Source: Pyramidobacter piscolens W5455
GTDB lineage: Bacteria; Synergistota; Synergistia; Synergistales; Dethiosulfovibrionaceae
NCBI RefSeq assembly: GCF_000177335.1
Contig: NZ_ADFP01000009.1
Coordinates: 1-39,826 of the forward strand
Length of the DNA stretch: 39,826 nucleotides
Direction: 5' to 3'
The notes beneath the pieces were generated by a model that saw only the letters and a program-made list of their open reading frames with translations, was not told the origin of the DNA and did not search any database. A program made the translations under genes and the position numbers. This document shows positions 1 to 39,826 of this stretch, in pieces. The number at the start of each line of letters is the position of its first letter. The stretch's first letter is position 1.

Positions 1-41
1 CGCCTTCCCCCGCTCCAGATAACCTTGTAAATCTTATTCAC
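1..41 (-). CDS. 5' end of an ESPR-type autotransporter/adhesin (partial)
   Basis: Only the first 13 codons lie in the window, starting at a GTG at 41 and running off the left edge. They read M-N-K-I-Y-K-V-I-W-S-G-G-R. The run MNKIYKVIWS is the hallmark opening of the extended signal peptide region (ESPR) found at the start of large type V secreted proteins (autotransporters, YadA-like adhesins) of diderm bacteria. A GGAGG lies at 54-58, 12 bases before the GTG, which is a rather long spacing; an ATG closer to it opens a frame that stops after three codons. The gene diverges from the small RNA candidate at 245-350. The reading rests on a short motif, so the product class is an inference. Confidence 0.5.
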   Translation of the reverse strand, partial: MNKIYKVIWSGGR

Positions 42-208
42 AGAAGCATACAGCCTCCTATGCAACATCATAAAATCGGCCAGAGAATTCAGCACTCCGA
101 CTGCTTTTTTTCACAAAATCCTGTCCATGGGAATTCCAACGTCACAAATTTTTCTGTCATTTCAAAAGGCAGAAACGTACAGATTCATTCCATATCACCA
201 ATTCGCCG

Positions 209-238
209 TTTACACTGGCTCTTGATGGAAAGTATTAA
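209..238 (+). promoter_or_regulatory. Promoter of the small RNA candidate
   Basis: TTTACA at 209-214, an 18-base spacer and TATTAA at 233-238 form a sigma70-like promoter on the plus strand. A start near 245 would put the first base just ahead of the GC-rich outer stem of the RNA that follows. No open reading frame of note follows it. Confidence 0.5.
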
Positions 239-244
239 CATAGT

Positions 245-350
245 GCGCTGGGCGCGGCGAGGAAGTTCAGTCGCTCAGGGCTATCCCAACTGCGACGCGA
301 TTTGCACAGCCTGTTTTGTGAATCTCCCTCGCCGCGCTTTTTCGTTTTTT
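245..350 (+). ncRNA. Candidate free-standing small RNA, about 106 nt
   Basis: An 11-bp perfect GC-rich outer stem (252-262 with 327-337) closes about 64 bases and is followed at once by a T-rich tract (338-350), as in an intrinsic terminator. Inside lie two smaller hairpins: a GTCGC/GCGAC arm (about 270-296) holding a GGG/CCC stem, and a TTGCACA/TTGTGAA arm (about 302-322). The whole would fold as a three-way junction. The T tract exists only on the plus strand, so it is not a terminator for the ClC gene that ends at 410 on the other strand. A promoter sits just upstream. I do not recognise the family: it lacks the SRP RNA core and is too short for typical 6S RNA. Confidence 0.5.
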
Positions 351-409
351 AATCAAGAAAAAGTATTAATTGAAAAACAGCATCGACAGAACAGCCGCCG
401 TACGCCGCC

Positions 410-1774
410 TTATTTTTTGCGTTTCATGCGCAAAGACAGATGCCCCAGCACGGGCGAGCGCTCCGGCACGGGGACGGTGAGGTCCTGATCGATGCGCCGT
501 CCCTTTTCGGGAACGTCGAGCAGAGAGGATTTGGAACGCTGCAGGAGCTGGCTGGGGTAAACGCTGCGATGTCCGACGATCATGAACGATGTGACGCTGA
601 CGACCGCGGCAAACGGAGCGGCTTGGCCGCCCAGCAGCTCGACCGCCATGATCGTCGATGCGAGCGGCGCGTTGGCGCTGCCCGCAAGAACGCCGACCAA
701 GCCCCAGGAAGCGTAGGTAATGGGATTGAGGCTGAAAAACTGAGCAAACGCCGAACCGGCGGCGGCGCCGATAAAGAAGATCGGCGTCACGACGCCGCCG
801 CTGCCGCCGCAGGACAACGTCAGCACGGTCATGAGGATTTTCCAGAGCCACGCCCACGGGGAGACGCGGCCGCCATGAAGCACGGAAAACATGCCCGCCT
901 CGCTGAGTCCGAAATAGGAGTCGCCGACAAAATAAGTCAACATCAGGATCAGGGCGGCCCCGAGCAGCGCTTTGGCGACGAGCGGCGCCTTCAGGTCATG
1001 GAACCATTTTTCGGAGAAGTTCATGATTTCGATGAAGCACAGCGAAACGAGACCGAAGAAGGCGCCTGCGGCCAGAGTCCAGAGGAAGCTTTGCGGGGAA
1101 AAAAGCGGCAAATGTTCCGCCACGGGAAAGAACGAATATTCCAGCCCCAGCGACAGCGCCGTGCGCCAGGCGACGACGCCGCTCAGGAACGAGGCGAAAA
1201 GCACGTCGTAAAAGATCTGGCCGATGTACAGGACTTCGAGCGCGAAGACCGCGCCCGCCACCGGCGTGCCGAAAACGGCGGCAAAACCGGCGGAAACGCC
1301 GCAGACGACCAGTTTCTTTTTATCCAGATCGTTGAACTTCAGCAGTCTGGCCAGCGTCGAAGTCAGCCCGGCGGCGATCTGCGTGGCCGGGCCTTCCTTG
1401 CCCGCCGATCCTCCGGCGGCGACGGTAACGATGGTGGTGATCATTTTCACCGGCACGACCTTGACGTCGATCTGCCCGGCCCGCTCGTGAACGGCCTCGA
1501 CGACTTTTTCGGTGCCGTGTCCGCTGGCGTCGGGCGCCAGATAATGAACCATCAGGGTGCTGGCGGCCAGACCCAGCGGCAGGATCGCGTAATGCCAGAT
1601 TCCGGTCAGCTTTCCCGCCTCTCCGATGGAGAATTCGAGCAGCTTCATGAACAGGCTGACCGCGCCGCCGACGACAAGCCCCGACAGCACGGCCAACGCC
1701 GTCCATTTGATCACGGCATAACACAAAACGAACTCTTCCAGAAAAACGCGGATGCCTCTGTTGTCCTTATTCAA
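410..1774 (-). CDS. ClC-family chloride channel/exchanger
   Basis: Integral membrane protein of 454 residues with about ten hydrophobic helices. ClC motifs are in order: GHGTEKV at 85-91 (selectivity region), GKEGP at 125-129 with the gating glutamate E127, FGTPVAGAVFALEV at 168-181 and GGVVTP at 326-331. The gating glutamate suggests H+/Cl- exchange, by family knowledge. It does not carry the GREG/Met signature expected of fluoride-specific ClCs. There is no CBS domain after the membrane part. The start is a TTG at 1774 with GGAGGA at 1781-1786, six bases away. It follows the YqgF-like gene by about 20 bases and is the last gene of a three-gene set with the acyltransferase. Substrate unproven. 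Confidence 0.88.
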   Translation of the reverse strand: MNKDNRGIRVFLEEFVLCYAVIKWTALAVLSGLVVGGAVSLFMKLLEFSIGEAGKLTGIWHYAILPLGLAASTLMVHYLAPDASGHGTEKVVEAVHERAGQIDVKVVPVKMITTIVTVAAGGSAGKEGPATQIAAGLTSTLARLLKFNDLDKKKLVVCGVSAGFAAVFGTPVAGAVFALEVLYIGQIFYDVLFASFLSGVVAWRTALSLGLEYSFFPVAEHLPLFSPQSFLWTLAAGAFFGLVSLCFIEIMNFSEKWFHDLKAPLVAKALLGAALILMLTYFVGDSYFGLSEAGMFSVLHGGRVSPWAWLWKILMTVLTLSCGGSGGVVTPIFFIGAAAGSAFAQFFSLNPITYASWGLVGVLAGSANAPLASTIMAVELLGGQAAPFAAVVSVTSFMIVGHRSVYPSQLLQRSKSSLLDVPEKGRRIDQDLTVPVPERSPVLGHLSLRMKRKK

Positions 1775-1792
1775 TCTAAATCCTCCGTTTAT

Positions 1793-2230
1793 TCAGTCGG
1801 CGTCGGCGGCAAGCGCCCGGCGCAGGATGCAGAACGCCGCCAGGTCGTCAACGCAGCGCGGCGGCACCAGCAGCGAGAGCGGCACAAACCGTTTCAGCCC
1901 CCGCGGCGGATGCATGTCCCAATACAGACGGCGCGCTTCCAAAGTCGTGTTCAGTTCCCCGACGAGTTCGACTGCAAACCGGCGCGCCAGCGCCTGCACA
2001 AAGCGCGCGTGTCCGGTGCCGTCGCCGCAGAAGACTTTGGCGATCTTGCCGTCTTCGGGCAGTTCCCCTTCGAGCCGCCATTCTTCGCAATCTTTACAGG
2101 AGCGAGCGGCTTTCAGGGCAAAATCCTCAAGCTTTTCCGCCGGGACGATCCCCGACGCCACGAGTTTCCCCTCGCCGCCGGCCAGCGCCCAGCCGAACTT
2201 CTGCCGCCCCGGATCAATGCCCAAATACAT
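1793..2230 (-). CDS. yqgF: YqgF/RuvX-like RNase H-fold nuclease
   Basis: Protein of 145 residues with the RNase H-like fold features of the YqgF/RuvX family: LGIDPG at 3-8 with the first catalytic Asp, a GDGTGH loop mid-protein, and DDLAAFCIL near the C terminus with further acidic residues. Family members process the 5' end of pre-16S rRNA or are proposed Holliday junction resolvases. The NTTLEARRLYW stretch resembles the family's T-S-x-A-E/T-L-E-A-R segment. The ATG at 2230 lies one base after the stop of the acyltransferase gene, so the two are translationally coupled. Divergence from E. coli YqgF leaves the exact substrate open. Confidence 0.75.
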   Translation of the reverse strand: MYLGIDPGRQKFGWALAGGEGKLVASGIVPAEKLEDFALKAARSCKDCEEWRLEGELPEDGKIAKVFCGDGTGHARFVQALARRFAVELVGELNTTLEARRLYWDMHPPRGLKRFVPLSLLVPPRCVDDLAAFCILRRALAADAD

Positions 2231-2231
2231 T

Positions 2232-3110
2232 TCAGCGATCCCCCGGCACCGTGCTGGCCCAGCGAGGATAGAGCCACAACAGCCACTGTCCGGGATGTTC
2301 GCGGATCCAGGAGCTGATGCGGTCGTTGCATATTTTCAGACAGCTTTCTTCGTTTTCGCCGAACGCCACTCCGGCGGGATCGGCGAGGGCCGGCTCGAAA
2401 ATCACCCGGTGGGTAAAGCCGTCGGGCTCACGTACGATATGCGTCGGCACCACGGCCGCGCCGAACTTCGCGGCCAATTTGGCCACGCCGGTCGGCGTGC
2501 TGGCCGGCAGCCCCAGGAAGGGGACGACAATCCCCTGATCCTTGGCGTCCTGATCGTGAAGAACGCACAGGACTTCGCCGTTTCGCAGGCAGCGGATCGC
2601 CCCTTTCAGCCCCTGCCCTTTCTGCACGTTCCGCGAACCGGCCAGCGAACGAAGCTTCATGAGCAGGCCGGTGATGCGCTGGTCGCGCTGATTGGCCGCG
2701 ACGACGTTGAGCGGGTATTTCTTCGACGCGCAGATGTTGGCGATCTCCCAGTTGTCGAGATGCCCCAGCAGGAGGATGACTCCGCGCCCGCGGGCGAGTG
2801 CCTGCCGAAGGTTTTCTTCGCCCTGCAAAGCGACGTATCGTTCGACGGTCGCCGCGATCTTGGGAAGGCGCAGGGTTTCCGCCACGGCCCGGCCGATATT
2901 GCGGTAAGAAGCGAGGACGATCCGACGCGCCGGCGTGACGCCGATGCCCAGCGCGCGCACGCAGCGCGCCTCCGCCTTGTCGACTCTGCTTTTGCAGACC
3001 AGCCACATGACTCTTCCCAACACGTCTCCCAACCGGACCGCCGTTTTGTGCGGCAGCCGGCAAAAAATCGCCCTGAGAGCGCAAATCAAGTACCAGTAAA
3101 AATTCTGCAT
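2232..3110 (-). CDS. lpxL: Lipid A biosynthesis acyltransferase (LpxL/HtrB family)
   Basis: Protein of 292 residues in the LPLAT superfamily, LpxL/HtrB branch. These inner-membrane enzymes add secondary acyl chains to lipid A precursors. It has an N-terminal hydrophobic anchor, the catalytic HxxxxE motif H117-L-D-N-W-E122, an HDQD stretch, GLPASTPTGVAKLA (substrate-binding region) and the typical C-terminal HPGQWLLWLYPRW. The ATG at 3110 was preferred over a start 15 codons upstream because GAGAGGGG lies just before it and the protein then begins at the family's usual hydrophobic segment. Implies an LPS-type outer membrane. Which acyl chain and position are used cannot be told. Confidence 0.85.
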   Translation of the reverse strand: MQNFYWYLICALRAIFCRLPHKTAVRLGDVLGRVMWLVCKSRVDKAEARCVRALGIGVTPARRIVLASYRNIGRAVAETLRLPKIAATVERYVALQGEENLRQALARGRGVILLLGHLDNWEIANICASKKYPLNVVAANQRDQRITGLLMKLRSLAGSRNVQKGQGLKGAIRCLRNGEVLCVLHDQDAKDQGIVVPFLGLPASTPTGVAKLAAKFGAAVVPTHIVREPDGFTHRVIFEPALADPAGVAFGENEESCLKICNDRISSWIREHPGQWLLWLYPRWASTVPGDR

Positions 3111-3169
3111 GAATTCCCCTCTCTTTGCGCGGCCGCGATGAAAAGGCCGCTTCACGCGGCGCGCGCCGT

Positions 3170-3200
3170 AAAAAAGGACCGGAAACTGCCTCCGGTCCTT
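3170..3200 (-). terminator. Intrinsic terminator of gpmA
   Basis: A 10-bp perfect stem (3174-3183 with 3191-3200) and a 7-base loop, followed on the minus strand by a T run (3170-3175). It begins 13 bases after the gpmA stop. Confidence 0.85.
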
Positions 3201-3213
3201 GTGCGCCGCCAGT

Positions 3214-3963
3214 TCACTGTCTTCGGGCCTGGTTGGCGACGGCTTCCGCCGCGACCTTCGCGGCTTCGGGATCGCCGAGGTAACGATGCGAAACGGGGCG
3301 CAGATTTTCGTCCAGTTCGTAAAGCAGCGGGATCCCCGTGGGAATGTTAAGCCCGACGATCTCCTCGTCGCCGACGCCGTCCAGATATTTGATCAGCGCC
3401 CTGAGGCTGTTGCCGTGCGCCGCGACGATCAGCCGCCGCCCGGCCGCGATCTCCGGGCAGATCACCTCGTTCCAATAGGGCAGAACGCGGGCGACGGTGT
3501 CCTTCAGACATTCGCTCAGAGGCAGTTCGGCCGGGCTCAGATTCAGGTACCGCGGGTCGTTGCCGGGATAGCGGGGATCGTCGCGAGTCAGAGGGGGCGG
3601 CGGCACGTCATAGCTGCGGCGCCAGATCTTGACCTGCGCCTCGCCCGCTTTTTCGGCCATTTCTGCCTTGTTGTATCCCTGCAGAGCGCCGTAATGGCGT
3701 TCGTTCAGACGCCAATCTTTGACGACCGGGATCCACATCTGGTCGAGCTCTTCCAGGGCGAGCCACAGCGTCTTGATGGCACGCTTGAGGCAGGATGTGT
3801 AGGCTTTGTCGAACACAAAGCCTTCTTCCCTCATGAGCTGCCCGGCGGAACGCGCTTCCTCGATCCCTTTCTCCGACAGCGGCACATCGGTCCACCCGGT
3901 GAAACGGTTCTCCCGGTTCCATTGACTCTCGCCGTGACGCAGGAGAATTATCTTATAAGTCAT
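3214..3963 (-). CDS. gpmA: 2,3-bisphosphoglycerate-dependent phosphoglycerate mutase
   Basis: Cytoplasmic glycolytic enzyme of 249 residues interconverting 3- and 2-phosphoglycerate. The histidine phosphatase motif LRHGESQWN is at 8-16 with catalytic H10; [34 protein letters not shown] and [14 protein letters not shown] all match dPGM. Length is the family norm. The ATG at 3963 has GGGAGG about 9 bases upstream. It stands alone between its own promoter (4009-4037) and terminator (3170-3200). Confidence 0.96.
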
Positions 3964-4008
3964 GATCGCAGCCTCCCGAGAGTGAAAATATTCTGTGACG
4001 ATAAATGT

Positions 4009-4037
4009 ATTTTAGCTGAAAAAACAGCCGACGTCGA
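4009..4037 (-). promoter_or_regulatory. Promoter of gpmA
   Basis: Minus strand: TCGACG (4032-4037), a 17-base spacer and TAAAAT (4009-4014), with the gpmA SD about 35 bases further on. It lies downstream of the rpsD terminator, so gpmA can be expressed independently. Confidence 0.5.
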
Positions 4038-4084
4038 GGATTTTCTCCGCGACAAGGGCCGCTTCGTTTTCCGCAGGGAAAATA

Positions 4085-4111
4085 GAAAAAGCCCGTCCTC
4101 TCGGGCGGGCT
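4085..4111 (-). terminator. Intrinsic terminator of rpsD
   Basis: GCCCG/CGGGC-type GC-rich hairpin (about 4091-4110) followed on the minus strand by five T (4086-4090), 18 bases after the rpsD stop. Confidence 0.75.
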
Positions 4112-4128
4112 GAAAAAACGAAGCGCTT

Positions 4129-4749
4129 TTACTTGGAGTAGAACTCGACGACGACCTGCTCGTCGGCAATGTTGGGGATATCCGCGCGTTCGGGCAGACG
4201 AACGATCGTTCCCTTGCCGCCTTCGAGAGTCAGCCACGCGGGCTTGGAAACTGCCGCCGCCGCTTCGAGGTTCTGCTTGAGAACCACCATCTCGGCGCTG
4301 TTTTCGCGAACGGTGACGACATCGCCGGGATTGAGACGCACGCCGGGCATGTCCACCTTGCGGCCATTCACGAGGAAATGACCGTGACGAACAAGCTGAC
4401 GGGCCTGAGGACGGGTGACACAGTAGCCGAGACGATAGACCACGTTGTCGAAGCGGCTCTCGAGCAAAATCAGCATGTTGCTGCCGGTAACGCCATCCAT
4501 CTTCTTGGCGGCGACGTAAACAGCGCGAAGCTGTTTCTCGCTCACGCCATAGGCAAGACGAATCTTCTGCTTCTCCTGAAGCTGAAGTCCATAAATGGAC
4601 TGCTTCGCACGGCGACGAGGCGCTCCTCCGGGAGGCGTGGCCTTCTTGGCAAGCAGCTTATCGTACTTGGGGTTGCCAAATACGTTGGCGCCGAGACGGC
4701 GAACGATTTTTCCCTTGGGAGTGACCTTTCTGTTGACATTCTTGGACAT
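4129..4749 (-). CDS. rpsD: Small ribosomal subunit protein uS4
   Basis: Protein of 206 residues. It has the N-terminal S4 domain with YGLQLQEKQKIRLAYGVSEKQ and the S4 RNA-binding domain starting near LESRFDNVVYRLGYCVTRPQARQLVRHGHFLVNG. It binds 16S rRNA early in 30S assembly, and in many bacteria represses its own operon. The N-terminal zinc cysteines of some S4 proteins are absent (C-minus form). The gene is alone here rather than in the alpha operon with rpsM/rpsK/rpoA, as in many Firmicutes and some Synergistota. ATG at 4749 with GAAGGAG upstream. Confidence 0.97.
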   Translation of the reverse strand: MSKNVNRKVTPKGKIVRRLGANVFGNPKYDKLLAKKATPPGGAPRRRAKQSIYGLQLQEKQKIRLAYGVSEKQLRAVYVAAKKMDGVTGSNMLILLESRFDNVVYRLGYCVTRPQARQLVRHGHFLVNGRKVDMPGVRLNPGDVVTVRENSAEMVVLKQNLEAAAAVSKPAWLTLEGGKGTIVRLPERADIPNIADEQVVVEFYSK

Positions 4750-4811
4750 TGATTATGTTACTCCTTCGCACAAAAGAAATTGGACGGATATTTCTTTCCA
4801 GCAGCCTGTAA

Positions 4812-4840
4812 AACTTACTTCAAAGATCAGTTTCTGTCAA
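4812..4840 (-). promoter_or_regulatory. Promoter of rpsD
   Basis: Minus strand: a perfect TTGACA (4835-4840), a 17-base spacer and TAAGTT (4812-4817), with an AT-rich stretch upstream that could act as an UP element. The leader to the rpsD ATG would be about 55 bases. Confidence 0.65.
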
Positions 4841-4914
4841 GGAGAGAATCGAGTTTCTTCAGTATTTTATCTATGAAAAACGCGCCTCGTTCTCTTTATC
4901 CCTCGACAGATCCT

Positions 4915-5301
4915 CTATTTCGCTGCCGGATCGCCGTTCTTGTACGCCAAGGGGATGTTCAGAACAGGTTTCTTGCCGAGCCGGGAAAGTTTGAAAGTGA
5001 AAATTCGGCTCTGTCCTTCGATCGGTTTGTCGTCCATATCGAGGACATCGATCCTGGCTTTGTGCGTGCCGCTGCCGATCGCAACGGCCTGATCGCGGTC
5101 GTCGGCATAAAGGATCTTTCCTTCTCCGGAATCGATGGAGACCTGAACGGCCTCCATAGCCTCGACAGACTGACCGTCATCCTGGCAGGCGACATTCTCG
5201 ACGATGAAGTCGTACGCCTTGCCATGGTCGTAGCAGTACCACCCAAGCGCCGCAAAAACAAAAATTATCGCGAGATTCACAATGATTCTTTTCATCTTCA
5301 T
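4915..5301 (-). CDS. Small membrane-anchored protein of the DUF3798 importer operon
   Basis: Protein of 128 residues with one N-terminal hydrophobic segment (about 5-22, signal anchor or uncleaved signal peptide) and a soluble part predicted outside the membrane. No lipobox and no motif I can assign with certainty. The soluble part has the composition of a small beta domain (residues about 40-120). Its ATG overlaps the stop of the second permease gene as ATGA, so it is translated with the transporter. This points to an accessory role in the importer, such as contact with the binding protein or the permease; that is inference from position. It may belong to a small DUF family found beside such transporters, which a profile search would settle. 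Confidence 0.75.
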   Translation of the reverse strand: MKMKRIIVNLAIIFVFAALGWYCYDHGKAYDFIVENVACQDDGQSVEAMEAVQVSIDSGEGKILYADDRDQAVAIGSGTHKARIDVLDMDDKPIEGQSRIFTFKLSRLGKKPVLNIPLAYKNGDPAAK

Positions 5302-6410
5302 TTTTTCGTGCCTCCGTCCGCACTCTGGCCGCGGAACTGCGCGCGGGCGATTTCGCGATCGGCGTGCCGTCTCCAGGCGTGAAGCACCAGCGCCAGCGAA
5401 ATGATGCCGTAAGATACAAAGACGCGGAAAAACTCGCCAATCTGCGCGTCGCCGGTCAGGTATTTGCCGGCCATCGGCGAGACGACGAACATCAGATGGA
5501 ACAGGATTACGCCGACGAAAACGTTCAAGATGGAAGCGCGGCTGACGCTCGCGCCGCCGACCAGCAGCGAGGCGATGGCGAACACGCCGGCCTGTTCGTG
5601 GCTGTTGTAGGTGTTCATCGTGCCGACGTTTTGCAGGAAGATAATCTGTCCGTAGCAGGCCAGCACCGTCGAAATCACGATGGAAATAACGCGGGTGCGA
5701 AGCACGGGGATGCCCGCCGAATCGGCCACGGCCATATCCTGTCCGGTCGCGCGCATGTCCTGTCCCAGCTTGGTTTTGCGGAACCAGACGATAAACAGGC
5801 AGAAGAGCCCAATGACGATAAACGTCGCGACGGGGATCTGGATTCCGAAGATCTCAAGCGGAACCAAGTCGTCGAGGCAACGGCGAATGCTGTCGAGGTT
5901 GATCGTGTTTCTGATCCCGTACCCTCTCGACAACACCAGTTTCGTGTTCGTGATCGGCACGATGCTGCCAAAACCGTACAAAACCGCCAGCTGGTACACG
6001 CCGTTCATGAAAAATCCCAGAATATACGACGTGACCATTTCGCGGCCGCGGGCTTTGTTCAGGACAACGCCGCAGATCCACCCGAAAAAGATCGCCAGCG
6101 GCGTGGCGATAATCGCGGCGAGCACCATGCCGTTCAGGCCAACGACGTTCCAGTCGCTGACGAAGATCAATCCGAGCTGCCCGGCCATGGCCCCCAGGAC
6201 CATGCCAAAGTTCAGTCCCATCCCCGCCATAATGGGGACGAGCAGCGAGAGGACGAGGAACGAGTTGCGCGACAGGCGGATCAGCATCTCCTGAACCAGA
6301 TAATCGAGCGAGAACCGGGAAATGGGAATCGCAATGGCGCTCACGACGAGAAAGACAATGGGCACCGCGTTCCTGATAAGGAACATTTTGATTTTATTCG
6401 TATTGTTCAT
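5298..6410 (-). CDS. ABC importer permease, simple-sugar/nucleoside (BPD_transp_2) type, subunit 2
   Basis: Inner-membrane protein of 370 residues with about ten hydrophobic helices. The region LVPIMAGMGLNFGMVLGAMAGQLGLIF and the later AGIPVLRTRVISIVISTVLA / GGASVSRASILNVFVGVILFHLMF are typical of the RbsC/BmpC/YufP-type permeases that import sugars or nucleosides. The ATG at 6410 shares one base with the stop of the first permease (TGATG). The C-terminal tail is hydrophilic and long (about 25 residues). It would pair with the upstream permease as a heterodimer. Confidence 0.88.
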   Translation of the reverse strand: MNNTNKIKMFLIRNAVPIVFLVVSAIAIPISRFSLDYLVQEMLIRLSRNSFLVLSLLVPIMAGMGLNFGMVLGAMAGQLGLIFVSDWNVVGLNGMVLAAIIATPLAIFFGWICGVVLNKARGREMVTSYILGFFMNGVYQLAVLYGFGSIVPITNTKLVLSRGYGIRNTINLDSIRRCLDDLVPLEIFGIQIPVATFIVIGLFCLFIVWFRKTKLGQDMRATGQDMAVADSAGIPVLRTRVISIVISTVLACYGQIIFLQNVGTMNTYNSHEQAGVFAIASLLVGGASVSRASILNVFVGVILFHLMFVVSPMAGKYLTGDAQIGEFFRVFVSYGIISLALVLHAWRRHADREIARAQFRGQSADGGTKK

Positions 6411-7453
6411 CAGGATCTCACCTTCGTCACACGAGTCAGAGCATACAGAATCATGCCATTCGACACAATAATACGAATGACTTCAGACATATCGGTCTGG
6501 ATCATGCTGTTGATGACCGACGGCGTCATCGTCAGGATCCCCTGGAACAGGATCGTTCCCACGATCACGTTGACGATATTGGCTTTTTTCACGGACGCGC
6601 CGCCGATCAGGATCGCGGCCACGGCCGGAAACGCCATGTAGAAAGGCCCCATGTAGAGCTGAACGAAACCGAAGCACTGTTCGTACATGATGATGCCGAT
6701 CGCGCCCAGCCACGTGGAAAGGATGACCGACAGCGTGCGCATCTTGTCGATATTCACGCCGCTGGCGCGGGCGTAATCGGGATTGGAACCGACGATGGTC
6801 ATGGCCGTTCCGGTGCGGGTCCGCATGAAAAGGGACATCAAGCAGCACAGCAGCAGGAAGAAAAGGAACATTCCCGTGGGGAACGCCAGGAACTCGTTGA
6901 TGCGAAACGCGCCGATGCTGCTGATGGCGTTCTGCCAGAAAGCTTCGATGGAAATGGTCGTGCGCAGCCCCTTGCCGGCGTAGCCCCAGACCATGTTCGG
7001 GCTCTTGTAAGGCAATACCAGCCACATGATGCACATCAAAGCGACGGACGAAAAACCGACGTAGGTGGCGATCATCATCTCGCTGCCTTTGACCTTGTTG
7101 AGCAGAAGTCCGTAGCACCATCCCAGCACGATGGCGATAGGCGTGGCGATCAGCATGGCGGTGAGGATGCCCGGCAGTCCGGTGACTTCGAGTTCGACGC
7201 TCGTCACGGCGCCAAGCAGCCCGGCGATGATGCCGAGAGGCAGACCGAAATTGAGGCCGCAGCCCGACTGGACCATCGGCACCATGGCCAGCACCATGAC
7301 GCCGTTCATGCCGAAACGCACCAGCGTGTCGTTGATCGACGCGTCAAGACGGACGCCGACGAATGGAGCGAGCACAAATAACGAGATCAGGAACAAAGCG
7401 ATGAGGATTCGCGGCCAGCCAACGTCCTCAATAAAATTCTTGATGTCTTTCAT
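6410..7453 (-). CDS. ABC importer permease, simple-sugar/nucleoside (BPD_transp_2) type, subunit 1
   Basis: Inner-membrane protein of 347 residues related to its neighbour. It has VPMVQSGCGLNFGLPLGIIAGLLGAV near the start, SNPDYARASGVNIDKMRTLSVILSTWLGAIG (the cytoplasmic EAA-like loop that contacts the ATPase), then GGASVKKANIVNVIVGTILFQGIL. The ATG at 7453 overlaps the ATPase stop as ATGA. The two permeases share layout but are clearly diverged, as expected of a heterodimeric transporter core. Confidence 0.88.
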   Translation of the reverse strand: MKDIKNFIEDVGWPRILIALFLISLFVLAPFVGVRLDASINDTLVRFGMNGVMVLAMVPMVQSGCGLNFGLPLGIIAGLLGAVTSVELEVTGLPGILTAMLIATPIAIVLGWCYGLLLNKVKGSEMMIATYVGFSSVALMCIMWLVLPYKSPNMVWGYAGKGLRTTISIEAFWQNAISSIGAFRINEFLAFPTGMFLFFLLLCCLMSLFMRTRTGTAMTIVGSNPDYARASGVNIDKMRTLSVILSTWLGAIGIIMYEQCFGFVQLYMGPFYMAFPAVAAILIGGASVKKANIVNVIVGTILFQGILTMTPSVINSMIQTDMSEVIRIIVSNGMILYALTRVTKVRS

Positions 7454-9048
7454 TGATTCGCAGCCTCCTCGCTGGTACCGAGCATCAGATAGCCAAACTC
7501 CTCCGAAGAAGCGGAAGCGGGCTTGATGCCGACGACCGTTCCCTTGTCGATAATCGCGATGCGGTCACAGATCGAACGCAGCTCTTCCAGTTCGGAAGAG
7601 ATCATCACGATGGTCATGCCGAGTTCGCGGTTGTACTTCTTCAACGTATCGAGCACGACTTTTTTCGCGCCGACGTCGATGCCGCGCGTCGGTTCCGAAA
7701 CGAAAAGCAGTCGGGGATGCGTCTCGAAAGCTTTGGCCAGGCAGATCTTCTGCTGATTTCCGCCGGAGAGCTCGCGCACACGCTGTTTCGGGCTGACGCA
7801 CTTGATCTCCAGCTCCTGAATGTACTTTCTGGCGCATTCCAAAATGGCGTTGTCGTCGCGGACCTTGACCAAACCGCCGCACGACGGTTTGAGAAAACGT
7901 TTCTGATTCTGCAATGACGTAAAGATGATATTCCAAGCGATCGATTCGTCGAGCAGCAACCCGACGCCGCGGCGATCCTCGGAAACCGAGGAAATTCCCA
8001 TCGACAAGGGCGAGGTCGGGTCGTTCAACTGTACGGCCTTGCTGTCGAATTCCACCGCCCCTCCGGACGCATAAAGCCCCATAATGCCGTTCGAGATGCC
8101 AAGCTTGCCCTGTCCGGCCAGACCGCCGATGCCGAAGATCTCGCCTTCCTTGATGTCGAGATTGACGTCGCGCACCGTTTCGCCGGGCATATCGACCCAC
8201 AGATTGCGAACCTTCAGGATCTCCCGCCCAAACTTGCGCTCTTCCGCGTCGCCCTGGGCCGCCTTTTCGATGTTGCGTCCCACCATGCTGCTGGCGATCT
8301 CGCGCACGGTCGTTTTCGACGGCTCCGTCGTCAGCACCACTTCTCCGTCGCGCAGAACGACGATGTCGTCGCAGACTTCCATGACCTCGCGCAGGCGGTG
8401 CGAGATGAAGATGATGGCGATGCCGTTTTTGGCCAGCCGACGCATCGAATCGAGCAGAATCTCCGCTTCGCTCTCGGTGAGAACGGCCGTCGGCTCGTCG
8501 AGAACCAGAAGCTGCGTTTTGCTCTTGTCGATCTCGCGGGCAATTTCCGTGAACTCTTTATGCCCGACGGGAAGCTCGGAAATAAGCGTCTCGCCGTCGA
8601 GCGAGAAATTCAGCTTTTTGATCGCCTCTTCGGCGCGAAGCTTCATGTCGGCGCGATCCAGCGTCTTCAGACGTTCGCCGAAAGCTTCGACCAGAGGGTT
8701 GTAAACGAGCGACTCGCGATTGAGAACGATATTCTCCGTGACCGAAAAGCCGGGAATCAGCGAAAATTCCTGATGGACCATGCCGATGCCGGCTTCCAGC
8801 GCATCGTTCGGGCTGTGGAAATCGGCTTCCTTGCCGCTGATGTAGAATTTGCCCTCGTAGCCTCCCGTCTCGGCGATCACATTCATGCCGAACAGAATGT
8901 TCATCAGCGTCGACTTCCCCGCGCCGTTCTCCCCCACCAGACCAAGGATCCGTCCCTTGCCCAGGCTGAATGAAATATTCTTAAGAACTCGATTCCCGAA
9001 ATAGGCTTTGCCTATTTGTTCCACACGAAGCAAAGGTTCTCCTCCCAT
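7450..9048 (-). CDS. ABC importer ATPase with two fused nucleotide-binding domains
   Basis: Protein of 532 residues with two NBDs, as in RbsA/MglA/YufO ATPases. NBD1: Walker A GENGAGKST at 39-47, Q-loop Q93, Walker B LVLDEP with D184/E185, H217, but a changed signature ELPVGHKEF (158-166) instead of LSxGxxQ. NBD2: degenerate Walker A region GLAGQGKLG (309-317), a good signature LSGGNQQK (427-434), and FVSEPTRG with Ser451 where Walker B normally has Asp. So only one composite ATP site (NBD1 Walker motifs with the NBD2 signature) looks intact. ATG at 9048 with AAAGGAGG 9 bases upstream. First gene of a four-gene overlapping set. Confidence 0.9.
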   Translation of the reverse strand: MGGEPLLRVEQIGKAYFGNRVLKNISFSLGKGRILGLVGENGAGKSTLMNILFGMNVIAETGGYEGKFYISGKEADFHSPNDALEAGIGMVHQEFSLIPGFSVTENIVLNRESLVYNPLVEAFGERLKTLDRADMKLRAEEAIKKLNFSLDGETLISELPVGHKEFTEIAREIDKSKTQLLVLDEPTAVLTESEAEILLDSMRRLAKNGIAIIFISHRLREVMEVCDDIVVLRDGEVVLTTEPSKTTVREIASSMVGRNIEKAAQGDAEERKFGREILKVRNLWVDMPGETVRDVNLDIKEGEIFGIGGLAGQGKLGISNGIMGLYASGGAVEFDSKAVQLNDPTSPLSMGISSVSEDRRGVGLLLDESIAWNIIFTSLQNQKRFLKPSCGGLVKVRDDNAILECARKYIQELEIKCVSPKQRVRELSGGNQQKICLAKAFETHPRLLFVSEPTRGIDVGAKKVVLDTLKKYNRELGMTIVMISSELEELRSICDRIAIIDKGTVVGIKPASASSEEFGYLMLGTSEEAANQ

Positions 9049-9224
9049 GGACGAGTACCTCCTTTACTGGATAAAACGCCGCTTCAGCGGTCAGAATTTG
9101 ATCTATTGCATTCTTCTGACGCCATTTTCATCAACGCCAGAGTATGTTCCACTTTCAAAACAGCGAGCGCTGCCGTATGTTTTCGGAATTTCAGGCCGCA
9201 TCTCGCCGCGAACGCTTAAAAAAT

Positions 9225-9259
9225 GGAGCGGGGGGAGGTCGAAATTACTCCCCCGCTCC
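9225..9259 (-). terminator. Intrinsic terminator after the first DUF3798 gene
   Basis: A 12-bp GC-rich stem (about 9225-9237 with 9247-9259, loop about 10) followed on the minus strand by a T-rich run (9216-9224). T residues also flank the other side, so it may work in both directions. It lies between the binding-protein gene and the transporter genes; partial read-through would give the usual excess of binding protein over transporter. Confidence 0.8.
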
Positions 9260-9285
9260 GTTTTTGCCGCATAAAACCTGTTTCG

Positions 9286-10497
9286 CTATTTCAGCTGCAG
9301 ATATTTTTCAGGAACGACTTCGTCGGTCATGTTGAGGTAGCCCTTGCCAAAGATGTAGGTATCCTGATAGACGAGGATGTTGTTCTTCAGCTCGAGGCCC
9401 GTGTTGGCGTCCATGTAAACGGTGCCGTTCCACTTTGCGCCCGGCGTAGCGCCGTTATAAGCGGCGAGAAGGTCCTCGCGCTTGAAATGACGACGGAAAT
9501 TCTTCGGGGAAACGTCCTTCTCGATGCAGCTCTTGGCGTACTCGCCCAGCGCGAAAGTGGTCGTGAAGCCGTAGGAATACGCCCACGTGCCCATGCGTCC
9601 GGCGCCACCCTTGGCGACAACGGCGTCTTCCACTCTCTTCAAGATCGCGGGGAAATCGCCCGCCACGTCGGAAAGCTCGACGCCCAGAGCGCCGGGATAG
9701 CCCATCAGCGGCGAAGGAAGATCGGCTTCGATGAAGAAGCCCTTGCTCTCGGCGATCCTCTTCAGCAGAGGCTCGGTTTCGGCGTCGTTGGTGCAGAAGA
9801 AAGCGGTGTTGGGGCCATACTTGTCAAGCCACTGCGGAACGTGCTCGAGGATGAACTGCTGCGCGCCGGCCACGCCGACGTCGCTGGTGGGATCGGGAGC
9901 GCTCTCGAAGTGATACTTCATCCCCAGATCGTTGCAGGTGGCTTCCATGATCTTGGCGCGACGAGACATAAGCTCATAGCTCATGTGACGGGGGAAGGAG
10001 ATATGGACGAAGTCGGTGCAGCCCAGCTTGTGGGCGGCGAGGATGATCAGATAGCCGCGGGCGATGCTGTCGGAGTGAATGATAAGATCCCCGGAAGGGG
10101 CGATGACGCCGGGATCCTCGTGGTTCTCGCCGGCAAACAGCAGGATGTCGGGCCGGGCTTCGCGAATACGGCGGAACGCCTCGGTCGTGCCGGGGATAGC
10201 CTGGTTGACGATGACGGCCTTCATCAGCGGATCGTCGGCGAACGAAGCGATCTGGGAGATCGTCGTTTCCTGCTCGGTCATGAAGTTGTCGGGGTAGGTG
10301 ATGTGCTTGATCATGCCGCCGTTGGCGACGTCGCCGTAACGTTTGATCAGCTCTTCCGCGCCGCGAAGATCGTCCTCGGACTGAGAAACCGTGCCCGTGC
10401 AGACGCCGATGTGAAACTTCGCCGGCTCCGCCGCCATGGCGGACACGGCCCCCGCAAACAACGCCGCGGTCAGCAGACCAACAACAAACTTTTTCAT
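9286..10497 (-). CDS. DUF3798 periplasmic binding protein, copy A
   Basis: Protein of 403 residues with a Sec signal peptide (about 1-23, ending AMAA; no lipobox Cys, so soluble). The mature part starts with FHIGVCTGTVSQ, the opening beta strand of a type I periplasmic-binding fold. I assign it to the DUF3798 family from memory of family members in Synergistota and related anaerobes. It would bind a small ligand for the ABC transporter encoded just downstream. Copy B (10932-12146) is about 84% identical; differences cluster at residues about 133-147 and 340-360. ATG at 10497 with GGAGGGG. The ligand is unknown; the permease type hints at a nucleoside, sugar or similar polar compound. Confidence 0.82.
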   Translation of the reverse strand: MKKFVVGLLTAALFAGAVSAMAAEPAKFHIGVCTGTVSQSEDDLRGAEELIKRYGDVANGGMIKHITYPDNFMTEQETTISQIASFADDPLMKAVIVNQAIPGTTEAFRRIREARPDILLFAGENHEDPGVIAPSGDLIIHSDSIARGYLIILAAHKLGCTDFVHISFPRHMSYELMSRRAKIMEATCNDLGMKYHFESAPDPTSDVGVAGAQQFILEHVPQWLDKYGPNTAFFCTNDAETEPLLKRIAESKGFFIEADLPSPLMGYPGALGVELSDVAGDFPAILKRVEDAVVAKGGAGRMGTWAYSYGFTTTFALGEYAKSCIEKDVSPKNFRRHFKREDLLAAYNGATPGAKWNGTVYMDANTGLELKNNILVYQDTYIFGKGYLNMTDEVVPEKYLQLK

Positions 10498-10521
10498 TAC
10501 TTATCCCCTCCACATATATAA

Positions 10522-10530
10522 ATTTTAGCA
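10522..10530 (-). promoter_or_regulatory. Extended -10 promoter of DUF3798 copy A
   Basis: TGCTAAAAT on the minus strand, about 25 bases before the ATG with the SD between. The same TTGCTAAAATTTAT block precedes copy B, so it was duplicated or conserved with the gene. No clear -35 box. The leader would be very short (about 18 bases). Confidence 0.55.
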
Positions 10531-10878
10531 AGAAGAAATTCGCCTTTTCTTACTTGCATAGGAAAAGTTTACACGAGGAAGGAAATACCGTCAATCACGA
10601 GTCAGTTGTAAAAAAACGAAAACTAAACGTTGAATTTACTGCTAAAAATTTATGACTGTGTAACACGGTCAGATATGCGCATCGCATCTCTCCCAGAGAT
10701 AAAAGCTTACGTCGACTTATCCAAGACTTTTTGTCAAATATATTAAGATAATAAATACACAGCTCTATTAAAGATAACAGTCATTTCAAATTTAATGCAA
10801 TGAAAACAAAAGAAAGATTCCGCCGTGTCCCATACGCGGCAAGAACGCCGGACGCCCGTTCAAGGCCCTATTTTTTGC

Positions 10879-10912
10879 AAAAAAAAGGGCGAAGAAGCAC
10901 GCTTCTCCGCCC
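10879..10912 (-). terminator. Intrinsic terminator of DUF3798 copy B
   Basis: Twelve-bp stem with one mismatch (10887-10898 with 10901-10912, 2-base loop centre) followed on the minus strand by eight T. Twenty bases after the copy B stop. Confidence 0.85.
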
Positions 10913-10931
10913 CTCAAACATCGGCAAATAT

Positions 10932-12146
10932 TTATTTCATGTCGAGATATTTTTCGGGAATGACCTCGCCGGTCATGTTGAGGTAGCCCTTGCCAAAGAT
11001 GTAGGTATCCTGATAGACGAGGATGTTGTTCTTCAGCTCGAGGCCCGTGCTCGCGTCCTTGTAGATCGTCCCGTTCCAGCTTGCGCCGGGAGTTTCCGCG
11101 TCGAAAGTTTTCAGAAGAGCGTCCATCTTGAAGTTGCGGCGGAAGTTTTTCGGCGTGACGTCCTTTTCGATGCAACTCTTGGCGTACTCGCCCAGCGCCA
11201 AGGTGTTGGTGAATCCGTAAGAGTAAGCCCAGGTGCCCATGCGTCCGGAACCGCCCGCCTTGATCACGGCGTCCTCGACTCGCTTGAGGATCGCGGGGAA
11301 ATCGCCCGCCACGTCGGAAAGTTCGACGCCCAGCGCGCCGGGGTAGCCCATCAGCGGCGAAGGCATGTCCGCTTCGATGAAATAGCCGCCTTTCCCCTCG
11401 GCGATTCTCTTCAGCAGGGGTTCGGTGTGCGCGTCGTTGGTGCAGAAAAAAGCCGCCATCGGGCCGTACTTCTCGATCCAATGCGGAACTTTCTCGAGGA
11501 TGAACTGCTGCGCGCCGGCCACGCCGACGTCGCTGGTGGGATCGGGAGCCGTTTCGAAATGGTATTTCATGCCCAGATCGTTGCAGGCGGCCTCCATGAT
11601 CTTGGCGCGACGGGAGAGAAGCTCATAGCTCATGTGGCGCGGGAAGGAGATATGGACGAAATCGGTGCAGCCCAGCTTGTGGGCGGCGAGGATGATCAGA
11701 TAGCCGCGGGCGAGATCTCCGGCGTGAGTGACAAGGTCGGACGTGGGAGAGATGACGCCGGGATCCTCGTGGTTCTGCCCGGCAAACAGCAGGATGTCGG
11801 GGCGCGTCTCGCGAATACGGCGAAACGCCTCGGTCGTGCCGGGGATAGCCTGGTTGACGATGACGGCCTTCATCAGCGGATCGTCGGCGAACGAAGCGAT
11901 CTGGGAAATCGTCGTTTCCTGCTCGGTCATGAAGTTGTCGGGGTAGGTGATGTGCTTGATCATGCCGCCGTCGGCGACGTCGCCGTAACGTTTGATCAGC
12001 TCTTCCGCGCCGCGAAGATCGTCCTCGGTCTGAGAAACCGTGCCCGTGCAGACGCCGATGTGAAACTTCGCCGGCTCCGCCGCCATGGCGGACACGGCCC
12101 CCGCAAACAACGCCGCAGCCAGCAGAGACGTAACGAACTTTTTCAT
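10932..12146 (-). CDS. DUF3798 periplasmic binding protein, copy B
   Basis: Protein of 404 residues, paralogue of copy A in direct tandem. Signal peptide about 1-23 (AMAA), no lipobox. The DNA of the first 115 or so codons after the signal is almost identical to copy A including silent sites, while residues about 130-147 and the segment near 345-360 differ much more. That mosaic suggests recent gene conversion. Copy B has its own promoter and terminator, so the two copies can be expressed separately. ATG at 12146 with GGAGGAG. By analogy both feed the same ABC transporter, perhaps with different ligand preference (inference). Confidence 0.82.
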   Translation of the reverse strand: MKKFVTSLLAAALFAGAVSAMAAEPAKFHIGVCTGTVSQTEDDLRGAEELIKRYGDVADGGMIKHITYPDNFMTEQETTISQIASFADDPLMKAVIVNQAIPGTTEAFRRIRETRPDILLFAGQNHEDPGVISPTSDLVTHAGDLARGYLIILAAHKLGCTDFVHISFPRHMSYELLSRRAKIMEAACNDLGMKYHFETAPDPTSDVGVAGAQQFILEKVPHWIEKYGPMAAFFCTNDAHTEPLLKRIAEGKGGYFIEADMPSPLMGYPGALGVELSDVAGDFPAILKRVEDAVIKAGGSGRMGTWAYSYGFTNTLALGEYAKSCIEKDVTPKNFRRNFKMDALLKTFDAETPGASWNGTIYKDASTGLELKNNILVYQDTYIFGKGYLNMTGEVIPEKYLDMK

Positions 12147-12168
12147 TGTTATCTCCTCCGATACATAA

Positions 12169-12177
12169 ATTTTAGCA
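12169..12177 (-). promoter_or_regulatory. Extended -10 promoter of DUF3798 copy B
   Basis: TGCTAAAAT on the minus strand, 23 bases before the ATG, in the same setting as for copy A. The region upstream to 12330 is AT-rich with no gene. Confidence 0.55.
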
Positions 12178-12333
12178 AAAAAAAATCAATTTCACTTGCC
12201 GTTTAGACCTTACACAAATATTTCGGCATCGTCAACGACACTTTTATTGCAAACAAAACATGAACAAACATTAATTTACTATCCAGAAGCGCCGTCCTCG
12301 CGGACACCGCACCGTCTGAACGGGCATAAACGC

Positions 12334-12367
12334 AGAAGGGCGCTCAGTTTTCACTGAGCGCCCTTCT
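12334..12367 (-). terminator. Perfect 15-bp hairpin after HU (probable terminator)
   Basis: Positions 12334-12348 pair perfectly with 12353-12367 around a 4-base loop, 52 bases after the HU stop. The T tract on the minus strand is weak (GCGTTT), so termination efficiency is uncertain. Confidence 0.55.
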
Positions 12368-12418
12368 TTGAAAAACTCATGCAAAATCCATGCACGCTGT
12401 TTCCGAAACCACGAAGAA

Positions 12419-12694
12419 CTAGTTGACCTGCTCTTTGAGCCCCTTGCCGGCGCGGAAAACAGGAACCTTTTTGGCGGGAATCTGGATCGTCTTCTTGGGA
12501 TCCTGAGGATTGCGTCCTACGCGGGCGGCACGTTTGCGGACTTCGAATGTGCCGAAACCGACCAGCTGAACCCTGTCTCCCTTGGCCAGGGCCTTCTCGA
12601 TCGCAGCAAAAGTAGCGGAAATCGCTTCGCCCGCCGCCTTCTTGCTCATACCAGCATTTGCAGCAACTTCATTGATCAGATCGTTCTTTGTCAT
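12419..12694 (-). CDS. hup: HU family DNA-binding protein
   Basis: Nucleoid protein of 91 residues: MTKNDLINEVAANAGMSKK helix-turn-helix body, GDRVQLVGFGTFEV beta saddle, the GRNPQDPKKTIQIPAKKVPVFRAGKGLK arm with the intercalating Pro (NPQ), ending normally. It bends DNA as a dimer. The ATG at 12694 was chosen over one 14 codons upstream because AAGGAGG lies 9 bases before it and the family starts here. Monocistronic between the der terminator and its own hairpin. Confidence 0.97.
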   Translation of the reverse strand: MTKNDLINEVAANAGMSKKAAGEAISATFAAIEKALAKGDRVQLVGFGTFEVRKRAARVGRNPQDPKKTIQIPAKKVPVFRAGKGLKEQVN

Positions 12695-12736
12695 TTTTCT
12701 CTGCCTCCTTAAATTATCAATACGAAAAGCCTGCAC

Positions 12737-12766
12737 GAAAAGGGTGCCTCATAACGAGGCGCCCTT
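12737..12766 (-). terminator. Intrinsic terminator of der
   Basis: Ten-bp stem with one mismatch (12741-12750 with 12756-12765), 5-base loop, then four T on the minus strand. It ends the long operon ahead of HU. Confidence 0.75.
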
Positions 12767-12792
12767 ATTCTAAACGCAATGTCACTGAACGG

Positions 12793-14124
12793 TCAAGCCT
12801 TTTCGTTATTTCCATGGCTGGAACGCCAAAAAAGACGCAGCGGAACGCCGTCAAAATCTCCCGCTTCGCGAATTTTCCGCGACAGGTGGTTTTCAAAGCT
12901 CTTCGTCACGATCGCAGGGTCGTTGACGAAGAAGATAAACGTCGGCGGCACCGCGGCGCTCTGCGTGCAGTAATAGATCCGCAGCCGGCGTCCCGTGCCG
13001 TCCGTCGGCAGACGGTCGAAAGCCAGCATGTCGCGGATAATACGGTTCAATACCGTCGTGCTGAATCTGGATTGGCGGCGCCGGTGCACCTGGCTGACCA
13101 GATCGAGCAGCCGATGCAGACGGCGGCCGGAAACGGCCGAAGTGAAAAGCACCGGCGCGTGGCTCGCGAAGCGGAACTCCTCGCGGAGTTTCCCGTTCAC
13201 CTCGTCGCCGGTCTCCGGCGTGTTGGGCAGCAAGTCCCATTTGTTGACCACGAGGACGACGCCCTTGCCGCGGGCGAGGATCTCCCCCACCAGACGCTGG
13301 TCCTGCTCCGTCGCCAGTTCCCGCACGTCCATTACGAATATGGCCACGTCGCACTGATCGACTGCGTCCATGGTCCGCACCGTCGAATAAAATTCGATGT
13401 CGTCTTTGACCCGGCTTTTGCGGCGCAGACCGGCCGTATCGACAATGCGGAAGCGTTCGCCCTTATACTCGAGCACGGCGTCGATCGAATCGCGGGTCGT
13501 TCCCGGGATGTCGCTGACCAGCGACCGCTGGCTGCCCGTCAGCGCGTTGAGGATGCTCGACTTCCCCACGTTGGGGCGGCCGACGAGCGCCACGCTGATC
13601 ACGCCTTCCTCCGGGCCCTGCTCGTCTTCTTTATCGCCCAACATCTGCACTACCTGGTCCAGAAGCTCGTCAATCCCGCGATCATGAAGCGCGCTGACAC
13701 CGACGACTTTCTCGAAACCGAGCGAGTAGGCTTCGGCGACGTCGTCCTCATGACTGAAGTCGTCTATTTTATTGACCGCGAGGATGACCATCGAAGAATG
13801 AGAACGGAGCACCTGCGCCACATCCTCGTCCATCCAGGTGACTCCCCGGCTGCCGTCGACCATGAAAATCACGACGTCGCTCTCTTCGATGGCCTGGAAT
13901 ATCTGATCCTTCATGCCCTCCATGATCGGGTCTTTGTCTTTCAGCAGCAGACCGCCGGTATCGACCACGTAAAAACTTTTATCCTTCCATTGCACGCAGC
14001 CGTACAAACGGTCGCGCGTAACGCCCGGCATATCGTCGACGATAGCCCGGCGTTCGCCGATGATTCTGTTGAACAGCGACGACTTCCCTACGTTGGGACG
14101 TCCGACGATCGATACTATTGCCAT
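12793..14124 (-). CDS. der: Ribosome biogenesis GTPase Der (EngA)
   Basis: Protein of 443 residues with two tandem GTPase domains, the mark of Der. [10 protein letters not shown]-loops occur near residues 8 and 180, each followed by PGVTRD / PGTTRD switch regions, DTGG / DTAG G3 motifs and NKID / NKWD G4 motifs. A C-terminal KH-like domain ends the protein. It acts in late 50S assembly. ATG at 14124 with AAGGAG. Last gene of the nif3-der run, 32 bases after priA. Confidence 0.97.
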
Positions 14125-14156
14125 TGCATAACTCCTTCATGTAAGCGGAACTTCCG

Positions 14157-15944
14157 TCAGTCCGAGCAAACTTCGACGCTGGGAAAACCCCGGCGGGAAC
14201 TCCGGATGGTGAAATATTTTTCAAGACAGCGCCGCAACGGCGCCATGCGCGCGGTAAAAACGGTCAGCGCCGCGCCGGCCGCATCGGACTGCATGGTCGT
14301 AAAACCGGCTTCGTCGAGTCCGAAGACAAAATCGTCCTTCTCCTTCCAATCTTTCGGCAGCTCAATTTTGGCCATGTGCGAATAGGGGGGAAAAGAGAAA
14401 GCGCTTCTTTCCGCCAATTCCTCCCGCCAGAAATAGCTCCAGCCGGCCTGAAGAGATTTGAGAACCAACTGCCCGGGGCGGCGCGTTTGAAACAGGACCG
14501 TGCGCGCCCCCTGCCCCCGCCAGAGGGATTCCTCGAACATGGAAAACGCGGAAAAACGCGACGCGTAATCGGGCTGGCGAGCCTCGGCGTCCGCGTCCAG
14601 CCAGCCGATCAAAGCGGGATGTAGCCCGTCAAGCAGGCTCAAGGCCCGCCGCGAGCCGAGCAGGAGCCCGCCTTCTTGCTTCAGTTCGGCAAGCCGGCGA
14701 CGCCCGTCGGTCAGGTTCGCAGGATTCCCTGCGTGCCAGAGGCGCACGGGGCTGGCGCCCAAAAGATTCTGCGCCAGCGGCTGAAGCGCTTCCAGACCGG
14801 GCGCGGTCCCCTGAAACATCCGCCCGCCGCACTGCGGGCAGACTTCGGGCACGCTCGCTCTGGCGCCGCAAAGAGGGCAGCGCATCTCGTTCCGTTCAAA
14901 AGCCATGGCGGCGCCGCAGCGCGGGCACCGCACCGCCTGGCCGCAATCGGCGCACTGCAGTTCGCCGCTCACGCCGCGCCGGTCCAAAAGCCAAAAAACG
15001 ATGCGCTTGTCAGCCGCATGCCGCAGCGTTTCCGTCACAAGCACATCGGAAAGGGGCAGCGGGAACTGCATGCCCCTGAACGGAAGAAGCGAAGCGCCGT
15101 GAAGGTCAAGAATGCGCACGACAGACCGCGCCGCCGTTTTCCGCTCGGCCGGGTGAAAGTTTTTGAACACCCGCGACGACGGGATCCGCCCTCCCACGAC
15201 AAGACAACCGCCGGAAACGCGAGCGCGGGCCGCGGCAAAACTCCTCAGCGAGAACGGCGGATGTTTTTGACTGCGCCAGGATGGGTTCGCCTCTTCGTCG
15301 ATGATGAACAGTCCCGGCGCGGCAAACGGCGCAGCCGCCGCCCCCGGGCCGCCGACGATCACAGCGTCGTCGCGGGACAGGGCCAGGCGCCAGTTCTTCG
15401 TCGCCGCCTGAGCGCCCGACGCCGGCCACAGGATCAGGCGCTCCTTTGGGATCGCGCCGACCAAACTTTTGTAAAATCTTTGCGCCTGCTCTCGTTCCGG
15501 AAAGAGCGCCAGCGCGCCGCGACGACAGACGTAGATCTTTTCGCGATAGAGCCGCCAGCGTTCTTCATCGTCGTAGCGATAACAAAATTCGGACGAAAAC
15601 GGGATTTTTTCGCTTTCTCCGTACGGCGCGAAAGGGTCGCCCCGCCAGAAAGATGCCGGTAGCAGCAGCCTTAAGATTTCCGCCTGAGAACACAGAAAGG
15701 CCCGGGCAATTTCGTTTACGGCCTGCAGATACGGACGGTTCAGCACAGGCTGCGCGTCGAGAACCCGCAGAACGGTTTTCAGCCGGAGCGCCGCCGCGTT
15801 GTCCGCCCTTCCCGCCGCGAGCCCGACGCGGACGCCCCGCCCCATCGGAACAAGCACGCGCGCGCCGGCAGGCACGTCCCCCTCCGTCTGATACGTCAGC
15901 TCATGCCACCACGGCCCGGGAATCAGAACCTGCAGTTGAAACAT
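14157..15944 (-). CDS. priA: PriA-like primosomal protein lacking helicase motifs
   Basis: Protein of 595 residues, shorter than typical PriA (about 730). The N terminus (1-60, VLIPGPWW..YQTEG..AGARVLVPMG) matches the 3'-end-binding domain. All eight zinc cysteines are present (C331, 334, 340, 343, 356, 359, 369, 372), as are the WLDADAEARQPDY region, SFPPYSHMA and the C-terminal domain. But the segment with Walker A (GxTGSGKT) is missing: residues about 100-150 run straight past it. The DEEH box reads DEEA (216-219), the SAT motif reads GGRIPSS, and the MIAKGHDF and AGRAGR motifs are gone. So it probably cannot hydrolyse ATP, although it could still recognise forks and load other proteins (inference). 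ATG at 15944; SD weak. Confidence 0.85.
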   Translation of the reverse strand: MFQLQVLIPGPWWHELTYQTEGDVPAGARVLVPMGRGVRVGLAAGRADNAAALRLKTVLRVLDAQPVLNRPYLQAVNEIARAFLCSQAEILRLLLPASFWRGDPFAPYGESEKIPFSSEFCYRYDDEERWRLYREKIYVCRRGALALFPEREQAQRFYKSLVGAIPKERLILWPASGAQAATKNWRLALSRDDAVIVGGPGAAAAPFAAPGLFIIDEEANPSWRSQKHPPFSLRSFAAARARVSGGCLVVGGRIPSSRVFKNFHPAERKTAARSVVRILDLHGASLLPFRGMQFPLPLSDVLVTETLRHAADKRIVFWLLDRRGVSGELQCADCGQAVRCPRCGAAMAFERNEMRCPLCGARASVPEVCPQCGGRMFQGTAPGLEALQPLAQNLLGASPVRLWHAGNPANLTDGRRRLAELKQEGGLLLGSRRALSLLDGLHPALIGWLDADAEARQPDYASRFSAFSMFEESLWRGQGARTVLFQTRRPGQLVLKSLQAGWSYFWREELAERSAFSFPPYSHMAKIELPKDWKEKDDFVFGLDEAGFTTMQSDAAGAALTVFTARMAPLRRCLEKYFTIRSSRRGFPSVEVCSD

Positions 15945-15965
15945 GCTCCGAGCCCGAGAACGCTT

Positions 15966-16298
15966 TTATTTCCGACGGCTGTCCGCAGATCCGGAACTTT
16001 TTTTCTCCGCGGCGCGTTCCAGCTTCTTCTGTTCCTCTTCGAACGCCGCTTCCGATTCCAGCTCGTTCTCGATGGCGTCGGGAATCGTTTCGGTCTGCAG
16101 CTGCACGCTGACGTTTCCATCTTCCATGTCGCACAACGCCAAAGAGATGGCTTTTTCGCCGGGGTGCTTCTCGAGTATCCCGTTGACTCCTTTCACTTCG
16201 CTGATCTGACGCGCCCTCTGCGCGATGATCGCCGTGAGAAGGTACTTGTTGTGCACGTTCACGTTGTCCATTATCTTATCCAGATTATGAAAATTCAT
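15966..16298 (-). CDS. rpoZ: RNA polymerase omega subunit
   Basis: Protein of 110 residues. NLDKIMDNVNVHNKYLLTAIIAQRARQI is the omega core with the conserved K-Y-L-L-x-x-x-x-A-x-R-A-R/Q segment. Omega assists folding of beta-prime. The rest, from about residue 45, is an acidic then basic tail longer than in many bacteria. The ATG at 16298 has an AGGAGAGG SD and is preferred to an in-frame ATG 16 codons earlier that would fall inside gmk. It follows gmk by 11 bases, the standard gmk-rpoZ pairing. Confidence 0.93.
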   Translation of the reverse strand: MNFHNLDKIMDNVNVHNKYLLTAIIAQRARQISEVKGVNGILEKHPGEKAISLALCDMEDGNVSVQLQTETIPDAIENELESEAAFEEEQKKLERAAEKKSSGSADSRRK

Positions 16299-16309
16299 TC
16301 TACCTCTCC

Positions 16310-16885
16310 TCAAAGAGCCTGACGGCGCTGCTCCACGAAACGGCACACGCGCTTCACCGCTTCGTCCAGGGAATCATTGACCACCACAAAATCATAGAGG
16401 TCCCGCTGTTTCATTTCTTCGACGGCGTTCCGAAGGCGAAGCCGCAGTTCGGCTTCGCCTTCGGAACGCCGACCTCTGAGACGCTCTTCAAGGACTTCGA
16501 TGGACGGCGGCACAACGAAAAGAGTCACGGCTTCGGGCATCTTTTTCTTGACTTGAAGCGCCCCCTGCACATCGATCTCCAGAAACATGTCCTTGCCTTC
16601 GTTCAAAACCTTTTCCACATCGCTTTTCAGAGTCCCGTAGCGGTGACGATGCACATCGGCCCATTCAAGGAAATCTCCCGCCGCGATACGCGCCGCAAAG
16701 TCCTCCGGCGTGATGAAACGATAATCTACGCCATCCCGTTCGCCCTCGCGCGGAGCGCGGGTGGTGCAGGAAACGGAATAGCTCAACCCGTCGAGCGCCT
16801 CGAAAACCCTGGCGCGGATCGTACCTTTCCCCGCGCCGCTGGGGCCGGAAAGGACAAACAGCGTTCCCTTTCTATTCTTCGTCAT
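16310..16885 (-). CDS. gmk: Guanylate kinase
   Basis: Protein of 191 residues converting GMP (or dGMP) to GDP. P-loop [11 protein letters not shown] at 12-22, [22 protein letters not shown] (GMP binding), [18 protein letters not shown] and [27 protein letters not shown] follow in the usual order. The start at 16885 lies 14 bases inside the end of remA, so they are translationally coupled. Confidence 0.97.
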
Positions 16886-17135
16886 CGGCGCTGTCCCCTT
16901 CCGAAATGCGGTTGACGATGGTTTCCGGCTGAATGGCCGAAAGCAGGACGTGATTGCTGTCCGTCACGATGATCGCCCGGGTCTTGCGTCCTTTCGTGGC
17001 GTCGATCAGGCGGCCGGCCGCGCGCGCCTCTTCCTTGAGCCTCTTGACGGGAGAAGACGCGGGCTGAATGATCGCCACGATCCGTTCGGCCACGATCATA
17101 TTGCCGAAGCCGACATGCACAAGCGTTCGCGCCAT
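16872..17135 (-). CDS. remA: RemA/DUF370 family regulator
   Basis: Protein of 87 residues: [63 protein letters not shown] is the DUF370 signature. In B. subtilis RemA is a DNA-binding activator of biofilm genes that forms ring-like oligomers. The N-terminal GFGN and the KGRKTRA segment are conserved. The yicC-remA-gmk-rpoZ order is shared widely outside Firmicutes, though the role in a diderm anaerobe is unknown. ATG at 17135 sits three bases after the yicC stop. Confidence 0.92.
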
Positions 17136-17138
17136 GGC

Positions 17139-18020
17139 CTACTCCACGTTCTGGATCTGCTCGCGGATACGTTCGAGCAGCGTTTTGCCGTCCACCACAA
17201 GCCAGCGAAGCTCGGTGCTGGCCGATTTAGAACCCATCGTATTGATTTCCCGGTTCATCTCCTGCACCAGAAAATCCAGCTTGCGCCCCACCGGACCGCC
17301 GGTTTTCAAAAGCGTGCGGAACTGGGACGTATGGCTGGACGAACGGGTCAGTTCCTCGGAGATGTCCCACTTATCCGACAGAATCACGAGTTCCTGGGCA
17401 AGGCGCGCGGGATCGGCCTCATAACCGAGCTGCGCGATCGTTTTCGTGATTTTGGCGCGATAGTCGTCGAAAAACTGCGGCGAGATGCTCTGCCATCGCG
17501 CGTCGATTTTCCCCAGAAGGCGGTCGTACTCTTCGAGATTCTGCATGATATCGCGCTCAAGCGCTTCGCCTTCGACCGCGCGCATTTTTATCAGGCCGTC
17601 CGCACACTGGTTCAACAGTTCGAACAACGCCGTCTGGACTTCGCCGGAAGTTCTGTCCATCAGGGAAGAGGTCTCGGTGACGCCGGGCAGACAGAGCAGA
17701 CTCGTCACCGCAGGCACCGGGCCGCCGAGTTCGCCCTGCAGTTCCTGAATCTCCCGATAATAGTCCCGCAGGACGTCGCCGTTCAGGCGTTCGCGCATCA
17801 GCGCCGACGCCCATCTCATCTCGGCGCGCGCCACGACTTTGCCACGCGCCAGACGGCCGCGCAGGTCGTTTTGGATCAGCGGCTCAAAACTCGAGAGTTC
17901 CCGGTCGGTGCGCACAGCGATCTCCAGATAGCGGGAATTGACGCTGGAAAGTTCCACGGTCAGGGTTCCCCATGGAGAGTCTTTCTTGGCGCGATGAAAA
18001 CCTGTCATGCTGTAAAGCAT
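17139..18020 (-). CDS. yicC: YicC family endoribonuclease
   Basis: Protein of 293 residues: begins MLYSMTGFHRAKKD, the YicC hallmark, followed by SSVNSRYLEI and the C-terminal DUF1732 part with ELVILSDKWDISEELTR and GRKLDFLVQEMNREINTMGSKS. YicC proteins are Mn2+-dependent endoribonucleases implicated in sRNA turnover. ATG at 18020 chosen for the AAAGGAG upstream and family start; an upstream in-frame start would overlap hflX. Second of four genes (hflX-yicC-remA-gmk) with tight spacing. Confidence 0.95.
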   Translation of the reverse strand: MLYSMTGFHRAKKDSPWGTLTVELSSVNSRYLEIAVRTDRELSSFEPLIQNDLRGRLARGKVVARAEMRWASALMRERLNGDVLRDYYREIQELQGELGGPVPAVTSLLCLPGVTETSSLMDRTSGEVQTALFELLNQCADGLIKMRAVEGEALERDIMQNLEEYDRLLGKIDARWQSISPQFFDDYRAKITKTIAQLGYEADPARLAQELVILSDKWDISEELTRSSSHTSQFRTLLKTGGPVGRKLDFLVQEMNREINTMGSKSASTELRWLVVDGKTLLERIREQIQNVE

Positions 18021-18036
18021 TGCTTTTCTCCTTTCC

Positions 18037-19167
18037 TCAGCTGCGGCGCACGGCAAGCCAGTCGAAGACTTCCCACAGACTTTCGACGCCTTCGCCTGTC
18101 AGCGCGCTCAAGGCGCATACCGGCAATCCGTCGCGCCTCAGCTGCGCCCTGATCCGTTCGACCCGGAAGAGCCCCGAACGATCGATCTTGTTCAGCACTA
18201 TGGCCCTTGGGAGCGTCGCCGCGCCGATCTCGTCAAGAGTCTGCTGGATCACGTCGTACGTCGCCGTCAGATCGGGATCGTTGGCGTCGAGCACCACGAG
18301 GAGCATATCCGCCTGACAGGCTTCTTCGAGGGTCGTCCGAAAGGCCGCGATCAGTTCCGGCGGAAGTTCGCGGATGAATCCCACGGTATCGGCCATGAGG
18401 ATGTTCCTCCCCGACGGCAGACGAACCGAACGGACCGTCGTGTCCAGCGTCGCGAAGAGCTGATCGGCGGCATAAAGTTTTTTGTCGCCGCTGAGACGCT
18501 TCAGCAGCGTGGTCTTGCCGCTGTTCGTGTAGCCTACCAGAGCCACCGTGGGGACGCCGCTGCGGCGGCGCTGCTTTCGCTGTCCCTGGCGGCGCTTTTT
18601 CATCTCTTCCAGTTTGCGGGAAGCTTCGACGATGCGGGCCTGCAGCTTGCGGCGATGCCGTTCGAATTCCGTTTCGCCGGGACCGCGCGTGCCGATTCCG
18701 GCTCCGGCGTTCGACATCTGCTTCCCCAATCCGCGAATGTGGGGCATCTCGTAACGGCACCGCGCCAGCTCAACCTGAAGTTTTGCCTCCGCCGTCGCGG
18801 CGCGCCGTTCGAAGATCTTCATGATCACAAGAGCCCGGTCCCAGACCTCGCAGTCGGTTTTCCGCCGCATGTTGCTCAATTGGATCGGCGTCAGCAGGTC
18901 GTTGCAGACGACCAGATCGGCTTCCGAAGCCTGCGCCAGGATTTTCAGCTCGTCCGCCTTGCCGGCGCCCAGCAGAAACGCGGGATCGGGGCGGTCTTTT
19001 TTCTGCGTCGCCACGGCAACGACCTCTACGTCGAGATTCGCCAGCAGCAGACGCAGTTCTTCCAGGAGCAGTTCCAGATCATCGCGCAGCGGCAGTTCCA
19101 GACCGGTAATCACCGCGCGGCGGTGCGCCGCCGCATGATTTTTGAAATCCGGAGGCAGCGACGTCAG
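18037..19167 (-). CDS. hflX: Ribosome-associated GTPase HflX
   Basis: GTPase that binds the 50S subunit and splits stalled ribosomes. The N-terminal HflX domain (LLGAGKADEL, QLSNMRRKTDCEVWDRALVIMKIFERRA, GIGTRGPGETEFERHRR) is followed by a G domain with P-loop GYTNSGKTTL, DTVGFIRELP, and G4 NKID. The start is uncertain. The first usual start codon is a GTG at 19113 (358 residues), which has no SD. A CTG at 19167 in the same frame has AAAGGAG eight bases upstream (19176-19182), overlaps the plsC stop, and would add 18 residues (376 in all). I give the longer form as more likely. Either is shorter at the C terminus than E. coli HflX. Confidence 0.93.
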   Translation of the reverse strand: MTSLPPDFKNHAAAHRRAVITGLELPLRDDLELLLEELRLLLANLDVEVVAVATQKKDRPDPAFLLGAGKADELKILAQASEADLVVCNDLLTPIQLSNMRRKTDCEVWDRALVIMKIFERRAATAEAKLQVELARCRYEMPHIRGLGKQMSNAGAGIGTRGPGETEFERHRRKLQARIVEASRKLEEMKKRRQGQRKQRRRSGVPTVALVGYTNSGKTTLLKRLSGDKKLYAADQLFATLDTTVRSVRLPSGRNILMADTVGFIRELPPELIAAFRTTLEEACQADMLLVVLDANDPDLTATYDVIQQTLDEIGAATLPRAIVLNKIDRSGLFRVERIRAQLRRDGLPVCALSALTGEGVESLWEVFDWLAVRRS

Positions 19168-19802
19168 CCAATGCTCTCCTTTTCCATACGTTCCAGTTCG
19201 CTCTGAAGGGTGACTCGTATCCGTTCACGCTCCTCTTTCAACGAGCCTCGCCGTTCTTTGGGGAGAGGCATAATCGGCTTGCCAAAATGCGCTGTGATTG
19301 GATGGCGCTTGATTTTGGAGGAACCTACGGGCATGGCCTCATAAGTTCCTTCGATATACAGCGGGACCACCGGCGCGTCCACGCTGGTCGCCAGTACGGC
19401 GACGCCTCCTTCAAGCGGCTTGAGGCGGCCGTCGGGCGATCGTGCGCCTTCGGGGAAAATCATCAGGCTTTCGCCGTTTTTCAGCAGCGAAAGGAATTTT
19501 TTCAACGCCAGCGCGGCGGCTTTCTCCGTCGTCCGGCTGACGGAGATCACGCCGAGATTATTCATGAGCCAGGTGAAAAACGGGTTGATCTGAAAAAGTT
19601 CTTCCTTGCCAAGGGGGCGGAGCCGCCCCGGGAACACGCACCCTACCACGACGGGATCGAGGTTGCTGACGTGATTCGCGGCGACGATCACGGGGCGTTC
19701 GCCGGGGACAAGCTCCCGCCCGGTCACCTTCAAGCCGTTGTGAATTTTCAAAACGGCGAGACACAGGTGTTTGGCGAGCCAGTACAGGAGCGCCCTAAAC
19801 AT
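19164..19802 (-). CDS. plsC: 1-acyl-sn-glycerol-3-phosphate acyltransferase
   Basis: Inner-membrane acyltransferase of 212 residues making phosphatidic acid. It has an N-terminal hydrophobic helix (2-20), the catalytic HxxxxD motif NHVSNLD, then FPEGARSPDGRLKPLEGG and VPLYIEGTYEAMP, all of the PlsC family. ATG at 19802 overlaps the cmk stop by 8 bases; an upstream start 11 codons earlier would lie deep inside cmk. SD weak, so translation probably depends on coupling to cmk. cmk-plsC adjacency is common in Synergistota and Firmicutes. Confidence 0.93.
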   Translation of the reverse strand: MFRALLYWLAKHLCLAVLKIHNGLKVTGRELVPGERPVIVAANHVSNLDPVVVGCVFPGRLRPLGKEELFQINPFFTWLMNNLGVISVSRTTEKAAALALKKFLSLLKNGESLMIFPEGARSPDGRLKPLEGGVAVLATSVDAPVVPLYIEGTYEAMPVGSSKIKRHPITAHFGKPIMPLPKERRGSLKEERERIRVTLQSELERMEKESIG

Positions 19803-20460
19803 GGCACACCGCCCGTGCGATATCGGCGATCGCATCTGCGACCTGTTCGGCGTTCATCGCGGACGAGTCAAGCAGAACGGCGCCGGGAGCCTGCTTCAGA
19901 GGCGCGATGCTCCGGTTGGCGTCGGCTTCGTCTCGCTGGAGGATCTCATCGAGCAGCTTCTGATAATCGGTCTTCACGCCGCGGGCCGCCAGTTCGTCAT
20001 AACGGCGCCGCGCGCGCACCTCGGCCTGAGCCGTCAAAAACACCTTGACCGGCGCATATGGGAAAACGATCGTGCCCATATCGCGCCCGTCGGCCACCAG
20101 ACCGCCTTTGAGAGCCTGATCGCGCTGGAGCATCAGCAGTTTTTCGCGCACCGAAGGCAGCGCGGAATAAAGCGAGGCGATCCTGTCGACCGCAGGCGTG
20201 CGGATCAGCGAAGACACGTCCGTGCCGTCGAGAAAAACGGAGGAACCGCGGACCTCCACCGTTACGTCGAAAAGGGCCTTTCTAAGTTCCGGGCTCTCCT
20301 GCGCGGGGATCGAAAGGCTGTCGAGGTAATAAGCCAGCGCCCGATAAAGCGCCCCCGTATCGAGATAACTGATGCCCAGCTTCGAGGCTACGAGCTTGGC
20401 TACCGTGCTTTTGCCGGCGCCCGCAGGGCCGTCGATGGCGATAACTCCCGTCCAGTTCAC
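19795..20460 (-). CDS. cmk: (d)CMP kinase
   Basis: Cytoplasmic kinase of 221 residues, CMP/dCMP + ATP. P-loop IDGPAGAGKST at about 8-18, DTGALYRALAYYL (CMP site), DGRDMGTIVFP, and RARRRYDELAARG lid region. Two GTG codons are possible starts (20466 and 20460); AAGGAGG lies two bases from the first and eight from the second, so 20460 is chosen. First gene after rluB, which ends at 20486. Confidence 0.96.
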   Translation of the reverse strand: MNWTGVIAIDGPAGAGKSTVAKLVASKLGISYLDTGALYRALAYYLDSLSIPAQESPELRKALFDVTVEVRGSSVFLDGTDVSSLIRTPAVDRIASLYSALPSVREKLLMLQRDQALKGGLVADGRDMGTIVFPYAPVKVFLTAQAEVRARRRYDELAARGVKTDYQKLLDEILQRDEADANRSIAPLKQAPGAVLLDSSAMNAEQVADAIADIARAVCHV

Positions 20461-20485
20461 TGTCACTTCCTCCTTAACATCCGCT

Positions 20486-21202
20486 CTATACGGCGCCGCC
20501 GTGCCGGATCATGCGGCGCAGCTGATCTGCGCTGTACTCACGGGCACAGCCGCTTTTCAAATGTCGCAGTTCCATACGGCCGATCCGGCGGCGGAACAGC
20601 ACCTGGACTTTCAGCCCGGCGCCTTCGGCGATAAGACGGATCTCGCGCTTGACGCCTTCGTTCAGGACGAAGCGCAGCCACCGCCCTTCCGGCTCCCGCT
20701 GTAAAAAATCGACGCCGACGGGATGAAGCCTTTTCCCCTCGAAAACCGTCCCGTCCCGGAGCTGCCGCATTTCCCGCTCGTTCGGCATGCGGTCGAGCAG
20801 GACTTCGTATTCTTTCGTGATTCCCGCGCGGGGGTGGATCATCTCCTGCGAAAAATCTCCGTCGTTCGTCAGCATCAAAAGCCCTTCGCTCTGCAGGTCC
20901 AGGCGCCCTACCGGGAACAGGCGGTAATAGTCGTACTCGCGCGGCAATAGATCGAGGATCACGGGATAATTGCGGTCGCTCACGGCACAGATATATCCGC
21001 GCGGCTTATGGAGGACCATGTAGATTTTTCTCTCCGGACGGACCTCCACGTCGTCGACCGTGACGATCTCGCCGTCAGGAACGTCGTAGCCCGGCTCGGT
21101 GACCTGATAGCCTCCGCAAACGACGCGACCGGCGAAGATGAACTCTTCGACCTTGCGTCTCGAACCGACTCCGCAGAGGGCCAGATATTTATTCAGCCTC
21201 AT
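20486..21202 (-). CDS. rluB: rRNA pseudouridine synthase (RsuA/RluB family)
   Basis: Protein of 238 residues. The N-terminal S4 domain starts MRLNKYLALCGVGSRRKVEEFI; the catalytic domain has PVGRLDLQSEGLLMLTNDGDF with the active-site Asp in GRLD, then KEYEVLL and the final RLIAEGAGLKVQVLFRRRIGRMEL. It most likely modifies 23S rRNA near helix 90 (RluB-like), inferred from the usual scpA-scpB-rluB neighbourhood. ATG at 21202 overlaps the scpB end by 14 bases. A much longer in-frame extension upstream lies inside scpB and is rejected. Confidence 0.94.
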   Translation of the reverse strand: MRLNKYLALCGVGSRRKVEEFIFAGRVVCGGYQVTEPGYDVPDGEIVTVDDVEVRPERKIYMVLHKPRGYICAVSDRNYPVILDLLPREYDYYRLFPVGRLDLQSEGLLMLTNDGDFSQEMIHPRAGITKEYEVLLDRMPNEREMRQLRDGTVFEGKRLHPVGVDFLQREPEGRWLRFVLNEGVKREIRLIAEGAGLKVQVLFRRRIGRMELRHLKSGCAREYSADQLRRMIRHGGAV

Positions 21203-21824
21203 CTTCGGCAGCCTCGCTTTCCGTCTCCGGAATCGTTTCCGGCGCCGCGGAAGGATTTTCCGCTTCCGGACGATGCCGCCTGAGCTCTTCGAGTTCATCG
21301 ATCGTCGGCAAATCGGAGATGGCCCCCAGCCCGAAGATCTCCAGGAATTTCGTCGTCGTGCGGTACAGCAGCGGGGAACCGGTGCTTTTGCGCCGTCCGG
21401 CAATGCGCGCCAGCCCGTAGCCAAGCAGCGTGTCGATGACGCGGTCGCAGCGCACGCCGCGGATCGCCTCGATCTCGGACCGGGTCACCGGCTGACTGTA
21501 GGCGATCACCGCCAGCGTTTCGAGAGACGCCCGCGTCAATCTGACGCGTTCGCTCTCGTCGGCGGCATGGAATTTGTCCATGGTCTCGCTCAGATCGCTG
21601 GCGGTCGTCGTGAACCATTTTCCGCCGAGTTCGACGATTTCCAGTCCGCGCGAAAGAACGTAGTTTTCGCTCAGCTGGCTCAGCACCTTGCGCACCGTGG
21701 CCGCCGGCCGGCCCGTCGCCAGCGAAATCTCCGCCACAGAAGCGCCGTCGGCCGCGACGAAGAGGATCGCCTCGATCTGCCGTACCAGAAGATTTTCAGG
21801 CTCTTCTTGCCGTGATAAAGACAT
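21189..21824 (-). CDS. scpB: Segregation and condensation protein B
   Basis: Kleisin-associated winged-helix protein of the SMC condensin, 211 residues. Two winged-helix domains: RQIEAILFVAADGASVAEISLATG and RLTRASLETLAVIAYSQPVTRSEIEAIRGV, the latter the family signature, then LLYRTTTKFLEIFGL. The C-terminal 30 residues are acidic. Start ATG at 21824 with AAGGAG ten bases away; a TTG two codons upstream is possible. Overlaps scpA by 29 bases. Confidence 0.94.
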   Translation of the reverse strand: MSLSRQEEPENLLVRQIEAILFVAADGASVAEISLATGRPAATVRKVLSQLSENYVLSRGLEIVELGGKWFTTTASDLSETMDKFHAADESERVRLTRASLETLAVIAYSQPVTRSEIEAIRGVRCDRVIDTLLGYGLARIAGRRKSTGSPLLYRTTTKFLEIFGLGAISDLPTIDELEELRRHRPEAENPSAAPETIPETESEAAEDEAE

Positions 21825-22539
21825 CGCCAAACAGCTCCTTCTGTACCAGCGTCACAAAATTCCTCCGCGACAGTTCCAGCAGCGCCAGCAGCGTTACCAC
21901 CAGCGCGCCGCGTCCCGGCTCTTCCTTCAACAGGGAACGCAGGGACAGACCTTCCGAAAAGGCGGTTAAACGCTCGAGCACGCGCTCCATACGATTTTCC
22001 ACCTGCACTTCGTCGGGGATCTGCGCCGGCACTCCGCCGTCGTCCCAGTCGTCTTCGTCGAGCAGTTCGAGACGTGCGCTTCGCCGCCGGTCCAGCAGTT
22101 CGAGCCACTGCAGAGAGAGCGAATAAAGATCGCCGAGATCGAAAAACGGATCGAGCGCTTCCCCTTTGCGGAAACGGCGCCGGTCGGCCTTTTCCTTCAG
22201 CCCGATCAGCCGCGAGACCGCTTCGCGGTAAGGACGGTAACGTTCCAGCAGGCTTTCGACATTTTCGGTATCGTCCAGTACGGCTATTTCACCGTCGTCC
22301 TTATGGATTTCGTACCGGGGCAACAAAGACGAAGCCTTCTGCCGCACCAAACGCGCCGCCTGCGCTATGAATTCGGCCACCGAAGCGATCGGCAAACCGC
22401 CGGTTTGGGCCAGATAGGCGCCGTATATGGAAATAACCTCCGCAACGCTGATCTGCGCAGCCTCGATCCGCCCCTGATCGATCATATGGCAGAGCAGATC
22501 GAGCGGCCCGGAGAACCCTTCTATTTCAATCTGAAACAT
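21796..22539 (-). CDS. scpA: Segregation and condensation protein A
   Basis: Kleisin subunit of SMC-ScpAB, 247 residues. Starts FQIEIEGFSGPLDLLCHMIDQGRIEAAQIS, the ScpA hallmark; later EFIAQAARLVRQKASSLLP, and the C-terminal winged helix that contacts SMC (VVTLLALLELSRRNFVTLVQKELFGDVF). ATG at 22539 overlaps the nif3-like gene by 14 bases; the upstream part of the open frame lies within that gene. SD weak. Confidence 0.95.
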   Translation of the reverse strand: MFQIEIEGFSGPLDLLCHMIDQGRIEAAQISVAEVISIYGAYLAQTGGLPIASVAEFIAQAARLVRQKASSLLPRYEIHKDDGEIAVLDDTENVESLLERYRPYREAVSRLIGLKEKADRRRFRKGEALDPFFDLGDLYSLSLQWLELLDRRRSARLELLDEDDWDDGGVPAQIPDEVQVENRMERVLERLTAFSEGLSLRSLLKEEPGRGALVVTLLALLELSRRNFVTLVQKELFGDVFITARRA

Positions 22540-23344
22540 GGCGTTCGGCGTCGCACCAGCGTTCCCGGCAGCGTTTGGAAGCGACCAGATCGAGGAAATG
22601 GACCGGCAAGCCCGTCTTCTGCGCCAGTGCCTCCGAAAAATACGACAGCGGCAGATTTTCCATCTCGCCATGGTCGCAGAGCATCACGCTCAGACCGGCG
22701 TCGACGGCTTCCAGGCATTCATGGTAACGGAGGTCGGCCGTCGCGTAAAGCACGGAACCGGTCCGCTCCAGCTTCTTCCAAAGATCGCCGCCCGATCCGC
22801 CGCACAAAGCGACGCGATCCACCGTCGAGCCGCCGTCATAGAGGCGATAGCCGGACAGATTCCATTTTCGAGCGATATCGCGGGCGAGCTCTTCAGCCGA
22901 GGCGGAACGGACGGTGCCGACCGCCCCCATGCCAAAGCCGCGCTCCGTCGCCGGAGGTTCGAGCGGCCTTGCATCCCGAAGTCCGGCCAGCTGCGCCAGT
23001 TTCTCGTTCACGCCGCCGCGGGCGCTGTCGAAATTCGTATGGCAGGCGACGAGGCAGACGTCGTTTTTAAACGCCGCCTCGACGATCTTCGGGTCGCAGC
23101 GGTCGCAGATCATATCTTCCTGCGGGGCGAACATCGGCGGATGATGAGTGATCAAAAGCCCGCAGCCGCGTCGCGCCGCCTGTCTGACGGCCTCCGCGGA
23201 GGGATCCAGCGCCACGGCGATCCCGCCGACAAGCGCGTCGTATCTGCCAAGCCGCAGGCCGCAACGATCCCAGCTTTCCGCAAGTTCAAAAGGAGCCAGC
23301 TCATCGATCAGCGGGATCAGCTCTCGTACTTTCAACGCGCTCAT
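22526..23344 (-). CDS. Nif3-like dinuclear metal hexameric protein
   Basis: Protein of 272 residues of the NIF3/YbgI/YqfO family (annotated also as GTP cyclohydrolase 1 type 2). The metal-binding ITHHPP (H67-H68), HTNFD mid-protein and DHGEMENLP near the C terminus supply the dinuclear site. GLRLG of the N-terminal ESWDRCGLRLG is conserved. The exact physiological reaction is uncertain. ATG at 23344 has a weak GAGAG SD; two upstream in-frame starts (23362, 23410) have none. First gene of the long operon. Confidence 0.88.
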   Translation of the reverse strand: MSALKVRELIPLIDELAPFELAESWDRCGLRLGRYDALVGGIAVALDPSAEAVRQAARRGCGLLITHHPPMFAPQEDMICDRCDPKIVEAAFKNDVCLVACHTNFDSARGGVNEKLAQLAGLRDARPLEPPATERGFGMGAVGTVRSASAEELARDIARKWNLSGYRLYDGGSTVDRVALCGGSGGDLWKKLERTGSVLYATADLRYHECLEAVDAGLSVMLCDHGEMENLPLSYFSEALAQKTGLPVHFLDLVASKRCRERWCDAERHVSD

Positions 23345-23377
23345 TCGCACCACTCTCTTCATGGCAAAACTACAAGG

Positions 23378-23401
23378 CGCCGGAGCAAACTCCGCCGCCA
23401 A
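23378..23401 (-). promoter_or_regulatory. Hairpin in the nif3 leader
   Basis: GGCG-GGAG arms fold back on CTCC-CGCC with a TTTG loop, about 40-65 bases after the predicted start of transcription. It is not followed by a solid T run, so it may be a transcript stabiliser or a weak attenuator. Confidence 0.3.
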
Positions 23402-23449
23402 ATAACACACAGAATCAATTTCAGCCTTTTATTAAGAACAATTTTCATG

Positions 23450-23458
23450 ATTATACCA
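23450..23458 (-). promoter_or_regulatory. Extended -10 promoter of the nif3-der operon
   Basis: TGGTATAAT on the minus strand: a perfect TATAAT with the TGn extension. No good -35. Transcription would start near 23443, about 100 bases before the nif3-like ATG, after the glpX terminator. Confidence 0.65.
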
Positions 23459-23496
23459 CGACGCCCGAGGAATAAATTTTTCATCTCGTTTTCGTT

Positions 23497-23524
23497 AAAA
23501 AGGGCACGGGATCTTCGCCCTTTT
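23497..23524 (-). terminator. Intrinsic terminator downstream of glpX
   Basis: AAAAGGGC/GCCCTTTT arms (23498-23505 with 23517-23524, loop 11) ending in a T run on the minus strand. It lies about 90 bases after the glpX stop and before the nif3 promoter. Confidence 0.6.
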
Positions 23525-23545
23525 GAGAGCGCGCAAAGGCCCGCC

Positions 23546-23594
23546 GGATACGGATAAGGTCTTCCCCATGATGAGGAAGACCTTATCCGTATCC
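23546..23594. repeat. Perfect 20-bp inverted repeat after glpX
   Basis: Positions 23546-23565 pair perfectly with 23575-23594 around a 9-base loop. No T tract on either strand. It sits 20 bases after the glpX stop and ahead of the terminator at 23497-23524. It may block 3' exonucleases or assist termination. Confidence 0.75.
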
Positions 23595-23614
23595 GACATT
23601 TACAAGAAGAACGA

Positions 23615-24622
23615 TCATGCTCTGTAATCGATGCCGGCAATTTTGTCAAGCTTATAGAGACTGTGCACCGCATCGATGTAACGGACCGTTCCGCTTTTGG
23701 CGCGCATCACAAGAGAACTTGTATAGATTCGTTCGCCCTCATAACGGACGCCTTTCAAAAAGTCGCCGTCCGTAATGCCAGTGGCGGCAAAAAACACGTC
23801 GTCGCTGCAAACCAGGTCGTCGATGGTCAGCACCTTATTGAAGTCCATTCCGGCATCGAGCGCCTTCTGACGCTCTTCGTCGTTGCGCGCCCAAAGTTTG
23901 CCCTGCATGTTGCCGCCCATGGCCTTGATGGCGCAGGCAGTGATGACGGCTTCGGGGGTGCCGCCGATGCCCATGAGCATGTCGGCGCCGCGCTCCAGCT
24001 TGCAGGTCAGGAGCGCGCCGGCGATATCGCCGTCGGTGATGAGCTTGATGCGGGCGCCGGCGGCACGGATCTCCGCAATGAGTTTCTCATGACGGGGGCG
24101 GTCCAGCACGACCACGGTGATGTCGCCCATCGCTTTTTTACGGGCTTCCGCGACGCGGCGGATGTTTTCCGCCACCGGGGCTTCGATATCGATGACGTCT
24201 TTCGCTTCAGGGCCGACGACCAGTTTGTTCATGTAAAAAACGGTCTTGGGATTGAACATCGTACCGCGCGGCGCGCCGGCAACGACGCTGATCGCGCCGC
24301 TGATGCCGAGGGCCGTCAAACGCGTTCCGTCGATGGGATCCACCGCGATGTCCACCGCGGCGTTCTTGCCGGTGCCGAGGTGTTCGCCGTTGAACAACAT
24401 CGGCGCTTCGTCTTTCTCGCCCTCTCCGATCACCACGATGCCGTCCATATCCACCGTGTTGAGCATGTAACGCATCGCGTTGACGGCCGCGCCGTCGGCC
24501 GCGTTTTTATCCCCACGCCCCATCAGGCGACCCGCCGACATCGCCGCAGCCTCCGTGCCGCGACAGAATTCAAGCGCCAAATTTCGATCGGGCAGACGAG
24601 CGTCGCCAAACAGACTTTTCAT
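23615..24622 (-). CDS. glpX: Class II fructose-1,6-bisphosphatase
   Basis: Gluconeogenic enzyme of 335 residues. GEGEKDEAPMLFNGE and the DPIDGTRLTALG metal-binding site, the ITDGDIAGALL loop, GIGGTPEAVITACAIKAMGG and the C-terminal GDFLKGVRYEG are GlpX. ATG at 24622 with GGGAGGGG six bases upstream; a GTG one codon earlier is too close to the SD. Thirty bases after purB. Confidence 0.97.
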   Translation of the reverse strand: MKSLFGDARLPDRNLALEFCRGTEAAAMSAGRLMGRGDKNAADGAAVNAMRYMLNTVDMDGIVVIGEGEKDEAPMLFNGEHLGTGKNAAVDIAVDPIDGTRLTALGISGAISVVAGAPRGTMFNPKTVFYMNKLVVGPEAKDVIDIEAPVAENIRRVAEARKKAMGDITVVVLDRPRHEKLIAEIRAAGARIKLITDGDIAGALLTCKLERGADMLMGIGGTPEAVITACAIKAMGGNMQGKLWARNDEERQKALDAGMDFNKVLTIDDLVCSDDVFFAATGITDGDFLKGVRYEGERIYTSSLVMRAKSGTVRYIDAVHSLYKLDKIAGIDYRA

Positions 24623-24655
24623 CACAGACCCCTCCCTAAGATGATATCGTCAGAA

Positions 24656-25948
24656 CTATTCAAAGCGGGCGAAAATTTCATCGACAAAACGGAAGTAATA
24701 CTCGTTCGTAAAAAGCTGCGCCAGTTCCGTTCGGTCAATTTTCCCCTTGATCAGTTCGTCGCCAGCCAATAGATCAAGGAAATGACCTTCGCCGTTCCAC
24801 GTTTTCATGGCGTTGCGCTGTACGGCCAGATATGCGTCTTCGCGGCGCATGTTGTATTTCTCCACCAGCTGAAGAAGGACTCTTTGACTGTACACGAGCC
24901 CGCCGGTCAGTTCGAGGTCCTCCTGCAGGCGCCGCGGCGACACGTCGAGACCGCGGACGACGCGCCCAAGAGTTTTCAGCATGTAATGGGCCAGATGAAA
25001 GGCGTCGGGCCAAATGAGCCGTTCGGTGCTGGAATGGCTGATGTCGCGTTCGTGCCAAAGGGCGACGTTTTCCTGCGCCACGACCGTAAAGGAGCGCAGC
25101 ATGCGCGCCATGCCGCAGATTTTCTCGCACTGGATGGGGTTGCGCTTGTGAGGCATCGCCGACGAACCTTTCTGTTTCTTGCCGAACGGTTCGAGCGCTT
25201 CGCGCACTTCGGTGCGCTGCAGGTGGCGGATTTCGGTGGCGATCCGTTCCATCGCGCCGCCAAGGCTGGCCAGGGCGAACATGACGACGGCGTGGCGGTC
25301 TCTCTGGATGATCTGCGTCGAAACGAGATCCGGCTTCAGCCCCAGCTCGGCGCAGACGGAAGCTTCGATGTGAGGCGGGCAATGAGCGTACGTTCCGACG
25401 GCGCCGGAAATTTTTCCGCAGGAGATTTCCTCCCTGGCATTTTCCAAACGCTTATGATCGCGCAGCAGTTCCGAATACCAGTTCAGTATTTTCAAGCCGA
25501 AAGTGATCGGCTCGGCGTGAACGCCGTGGCTGCGCCCAACGGAAGGCGTGTGTTTATACTTTTTCGCCTGTTCGAGCACATCCTTCATAAACACGTCGAG
25601 CTCGCGGATCACGACGTCCAGCGACTGCCGCAGGCGAAGGGCGCTCGCCGTGTCTTCCACATCGCTGCTGGTCAGCCCGAGATGGATGTAACGACCTTCC
25701 GGCCCCACATGGTTGGCCATGTCCGTATCGAAAGCGATCATGTCGTGCTGGACTTCGGCCTCGATCTTCAGGATCTCGTCGGCGTCGAAGCCGCTGCGCT
25801 CGTCGATTTTTTTCATCGCTTCGGGGGGAATGACGCCGTCTTTCGCCCACGCGTGGCAAACGGCCAGTTCGACGACTTCCCAGCTTCGGTACTGGTTCTC
25901 GAGAGACCAGATTTCTTTCATTTCTTTCGTCTCATACCGTGGGATCAT
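24656..25948 (-). CDS. purB: Adenylosuccinate lyase
   Basis: Protein of 430 residues of the fumarase/aspartase superfamily, acting twice in purine synthesis (SAICAR and adenylosuccinate cleavage). Signature GSSAMPHKRNPI (flexible catalytic loop), SDVEDTASALRL, GRSHGVHAEPITFGLK and RDISHSSTERL. Length as in the short bacterial PurB group. ATG at 25948 with GGAGG nine bases upstream. Follows ftsY by 21 bases. Confidence 0.97.
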   Translation of the reverse strand: MIPRYETKEMKEIWSLENQYRSWEVVELAVCHAWAKDGVIPPEAMKKIDERSGFDADEILKIEAEVQHDMIAFDTDMANHVGPEGRYIHLGLTSSDVEDTASALRLRQSLDVVIRELDVFMKDVLEQAKKYKHTPSVGRSHGVHAEPITFGLKILNWYSELLRDHKRLENAREEISCGKISGAVGTYAHCPPHIEASVCAELGLKPDLVSTQIIQRDRHAVVMFALASLGGAMERIATEIRHLQRTEVREALEPFGKKQKGSSAMPHKRNPIQCEKICGMARMLRSFTVVAQENVALWHERDISHSSTERLIWPDAFHLAHYMLKTLGRVVRGLDVSPRRLQEDLELTGGLVYSQRVLLQLVEKYNMRREDAYLAVQRNAMKTWNGEGHFLDLLAGDELIKGKIDRTELAQLFTNEYYFRFVDEIFARFE

Positions 25949-25969
25949 GCTATACGAGCCTCCAATGAG

Positions 25970-26899
25970 TTAATTTTCCGGCGCCGTTTCTCCGAAAAGA
26001 GCTTCCACGAATTCCTCGGCGTTGAAAAGTTTCAGGTCTTCAGGCGCTTCGCCAAGACCGATGTAACGAATGGGCAAACGCAGCTTGTCGGCGATCGGCA
26101 GGACGATCCCGCCTTTGGCCGTGTTGTCGTATTTGGCGAGGATGACCCCGGTCAGCGGCGCCACTTCGTTGAAGACTTCCGCCTGCCGGAAAGCGTTCTG
26201 GCCGATGACCGAGTCGAGCACGAGAACGCTTTCCATGCGTTCTTTTCCGACTTCACGTTCGATCACCCGATAGATTTTTCCCAGTTCTTCCATGAGATTG
26301 TGCTTGGACTGGAGCCTTCCCGCGGTATCCACGATCAGAACGTCCGCGCCGGAGGAACGGGCCGCCGAGAGCGCGTCGAACACGACCGCGGCCGAATCGC
26401 CGCCCTGCTTCTGCGCGATCACGCGGATCCCGCTTTTTTCGCCCCAGACCTGCAGCTGTTCTATCGCCGCGGCCCGAAAGGTGTCCGCGGCGGCGACGAT
26501 GACTTTTTTGCCCGACTTTTTGTAAAGCCAGGCCAGCTTTCCCGTCGTGGTCGTTTTCCCACTGCCGTTCACGCCGACCATCAAAATCGCCGCGAGGCCG
26601 TTTTCGCCGCTCAGCAACGGCGCGCCCATGCGCGGGACCCCGCCGAGTCGTTTTACCAGTTCGCTTTTGAAATGCCGGAGCAGTTCTTTCCCGTCGCAGC
26701 GGCGTTGTGCATGATACGCTCTCATTTCGCCCAAAAGAGCTTCCGCCGTTTCCAACCCCACGTCGCCTGCGATCAGCACATCTTCAAGATCCAGCCAAAA
26801 GTCTTCGTCGATCGTGCCGCCGAAGAGCCGCGTTATATTGGCGCTCCAACGGTGACGAACGCCGTCGAGTTTCTCTTTCAACTTGCCGAAAAAGGACAT
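25970..26899 (-). CDS. ftsY: Signal recognition particle receptor FtsY
   Basis: SRP GTPase of 309 residues at the inner membrane. NG domain only, with a short N-terminal basic helix and none of the long acidic A domain of E. coli. Motifs: GVNGSGKTTTTGKLAW, DTFRAAAIEQLQVW, DTAGRLQSKHNLMEELGK, and TGVILAKYDNTAKGG (TKxDGTAKGG variant: the usual T-K-L-D is A-K-Y-D, and the next G is N) near the end. ATG at 26899 lies three bases after the ricT stop, its SD inside ricT. Confidence 0.95.
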   Translation of the reverse strand: MSFFGKLKEKLDGVRHRWSANITRLFGGTIDEDFWLDLEDVLIAGDVGLETAEALLGEMRAYHAQRRCDGKELLRHFKSELVKRLGGVPRMGAPLLSGENGLAAILMVGVNGSGKTTTTGKLAWLYKKSGKKVIVAAADTFRAAAIEQLQVWGEKSGIRVIAQKQGGDSAAVVFDALSAARSSGADVLIVDTAGRLQSKHNLMEELGKIYRVIEREVGKERMESVLVLDSVIGQNAFRQAEVFNEVAPLTGVILAKYDNTAKGGIVLPIADKLRLPIRYIGLGEAPEDLKLFNAEEFVEALFGETAPEN

Positions 26900-26902
26900 G
26901 GG

Positions 26903-28372
26903 CTAGCGTTTCCCCTCCTCAGAAGAGTCTGTCCGCGAAGATGGTTCGGAGACAGGTCTTTTCCTGTTGCCGGGGCGATGGAATCCGCGACTCGAGGTCC
27001 GGCGCCCCCACGCTCCCGAACGGCTATGCTCCTCCGGAACCGCACCCCCCGTGCTCCCATAGGCCGGGGGCTGCGGAGCGTCAGTCCCCTGCTCGTCTCT
27101 GCGCTTCTGATTTTTTGAGCCGGTCGGTCTTGAGGGGAGTTTTGCCTTGCCCCCCTGGAGAATATTTTTCTGTCCCGCTTTCTTCTGCTCCAAAGCCGGT
27201 TCCTCTTTGTTCCCCGAATCTGCTTTGCCCTCTGTCGCCAAAACGCGGGTGTTCTTCCTGCGATGCCGGCGGCGCGCTTCTTCTGTATATTCCGCAGTGC
27301 CTTTCCCATTGCCCGCCGTTACGTCGGAAACGTTTACAACCGTCACCCGCGTTTCGTCGCGATCGTCTGATATTTTTTTTGTTCCGCTGTACTGAGGACA
27401 ACTCTCACATCCCGAACAGCCGCGCTCCTCACCGACGATCGGAGCGCCTCCCTCAAACGCCGTCAACGGCTGCCCTTTCTCGTCAAGGCCGTGCTCTTCG
27501 TTGTTCCACGTCTTGCCGGCGAGCAGCGTTTCCTTGAACTGCTGATACATCGTCACGGGGATGCTGATGTTTCCTTCCGGCCCGTGAACGCTACAGGTCC
27601 GCGTCGCCAGATCGACGCCCGTCAAGATCCACGTTCCCTGTTCCGTTTTGATCTTGGCACCGTGGGACGGCAGACTCTTCCACAATTCATGGTACGAGTT
27701 TTGTTCGAAGCTCATGCAGCACATAAGCCGCCCGCACAGTCCGGAGATTTTGGTCGGATTGAGAGCCAGATTCTGCTCCTTGACCATTTTAATGCCGATC
27801 GGCATAAAACGATGGAGCCAGTAACTGCAACAACAGACGCGGCCGCAGGCGCCGATCCCCTTGACCACCTTGGACTCGTCTCTGACGCCGATTTGCCGCA
27901 GCTCGATACGCGTACGGAATTCCCGGGCCAGGTCCCGGACGTAAGCGCGAAAATCGACGCGCTGCTCGGAAGTGAAATACAAAAACAATTTTTTACGATC
28001 GTTCATGTATTCCACGTCGACCAGTTTCATGTCAAGATTATGACGGCTCAAGACCTGTCTGGCGGCGACAAGAACGCGCTCTTCTTCGCCGCGGTTGTTC
28101 TTCTCTTTTTCCAGATCTTCCATCCCGGCCTTATGCAGGAAGGTTACGTTCTGAAGCCCGGAATCATTGCCCGACTGCCCCTCCTGCCGGTTGTCTATGG
28201 CTCGGTAAAGGGCTTCCTGGCGTTCCGTGATCTCTCCGGCGACGACGGCGATCTCCGTCCCTCGCGAACTTTCTACGAGCAGCTGTTCTCCTTTTTCAAA
28301 ACGAATGTTATTTTCGGCAACGATCAGCCCCAGGTAACGCGGTTTGCCGAAAATCGTCAAATACATGCTCAA
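26903..28372 (-). CDS. ricT: RicT/PSP1-domain protein with long charged C-terminal tail
   Basis: Protein of 489 residues, far longer than B. subtilis RicT/YaaT (about 275). The PSP1 core covers about 1-285 with the conserved cysteines C176, C180-182 (GACGRVCCCSYWLHRF) and C213, C218-219 (GLCGRLMCC). In B. subtilis RicT forms an Fe-S complex with RicA/RicF affecting RNase Y. From about 335 the chain is low-complexity, rich in Arg, Lys, Glu, Ser and Gly, and likely disordered; between lies a further CSGCESC cluster (C319, 322, 325). The start is a TTG at 28372 with GAGAGGAG seven bases upstream; an ATG two codons later is an alternative. Lies inside the end of holB by 65 bases. Confidence 0.88.
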   Translation of the reverse strand: MSMYLTIFGKPRYLGLIVAENNIRFEKGEQLLVESSRGTEIAVVAGEITERQEALYRAIDNRQEGQSGNDSGLQNVTFLHKAGMEDLEKEKNNRGEEERVLVAARQVLSRHNLDMKLVDVEYMNDRKKLFLYFTSEQRVDFRAYVRDLAREFRTRIELRQIGVRDESKVVKGIGACGRVCCCSYWLHRFMPIGIKMVKEQNLALNPTKISGLCGRLMCCMSFEQNSYHELWKSLPSHGAKIKTEQGTWILTGVDLATRTCSVHGPEGNISIPVTMYQQFKETLLAGKTWNNEEHGLDEKGQPLTAFEGGAPIVGEERGCSGCESCPQYSGTKKISDDRDETRVTVVNVSDVTAGNGKGTAEYTEEARRRHRRKNTRVLATEGKADSGNKEEPALEQKKAGQKNILQGGKAKLPSRPTGSKNQKRRDEQGTDAPQPPAYGSTGGAVPEEHSRSGAWGRRTSSRGFHRPGNRKRPVSEPSSRTDSSEEGKR

Positions 28373-29111
28373 AGGGATACTCCTCTCTCAACAGAAGAAA
28401 CAAAAGATCTGTCCACATCGCCGCAGACAGGTGGGTGGCGAGCGCCGTCTCGGCAAGCTGGCGCAGCATGCCGGCGCGCTCCAGCTTGCCGTTTTTGCAG
28501 AGCCACGACGCATAGCCATGCGCCATGGCGTACCATTTCTGTACGTCGTTTTTCTCGTTTTCTTTCAACCAGCGCAGCCATTCGGACTGAGAAGCCGGAG
28601 GCGACAAAGGCGCGATTTTTTCTTCCACGGAGAATGATAACATCCACAGACGACTTCGCAAAGTGGAAAGAATGGTGCCGCGGTCCATCATATACAGAAG
28701 GTGCCCCTTGGGCGGCGGTTCTTCGGTAATCTTGAGCAGACTGTTCACCGCTCCCGGGCTCATCTTTTCGGGAGCGTAAAACACCAGAAGCCGCACCGGC
28801 GCGACGACGGGCGAAAGCGACAGGTCGGCGCTTTTCGCGCGGCATTCGTCGATGGGCGCGGGCGCGTCCGGCTCGCCGGCGACCAACAAATCGGGATGTT
28901 CCGCATCGACCCACGCCCGGCACGACGGACACTGGCCGCAGGCGGAACCCGACTCGCACAGGATGCGGCGAGCCAGCGAAAGCATGACCTCCCGCTGCCA
29001 GGGCAAACGGATCTCAATGCCGATCGAACCGGGAACCGAGCCCCGAGCGATAAATTTCAGCAACTCATGCCAATGAACGTCGTTCTGCCAAAAGATTTCG
29101 CTCTGACTCAT
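28308..29111 (-). CDS. holB: DNA polymerase III delta-prime subunit
   Basis: Clamp-loader subunit of 267 residues. It has the zinc-type CGQCPSC motif, HPDLL, FYAPEKMSPGAVNSLLKITEEPPPKGHLLYMM (NxLLKxxEEP, the delta-prime signature), then a short C-terminal collar. No P-loop, as expected of delta-prime. ATG at 29111 forms ATGA with the tmk stop; a TTG three codons upstream is too close to the purine-rich SD. tmk-holB-ricT is a common gene order in Firmicutes and Synergistota. Confidence 0.92.
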   Translation of the reverse strand: MSQSEIFWQNDVHWHELLKFIARGSVPGSIGIEIRLPWQREVMLSLARRILCESGSACGQCPSCRAWVDAEHPDLLVAGEPDAPAPIDECRAKSADLSLSPVVAPVRLLVFYAPEKMSPGAVNSLLKITEEPPPKGHLLYMMDRGTILSTLRSRLWMLSFSVEEKIAPLSPPASQSEWLRWLKENEKNDVQKWYAMAHGYASWLCKNGKLERAGMLRQLAETALATHLSAAMWTDLLFLLLREEYPFEHVFDDFRQTALPGADRCRK

Positions 29112-29713
29112 ATGACGCAACGCCTTTTCAATTCGGAGAAGATCGTCTCCTCGATCTCGTCCTCGCCTGCCCGGGCGTCGACTCTGAAAAATCTCGAGCC
29201 GTTCCTTTCGGCCAACTCTTTAAAACCACGGGCGACGGCCTCATGAAATTTCAAGTCTTCGCCTTCGATCCTATCGCTTCCGCCGCGGCCGGCCATCCTC
29301 TTCCTCGCTTCTTCCACCGGGAGATCAAGCCAGACCGTCAGGTCGGGCTCCGGAATCCCGCACCACTTTATCAGGCTCTCCAGAATGTCTTCTTTTAGTC
29401 CGCGTCCCCAGCACTGGTAGGCCCGGGTGGAGTCGTTATAGCGGTCACAGACGACAAATTCCCCTTGATCCAGAGCGGGTTGAATGACCTGCGCGACGTG
29501 TTCGCACCGGTCGGCCACAAAAAGCATGATCTCGGTCATCGGGTGCCGGAGCCGCCCGTTCAGCAGAAGAGCGCGCAGAATATCCCCGTGGGGCCAGTCT
29601 CCCGGTTCATGCGTCTCCGTCACTTTTTTGCCCTCGCGCCTCAAACGCGCCGCGAGGCGCCTGGCCTGTGTCGACTTGCCGGAGCCGTCGATCCCTTCTA
29701 TCGTGATAAACAT
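29108..29713 (-). CDS. tmk: Thymidylate kinase
   Basis: Protein of 201 residues phosphorylating dTMP. P-loop EGIDGSGKST at 6-15, DRYNDSTRAYQCWGRG (DRY motif), LDLPVEEARKRMAGRGGSDRIEGE lid. ATG at 29713 with GGAGTGAGG. First gene of the tmk-holB-ricT-ftsY-purB-glpX run. Confidence 0.97.
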   Translation of the reverse strand: MFITIEGIDGSGKSTQARRLAARLRREGKKVTETHEPGDWPHGDILRALLLNGRLRHPMTEIMLFVADRCEHVAQVIQPALDQGEFVVCDRYNDSTRAYQCWGRGLKEDILESLIKWCGIPEPDLTVWLDLPVEEARKRMAGRGGSDRIEGEDLKFHEAVARGFKELAERNGSRFFRVDARAGEDEIEETIFSELKRRCVI

Positions 29714-29825
29714 TTATGCCTCACTCCACCAGAATGAAATTTTTACTGGAATACGTGCGCTTCTAAAGTTATACTATAAGCTGCGAATATTTTACACGAA
29801 TCAATCCATTGGGAGGCGATCCACG
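29714..29825. promoter_or_regulatory. Divergent promoter region between tmk and the first M20 peptidase
   Basis: On the plus strand TATACT at 29770-29775 could serve as a -10, with no clear -35. On the minus strand TATAGT (about 29772-29777) with TTCGTG 16 bases upstream could serve tmk. The two -10 elements overlap, so the divergent promoters may compete. Confidence 0.4.
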
Positions 29826-31043
29826 GTGAACCAGCTCGTCAGAGAACTCGAAAAGAAATACCGCGAAAGCTGCATGACGTTTTACCGCCATCTCCACGCT
29901 CATCCGGAGCTCAGTTACCACGAAGAGAAAACCGCGGCTTTCGTGTACGACATTTTGAAGAGCCTGCCGCTGGACGAAATTCGTCCGAACGTCGGCGGTC
30001 ACGGCGTCGTCGCGCTTTTAAAGGGCGATCGTCCGGGGCCGTGCGTCGCGCTCCGCGCCGACATGGACGCGCTGAGCATCCAGGAGAACACGGGCTGTCC
30101 CTTCGCCTCGCAGATTCCCGGCGTGATGCACGCCTGCGGGCATGACGCCCACACGGCGATCCTGTTGGGGACCGTTCATGTGCTCTGCGAAATGAAGAAG
30201 CAGATCGCCGGTTCGCTGAAATTTATCTTCCAACCCTCGGAAGAGATGACGCCGACAGGCGGCGCGCCGGGGATGATCCGCGACGGCGTTCTTGAAAATC
30301 CCGATGTCGACGCGATCATCGGCCTTCACGTCTGGCCGACGCTGGCGACGGGGACGATCGGTTTGCAGGCCGGCGCGGTGTCCGCCTCTTCCGATCATCT
30401 TCGCGCCACGATCCATGGCGTCGCCAGTCACGGGTCGATGCCCGACCTGGGCGCCGACGCCATCGTGGCGGCCTCGGCCGTCGTCATGGCGCTTCAGCCT
30501 ATTATTTCACGAAACCTGTGTCCCCGCAATACCGCGGTCATCACCATCGGCACCATCAAAGGCGGCGACCGCTACAATATCGTCCCCGACCGCGTCGACC
30601 TCGACGGCACGGTGCGCAGTTTCGACGAGACGGATCATAAAAAGCTGCCGCAGTGGATTGAGCGGGCGATCTTCAACACGGCCGCCGCGTATGGCTGTAC
30701 GGCCGAAATCGATTATCAGACGGGATTTCCGGCGACGATGAACCACGAACGGCTCGTGAGCATCGGCCGGGAAGTGATCCGCGACGTGCTGGGCGAGAGC
30801 GGCGTGCTGCCCTATCTTCCCGTGCCGCCGACGGGCGAGGATTTTTCGTTTTATACGCTGAAAGTTCCGGCCGCTTTTGCCTGGCTCGGCTGCCGCCCTG
30901 ACGGCGTCGCGCCCGAAGACATGCCGGCGCTCCACAACGACCGTTTCCTTCCCGACCCCGCCTGTTTCCCCTATGGAATCCAGTACCTCGCTTCAATGGC
31001 GCTGAAACTTCTCGACTCCGACCTGAAAGGACTCAAAAAATGA
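29826..31043 (+). CDS. M20 family amidohydrolase
   Basis: Metallopeptidase of 405 residues, peptidase M20D/HipO-like: hydrolyses N-acyl amino acids or similar amides using two metal ions. Metal ligands sit in ALRADMDAL (D80) and MHACGHDAH (C104, H106, D107), SEE at 138-140, and HNDRF near the end, with the dimerisation domain between. GTG start at 29826, GGGAGG about nine bases upstream; an open extension upstream overlaps tmk and is not coding. The stop overlaps the next gene as ATGA, so the two are made together. Substrate unknown. Confidence 0.92.
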   Translation: MNQLVRELEKKYRESCMTFYRHLHAHPELSYHEEKTAAFVYDILKSLPLDEIRPNVGGHGVVALLKGDRPGPCVALRADMDALSIQENTGCPFASQIPGVMHACGHDAHTAILLGTVHVLCEMKKQIAGSLKFIFQPSEEMTPTGGAPGMIRDGVLENPDVDAIIGLHVWPTLATGTIGLQAGAVSASSDHLRATIHGVASHGSMPDLGADAIVAASAVVMALQPIISRNLCPRNTAVITIGTIKGGDRYNIVPDRVDLDGTVRSFDETDHKKLPQWIERAIFNTAAAYGCTAEIDYQTGFPATMNHERLVSIGREVIRDVLGESGVLPYLPVPPTGEDFSFYTLKVPAAFAWLGCRPDGVAPEDMPALHNDRFLPDPACFPYGIQYLASMALKLLDSDLKGLKK

Positions 31044-32326
31044 CGTGCACGCTAACCGAAAACGATCGCATTCAGAAAATGATCGAACGACGCCGCGATT
31101 TCCACCGCTATCCCGAGACTGGCTGGACGGAGTTCCGCACCACGGCCAAAGTCGCCCAGATCATGGACGGGCTTGGCTATGCGCTGCGCTTCGGCGGCGA
31201 TTTCGTCAGACCGGAGACGGTCATGGGACGGTCAATCGACGTCGAAGCGCAAATGCGGCGCGCCGTCGATCAGGGGGCCGACCCCGCATGGGTGAAAAAA
31301 ACGGGCGGCACCACCGGCCTCTGCGCCGAGCTGGACACGGGACGCGAAGGTCCCGTCGTCGCCATGCGCTTCGACATCGATTGCGTGGATACCGACGAAG
31401 CCGCGGACGAAGGGCACCTTCCCGCCAGGGAAGGATTCCGTTCCGTCAACAAGGGCTGGATGCACGCCTGCGGTCACGACGGGCACACCGCGATCGGCCT
31501 GGCGGTGGCCGAATACGTCTCCGAACACAAAGACTCCCTCAAAGGCAAGATCCGTTTTCTCTTTCAGCCGGCGGAAGAGGGCGTGCGCGGCGGCTACGCG
31601 ATGACGCAGGCCGGCCTGCTGGACGACGCGGACTGGTTCATCGCGCTCCACCTCGGCCTCGGCGTGCCGACAGGAACGGTCTACGGCGGCACCTATGGTT
31701 TCCTCTGCACTACGAAAATCGACGTCGATTTCACCGGCAAGGGCGCCCACGCCGGCGGCGAGCCCAATCAGGGGAAAAACGCGCTGCTGGCGGCCGCTTC
31801 GGCCGCGCTGAACCTCCACGCCATCGCCCCGCATCGCGACGGGCCGACGCGCATCAACGTCGGCGTGCTTCAGGCCGGCGAAGGACGCAACGTCGTGCCT
31901 CCCAAGGCGTCCATGAAGATCGAGACGCGAGGCGCGACCGACGACATTCTCAAATATGTGTACGAGCGCGCCGTTCAAGTCATTCAGGGGGCCGCCGCCA
32001 TGTACGACTGCACGGCGGAGATCTTCAAACGCGGCGAGGCGAACACCGCCGACAGCGATCGGGAGATCGTCGACATCATCTGCGACGCGGCCCGCGAGGT
32101 CAAGGGCGTCACGAAAGTCTTCCCCAAACAGCTGATGTCGGGAAGCGACGACGCCTGCTGGATGATGAAGCGCGTGCAGGATCGCAGCGGCAAAGCCACG
32201 TACGTCGGTTTGGGGGCGACCATCGCCGCGGGGCACCACAACGACCATTTCGACTTCGACGAGGCCTGCCTGCCCATCGGCTGCGACGTCCTCTGCGGCG
32301 CTATCAGGCGTCTCTCCGGAAAATAA
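31040..32326 (+). CDS. abgA: M20 amidohydrolase, AbgA-like
   Basis: Protein of 428 residues, strongly like AbgA, the subunit of p-aminobenzoyl-glutamate hydrolase. From memory it shares with AbgA the RRDFHRYPETGWTEFRT opening, the GWMHACGHDGHTAIGL metal site (C144, H146), QPAEEGVRGG, CTTKIDVDFTGKGAHAG, the SGSDDACWMMKRVQ segment and AAGHHNDHFDFDE end. In E. coli AbgA pairs with AbgB to release folate breakdown products. Here the partner gene is the M20 gene just upstream, with which it overlaps (ATGA), though no AbgT transporter lies nearby. Substrate is an inference. Confidence 0.88.
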   Translation: MTCTLTENDRIQKMIERRRDFHRYPETGWTEFRTTAKVAQIMDGLGYALRFGGDFVRPETVMGRSIDVEAQMRRAVDQGADPAWVKKTGGTTGLCAELDTGREGPVVAMRFDIDCVDTDEAADEGHLPAREGFRSVNKGWMHACGHDGHTAIGLAVAEYVSEHKDSLKGKIRFLFQPAEEGVRGGYAMTQAGLLDDADWFIALHLGLGVPTGTVYGGTYGFLCTTKIDVDFTGKGAHAGGEPNQGKNALLAAASAALNLHAIAPHRDGPTRINVGVLQAGEGRNVVPPKASMKIETRGATDDILKYVYERAVQVIQGAAAMYDCTAEIFKRGEANTADSDREIVDIICDAAREVKGVTKVFPKQLMSGSDDACWMMKRVQDRSGKATYVGLGATIAAGHHNDHFDFDEACLPIGCDVLCGAIRRLSGK

Positions 32327-32336
32327 AGAAACGACA

Positions 32337-32376
32337 GAAAGCGGGGAATCTGCTTCGCCGCAAATTCCCCGCTTTC
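32337..32376. terminator. Shared hairpin between convergent M20 and Nudix genes
   Basis: Thirteen-bp perfect stem (32337-32349 with 32364-32376) plus three inner pairs and a 6-base loop, in the 56-bp gap of two convergent genes. T tract on the minus side is moderate (TGTCGTTTCTTT); on the plus side absent. Likely a bidirectional terminator. Confidence 0.6.
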
Positions 32377-32382
32377 ATCATG

Positions 32383-32769
32383 CTATCGTCCCGCCGCCAG
32401 CCGACGAACGATCCCTTCGTCGGCCGGACAGAAGTCGAAATCCAACAGACGCGCCGGCGCGACCCATCGCATCTCCCGATGCACGTTCAGCGTCGCCGTT
32501 CCGCCCTGAATCCGGGCCTTGAAAAAATTGAAATGGATCGCCCCATCCGGATAAGCATAGCTCAGATCGGCATAAAGCCCCTCCAGCTTGAGGCAGACGC
32601 CCAGCTCTTCGCGGCATTCGCGGATCAGGCATTCTTCCATGGTTTCCCCGGGCTCGCGCTTGCCGCCCGGAAACTCCCAGCGATTGGCGCAGTTTCCGCC
32701 GCCTTGCCGCTGGCAGATCAAAATTTTCCCTTTATCGTCGCAGATGATGGCAGCCGCCACGTCGATCAT
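32383..32769 (-). CDS. MutT-like Nudix hydrolase
   Basis: Protein of 128 residues. The Nudix box GX5EX7REUXEEXGU is complete at G36-V58: GKREPGE, then RECREELGV, with E51, E54 and E55 for metal binding. Length and the WEFPGGKREPGE context match MutT/8-oxo-dGTP diphosphatase, which sanitises the nucleotide pool, but related Nudix enzymes share these features. ATG at 32769; SD only GGGGAA. Transcribed from an extended -10 at 32817, convergent with the AbgA gene. Confidence 0.92.
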   Translation of the reverse strand: MIDVAAAIICDDKGKILICQRQGGGNCANRWEFPGGKREPGETMEECLIRECREELGVCLKLEGLYADLSYAYPDGAIHFNFFKARIQGGTATLNVHREMRWVAPARLLDFDFCPADEGIVRRLAAGR

Positions 32770-32816
32770 GATATCATTCCCCGCTTTCTCACGATGGCTT
32801 TTCCGTCGTTATTTCC

Positions 32817-32825
32817 ATTGTACCA
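32817..32825 (-). promoter_or_regulatory. Extended -10 promoter of the Nudix gene
   Basis: TGGTACAAT on the minus strand, 48 bases upstream of the ATG, with a weak TTGTGC 16 bases before. Faces away from the ychJ promoter. Confidence 0.5.
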
Positions 32826-32903
32826 GTCCTCCCAGTTCGCACAAGGCCGTTCCGCCGCTTTGTGGCTGGTCGAGTTCGCCGTTCACGTCTTTCGTCGAAG
32901 AAG

Positions 32904-32912
32904 TGCTATAAT
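32904..32912 (+). promoter_or_regulatory. Extended -10 promoter of the YchJ gene
   Basis: TGCTATAAT on the plus strand, perfect -10 with TGn. Transcription would begin about 68 bases before the ATG at 32987. No strong -35 box. Confidence 0.65.
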
Positions 32913-32986
32913 GGGACAATGTTCAGCCGGAGCAGACTTTTGCCTCTTCCGGCCAATCTTCCGCATTTCCTGAAAGGAGCTCCATC

Positions 32987-33478
32987 ATGTCTCTTTGCCC
33001 TTGTGGTTCAAACCGTGAATTGGAAGAATGCTGCCGCCCCATTATCAAAGGCAGCCGCCGTGCCCGAACCGCCGTAGAATTGATGAAGGCCCGCTACGTG
33101 GCCTACACGACCGGCGACATCGACTTTATCATTTCCAGCCATGATCCGGAAACACGGGAGAACGTCAGCAAGGAAGCGACCGAAGAATGGTCCCGTTCGG
33201 CGCACTGGCTCGGCATCGAAATCCGCAGCACGGTCGGCGGCGGGCCGGACGATGACGAGGGCGTCGTCGAATTCGTGGCCAGCTTCGAACTTGAGGGCAA
33301 AAAAATCAACCACCACGAGAAGTCGTACTTCAAAAAAATCAACGGGAACTGGTTCTTCGTGGACGGTCAGGTCGTTCCCGAGACGTTCGTCCGTTCTGCC
33401 CCGAAAGTGGGACGAAACGATCCTTGCCCCTGCGGAAGCGGAAAGAAATACAAGTTCTGCTGCGGCAAAAACCGTTAG
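32987..33478 (+). CDS. YchJ/UPF0225 family protein with SEC-C motifs at both ends
   Basis: Protein of 163 residues: an N-terminal SEC-C motif ([13 protein letters not shown]), a central NTF2-like domain ([33 protein letters not shown]), and a C-terminal SEC-C motif ([18 protein letters not shown]), both with the CxCx8-9CC zinc pattern. Family role not well established. ATG at 32987 with AAAGGAG nine bases upstream. The next gene follows after eight bases. Confidence 0.92.
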
Positions 33479-33486
33479 GTCCCCTC

Positions 33487-35004
33487 ATGGCTTTTCGGAT
33501 CGGTTTCGACAACGAGAAATACCTGAAGGAGCAAACCGCGGCCATCGCGGAACGGGTCAGGCAGAACGGCCAAAAACTTTATCTTGAATTCGGTGGCAAA
33601 CTTATCTTCGATTATCACGCGGCGCGCTGCCTTCCCGGTTTCGACCCAAATGTAAAGATGCGCCTGCTGGAAAGTTTCCGCGACGAGGCGGAAGTCATCA
33701 TCTGCCTCTATGCGGGAGACGTCGAACGCAAAAAAATCCGCGCCGACTTCGGCACCACGTACGATTCCGAAGTCCTCCGCCTGATCGACGAATTCACGCA
33801 GCGCGGCCTGCACGTGGCCGGAGTGGTCATCACCCGTTTCGAAGGGCAGCCCACCGTCCAGAACTTCCGCAGGCGCCTCGAGAATCGCGGCATCGCCGTT
33901 TATACGCATTACGCCACCGAAGGCTATCCCACCGACGTGGACACCATCGTCAGCGAAGAAGGGTACGGGCGCAACGACTACATCCCCACGACCAAACCGA
34001 TCGTCGTCGTCACCGCGCCGGGCCCCGGCAGCGGCAAACTGGCGACGTGCCTTTCGCAAATCTATCACGATTACAAACGAGGGATCCATTCGGGCTATTC
34101 GAAATACGAGAGTTTCCCCGTCTGGAACCTGCCGCTCAAGCATCCGCTGAATCTGGCCTATGAGGCGGCAACCGCCGACCTCGGCGACGTCAATCTGATC
34201 GACCATTTTCATCTCGAGGCCTACGACCGAAAGACCGTGAATTACAATCGCGATCTGGAAGCCTTCCCCATCCTCCAGCGGATCCTCTGCCGCATTACCG
34301 GCGGCGACGCCGGGTACAAGTCCCCCACGGATATGGGCGTCAACCGGATCGCCTGGGGGATCGTCGACGACGGCGCCGTGCGCGAAGCCTCCTGCCAGGA
34401 GATCATTCGCCGCTATTTCCGCACTTCCTGCGAAGTCGCTCTCGGCCAGGCGGATAAAAATTGCCTGCAGCGCATCAGCCTGATCATGAAAGAGCTGGAT
34501 CTTCTGCCCGAATACCGCCGCGTGGTGATTCCGGCGCGGGAAGCGGTCAAAGAAGGACAGGCGCGCGGCAAAGGCGACGGCGGCATCTTTACCGGGGCGG
34601 CCATCGAACTTGCCGACGGCACGATCGTGACGGGAAAGAACTCTCCGCTGCTCCATTCTTCTTCCAGCGCCGTGCTGAACGCGGCCAAAATCCTCGCCCA
34701 CATTCCCGACGATATCGACTTGCTGCCGCACAACATCCTCCAGTCGCTTTCATACTTCAAGAAGGAGATTTTCGGCGAGAACAAGCTGGCCCTCGACCTC
34801 GAAGAAACTTTGCTCGCCCTCAGCATCAGCGCCACTTCCAATCCCGCCGCCGCCGCCGCGGTGGAACAGCTGCGCAATCTGAGAAACCGGGAGTGTCACC
34901 TTTCGCACATCCCGACGCCTGGCGACGAGAGCGGTTTCCGCAAACTGGGCATGAATCTCACGAGTGATCCGTCTTTCTCAAGCAAAAGTCTTTTCGACGA
35001 GTAA
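33487..35004 (+). CDS. DUF1846 domain protein
   Basis: Protein of 505 residues of the DUF1846 family: RIGFDNEKYLKEQTAAI near the start, KLYLEFGGKL, CLYAGDVERKKIRADFG, VVVVTAPGPGSGKLATCLSQIYHDYKRG (a phosphate-binding-looking loop), IVDDGAVREASCQEIIRRYFR and GAAIELADGTIVTGKNSPLLHSSSSAVLNA. Function is not established in the family. Start MAFRIGFD at 33487 follows ychJ by eight bases with no clear SD, so reinitiation after ychJ may be how it is translated. Its own terminator follows. Confidence 0.92.
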   Translation: MAFRIGFDNEKYLKEQTAAIAERVRQNGQKLYLEFGGKLIFDYHAARCLPGFDPNVKMRLLESFRDEAEVIICLYAGDVERKKIRADFGTTYDSEVLRLIDEFTQRGLHVAGVVITRFEGQPTVQNFRRRLENRGIAVYTHYATEGYPTDVDTIVSEEGYGRNDYIPTTKPIVVVTAPGPGSGKLATCLSQIYHDYKRGIHSGYSKYESFPVWNLPLKHPLNLAYEAATADLGDVNLIDHFHLEAYDRKTVNYNRDLEAFPILQRILCRITGGDAGYKSPTDMGVNRIAWGIVDDGAVREASCQEIIRRYFRTSCEVALGQADKNCLQRISLIMKELDLLPEYRRVVIPAREAVKEGQARGKGDGGIFTGAAIELADGTIVTGKNSPLLHSSSSAVLNAAKILAHIPDDIDLLPHNILQSLSYFKKEIFGENKLALDLEETLLALSISATSNPAAAAAVEQLRNLRNRECHLSHIPTPGDESGFRKLGMNLTSDPSFSSKSLFDE

Positions 35005-35034
35005 AAGCCGACGGCGCGCCGCCGGCTTTTCTTT
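35003..35034 (+). terminator. Intrinsic terminator of the DUF1846 gene
   Basis: AAAAGCCG-CGGC stem against GCCG-CGGCTTTT (35003-35015 with 35018-35030) then CTTT. It begins inside the stop codon region. Confidence 0.85.
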
Positions 35035-35035
35035 A

Positions 35036-35044
35036 TGCTAAAAT
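35036..35044 (+). promoter_or_regulatory. Extended -10 promoter of the secreted-protein gene
   Basis: TGCTAAAAT right after the DUF1846 terminator, with a start near 35051. The same nine bases make up the -10 of both DUF3798 genes. Confidence 0.5.
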
Positions 35045-35090
35045 TGACTGACACTGAACAGGAGCTTTCGAGTCTCAGGAGGTGATCCTT

Positions 35091-35675
35091 TTGGCTTTCA
35101 CGGCCAGAAAATCCTTTGTTGCGGCCGGCGCGCTTTTTCTCGTCTGTTCTTCATTCTCCGCGGCGCGCGCCGTCCCAGACGCCAGCGTCACGGCCACAAC
35201 GATTCCGCATGTTCCGGCAGCAGAGAGCCAGGACCATCACCGCTCTTCCCCGGAGCCTGCGCAGCTTCCTCACTTTAAGGGCGTCGGCAACGCCCACGGC
35301 AAAGTCGAGACGGGCTTTGTGCGCGAAGAGAAGTCTCGCGAATTTCTCGAGGACAAAGATCGGCAGAGCGGGATCAAATTTTCCCCAGAAATCCAAAAAT
35401 TTGTCGAGCGCGCCGGCAAAACGATCACGGACATCGACGAAGCGACTTTGAACGCCGTGCAGGCACCGCTCGGTCTTTTGGGGATTGAGGCCGAAAGCGC
35501 GAGAATCCGCCCATCCCACGGCGGCGTCGGCCTGGGGATTTCGATAAAACTGGATAAAAAGAAAGAGCACGCGGAGAATAAAAACGGAGCCGTGCCGGCA
35601 CGCCATGGGGAAAACGAACTCTACGAGCTCCTCGCGCCTCAAAACGACGGCCCCCATTCTCCGTCCGGCTTTTAG
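35091..35675 (+). CDS. Secreted protein of unknown function
   Basis: Protein of 194 residues with a Sec signal peptide (about 1-27, ending SAARA). The mature part is low-complexity to about residue 70, then charged with a helical-looking segment EIQKFVERAGKTITDIDEATLNAVQ and GGVGLGISIKLD. No recognisable domain. Start is a TTG at 35091: AGGAGGTGATCC at 35077-35088 matches the canonical 16S 3' end over 12 bases and leaves eight bases to the TTG. A GTG at 35082 lies inside that SD and is unlikely. A small membrane protein gene follows 17 bases after the stop. Confidence 0.8.
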   Translation: MAFTARKSFVAAGALFLVCSSFSAARAVPDASVTATTIPHVPAAESQDHHRSSPEPAQLPHFKGVGNAHGKVETGFVREEKSREFLEDKDRQSGIKFSPEIQKFVERAGKTITDIDEATLNAVQAPLGLLGIEAESARIRPSHGGVGLGISIKLDKKKEHAENKNGAVPARHGENELYELLAPQNDGPHSPSGF

Positions 35676-35692
35676 AAAAGGAGACCATGCAT

Positions 35693-35863
35693 ATGTTCAC
35701 TTCTACGATAGCGCCATTGATCCTTTGTCTCTGTGCCCTGGCATTTTTCTGGCTGGGTTTTTCCTTTCGGCGCGCCGGCCGTCCGGGAAAAGCGGCGTTC
35801 GACTTCGTCTGCGGTTTCTCCCTGCTCGTCGTGCTCTACTACGTTATGACCGAATTTCGCTAA
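35693..35863 (+). CDS. Small two-helix membrane protein, 56 residues
   Basis: Begins MFTSTIAPLILCLCALAFFW (first helix, about 4-23), a basic turn SFRRAGRPGKAAF, then FVCGFSLLVVLYYVMTEFR (second helix). AAAGGAG lies nine bases before the ATG at 35693; an ATG two codons earlier is only three bases away. Coding frame is supported by the SD, the terminator directly after the stop, and a clear transmembrane pattern. No family recognised. It is probably cotranscribed with the secreted protein upstream. Confidence 0.7.
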   Translation: MFTSTIAPLILCLCALAFFWLGFSFRRAGRPGKAAFDFVCGFSLLVVLYYVMTEFR

Positions 35864-35873
35864 GCCGGGTGAC

Positions 35874-35914
35874 AGAGGAATGCAGAGTGAAATCTGCGTT
35901 CCTCTTTGATTTTT
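35874..35914 (+). terminator. Intrinsic terminator of the 56-residue membrane protein gene
   Basis: AGAGGAA-GCAGA arm (35874-35886) with TCTGC-TTCCTCT (35893-35905), then TTGATTTTT. Eleven bases after the stop codon. Confidence 0.85.
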
Positions 35915-35929
35915 GCCGGGAGCCCCAAC

Positions 35930-35958
35930 TTGTACTTTAGAGGAATCTGCGGTATCAT
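35930..35958 (+). promoter_or_regulatory. Promoter of typA
   Basis: TTGTAC (35930-35935), exactly 17 bases, then TATCAT (35953-35958). Leader to the typA ATG about 52 bases. Confidence 0.6.
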
Positions 35959-36016
35959 TCATTTTTTGAAAGGCATCTTTCAGCAGCAGCAATCCGGCAA
36001 AGTAAGGAGCATTCTT

Positions 36017-37891
36017 ATGTATTCAGTAGACAAAATTCGAAATCTCGCGATCGTGGCTCATATCGACCACGGCAAGACCACGCTGATCGACTCGATTTTC
36101 CGCGGCGCCCACACGTTCCGTGAAAACGCTCAGATCGCGGAGCGCGTTATGGACAGCGGCGAACTCGAACGCGAGCGCGGCATCACGATCACGTCCAAAC
36201 ATTGCACCGTCGAATGGAACGGATATCTGATCAACATCATCGACACGCCCGGGCACGCGGACTTCTCCGGTGAAGTCGAACGCGTTCTGTCGATGGTCGA
36301 CAGCGTTCTCCTTCTGGTCGACGCCAACGAAGGCCCCATGCCCCAGACGCGTTACGTCCTTTCCCGAGCGCTGGCCATGGGGCTGAAGCCGATTGTCATC
36401 ATCAACAAGGTGGATCGTCCTGCAGCGACGCCTTACCAAGCGCTCGAGAAAACTTTCGATCTGTTTCTCGAACTCGGCGCTACGGACGAGCAGGCCGATT
36501 TTCCCGTGCTCTACGGTTCGGGGCTGTCCGGTTGGCTGGTGCGCGATCTCGAAAAAGACGCCCACGAAGGGATGGATGCCTTGTTTCAGACCATCGTCGA
36601 CAGGGTTCCGCCGCCTCCCGCCACCGCCGACAAACCATTTCTCATGCAGGTCAGCACGCTTGCCTGGAACGATTATGTCGGACAGATCGCCTGCGGCCGC
36701 GTCGTCGCGGGGACGCTGCACAAGAACGACGCGTTCGTTCACAGCCGCACCAAATGGATCGACGAGAACGACCGTAAAAAAGGCTGGGAGACGGTTTCCT
36801 CCAATCAGGAAAAAGCCGTGCATCTCTGGGTCACGCGCGGCCTTGAACGCGTAGAGGTCGACGAGGTTTTCGCCGGCGACATTGTCTGGCTTTCCGGTCC
36901 CAAGTCGATCAGCATCGGCGATACGATGGCCTCCGAAGCGCTGAACGGCGAAACGCTCCACCCGCTTGACATCGAAGAGCCGACGGTTTCCATGTTTTTC
37001 CTCGTCAACAACAGCCCCTTTGCCGGACGCGACGGCGCGCCGCTGACGCTGCGCCAGCTCAAAGCCCGGCTCGAGCGCGAGTGCCAAACGAACGTCGCCC
37101 TGAGAGTCGAAGATCTGGGACGTCCCGACGGCCTGAAGGTTTCCGGACGCGGCGAGCTGCAGATGGCCATCCTGGTGGAACAAATGCTCCGCGAAGGCTC
37201 GGAACTCTGCGTTTCCCGTCCCGAAGTCATCACCAAGACCGACGAGTCGGGGCACCTTCTCGAGCCGATCGAACAGCTGATCGTCGACGTTCCCGAAGCG
37301 TATCAGGGAGTCGTCATCGAGAAACTGGCGGGGCGCAAGGCCGAAATGATCAGCATGAACAATCTTTCCACGGGAACCGTCCGTATGGAATTCGACATTC
37401 CCACCCGCGGGCTGCTGGGGTACCGCAACACATTTTTGACGGACACGCGCGGCCTTGGCATCATGTCTTCGCGTTTCCGCGGCTACGACCTGTGGCGCGG
37501 CGAAGTCGTCAGCCGCAACAGAGGCTCAATGGTCAGCATGGACACGGGAACGGCGACGAGCTATCAGCTGGAGAACCTTCAGGAGCGCGGCACGCTCTTT
37601 ATCAGTCCCGGCGCGGAAGTTTACGCCGGCGAAGTGATCGGCGAGCATTCCCGCCCCAACGACATTCCCTGCAATCCTACCAAAAGAAAAGCCCAGACGA
37701 ACTACCGCTCGTCGACCAAAGAAATGGGAATCCACCTCGACGTTCCCAGAACGATCGTTCTGGACCGGGCGCTGGAATGGATCGCAGACGACGAACTCGT
37801 GGAGGCCACGCCCAAAGAAGTGCGCATCCGCAAGACGATTCTCGATATGACCGAACGCAAGAAGGCCGAAAAGATCAAAAACGAAGCTTGA
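36017..37891 (+). CDS. typA: Ribosome-associated translational GTPase TypA/BipA
   Basis: GTPase of 624 residues related to EF-G. G1 AHIDHGKTT at 14-22, RGITITSKH (switch I), DTPGHADF (G3) and NKVD (G4), then domain II, domain III, and the BipA-specific C-terminal domain ([23 protein letters not shown] ... [17 protein letters not shown]). Acts in 50S assembly and stress adaptation. ATG at 36017 with AAGGAG eight bases upstream; the open frame extends to 35906 but without a start of quality. Followed 18 bases later by gpsA. Confidence 0.97.
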
Positions 37892-37909
37892 CATTAAGGA
37901 GCGATTCAC

Positions 37910-38914
37910 GTGAACAGCAAAGTCACAGTTTGGGGAAACGGCACGTGGGGAACCGCGCTGGCGCAGAGCCTCGCCCGCAGCGGTCATGAAGTCTGCCTTT
38001 GGTGTTTCGTCGAAGAGCAGGCGCGCGCCATCAACGCGAACGGCTACAATCCTTCTTATCTCCAGGATTTCCAGCTTTCTCCGCTGATCCACGCCGCGCA
38101 CGCGCTGCAGGAAGCGGCAGAGTTTTCCGACTACTGGCTTTTCGTCACCCCCACGCAGTTCCTGCGCGCGACGCTGGAAAAGCTCGTTCCTTTTTATACG
38201 CCGAAAGTCGAAATCGCCAACGCGGCCAAAGGCGTTGAGATACGTTCGTTAAAGCTTATAAGCCAGCTGATGGAAGAATTTTTCCCGGGAGCGGCCTACA
38301 CGGCCCTTTCAGGGCCAAGCCACGCGGAAGAAGTGATCCGCGACTTGCCGATGGCGCTCGTTTCCGCGTCGCTGAACCGGGAATCCGCGGCGCTCTGGCA
38401 AAAACTCTTCAACAGAGAGACATTCCGCGTTTATACGAACCCGGACGTGACCGGAGTGGAAGTCGGCGGCGCCGTGAAAAACGTCGTCGCCATCGCCTCG
38501 GGACTTCTCCACAGTCTGGAGATGGGCGACAACGCCACGGCGGCGATGGTCACGCGCGGCCTTTCGGAAATCACCCGTCTGGGAGTCGCGCTGGGCGGCC
38601 GTCCCCAGACTTTTTCCGGCCTCGCCGGCATAGGCGATTTGATGGTCACAGCCTACAGCCGCCACTCGCGCAACTTTCGCCTTGGCGAGATGATCGGCCG
38701 CGGGATGACGCTGGACGAGGCCGCGGCCGCGCTTGGCCAGGTGGCCGAAGGGGCTTATACCGTAAAAGCCGTCAAGGAACTCGCGGAAAAGTTCTCCGTC
38801 GAAATGCCGATCTCTTCCGCAGTCCATGAGGTGCTTTACGGCCGCCTCGATCTCAAAGACGCCTTGCAGAATTTGCTGACTCGCGATCCCAAACCGGAAT
38901 ATCCCCTTTTTTAG
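37910..38914 (+). CDS. gpsA: NAD(P)-dependent glycerol-3-phosphate dehydrogenase
   Basis: Cytoplasmic enzyme of 334 residues reducing dihydroxyacetone phosphate to sn-glycerol-3-phosphate for phospholipids. N-terminal dinucleotide-binding GNGTWGTALA at 9-18, ANAAKGVE, ALSGPSHAEEV, EVGGAVKNVVAIASG with the catalytic Lys, and GLAGIGDLMVT near the middle. GTG start with AAGGAG nine bases upstream. Its product feeds PlsC-type acylation (plsC lies at 19164). Confidence 0.97.
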   Translation: MNSKVTVWGNGTWGTALAQSLARSGHEVCLWCFVEEQARAINANGYNPSYLQDFQLSPLIHAAHALQEAAEFSDYWLFVTPTQFLRATLEKLVPFYTPKVEIANAAKGVEIRSLKLISQLMEEFFPGAAYTALSGPSHAEEVIRDLPMALVSASLNRESAALWQKLFNRETFRVYTNPDVTGVEVGGAVKNVVAIASGLLHSLEMGDNATAAMVTRGLSEITRLGVALGGRPQTFSGLAGIGDLMVTAYSRHSRNFRLGEMIGRGMTLDEAAAALGQVAEGAYTVKAVKELAEKFSVEMPISSAVHEVLYGRLDLKDALQNLLTRDPKPEYPLF

Positions 38915-38944
38915 GCGCACTCCATTTGACACAAAAGCTAACTC

Positions 38945-38973
38945 TTGCGCATGTCAAAGACTTATTGTAAACT
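38945..38973 (+). promoter_or_regulatory. Possible promoter and dyad ahead of the ferredoxin gene
   Basis: TTGCGC (38945-38950), 17 bases, TAAACT (38968-38973). A TTTGACA at 38925-38931 and its inverted copy TGTCAAA at 38952-38958 flank the -35 and could be an operator. Both readings are tentative. Confidence 0.4.
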
Positions 38974-39009
38974 TTGGTCAATGACAAAAAGCGAAGGAGG
39001 TGCAACAGA

Positions 39010-39180
39010 ATGGCTGCTAAGGTTAACGTCGACACCTGCGTCGGCTGTGGCGCGTGTGAAGGTGCCTGCCCCGTGGAGGCGATCACTCTTGAGGACGGCA
39101 AGTCCAAAGTCGATGAGAGCAAGTGCGTGGAGTGCGGTTCCTGCGTCAGCGCTTGCCCCGTCGAAGCAATCTCCCTGTAA
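39010..39180 (+). CDS. 2[4Fe-4S] ferredoxin
   Basis: Electron carrier of 56 residues, clostridial type: CVGCGACEGACP (C10, 13, 16, 20) and CVECGSCVSACP (C39, 42, 45, 49), the two halves mirroring each other. GAAGGAGGTG provides a very strong SD six bases before the ATG at 39010. Central redox partner in anaerobic metabolism. Monocistronic with its own terminator. Confidence 0.97.
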   Translation: MAAKVNVDTCVGCGACEGACPVEAITLEDGKSKVDESKCVECGSCVSACPVEAISL

Positions 39181-39189
39181 GAAATATCG

Positions 39190-39221
39190 GGCCGTTCCCC
39201 AACGAACGGCCTTGTTTTTTT
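39190..39221 (+). terminator. Intrinsic terminator of the ferredoxin gene
   Basis: Perfect 8-bp GGCCGTTC/GAACGGCC stem (39190-39197 with 39204-39211) then TTGTTTTTTTT. Nine bases after the stop. Confidence 0.9.
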
Positions 39222-39222
39222 T

Positions 39223-39263
39223 GCAAACGAAAACCACCGGCGCTGCCGGTGGTTTTCGTTTGC
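39223..39263. repeat. Perfect 19-bp inverted repeat
   Basis: Positions 39223-39241 pair perfectly with 39245-39263, loop of three bases. No long T tract on the minus strand side. Stacked directly behind the ferredoxin terminator. Confidence 0.8.
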
Positions 39264-39270
39264 ATCAAGA

Positions 39271-39315
39271 GAGCCTCCCTTCCCCCCTCGCTCTCGCAAG
39301 GGGAAAGGGAGGCTC
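39271..39315. repeat. Imperfect inverted repeat, purine/pyrimidine-rich arms
   Basis: GAGCCTCCCTT at 39271-39281 pairs with AAGGGAGGCTC at 39305-39315, with CCCC/GGGG inside. It sits 12 bases after the stop of the minus-strand membrane gene and could serve as its terminator, but no T run follows on that strand. Confidence 0.7.
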
Positions 39316-39327
39316 CACAGAGACCAT

Positions 39328-39717
39328 CTATTTTTTACCCTTCCGTTTGGCAAGAAGGGAGAGCGGCTTCTTCAAGAAGGCCAATTTCAAGGATCCGGTC
39401 GTCATATCCTCAACAGGCTGGACCAACGCGGAACTTTCCTCCGCTTCAAAGGACGCGTTGCCGTTTTCCGCCCCTGCGGGCACAAAAAGGCTCAGATTGA
39501 CGTTGAATCTCCTCCCCACGTCCCCCGCCAGCAAAAACAGCAGCCACGTTCCCGCGTAAAGAAGAACCAGCGAGGAATCCACGAGGATCGCCATCAGGCA
39601 AAGAATGCCCAGCAGCACGCGCAGCGCCAGAGGATTGACCTTTTTCCTCCTCAATTTCGCCAGGCCCAGCACCGCCAGAAATCCCAGCGCCAGACACTCG
39701 AACAAGCGTTTGATCAT
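39328..39717 (-). CDS. Small integral membrane protein, unknown function
   Basis: Protein of 129 residues with three close hydrophobic segments (about 6-21, 31-46, 48-65), then a polar acidic stretch and a basic end (KKPLSLLAKRKGKK). No family recognised. The ATG at 39717 has GAGGTGAG a few bases upstream, and a strong extended -10 promoter lies 59 bases before it; a start 12 codons upstream has no SD. Probably monocistronic. Confidence 0.72.
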   Translation of the reverse strand: MIKRLFECLALGFLAVLGLAKLRRKKVNPLALRVLLGILCLMAILVDSSLVLLYAGTWLLFLLAGDVGRRFNVNLSLFVPAGAENGNASFEAEESSALVQPVEDMTTGSLKLAFLKKPLSLLAKRKGKK

Positions 39718-39782
39718 CGATCTCACCTCATTAAAGTTTTTCTCAAACGGCACATGAAAACGCCTGTGCTCCGACCGTAAAA

Positions 39783-39812
39783 ATTATACCAGCATTCACC
39801 CCCAAAGGACAA
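39783..39812 (-). promoter_or_regulatory. Promoter of the small membrane protein gene
   Basis: Minus strand: TTGTCC (39807-39812), 18 bases, TGG-TATAAT (39783-39791). Perfect extended -10 with a fair -35. Confidence 0.7.
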
Positions 39813-39826
39813 CTTTTCCGCATCGG

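Follow-up and report, generated by a model that had tools for sequence, protein, structure and literature searches.

Synergistota PriA lacks the helicase motifs of a motor and is a probable ATP-independent pseudohelicase

Results

The window, a stretch of 39,826 nucleotides from the genome of Pyramidobacter piscolens W5455 (contig NZ_ADFP01000009.1), carries a priA-like gene at positions 14157..15944 of the minus strand. It is an uninterrupted open frame with an ATG start, encoding 595 amino acids, as read in the first-pass annotation, which had found no simple frameshift. Upstream lie rpoZ (15966..16346; PF01192), gmk (16310..16885; PF00625), a remA-like gene (16872..17135; PF04025), and yicC (17139..18056; PF03755 and PF08340), and der (EngA; 12793..14124) follows downstream, all on the minus strand and all conserved neighbors of priA. 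The order yicC-remA-gmk-rpoZ-priA-der is conserved and extends to the early-branching class with GBS-1; wherever the neighbors of priA were found in the stretches compared, they held order and strand. The rpoZ frame as listed begins with a GTG (16346) and shares 37 bases (16310-16346) with the end of gmk; its true start is probably located further downstream. Elsewhere in the window, two tandem DUF3798 (PF12683) genes at 9286-10497 and 10932-12146, both on the minus strand, adjoin an ABC transporter ATPase gene (7450-9048). They are identical at 349 of 404 aligned positions and have the look of a periplasmic-binding-protein-like gene that recently underwent tandem duplication or gene conversion.

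The product of the window gene is a true PriA orthologue devoid of the ATPase residues. It matched the NCBIfam PriA models NF004067 (E value 2e-43) and TIGR00595 (133.7 bits), and it retrieved PriA chains of known structure from the PDB with E values of 4e-32 to 3e-30. TIGR00595, the PriA helicase equivalog, has a curated cut-off of 230.35 bits, and thus the protein falls outside the helicase equivalog proper. A second PriA, which the first-pass annotation had proposed to look for, was not found in full-length or canonical form when the genome was searched with TIGR00595; the other matches were helicase-motif stretches inside other long frames, one of them RecG. The window gene is therefore the sole priA of this genome.

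The domain layout is that of a reduced PriA. The 3'-end-binding domain (3'BD; residues 1-96, 15657..15944) was recognized by PF17764 over residues 5-96 with 53.4 bits against a cut-off of 22.7. It is followed by a short, poorly conserved linker (residues 97-114, 15603..15656; mean identity, 0.31), standing where canonical PriA has its winged-helix domain. This domain (PF21213) was not found by Pfam in the window protein or in four relatives, with E. coli PriA as positive control (residues 114-176), and its absence accounts for most of the shorter length of the protein. Alignment and model fold delimit a degenerate helicase lobe 1 (residues 115-265, 15150..15602) and a degenerate lobe 2 including the zinc cassette (residues 266-490, 14475..15149). 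Neither DEAD nor Helicase_C was matched by Pfam in the window protein, whereas both were matched in E. coli PriA. The zinc cassette (residues 331-372, 14829..14954) contains cysteines at positions 331, 334, 340, 343, 356, 359, 369, and 372, and all eight line up in every one of 82 sequences, that of E. coli among them. PriA_C (PF18074) was not detected by Pfam in the window protein and was detected in an early-branching member (L091) and in E. coli. The first-pass annotation had recorded the retained 3'-end-binding N terminus and the eight zinc cysteines; the losses of the winged-helix domain and of a recognizable PriA_C come in addition to those it listed.

An AlphaFold2 model built with 62 Synergistota rows reached a pLDDT of 93.3 and a pTM of 0.91. 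Its best structural match was fork-bound E. coli PriA (8fak_H; TM score, 0.81), and E. coli PriA with the winged-helix domain deleted (6dcr_B) was matched with a Z score of 30.6 over 486 residues at 3.5 A. In both Foldseek and VIA-align, solved PriA structures ranked first by a wide margin, followed by SF2 helicases such as Mfd and UvrB with Z scores near 14-16. This ranking suggests that the predicted motor fold persists without the catalytic residues.

Alignment to E. coli PriA located the losses. GVTGSGKTE is replaced by YDDEERWR, DEEH by DEEA (residues 216-219, 15288..15299), GSATP by GGRIP, and KGHHF by SLLDG, and an SLWRG region takes the place of AGRAGR. A survey of 81 Synergistota proteins aligned with E. 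coli PriA revealed the same state throughout. Walker A was replaced in all 81, and the P-loop was found in 0 of 105 aligned Synergistota proteins. In place of DEEH stood DEE or DDE, with S, A, N, or G as the usual next residue. In most of the 81 proteins, GSATP was substituted by GGRxPSS, KGHHF by an SLC-type segment, and AGRAGR by ESxWRG. Former motif III, now the Synergistales signature LGGRxPSSR (residues 249-258, 15171..15200), has a mean column identity of 0.75, and former motif VI (QVAGRAGR), now ESxWRG, maps by alignment to residues 468-479 (14508..14543). Taken jointly, the former motif blocks I, II, III, V, and VI exceeded random lobe blocks in conservation (0.62 versus 0.51; p 0.02), block I on its own being below average (0.46). 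The 81-protein alignment thus bears out the motif account of the first-pass annotation, namely, the missing GxTGSGKT P-loop, DEEA for DEEH, and the replaced SAT, KGHDF, and AGRAGR motifs, with the exception that Walker A was not deleted: a segment of nearly equal length was substituted, and the lysine position is occupied by R129.

This lysine-to-arginine change, a detail absent from the first-pass annotation, is a constant trait of the Synergistota protein. The end of the former Walker A reads R129-x-x-x-Y133 (ERWRLY; residues 128-133, 15546..15563) for K230-T-E-V-Y234 of E. coli, the K230 column being anchored by the tyrosine four residues later; lysine and tyrosine were present in 56 of 56 intact PriA proteins. 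Arginine occupied this position in 103 of 105 Synergistota proteins, the exceptions being one protein truncated there and one with Gln. Since all six arginine codons are used (AGA, 20; CGC, 17; CGT, 16; AGG, 14; CGG, 7; CGA, 5) despite the lost glycines and the poor conservation of the surrounding block, selection appears to act on the amino acid itself. At the third acidic position of Walker B, 104 of 105 proteins had Glu. In SF2 folds, the positions of the Walker A lysine and the Walker B glutamate lie on opposite sides of the phosphate site, facing one another, and it is therefore a reasonable inference that a putative salt bridge between Arg129 and the Walker B glutamate replaces ATP.

Retention of this arginine and of most Walker B acidic residues (D/E and E) could also be taken as a sign that Synergistota PriA is still a motor, binding or hydrolyzing ATP via a noncanonical site. 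However, only scattered single residues of the Walker A Gly/Thr, motif III, motif V, and AGRAGR remain in the 81 aligned proteins, and the K230R substitution alone abolishes the ATPase activity of E. coli PriA (PMC4504706). We thus regard a persisting motor as very improbable.

The first-pass annotation had asked for relatives to be compared for fixation of the loss and for purifying selection, and both were observed. TIGR00595 matched in 188 of 188 Synergistota genomes searched, among them Acetomicrobium hydrogeniformans (L148), GBS-1 (L113), and the early-branching AUK227 genome (L093), and among the PriA matches listed, none covered profile positions 1-11, the P-loop part. In contrast, matches to intact PriA of other phyla begin at position 1. 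Together with the 105 aligned proteins, these profile matches support fixation of the P-loop loss across the phylum. In comparisons of the window gene with two close relatives, dN/dS (Nei-Gojobori, custom script) was 0.19 to 0.21 for the whole gene and 0.17 to 0.27 for lobe 1. Lost catalytic motifs would also be expected of a decaying pseudogene or of a sequencing or assembly artifact, yet open frames of normal length encode the aligned Synergistota proteins, which represent tens of genera, dN/dS is about 0.2, and the zinc ligands are invariant, leaving this explanation a negligible probability. A frameshift, a pseudogene, and a one-strain error are accordingly ruled out by open frames throughout the phylum and by dN/dS, and recurrence of the same state across the phylum speaks against the last of these in particular. 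The data strongly support the conclusion that the motor is gone and that the fork-gripping shell is kept by selection.

Among the loader types searched, DciA was the one found. It was present in 58 of 61 Synergistota genomes, one of them that of the window, and the DnaD/DnaB_2 loader was found in 0 of 41. By their position and length, the matches to PF01695, used to search for AAA+ loaders, look like DnaA, IS21-type ATPases, and further AAA proteins. RecG was likewise present in 58 of 61 genomes. DciA was also detected in the control genome of Thermotoga maritima, whose PriA is intact, and since DciA is widespread and occurs beside an intact PriA, its presence does not single out a partner. 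In mycobacteria, DciA is the essential DnaB-binding factor (PMC5720831), and the Synergistota resemble them in that DciA is the loader type present.

PriA proteins without a P-loop were also found outside the Synergistota. Among 119 Actinomycetota genomes, position 1 or 2 of TIGR00595 was covered in about 51 and not covered in about 63, and a second phylum outside the Synergistota (L094, L185-L196; CSMAG_2279) had intact PriA in about 31 of 60 genomes, both sets of counts being made by eye from match tables. Sequences read from the latter phylum confirm the losses and include intermediates such as YGLT-R for GVTGSGKT, in which the Walker A glycines are lost and the lysine position still holds arginine. 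PriA of the Patescibacteria member REEB69 (L107) likewise has no P-loop and displays the same RxxxY pattern. In Actinomycetota (L177-L184), a loop after motif II (e.g., SYKED-RSPRYDARR) was kept in 4 of 8 P-loop-less sequences read, a hint that a probably DNA-sensing loop may outlive the motor there. A tree built without the motif columns implied at least four changes of P-loop state, a number that is approximate because the tree search was short and branches are long.

Discussion

Canonical PriA performs two separable jobs: recognition of the fork with recruitment of the DnaB-loading machinery, and the use of ATP to open the lagging arm. We propose, with a probability of about 75%, that Synergistota PriA is an ATP-independent pseudohelicase that serves as a fork-recognition and DnaB-loading scaffold, probably together with DciA. 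We infer that it would have no ATPase activity, bind forks, load DnaB, and act in replication restart. An abandoned fork would be recognized via the 3'BD, the two-lobe core, and the zinc cassette, and the replicative helicase DnaB would be recruited without ATP hydrolysis, probably with the loader DciA. The old ATP site would have become a structural element, in which the putative salt bridge of the arginine with the Walker B glutamate probably fixes lobe 1 without nucleotide. The fork remodeling that canonical PriA carries out with ATP would be left to other helicases, e.g., RecG.

The same protein might instead have left restart and now act elsewhere as a DNA-binding or regulatory scaffold, its signatures GGRxPSSR, LDRKGYAG, DADAEAR, and ESxWRG forming a surface for a new partner rather than for DnaB loading. 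The above-average conservation of these lineage-specific signatures at former motif positions and the reduction of the winged-helix and C-terminal domains are in line with such a change of role. However, the 3'BD, all eight zinc cysteines, and the overall PriA fold are retained, the gene is a single orthologue whose neighborhood is conserved in order, and our searches detected no other restart initiator (DnaB_2, 0/41). Departure from restart is thus unlikely, and a restart scaffold is the reading we prefer.

Compared to canonical E. coli PriA, the Synergistota protein shares the 3'BD, the two-lobe core, the zinc cassette, and the fold; unlike it, it lacks Walker A, DEEH, SAT, KGHHF, AGRAGR, and the winged-helix domain and has a reduced C-terminal domain. 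In 2015, Lopper, Boone, and Morrow described Deinococcus radiodurans PriA as a pseudohelicase without ATPase and unwinding activity, with near-normal fork affinity and the ability to bind DnaB (PMC4504706). The helicase motifs were then viewed as well conserved in PriA, Deinococcus-Thermus being the notable exception (PMC4504706). The window protein shows the same sequence traits: it is an orthologue in which motifs I and II are lost and arginine has taken the place of the Walker A lysine. The D. radiodurans genome has no clear PriB or DnaT, and in Deinococcus-Thermus, too, the loss was reported at the level of the phylum (PMC4504706). Deinococcus-Thermus PriA, known to us from the description in that report rather than from sequence, keeps a recognizable GKT-like loop with K changed to R, whereas Synergistota PriA is also without the glycine loop, SAT, motif V, motif VI, and the winged-helix domain. 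The change of the catalytic lysine is that of E. coli K230R (priA300), which has neither ATPase nor helicase activity (PMC4504706) and is nevertheless competent for primosome assembly and stable DNA replication (PMC7326373; PMC4504706). Synergistota PriA is thus a natural parallel to this laboratory ATPase-dead allele, in which, unlike in K230R, the rest of the motor was lost too and the loss was fixed over a phylum.

Actinobacterial PriA was noted to be smaller and very divergent by Rocha et al. in 2005 (PMC1193525). In the sampled Actinomycetes, it resembles the Synergistota protein in being a shortened, P-loop-less single orthologue; in our tree it forms a separate branch, and in most of the sequences read, the lysine position is not Arg (H, R, G, W, and E were seen). 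We found no paper on the helicase motifs of Synergistota PriA. The first-pass annotation had judged that a lineage running replication restart on an ATP-less PriA would be unusual. Its reading of the gene as a PriA homologue without ATPase residues stands, with the loss fixed in the phylum and the gene under purifying selection; that such a PriA is so unusual as to be new is not supported, given the precedents in D. radiodurans (PMC4504706), the remark of 2005 (PMC1193525), and about half of the sampled Actinomycetota. Synergistota PriA is a more extreme form of PriA pseudohelicase, not its first example.

It is tempting to speculate that the ATP site has been turned into a structural lock, an Arg-Glu pair replacing ATP and holding a fork-bound, loading-competent state that was reached independently in several lineages; ATP-free restart would then be a recurrent, stable design and no oddity of Deinococcus. 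We put this forward tentatively, as a possible but less probable extension. Arginine at the lysine position is not general, since most actinomycete pseudohelicases have not kept it.

The presence of a motorless sole copy throughout a phylum suggests that broken replication forks can be restarted without PriA burning ATP. Judged from the 188 genomes of Synergistota, about half of the 119 sampled from Actinomycetota, and some of those from a third phylum, PriA ATPase appears to have been lost repeatedly and stably, with the fork-binding parts kept. The essential job of PriA, recognizing the fork and recruiting DnaB, would thereby be separated from the optional one, unwinding, and comparing lineages offers a way to test what the ATPase does. 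The designation "ATP-dependent helicase" is probably wrong for lineages with P-loop-less PriA, and the Synergistota proteins may offer natural motor-free material for structural work on DnaB loading.
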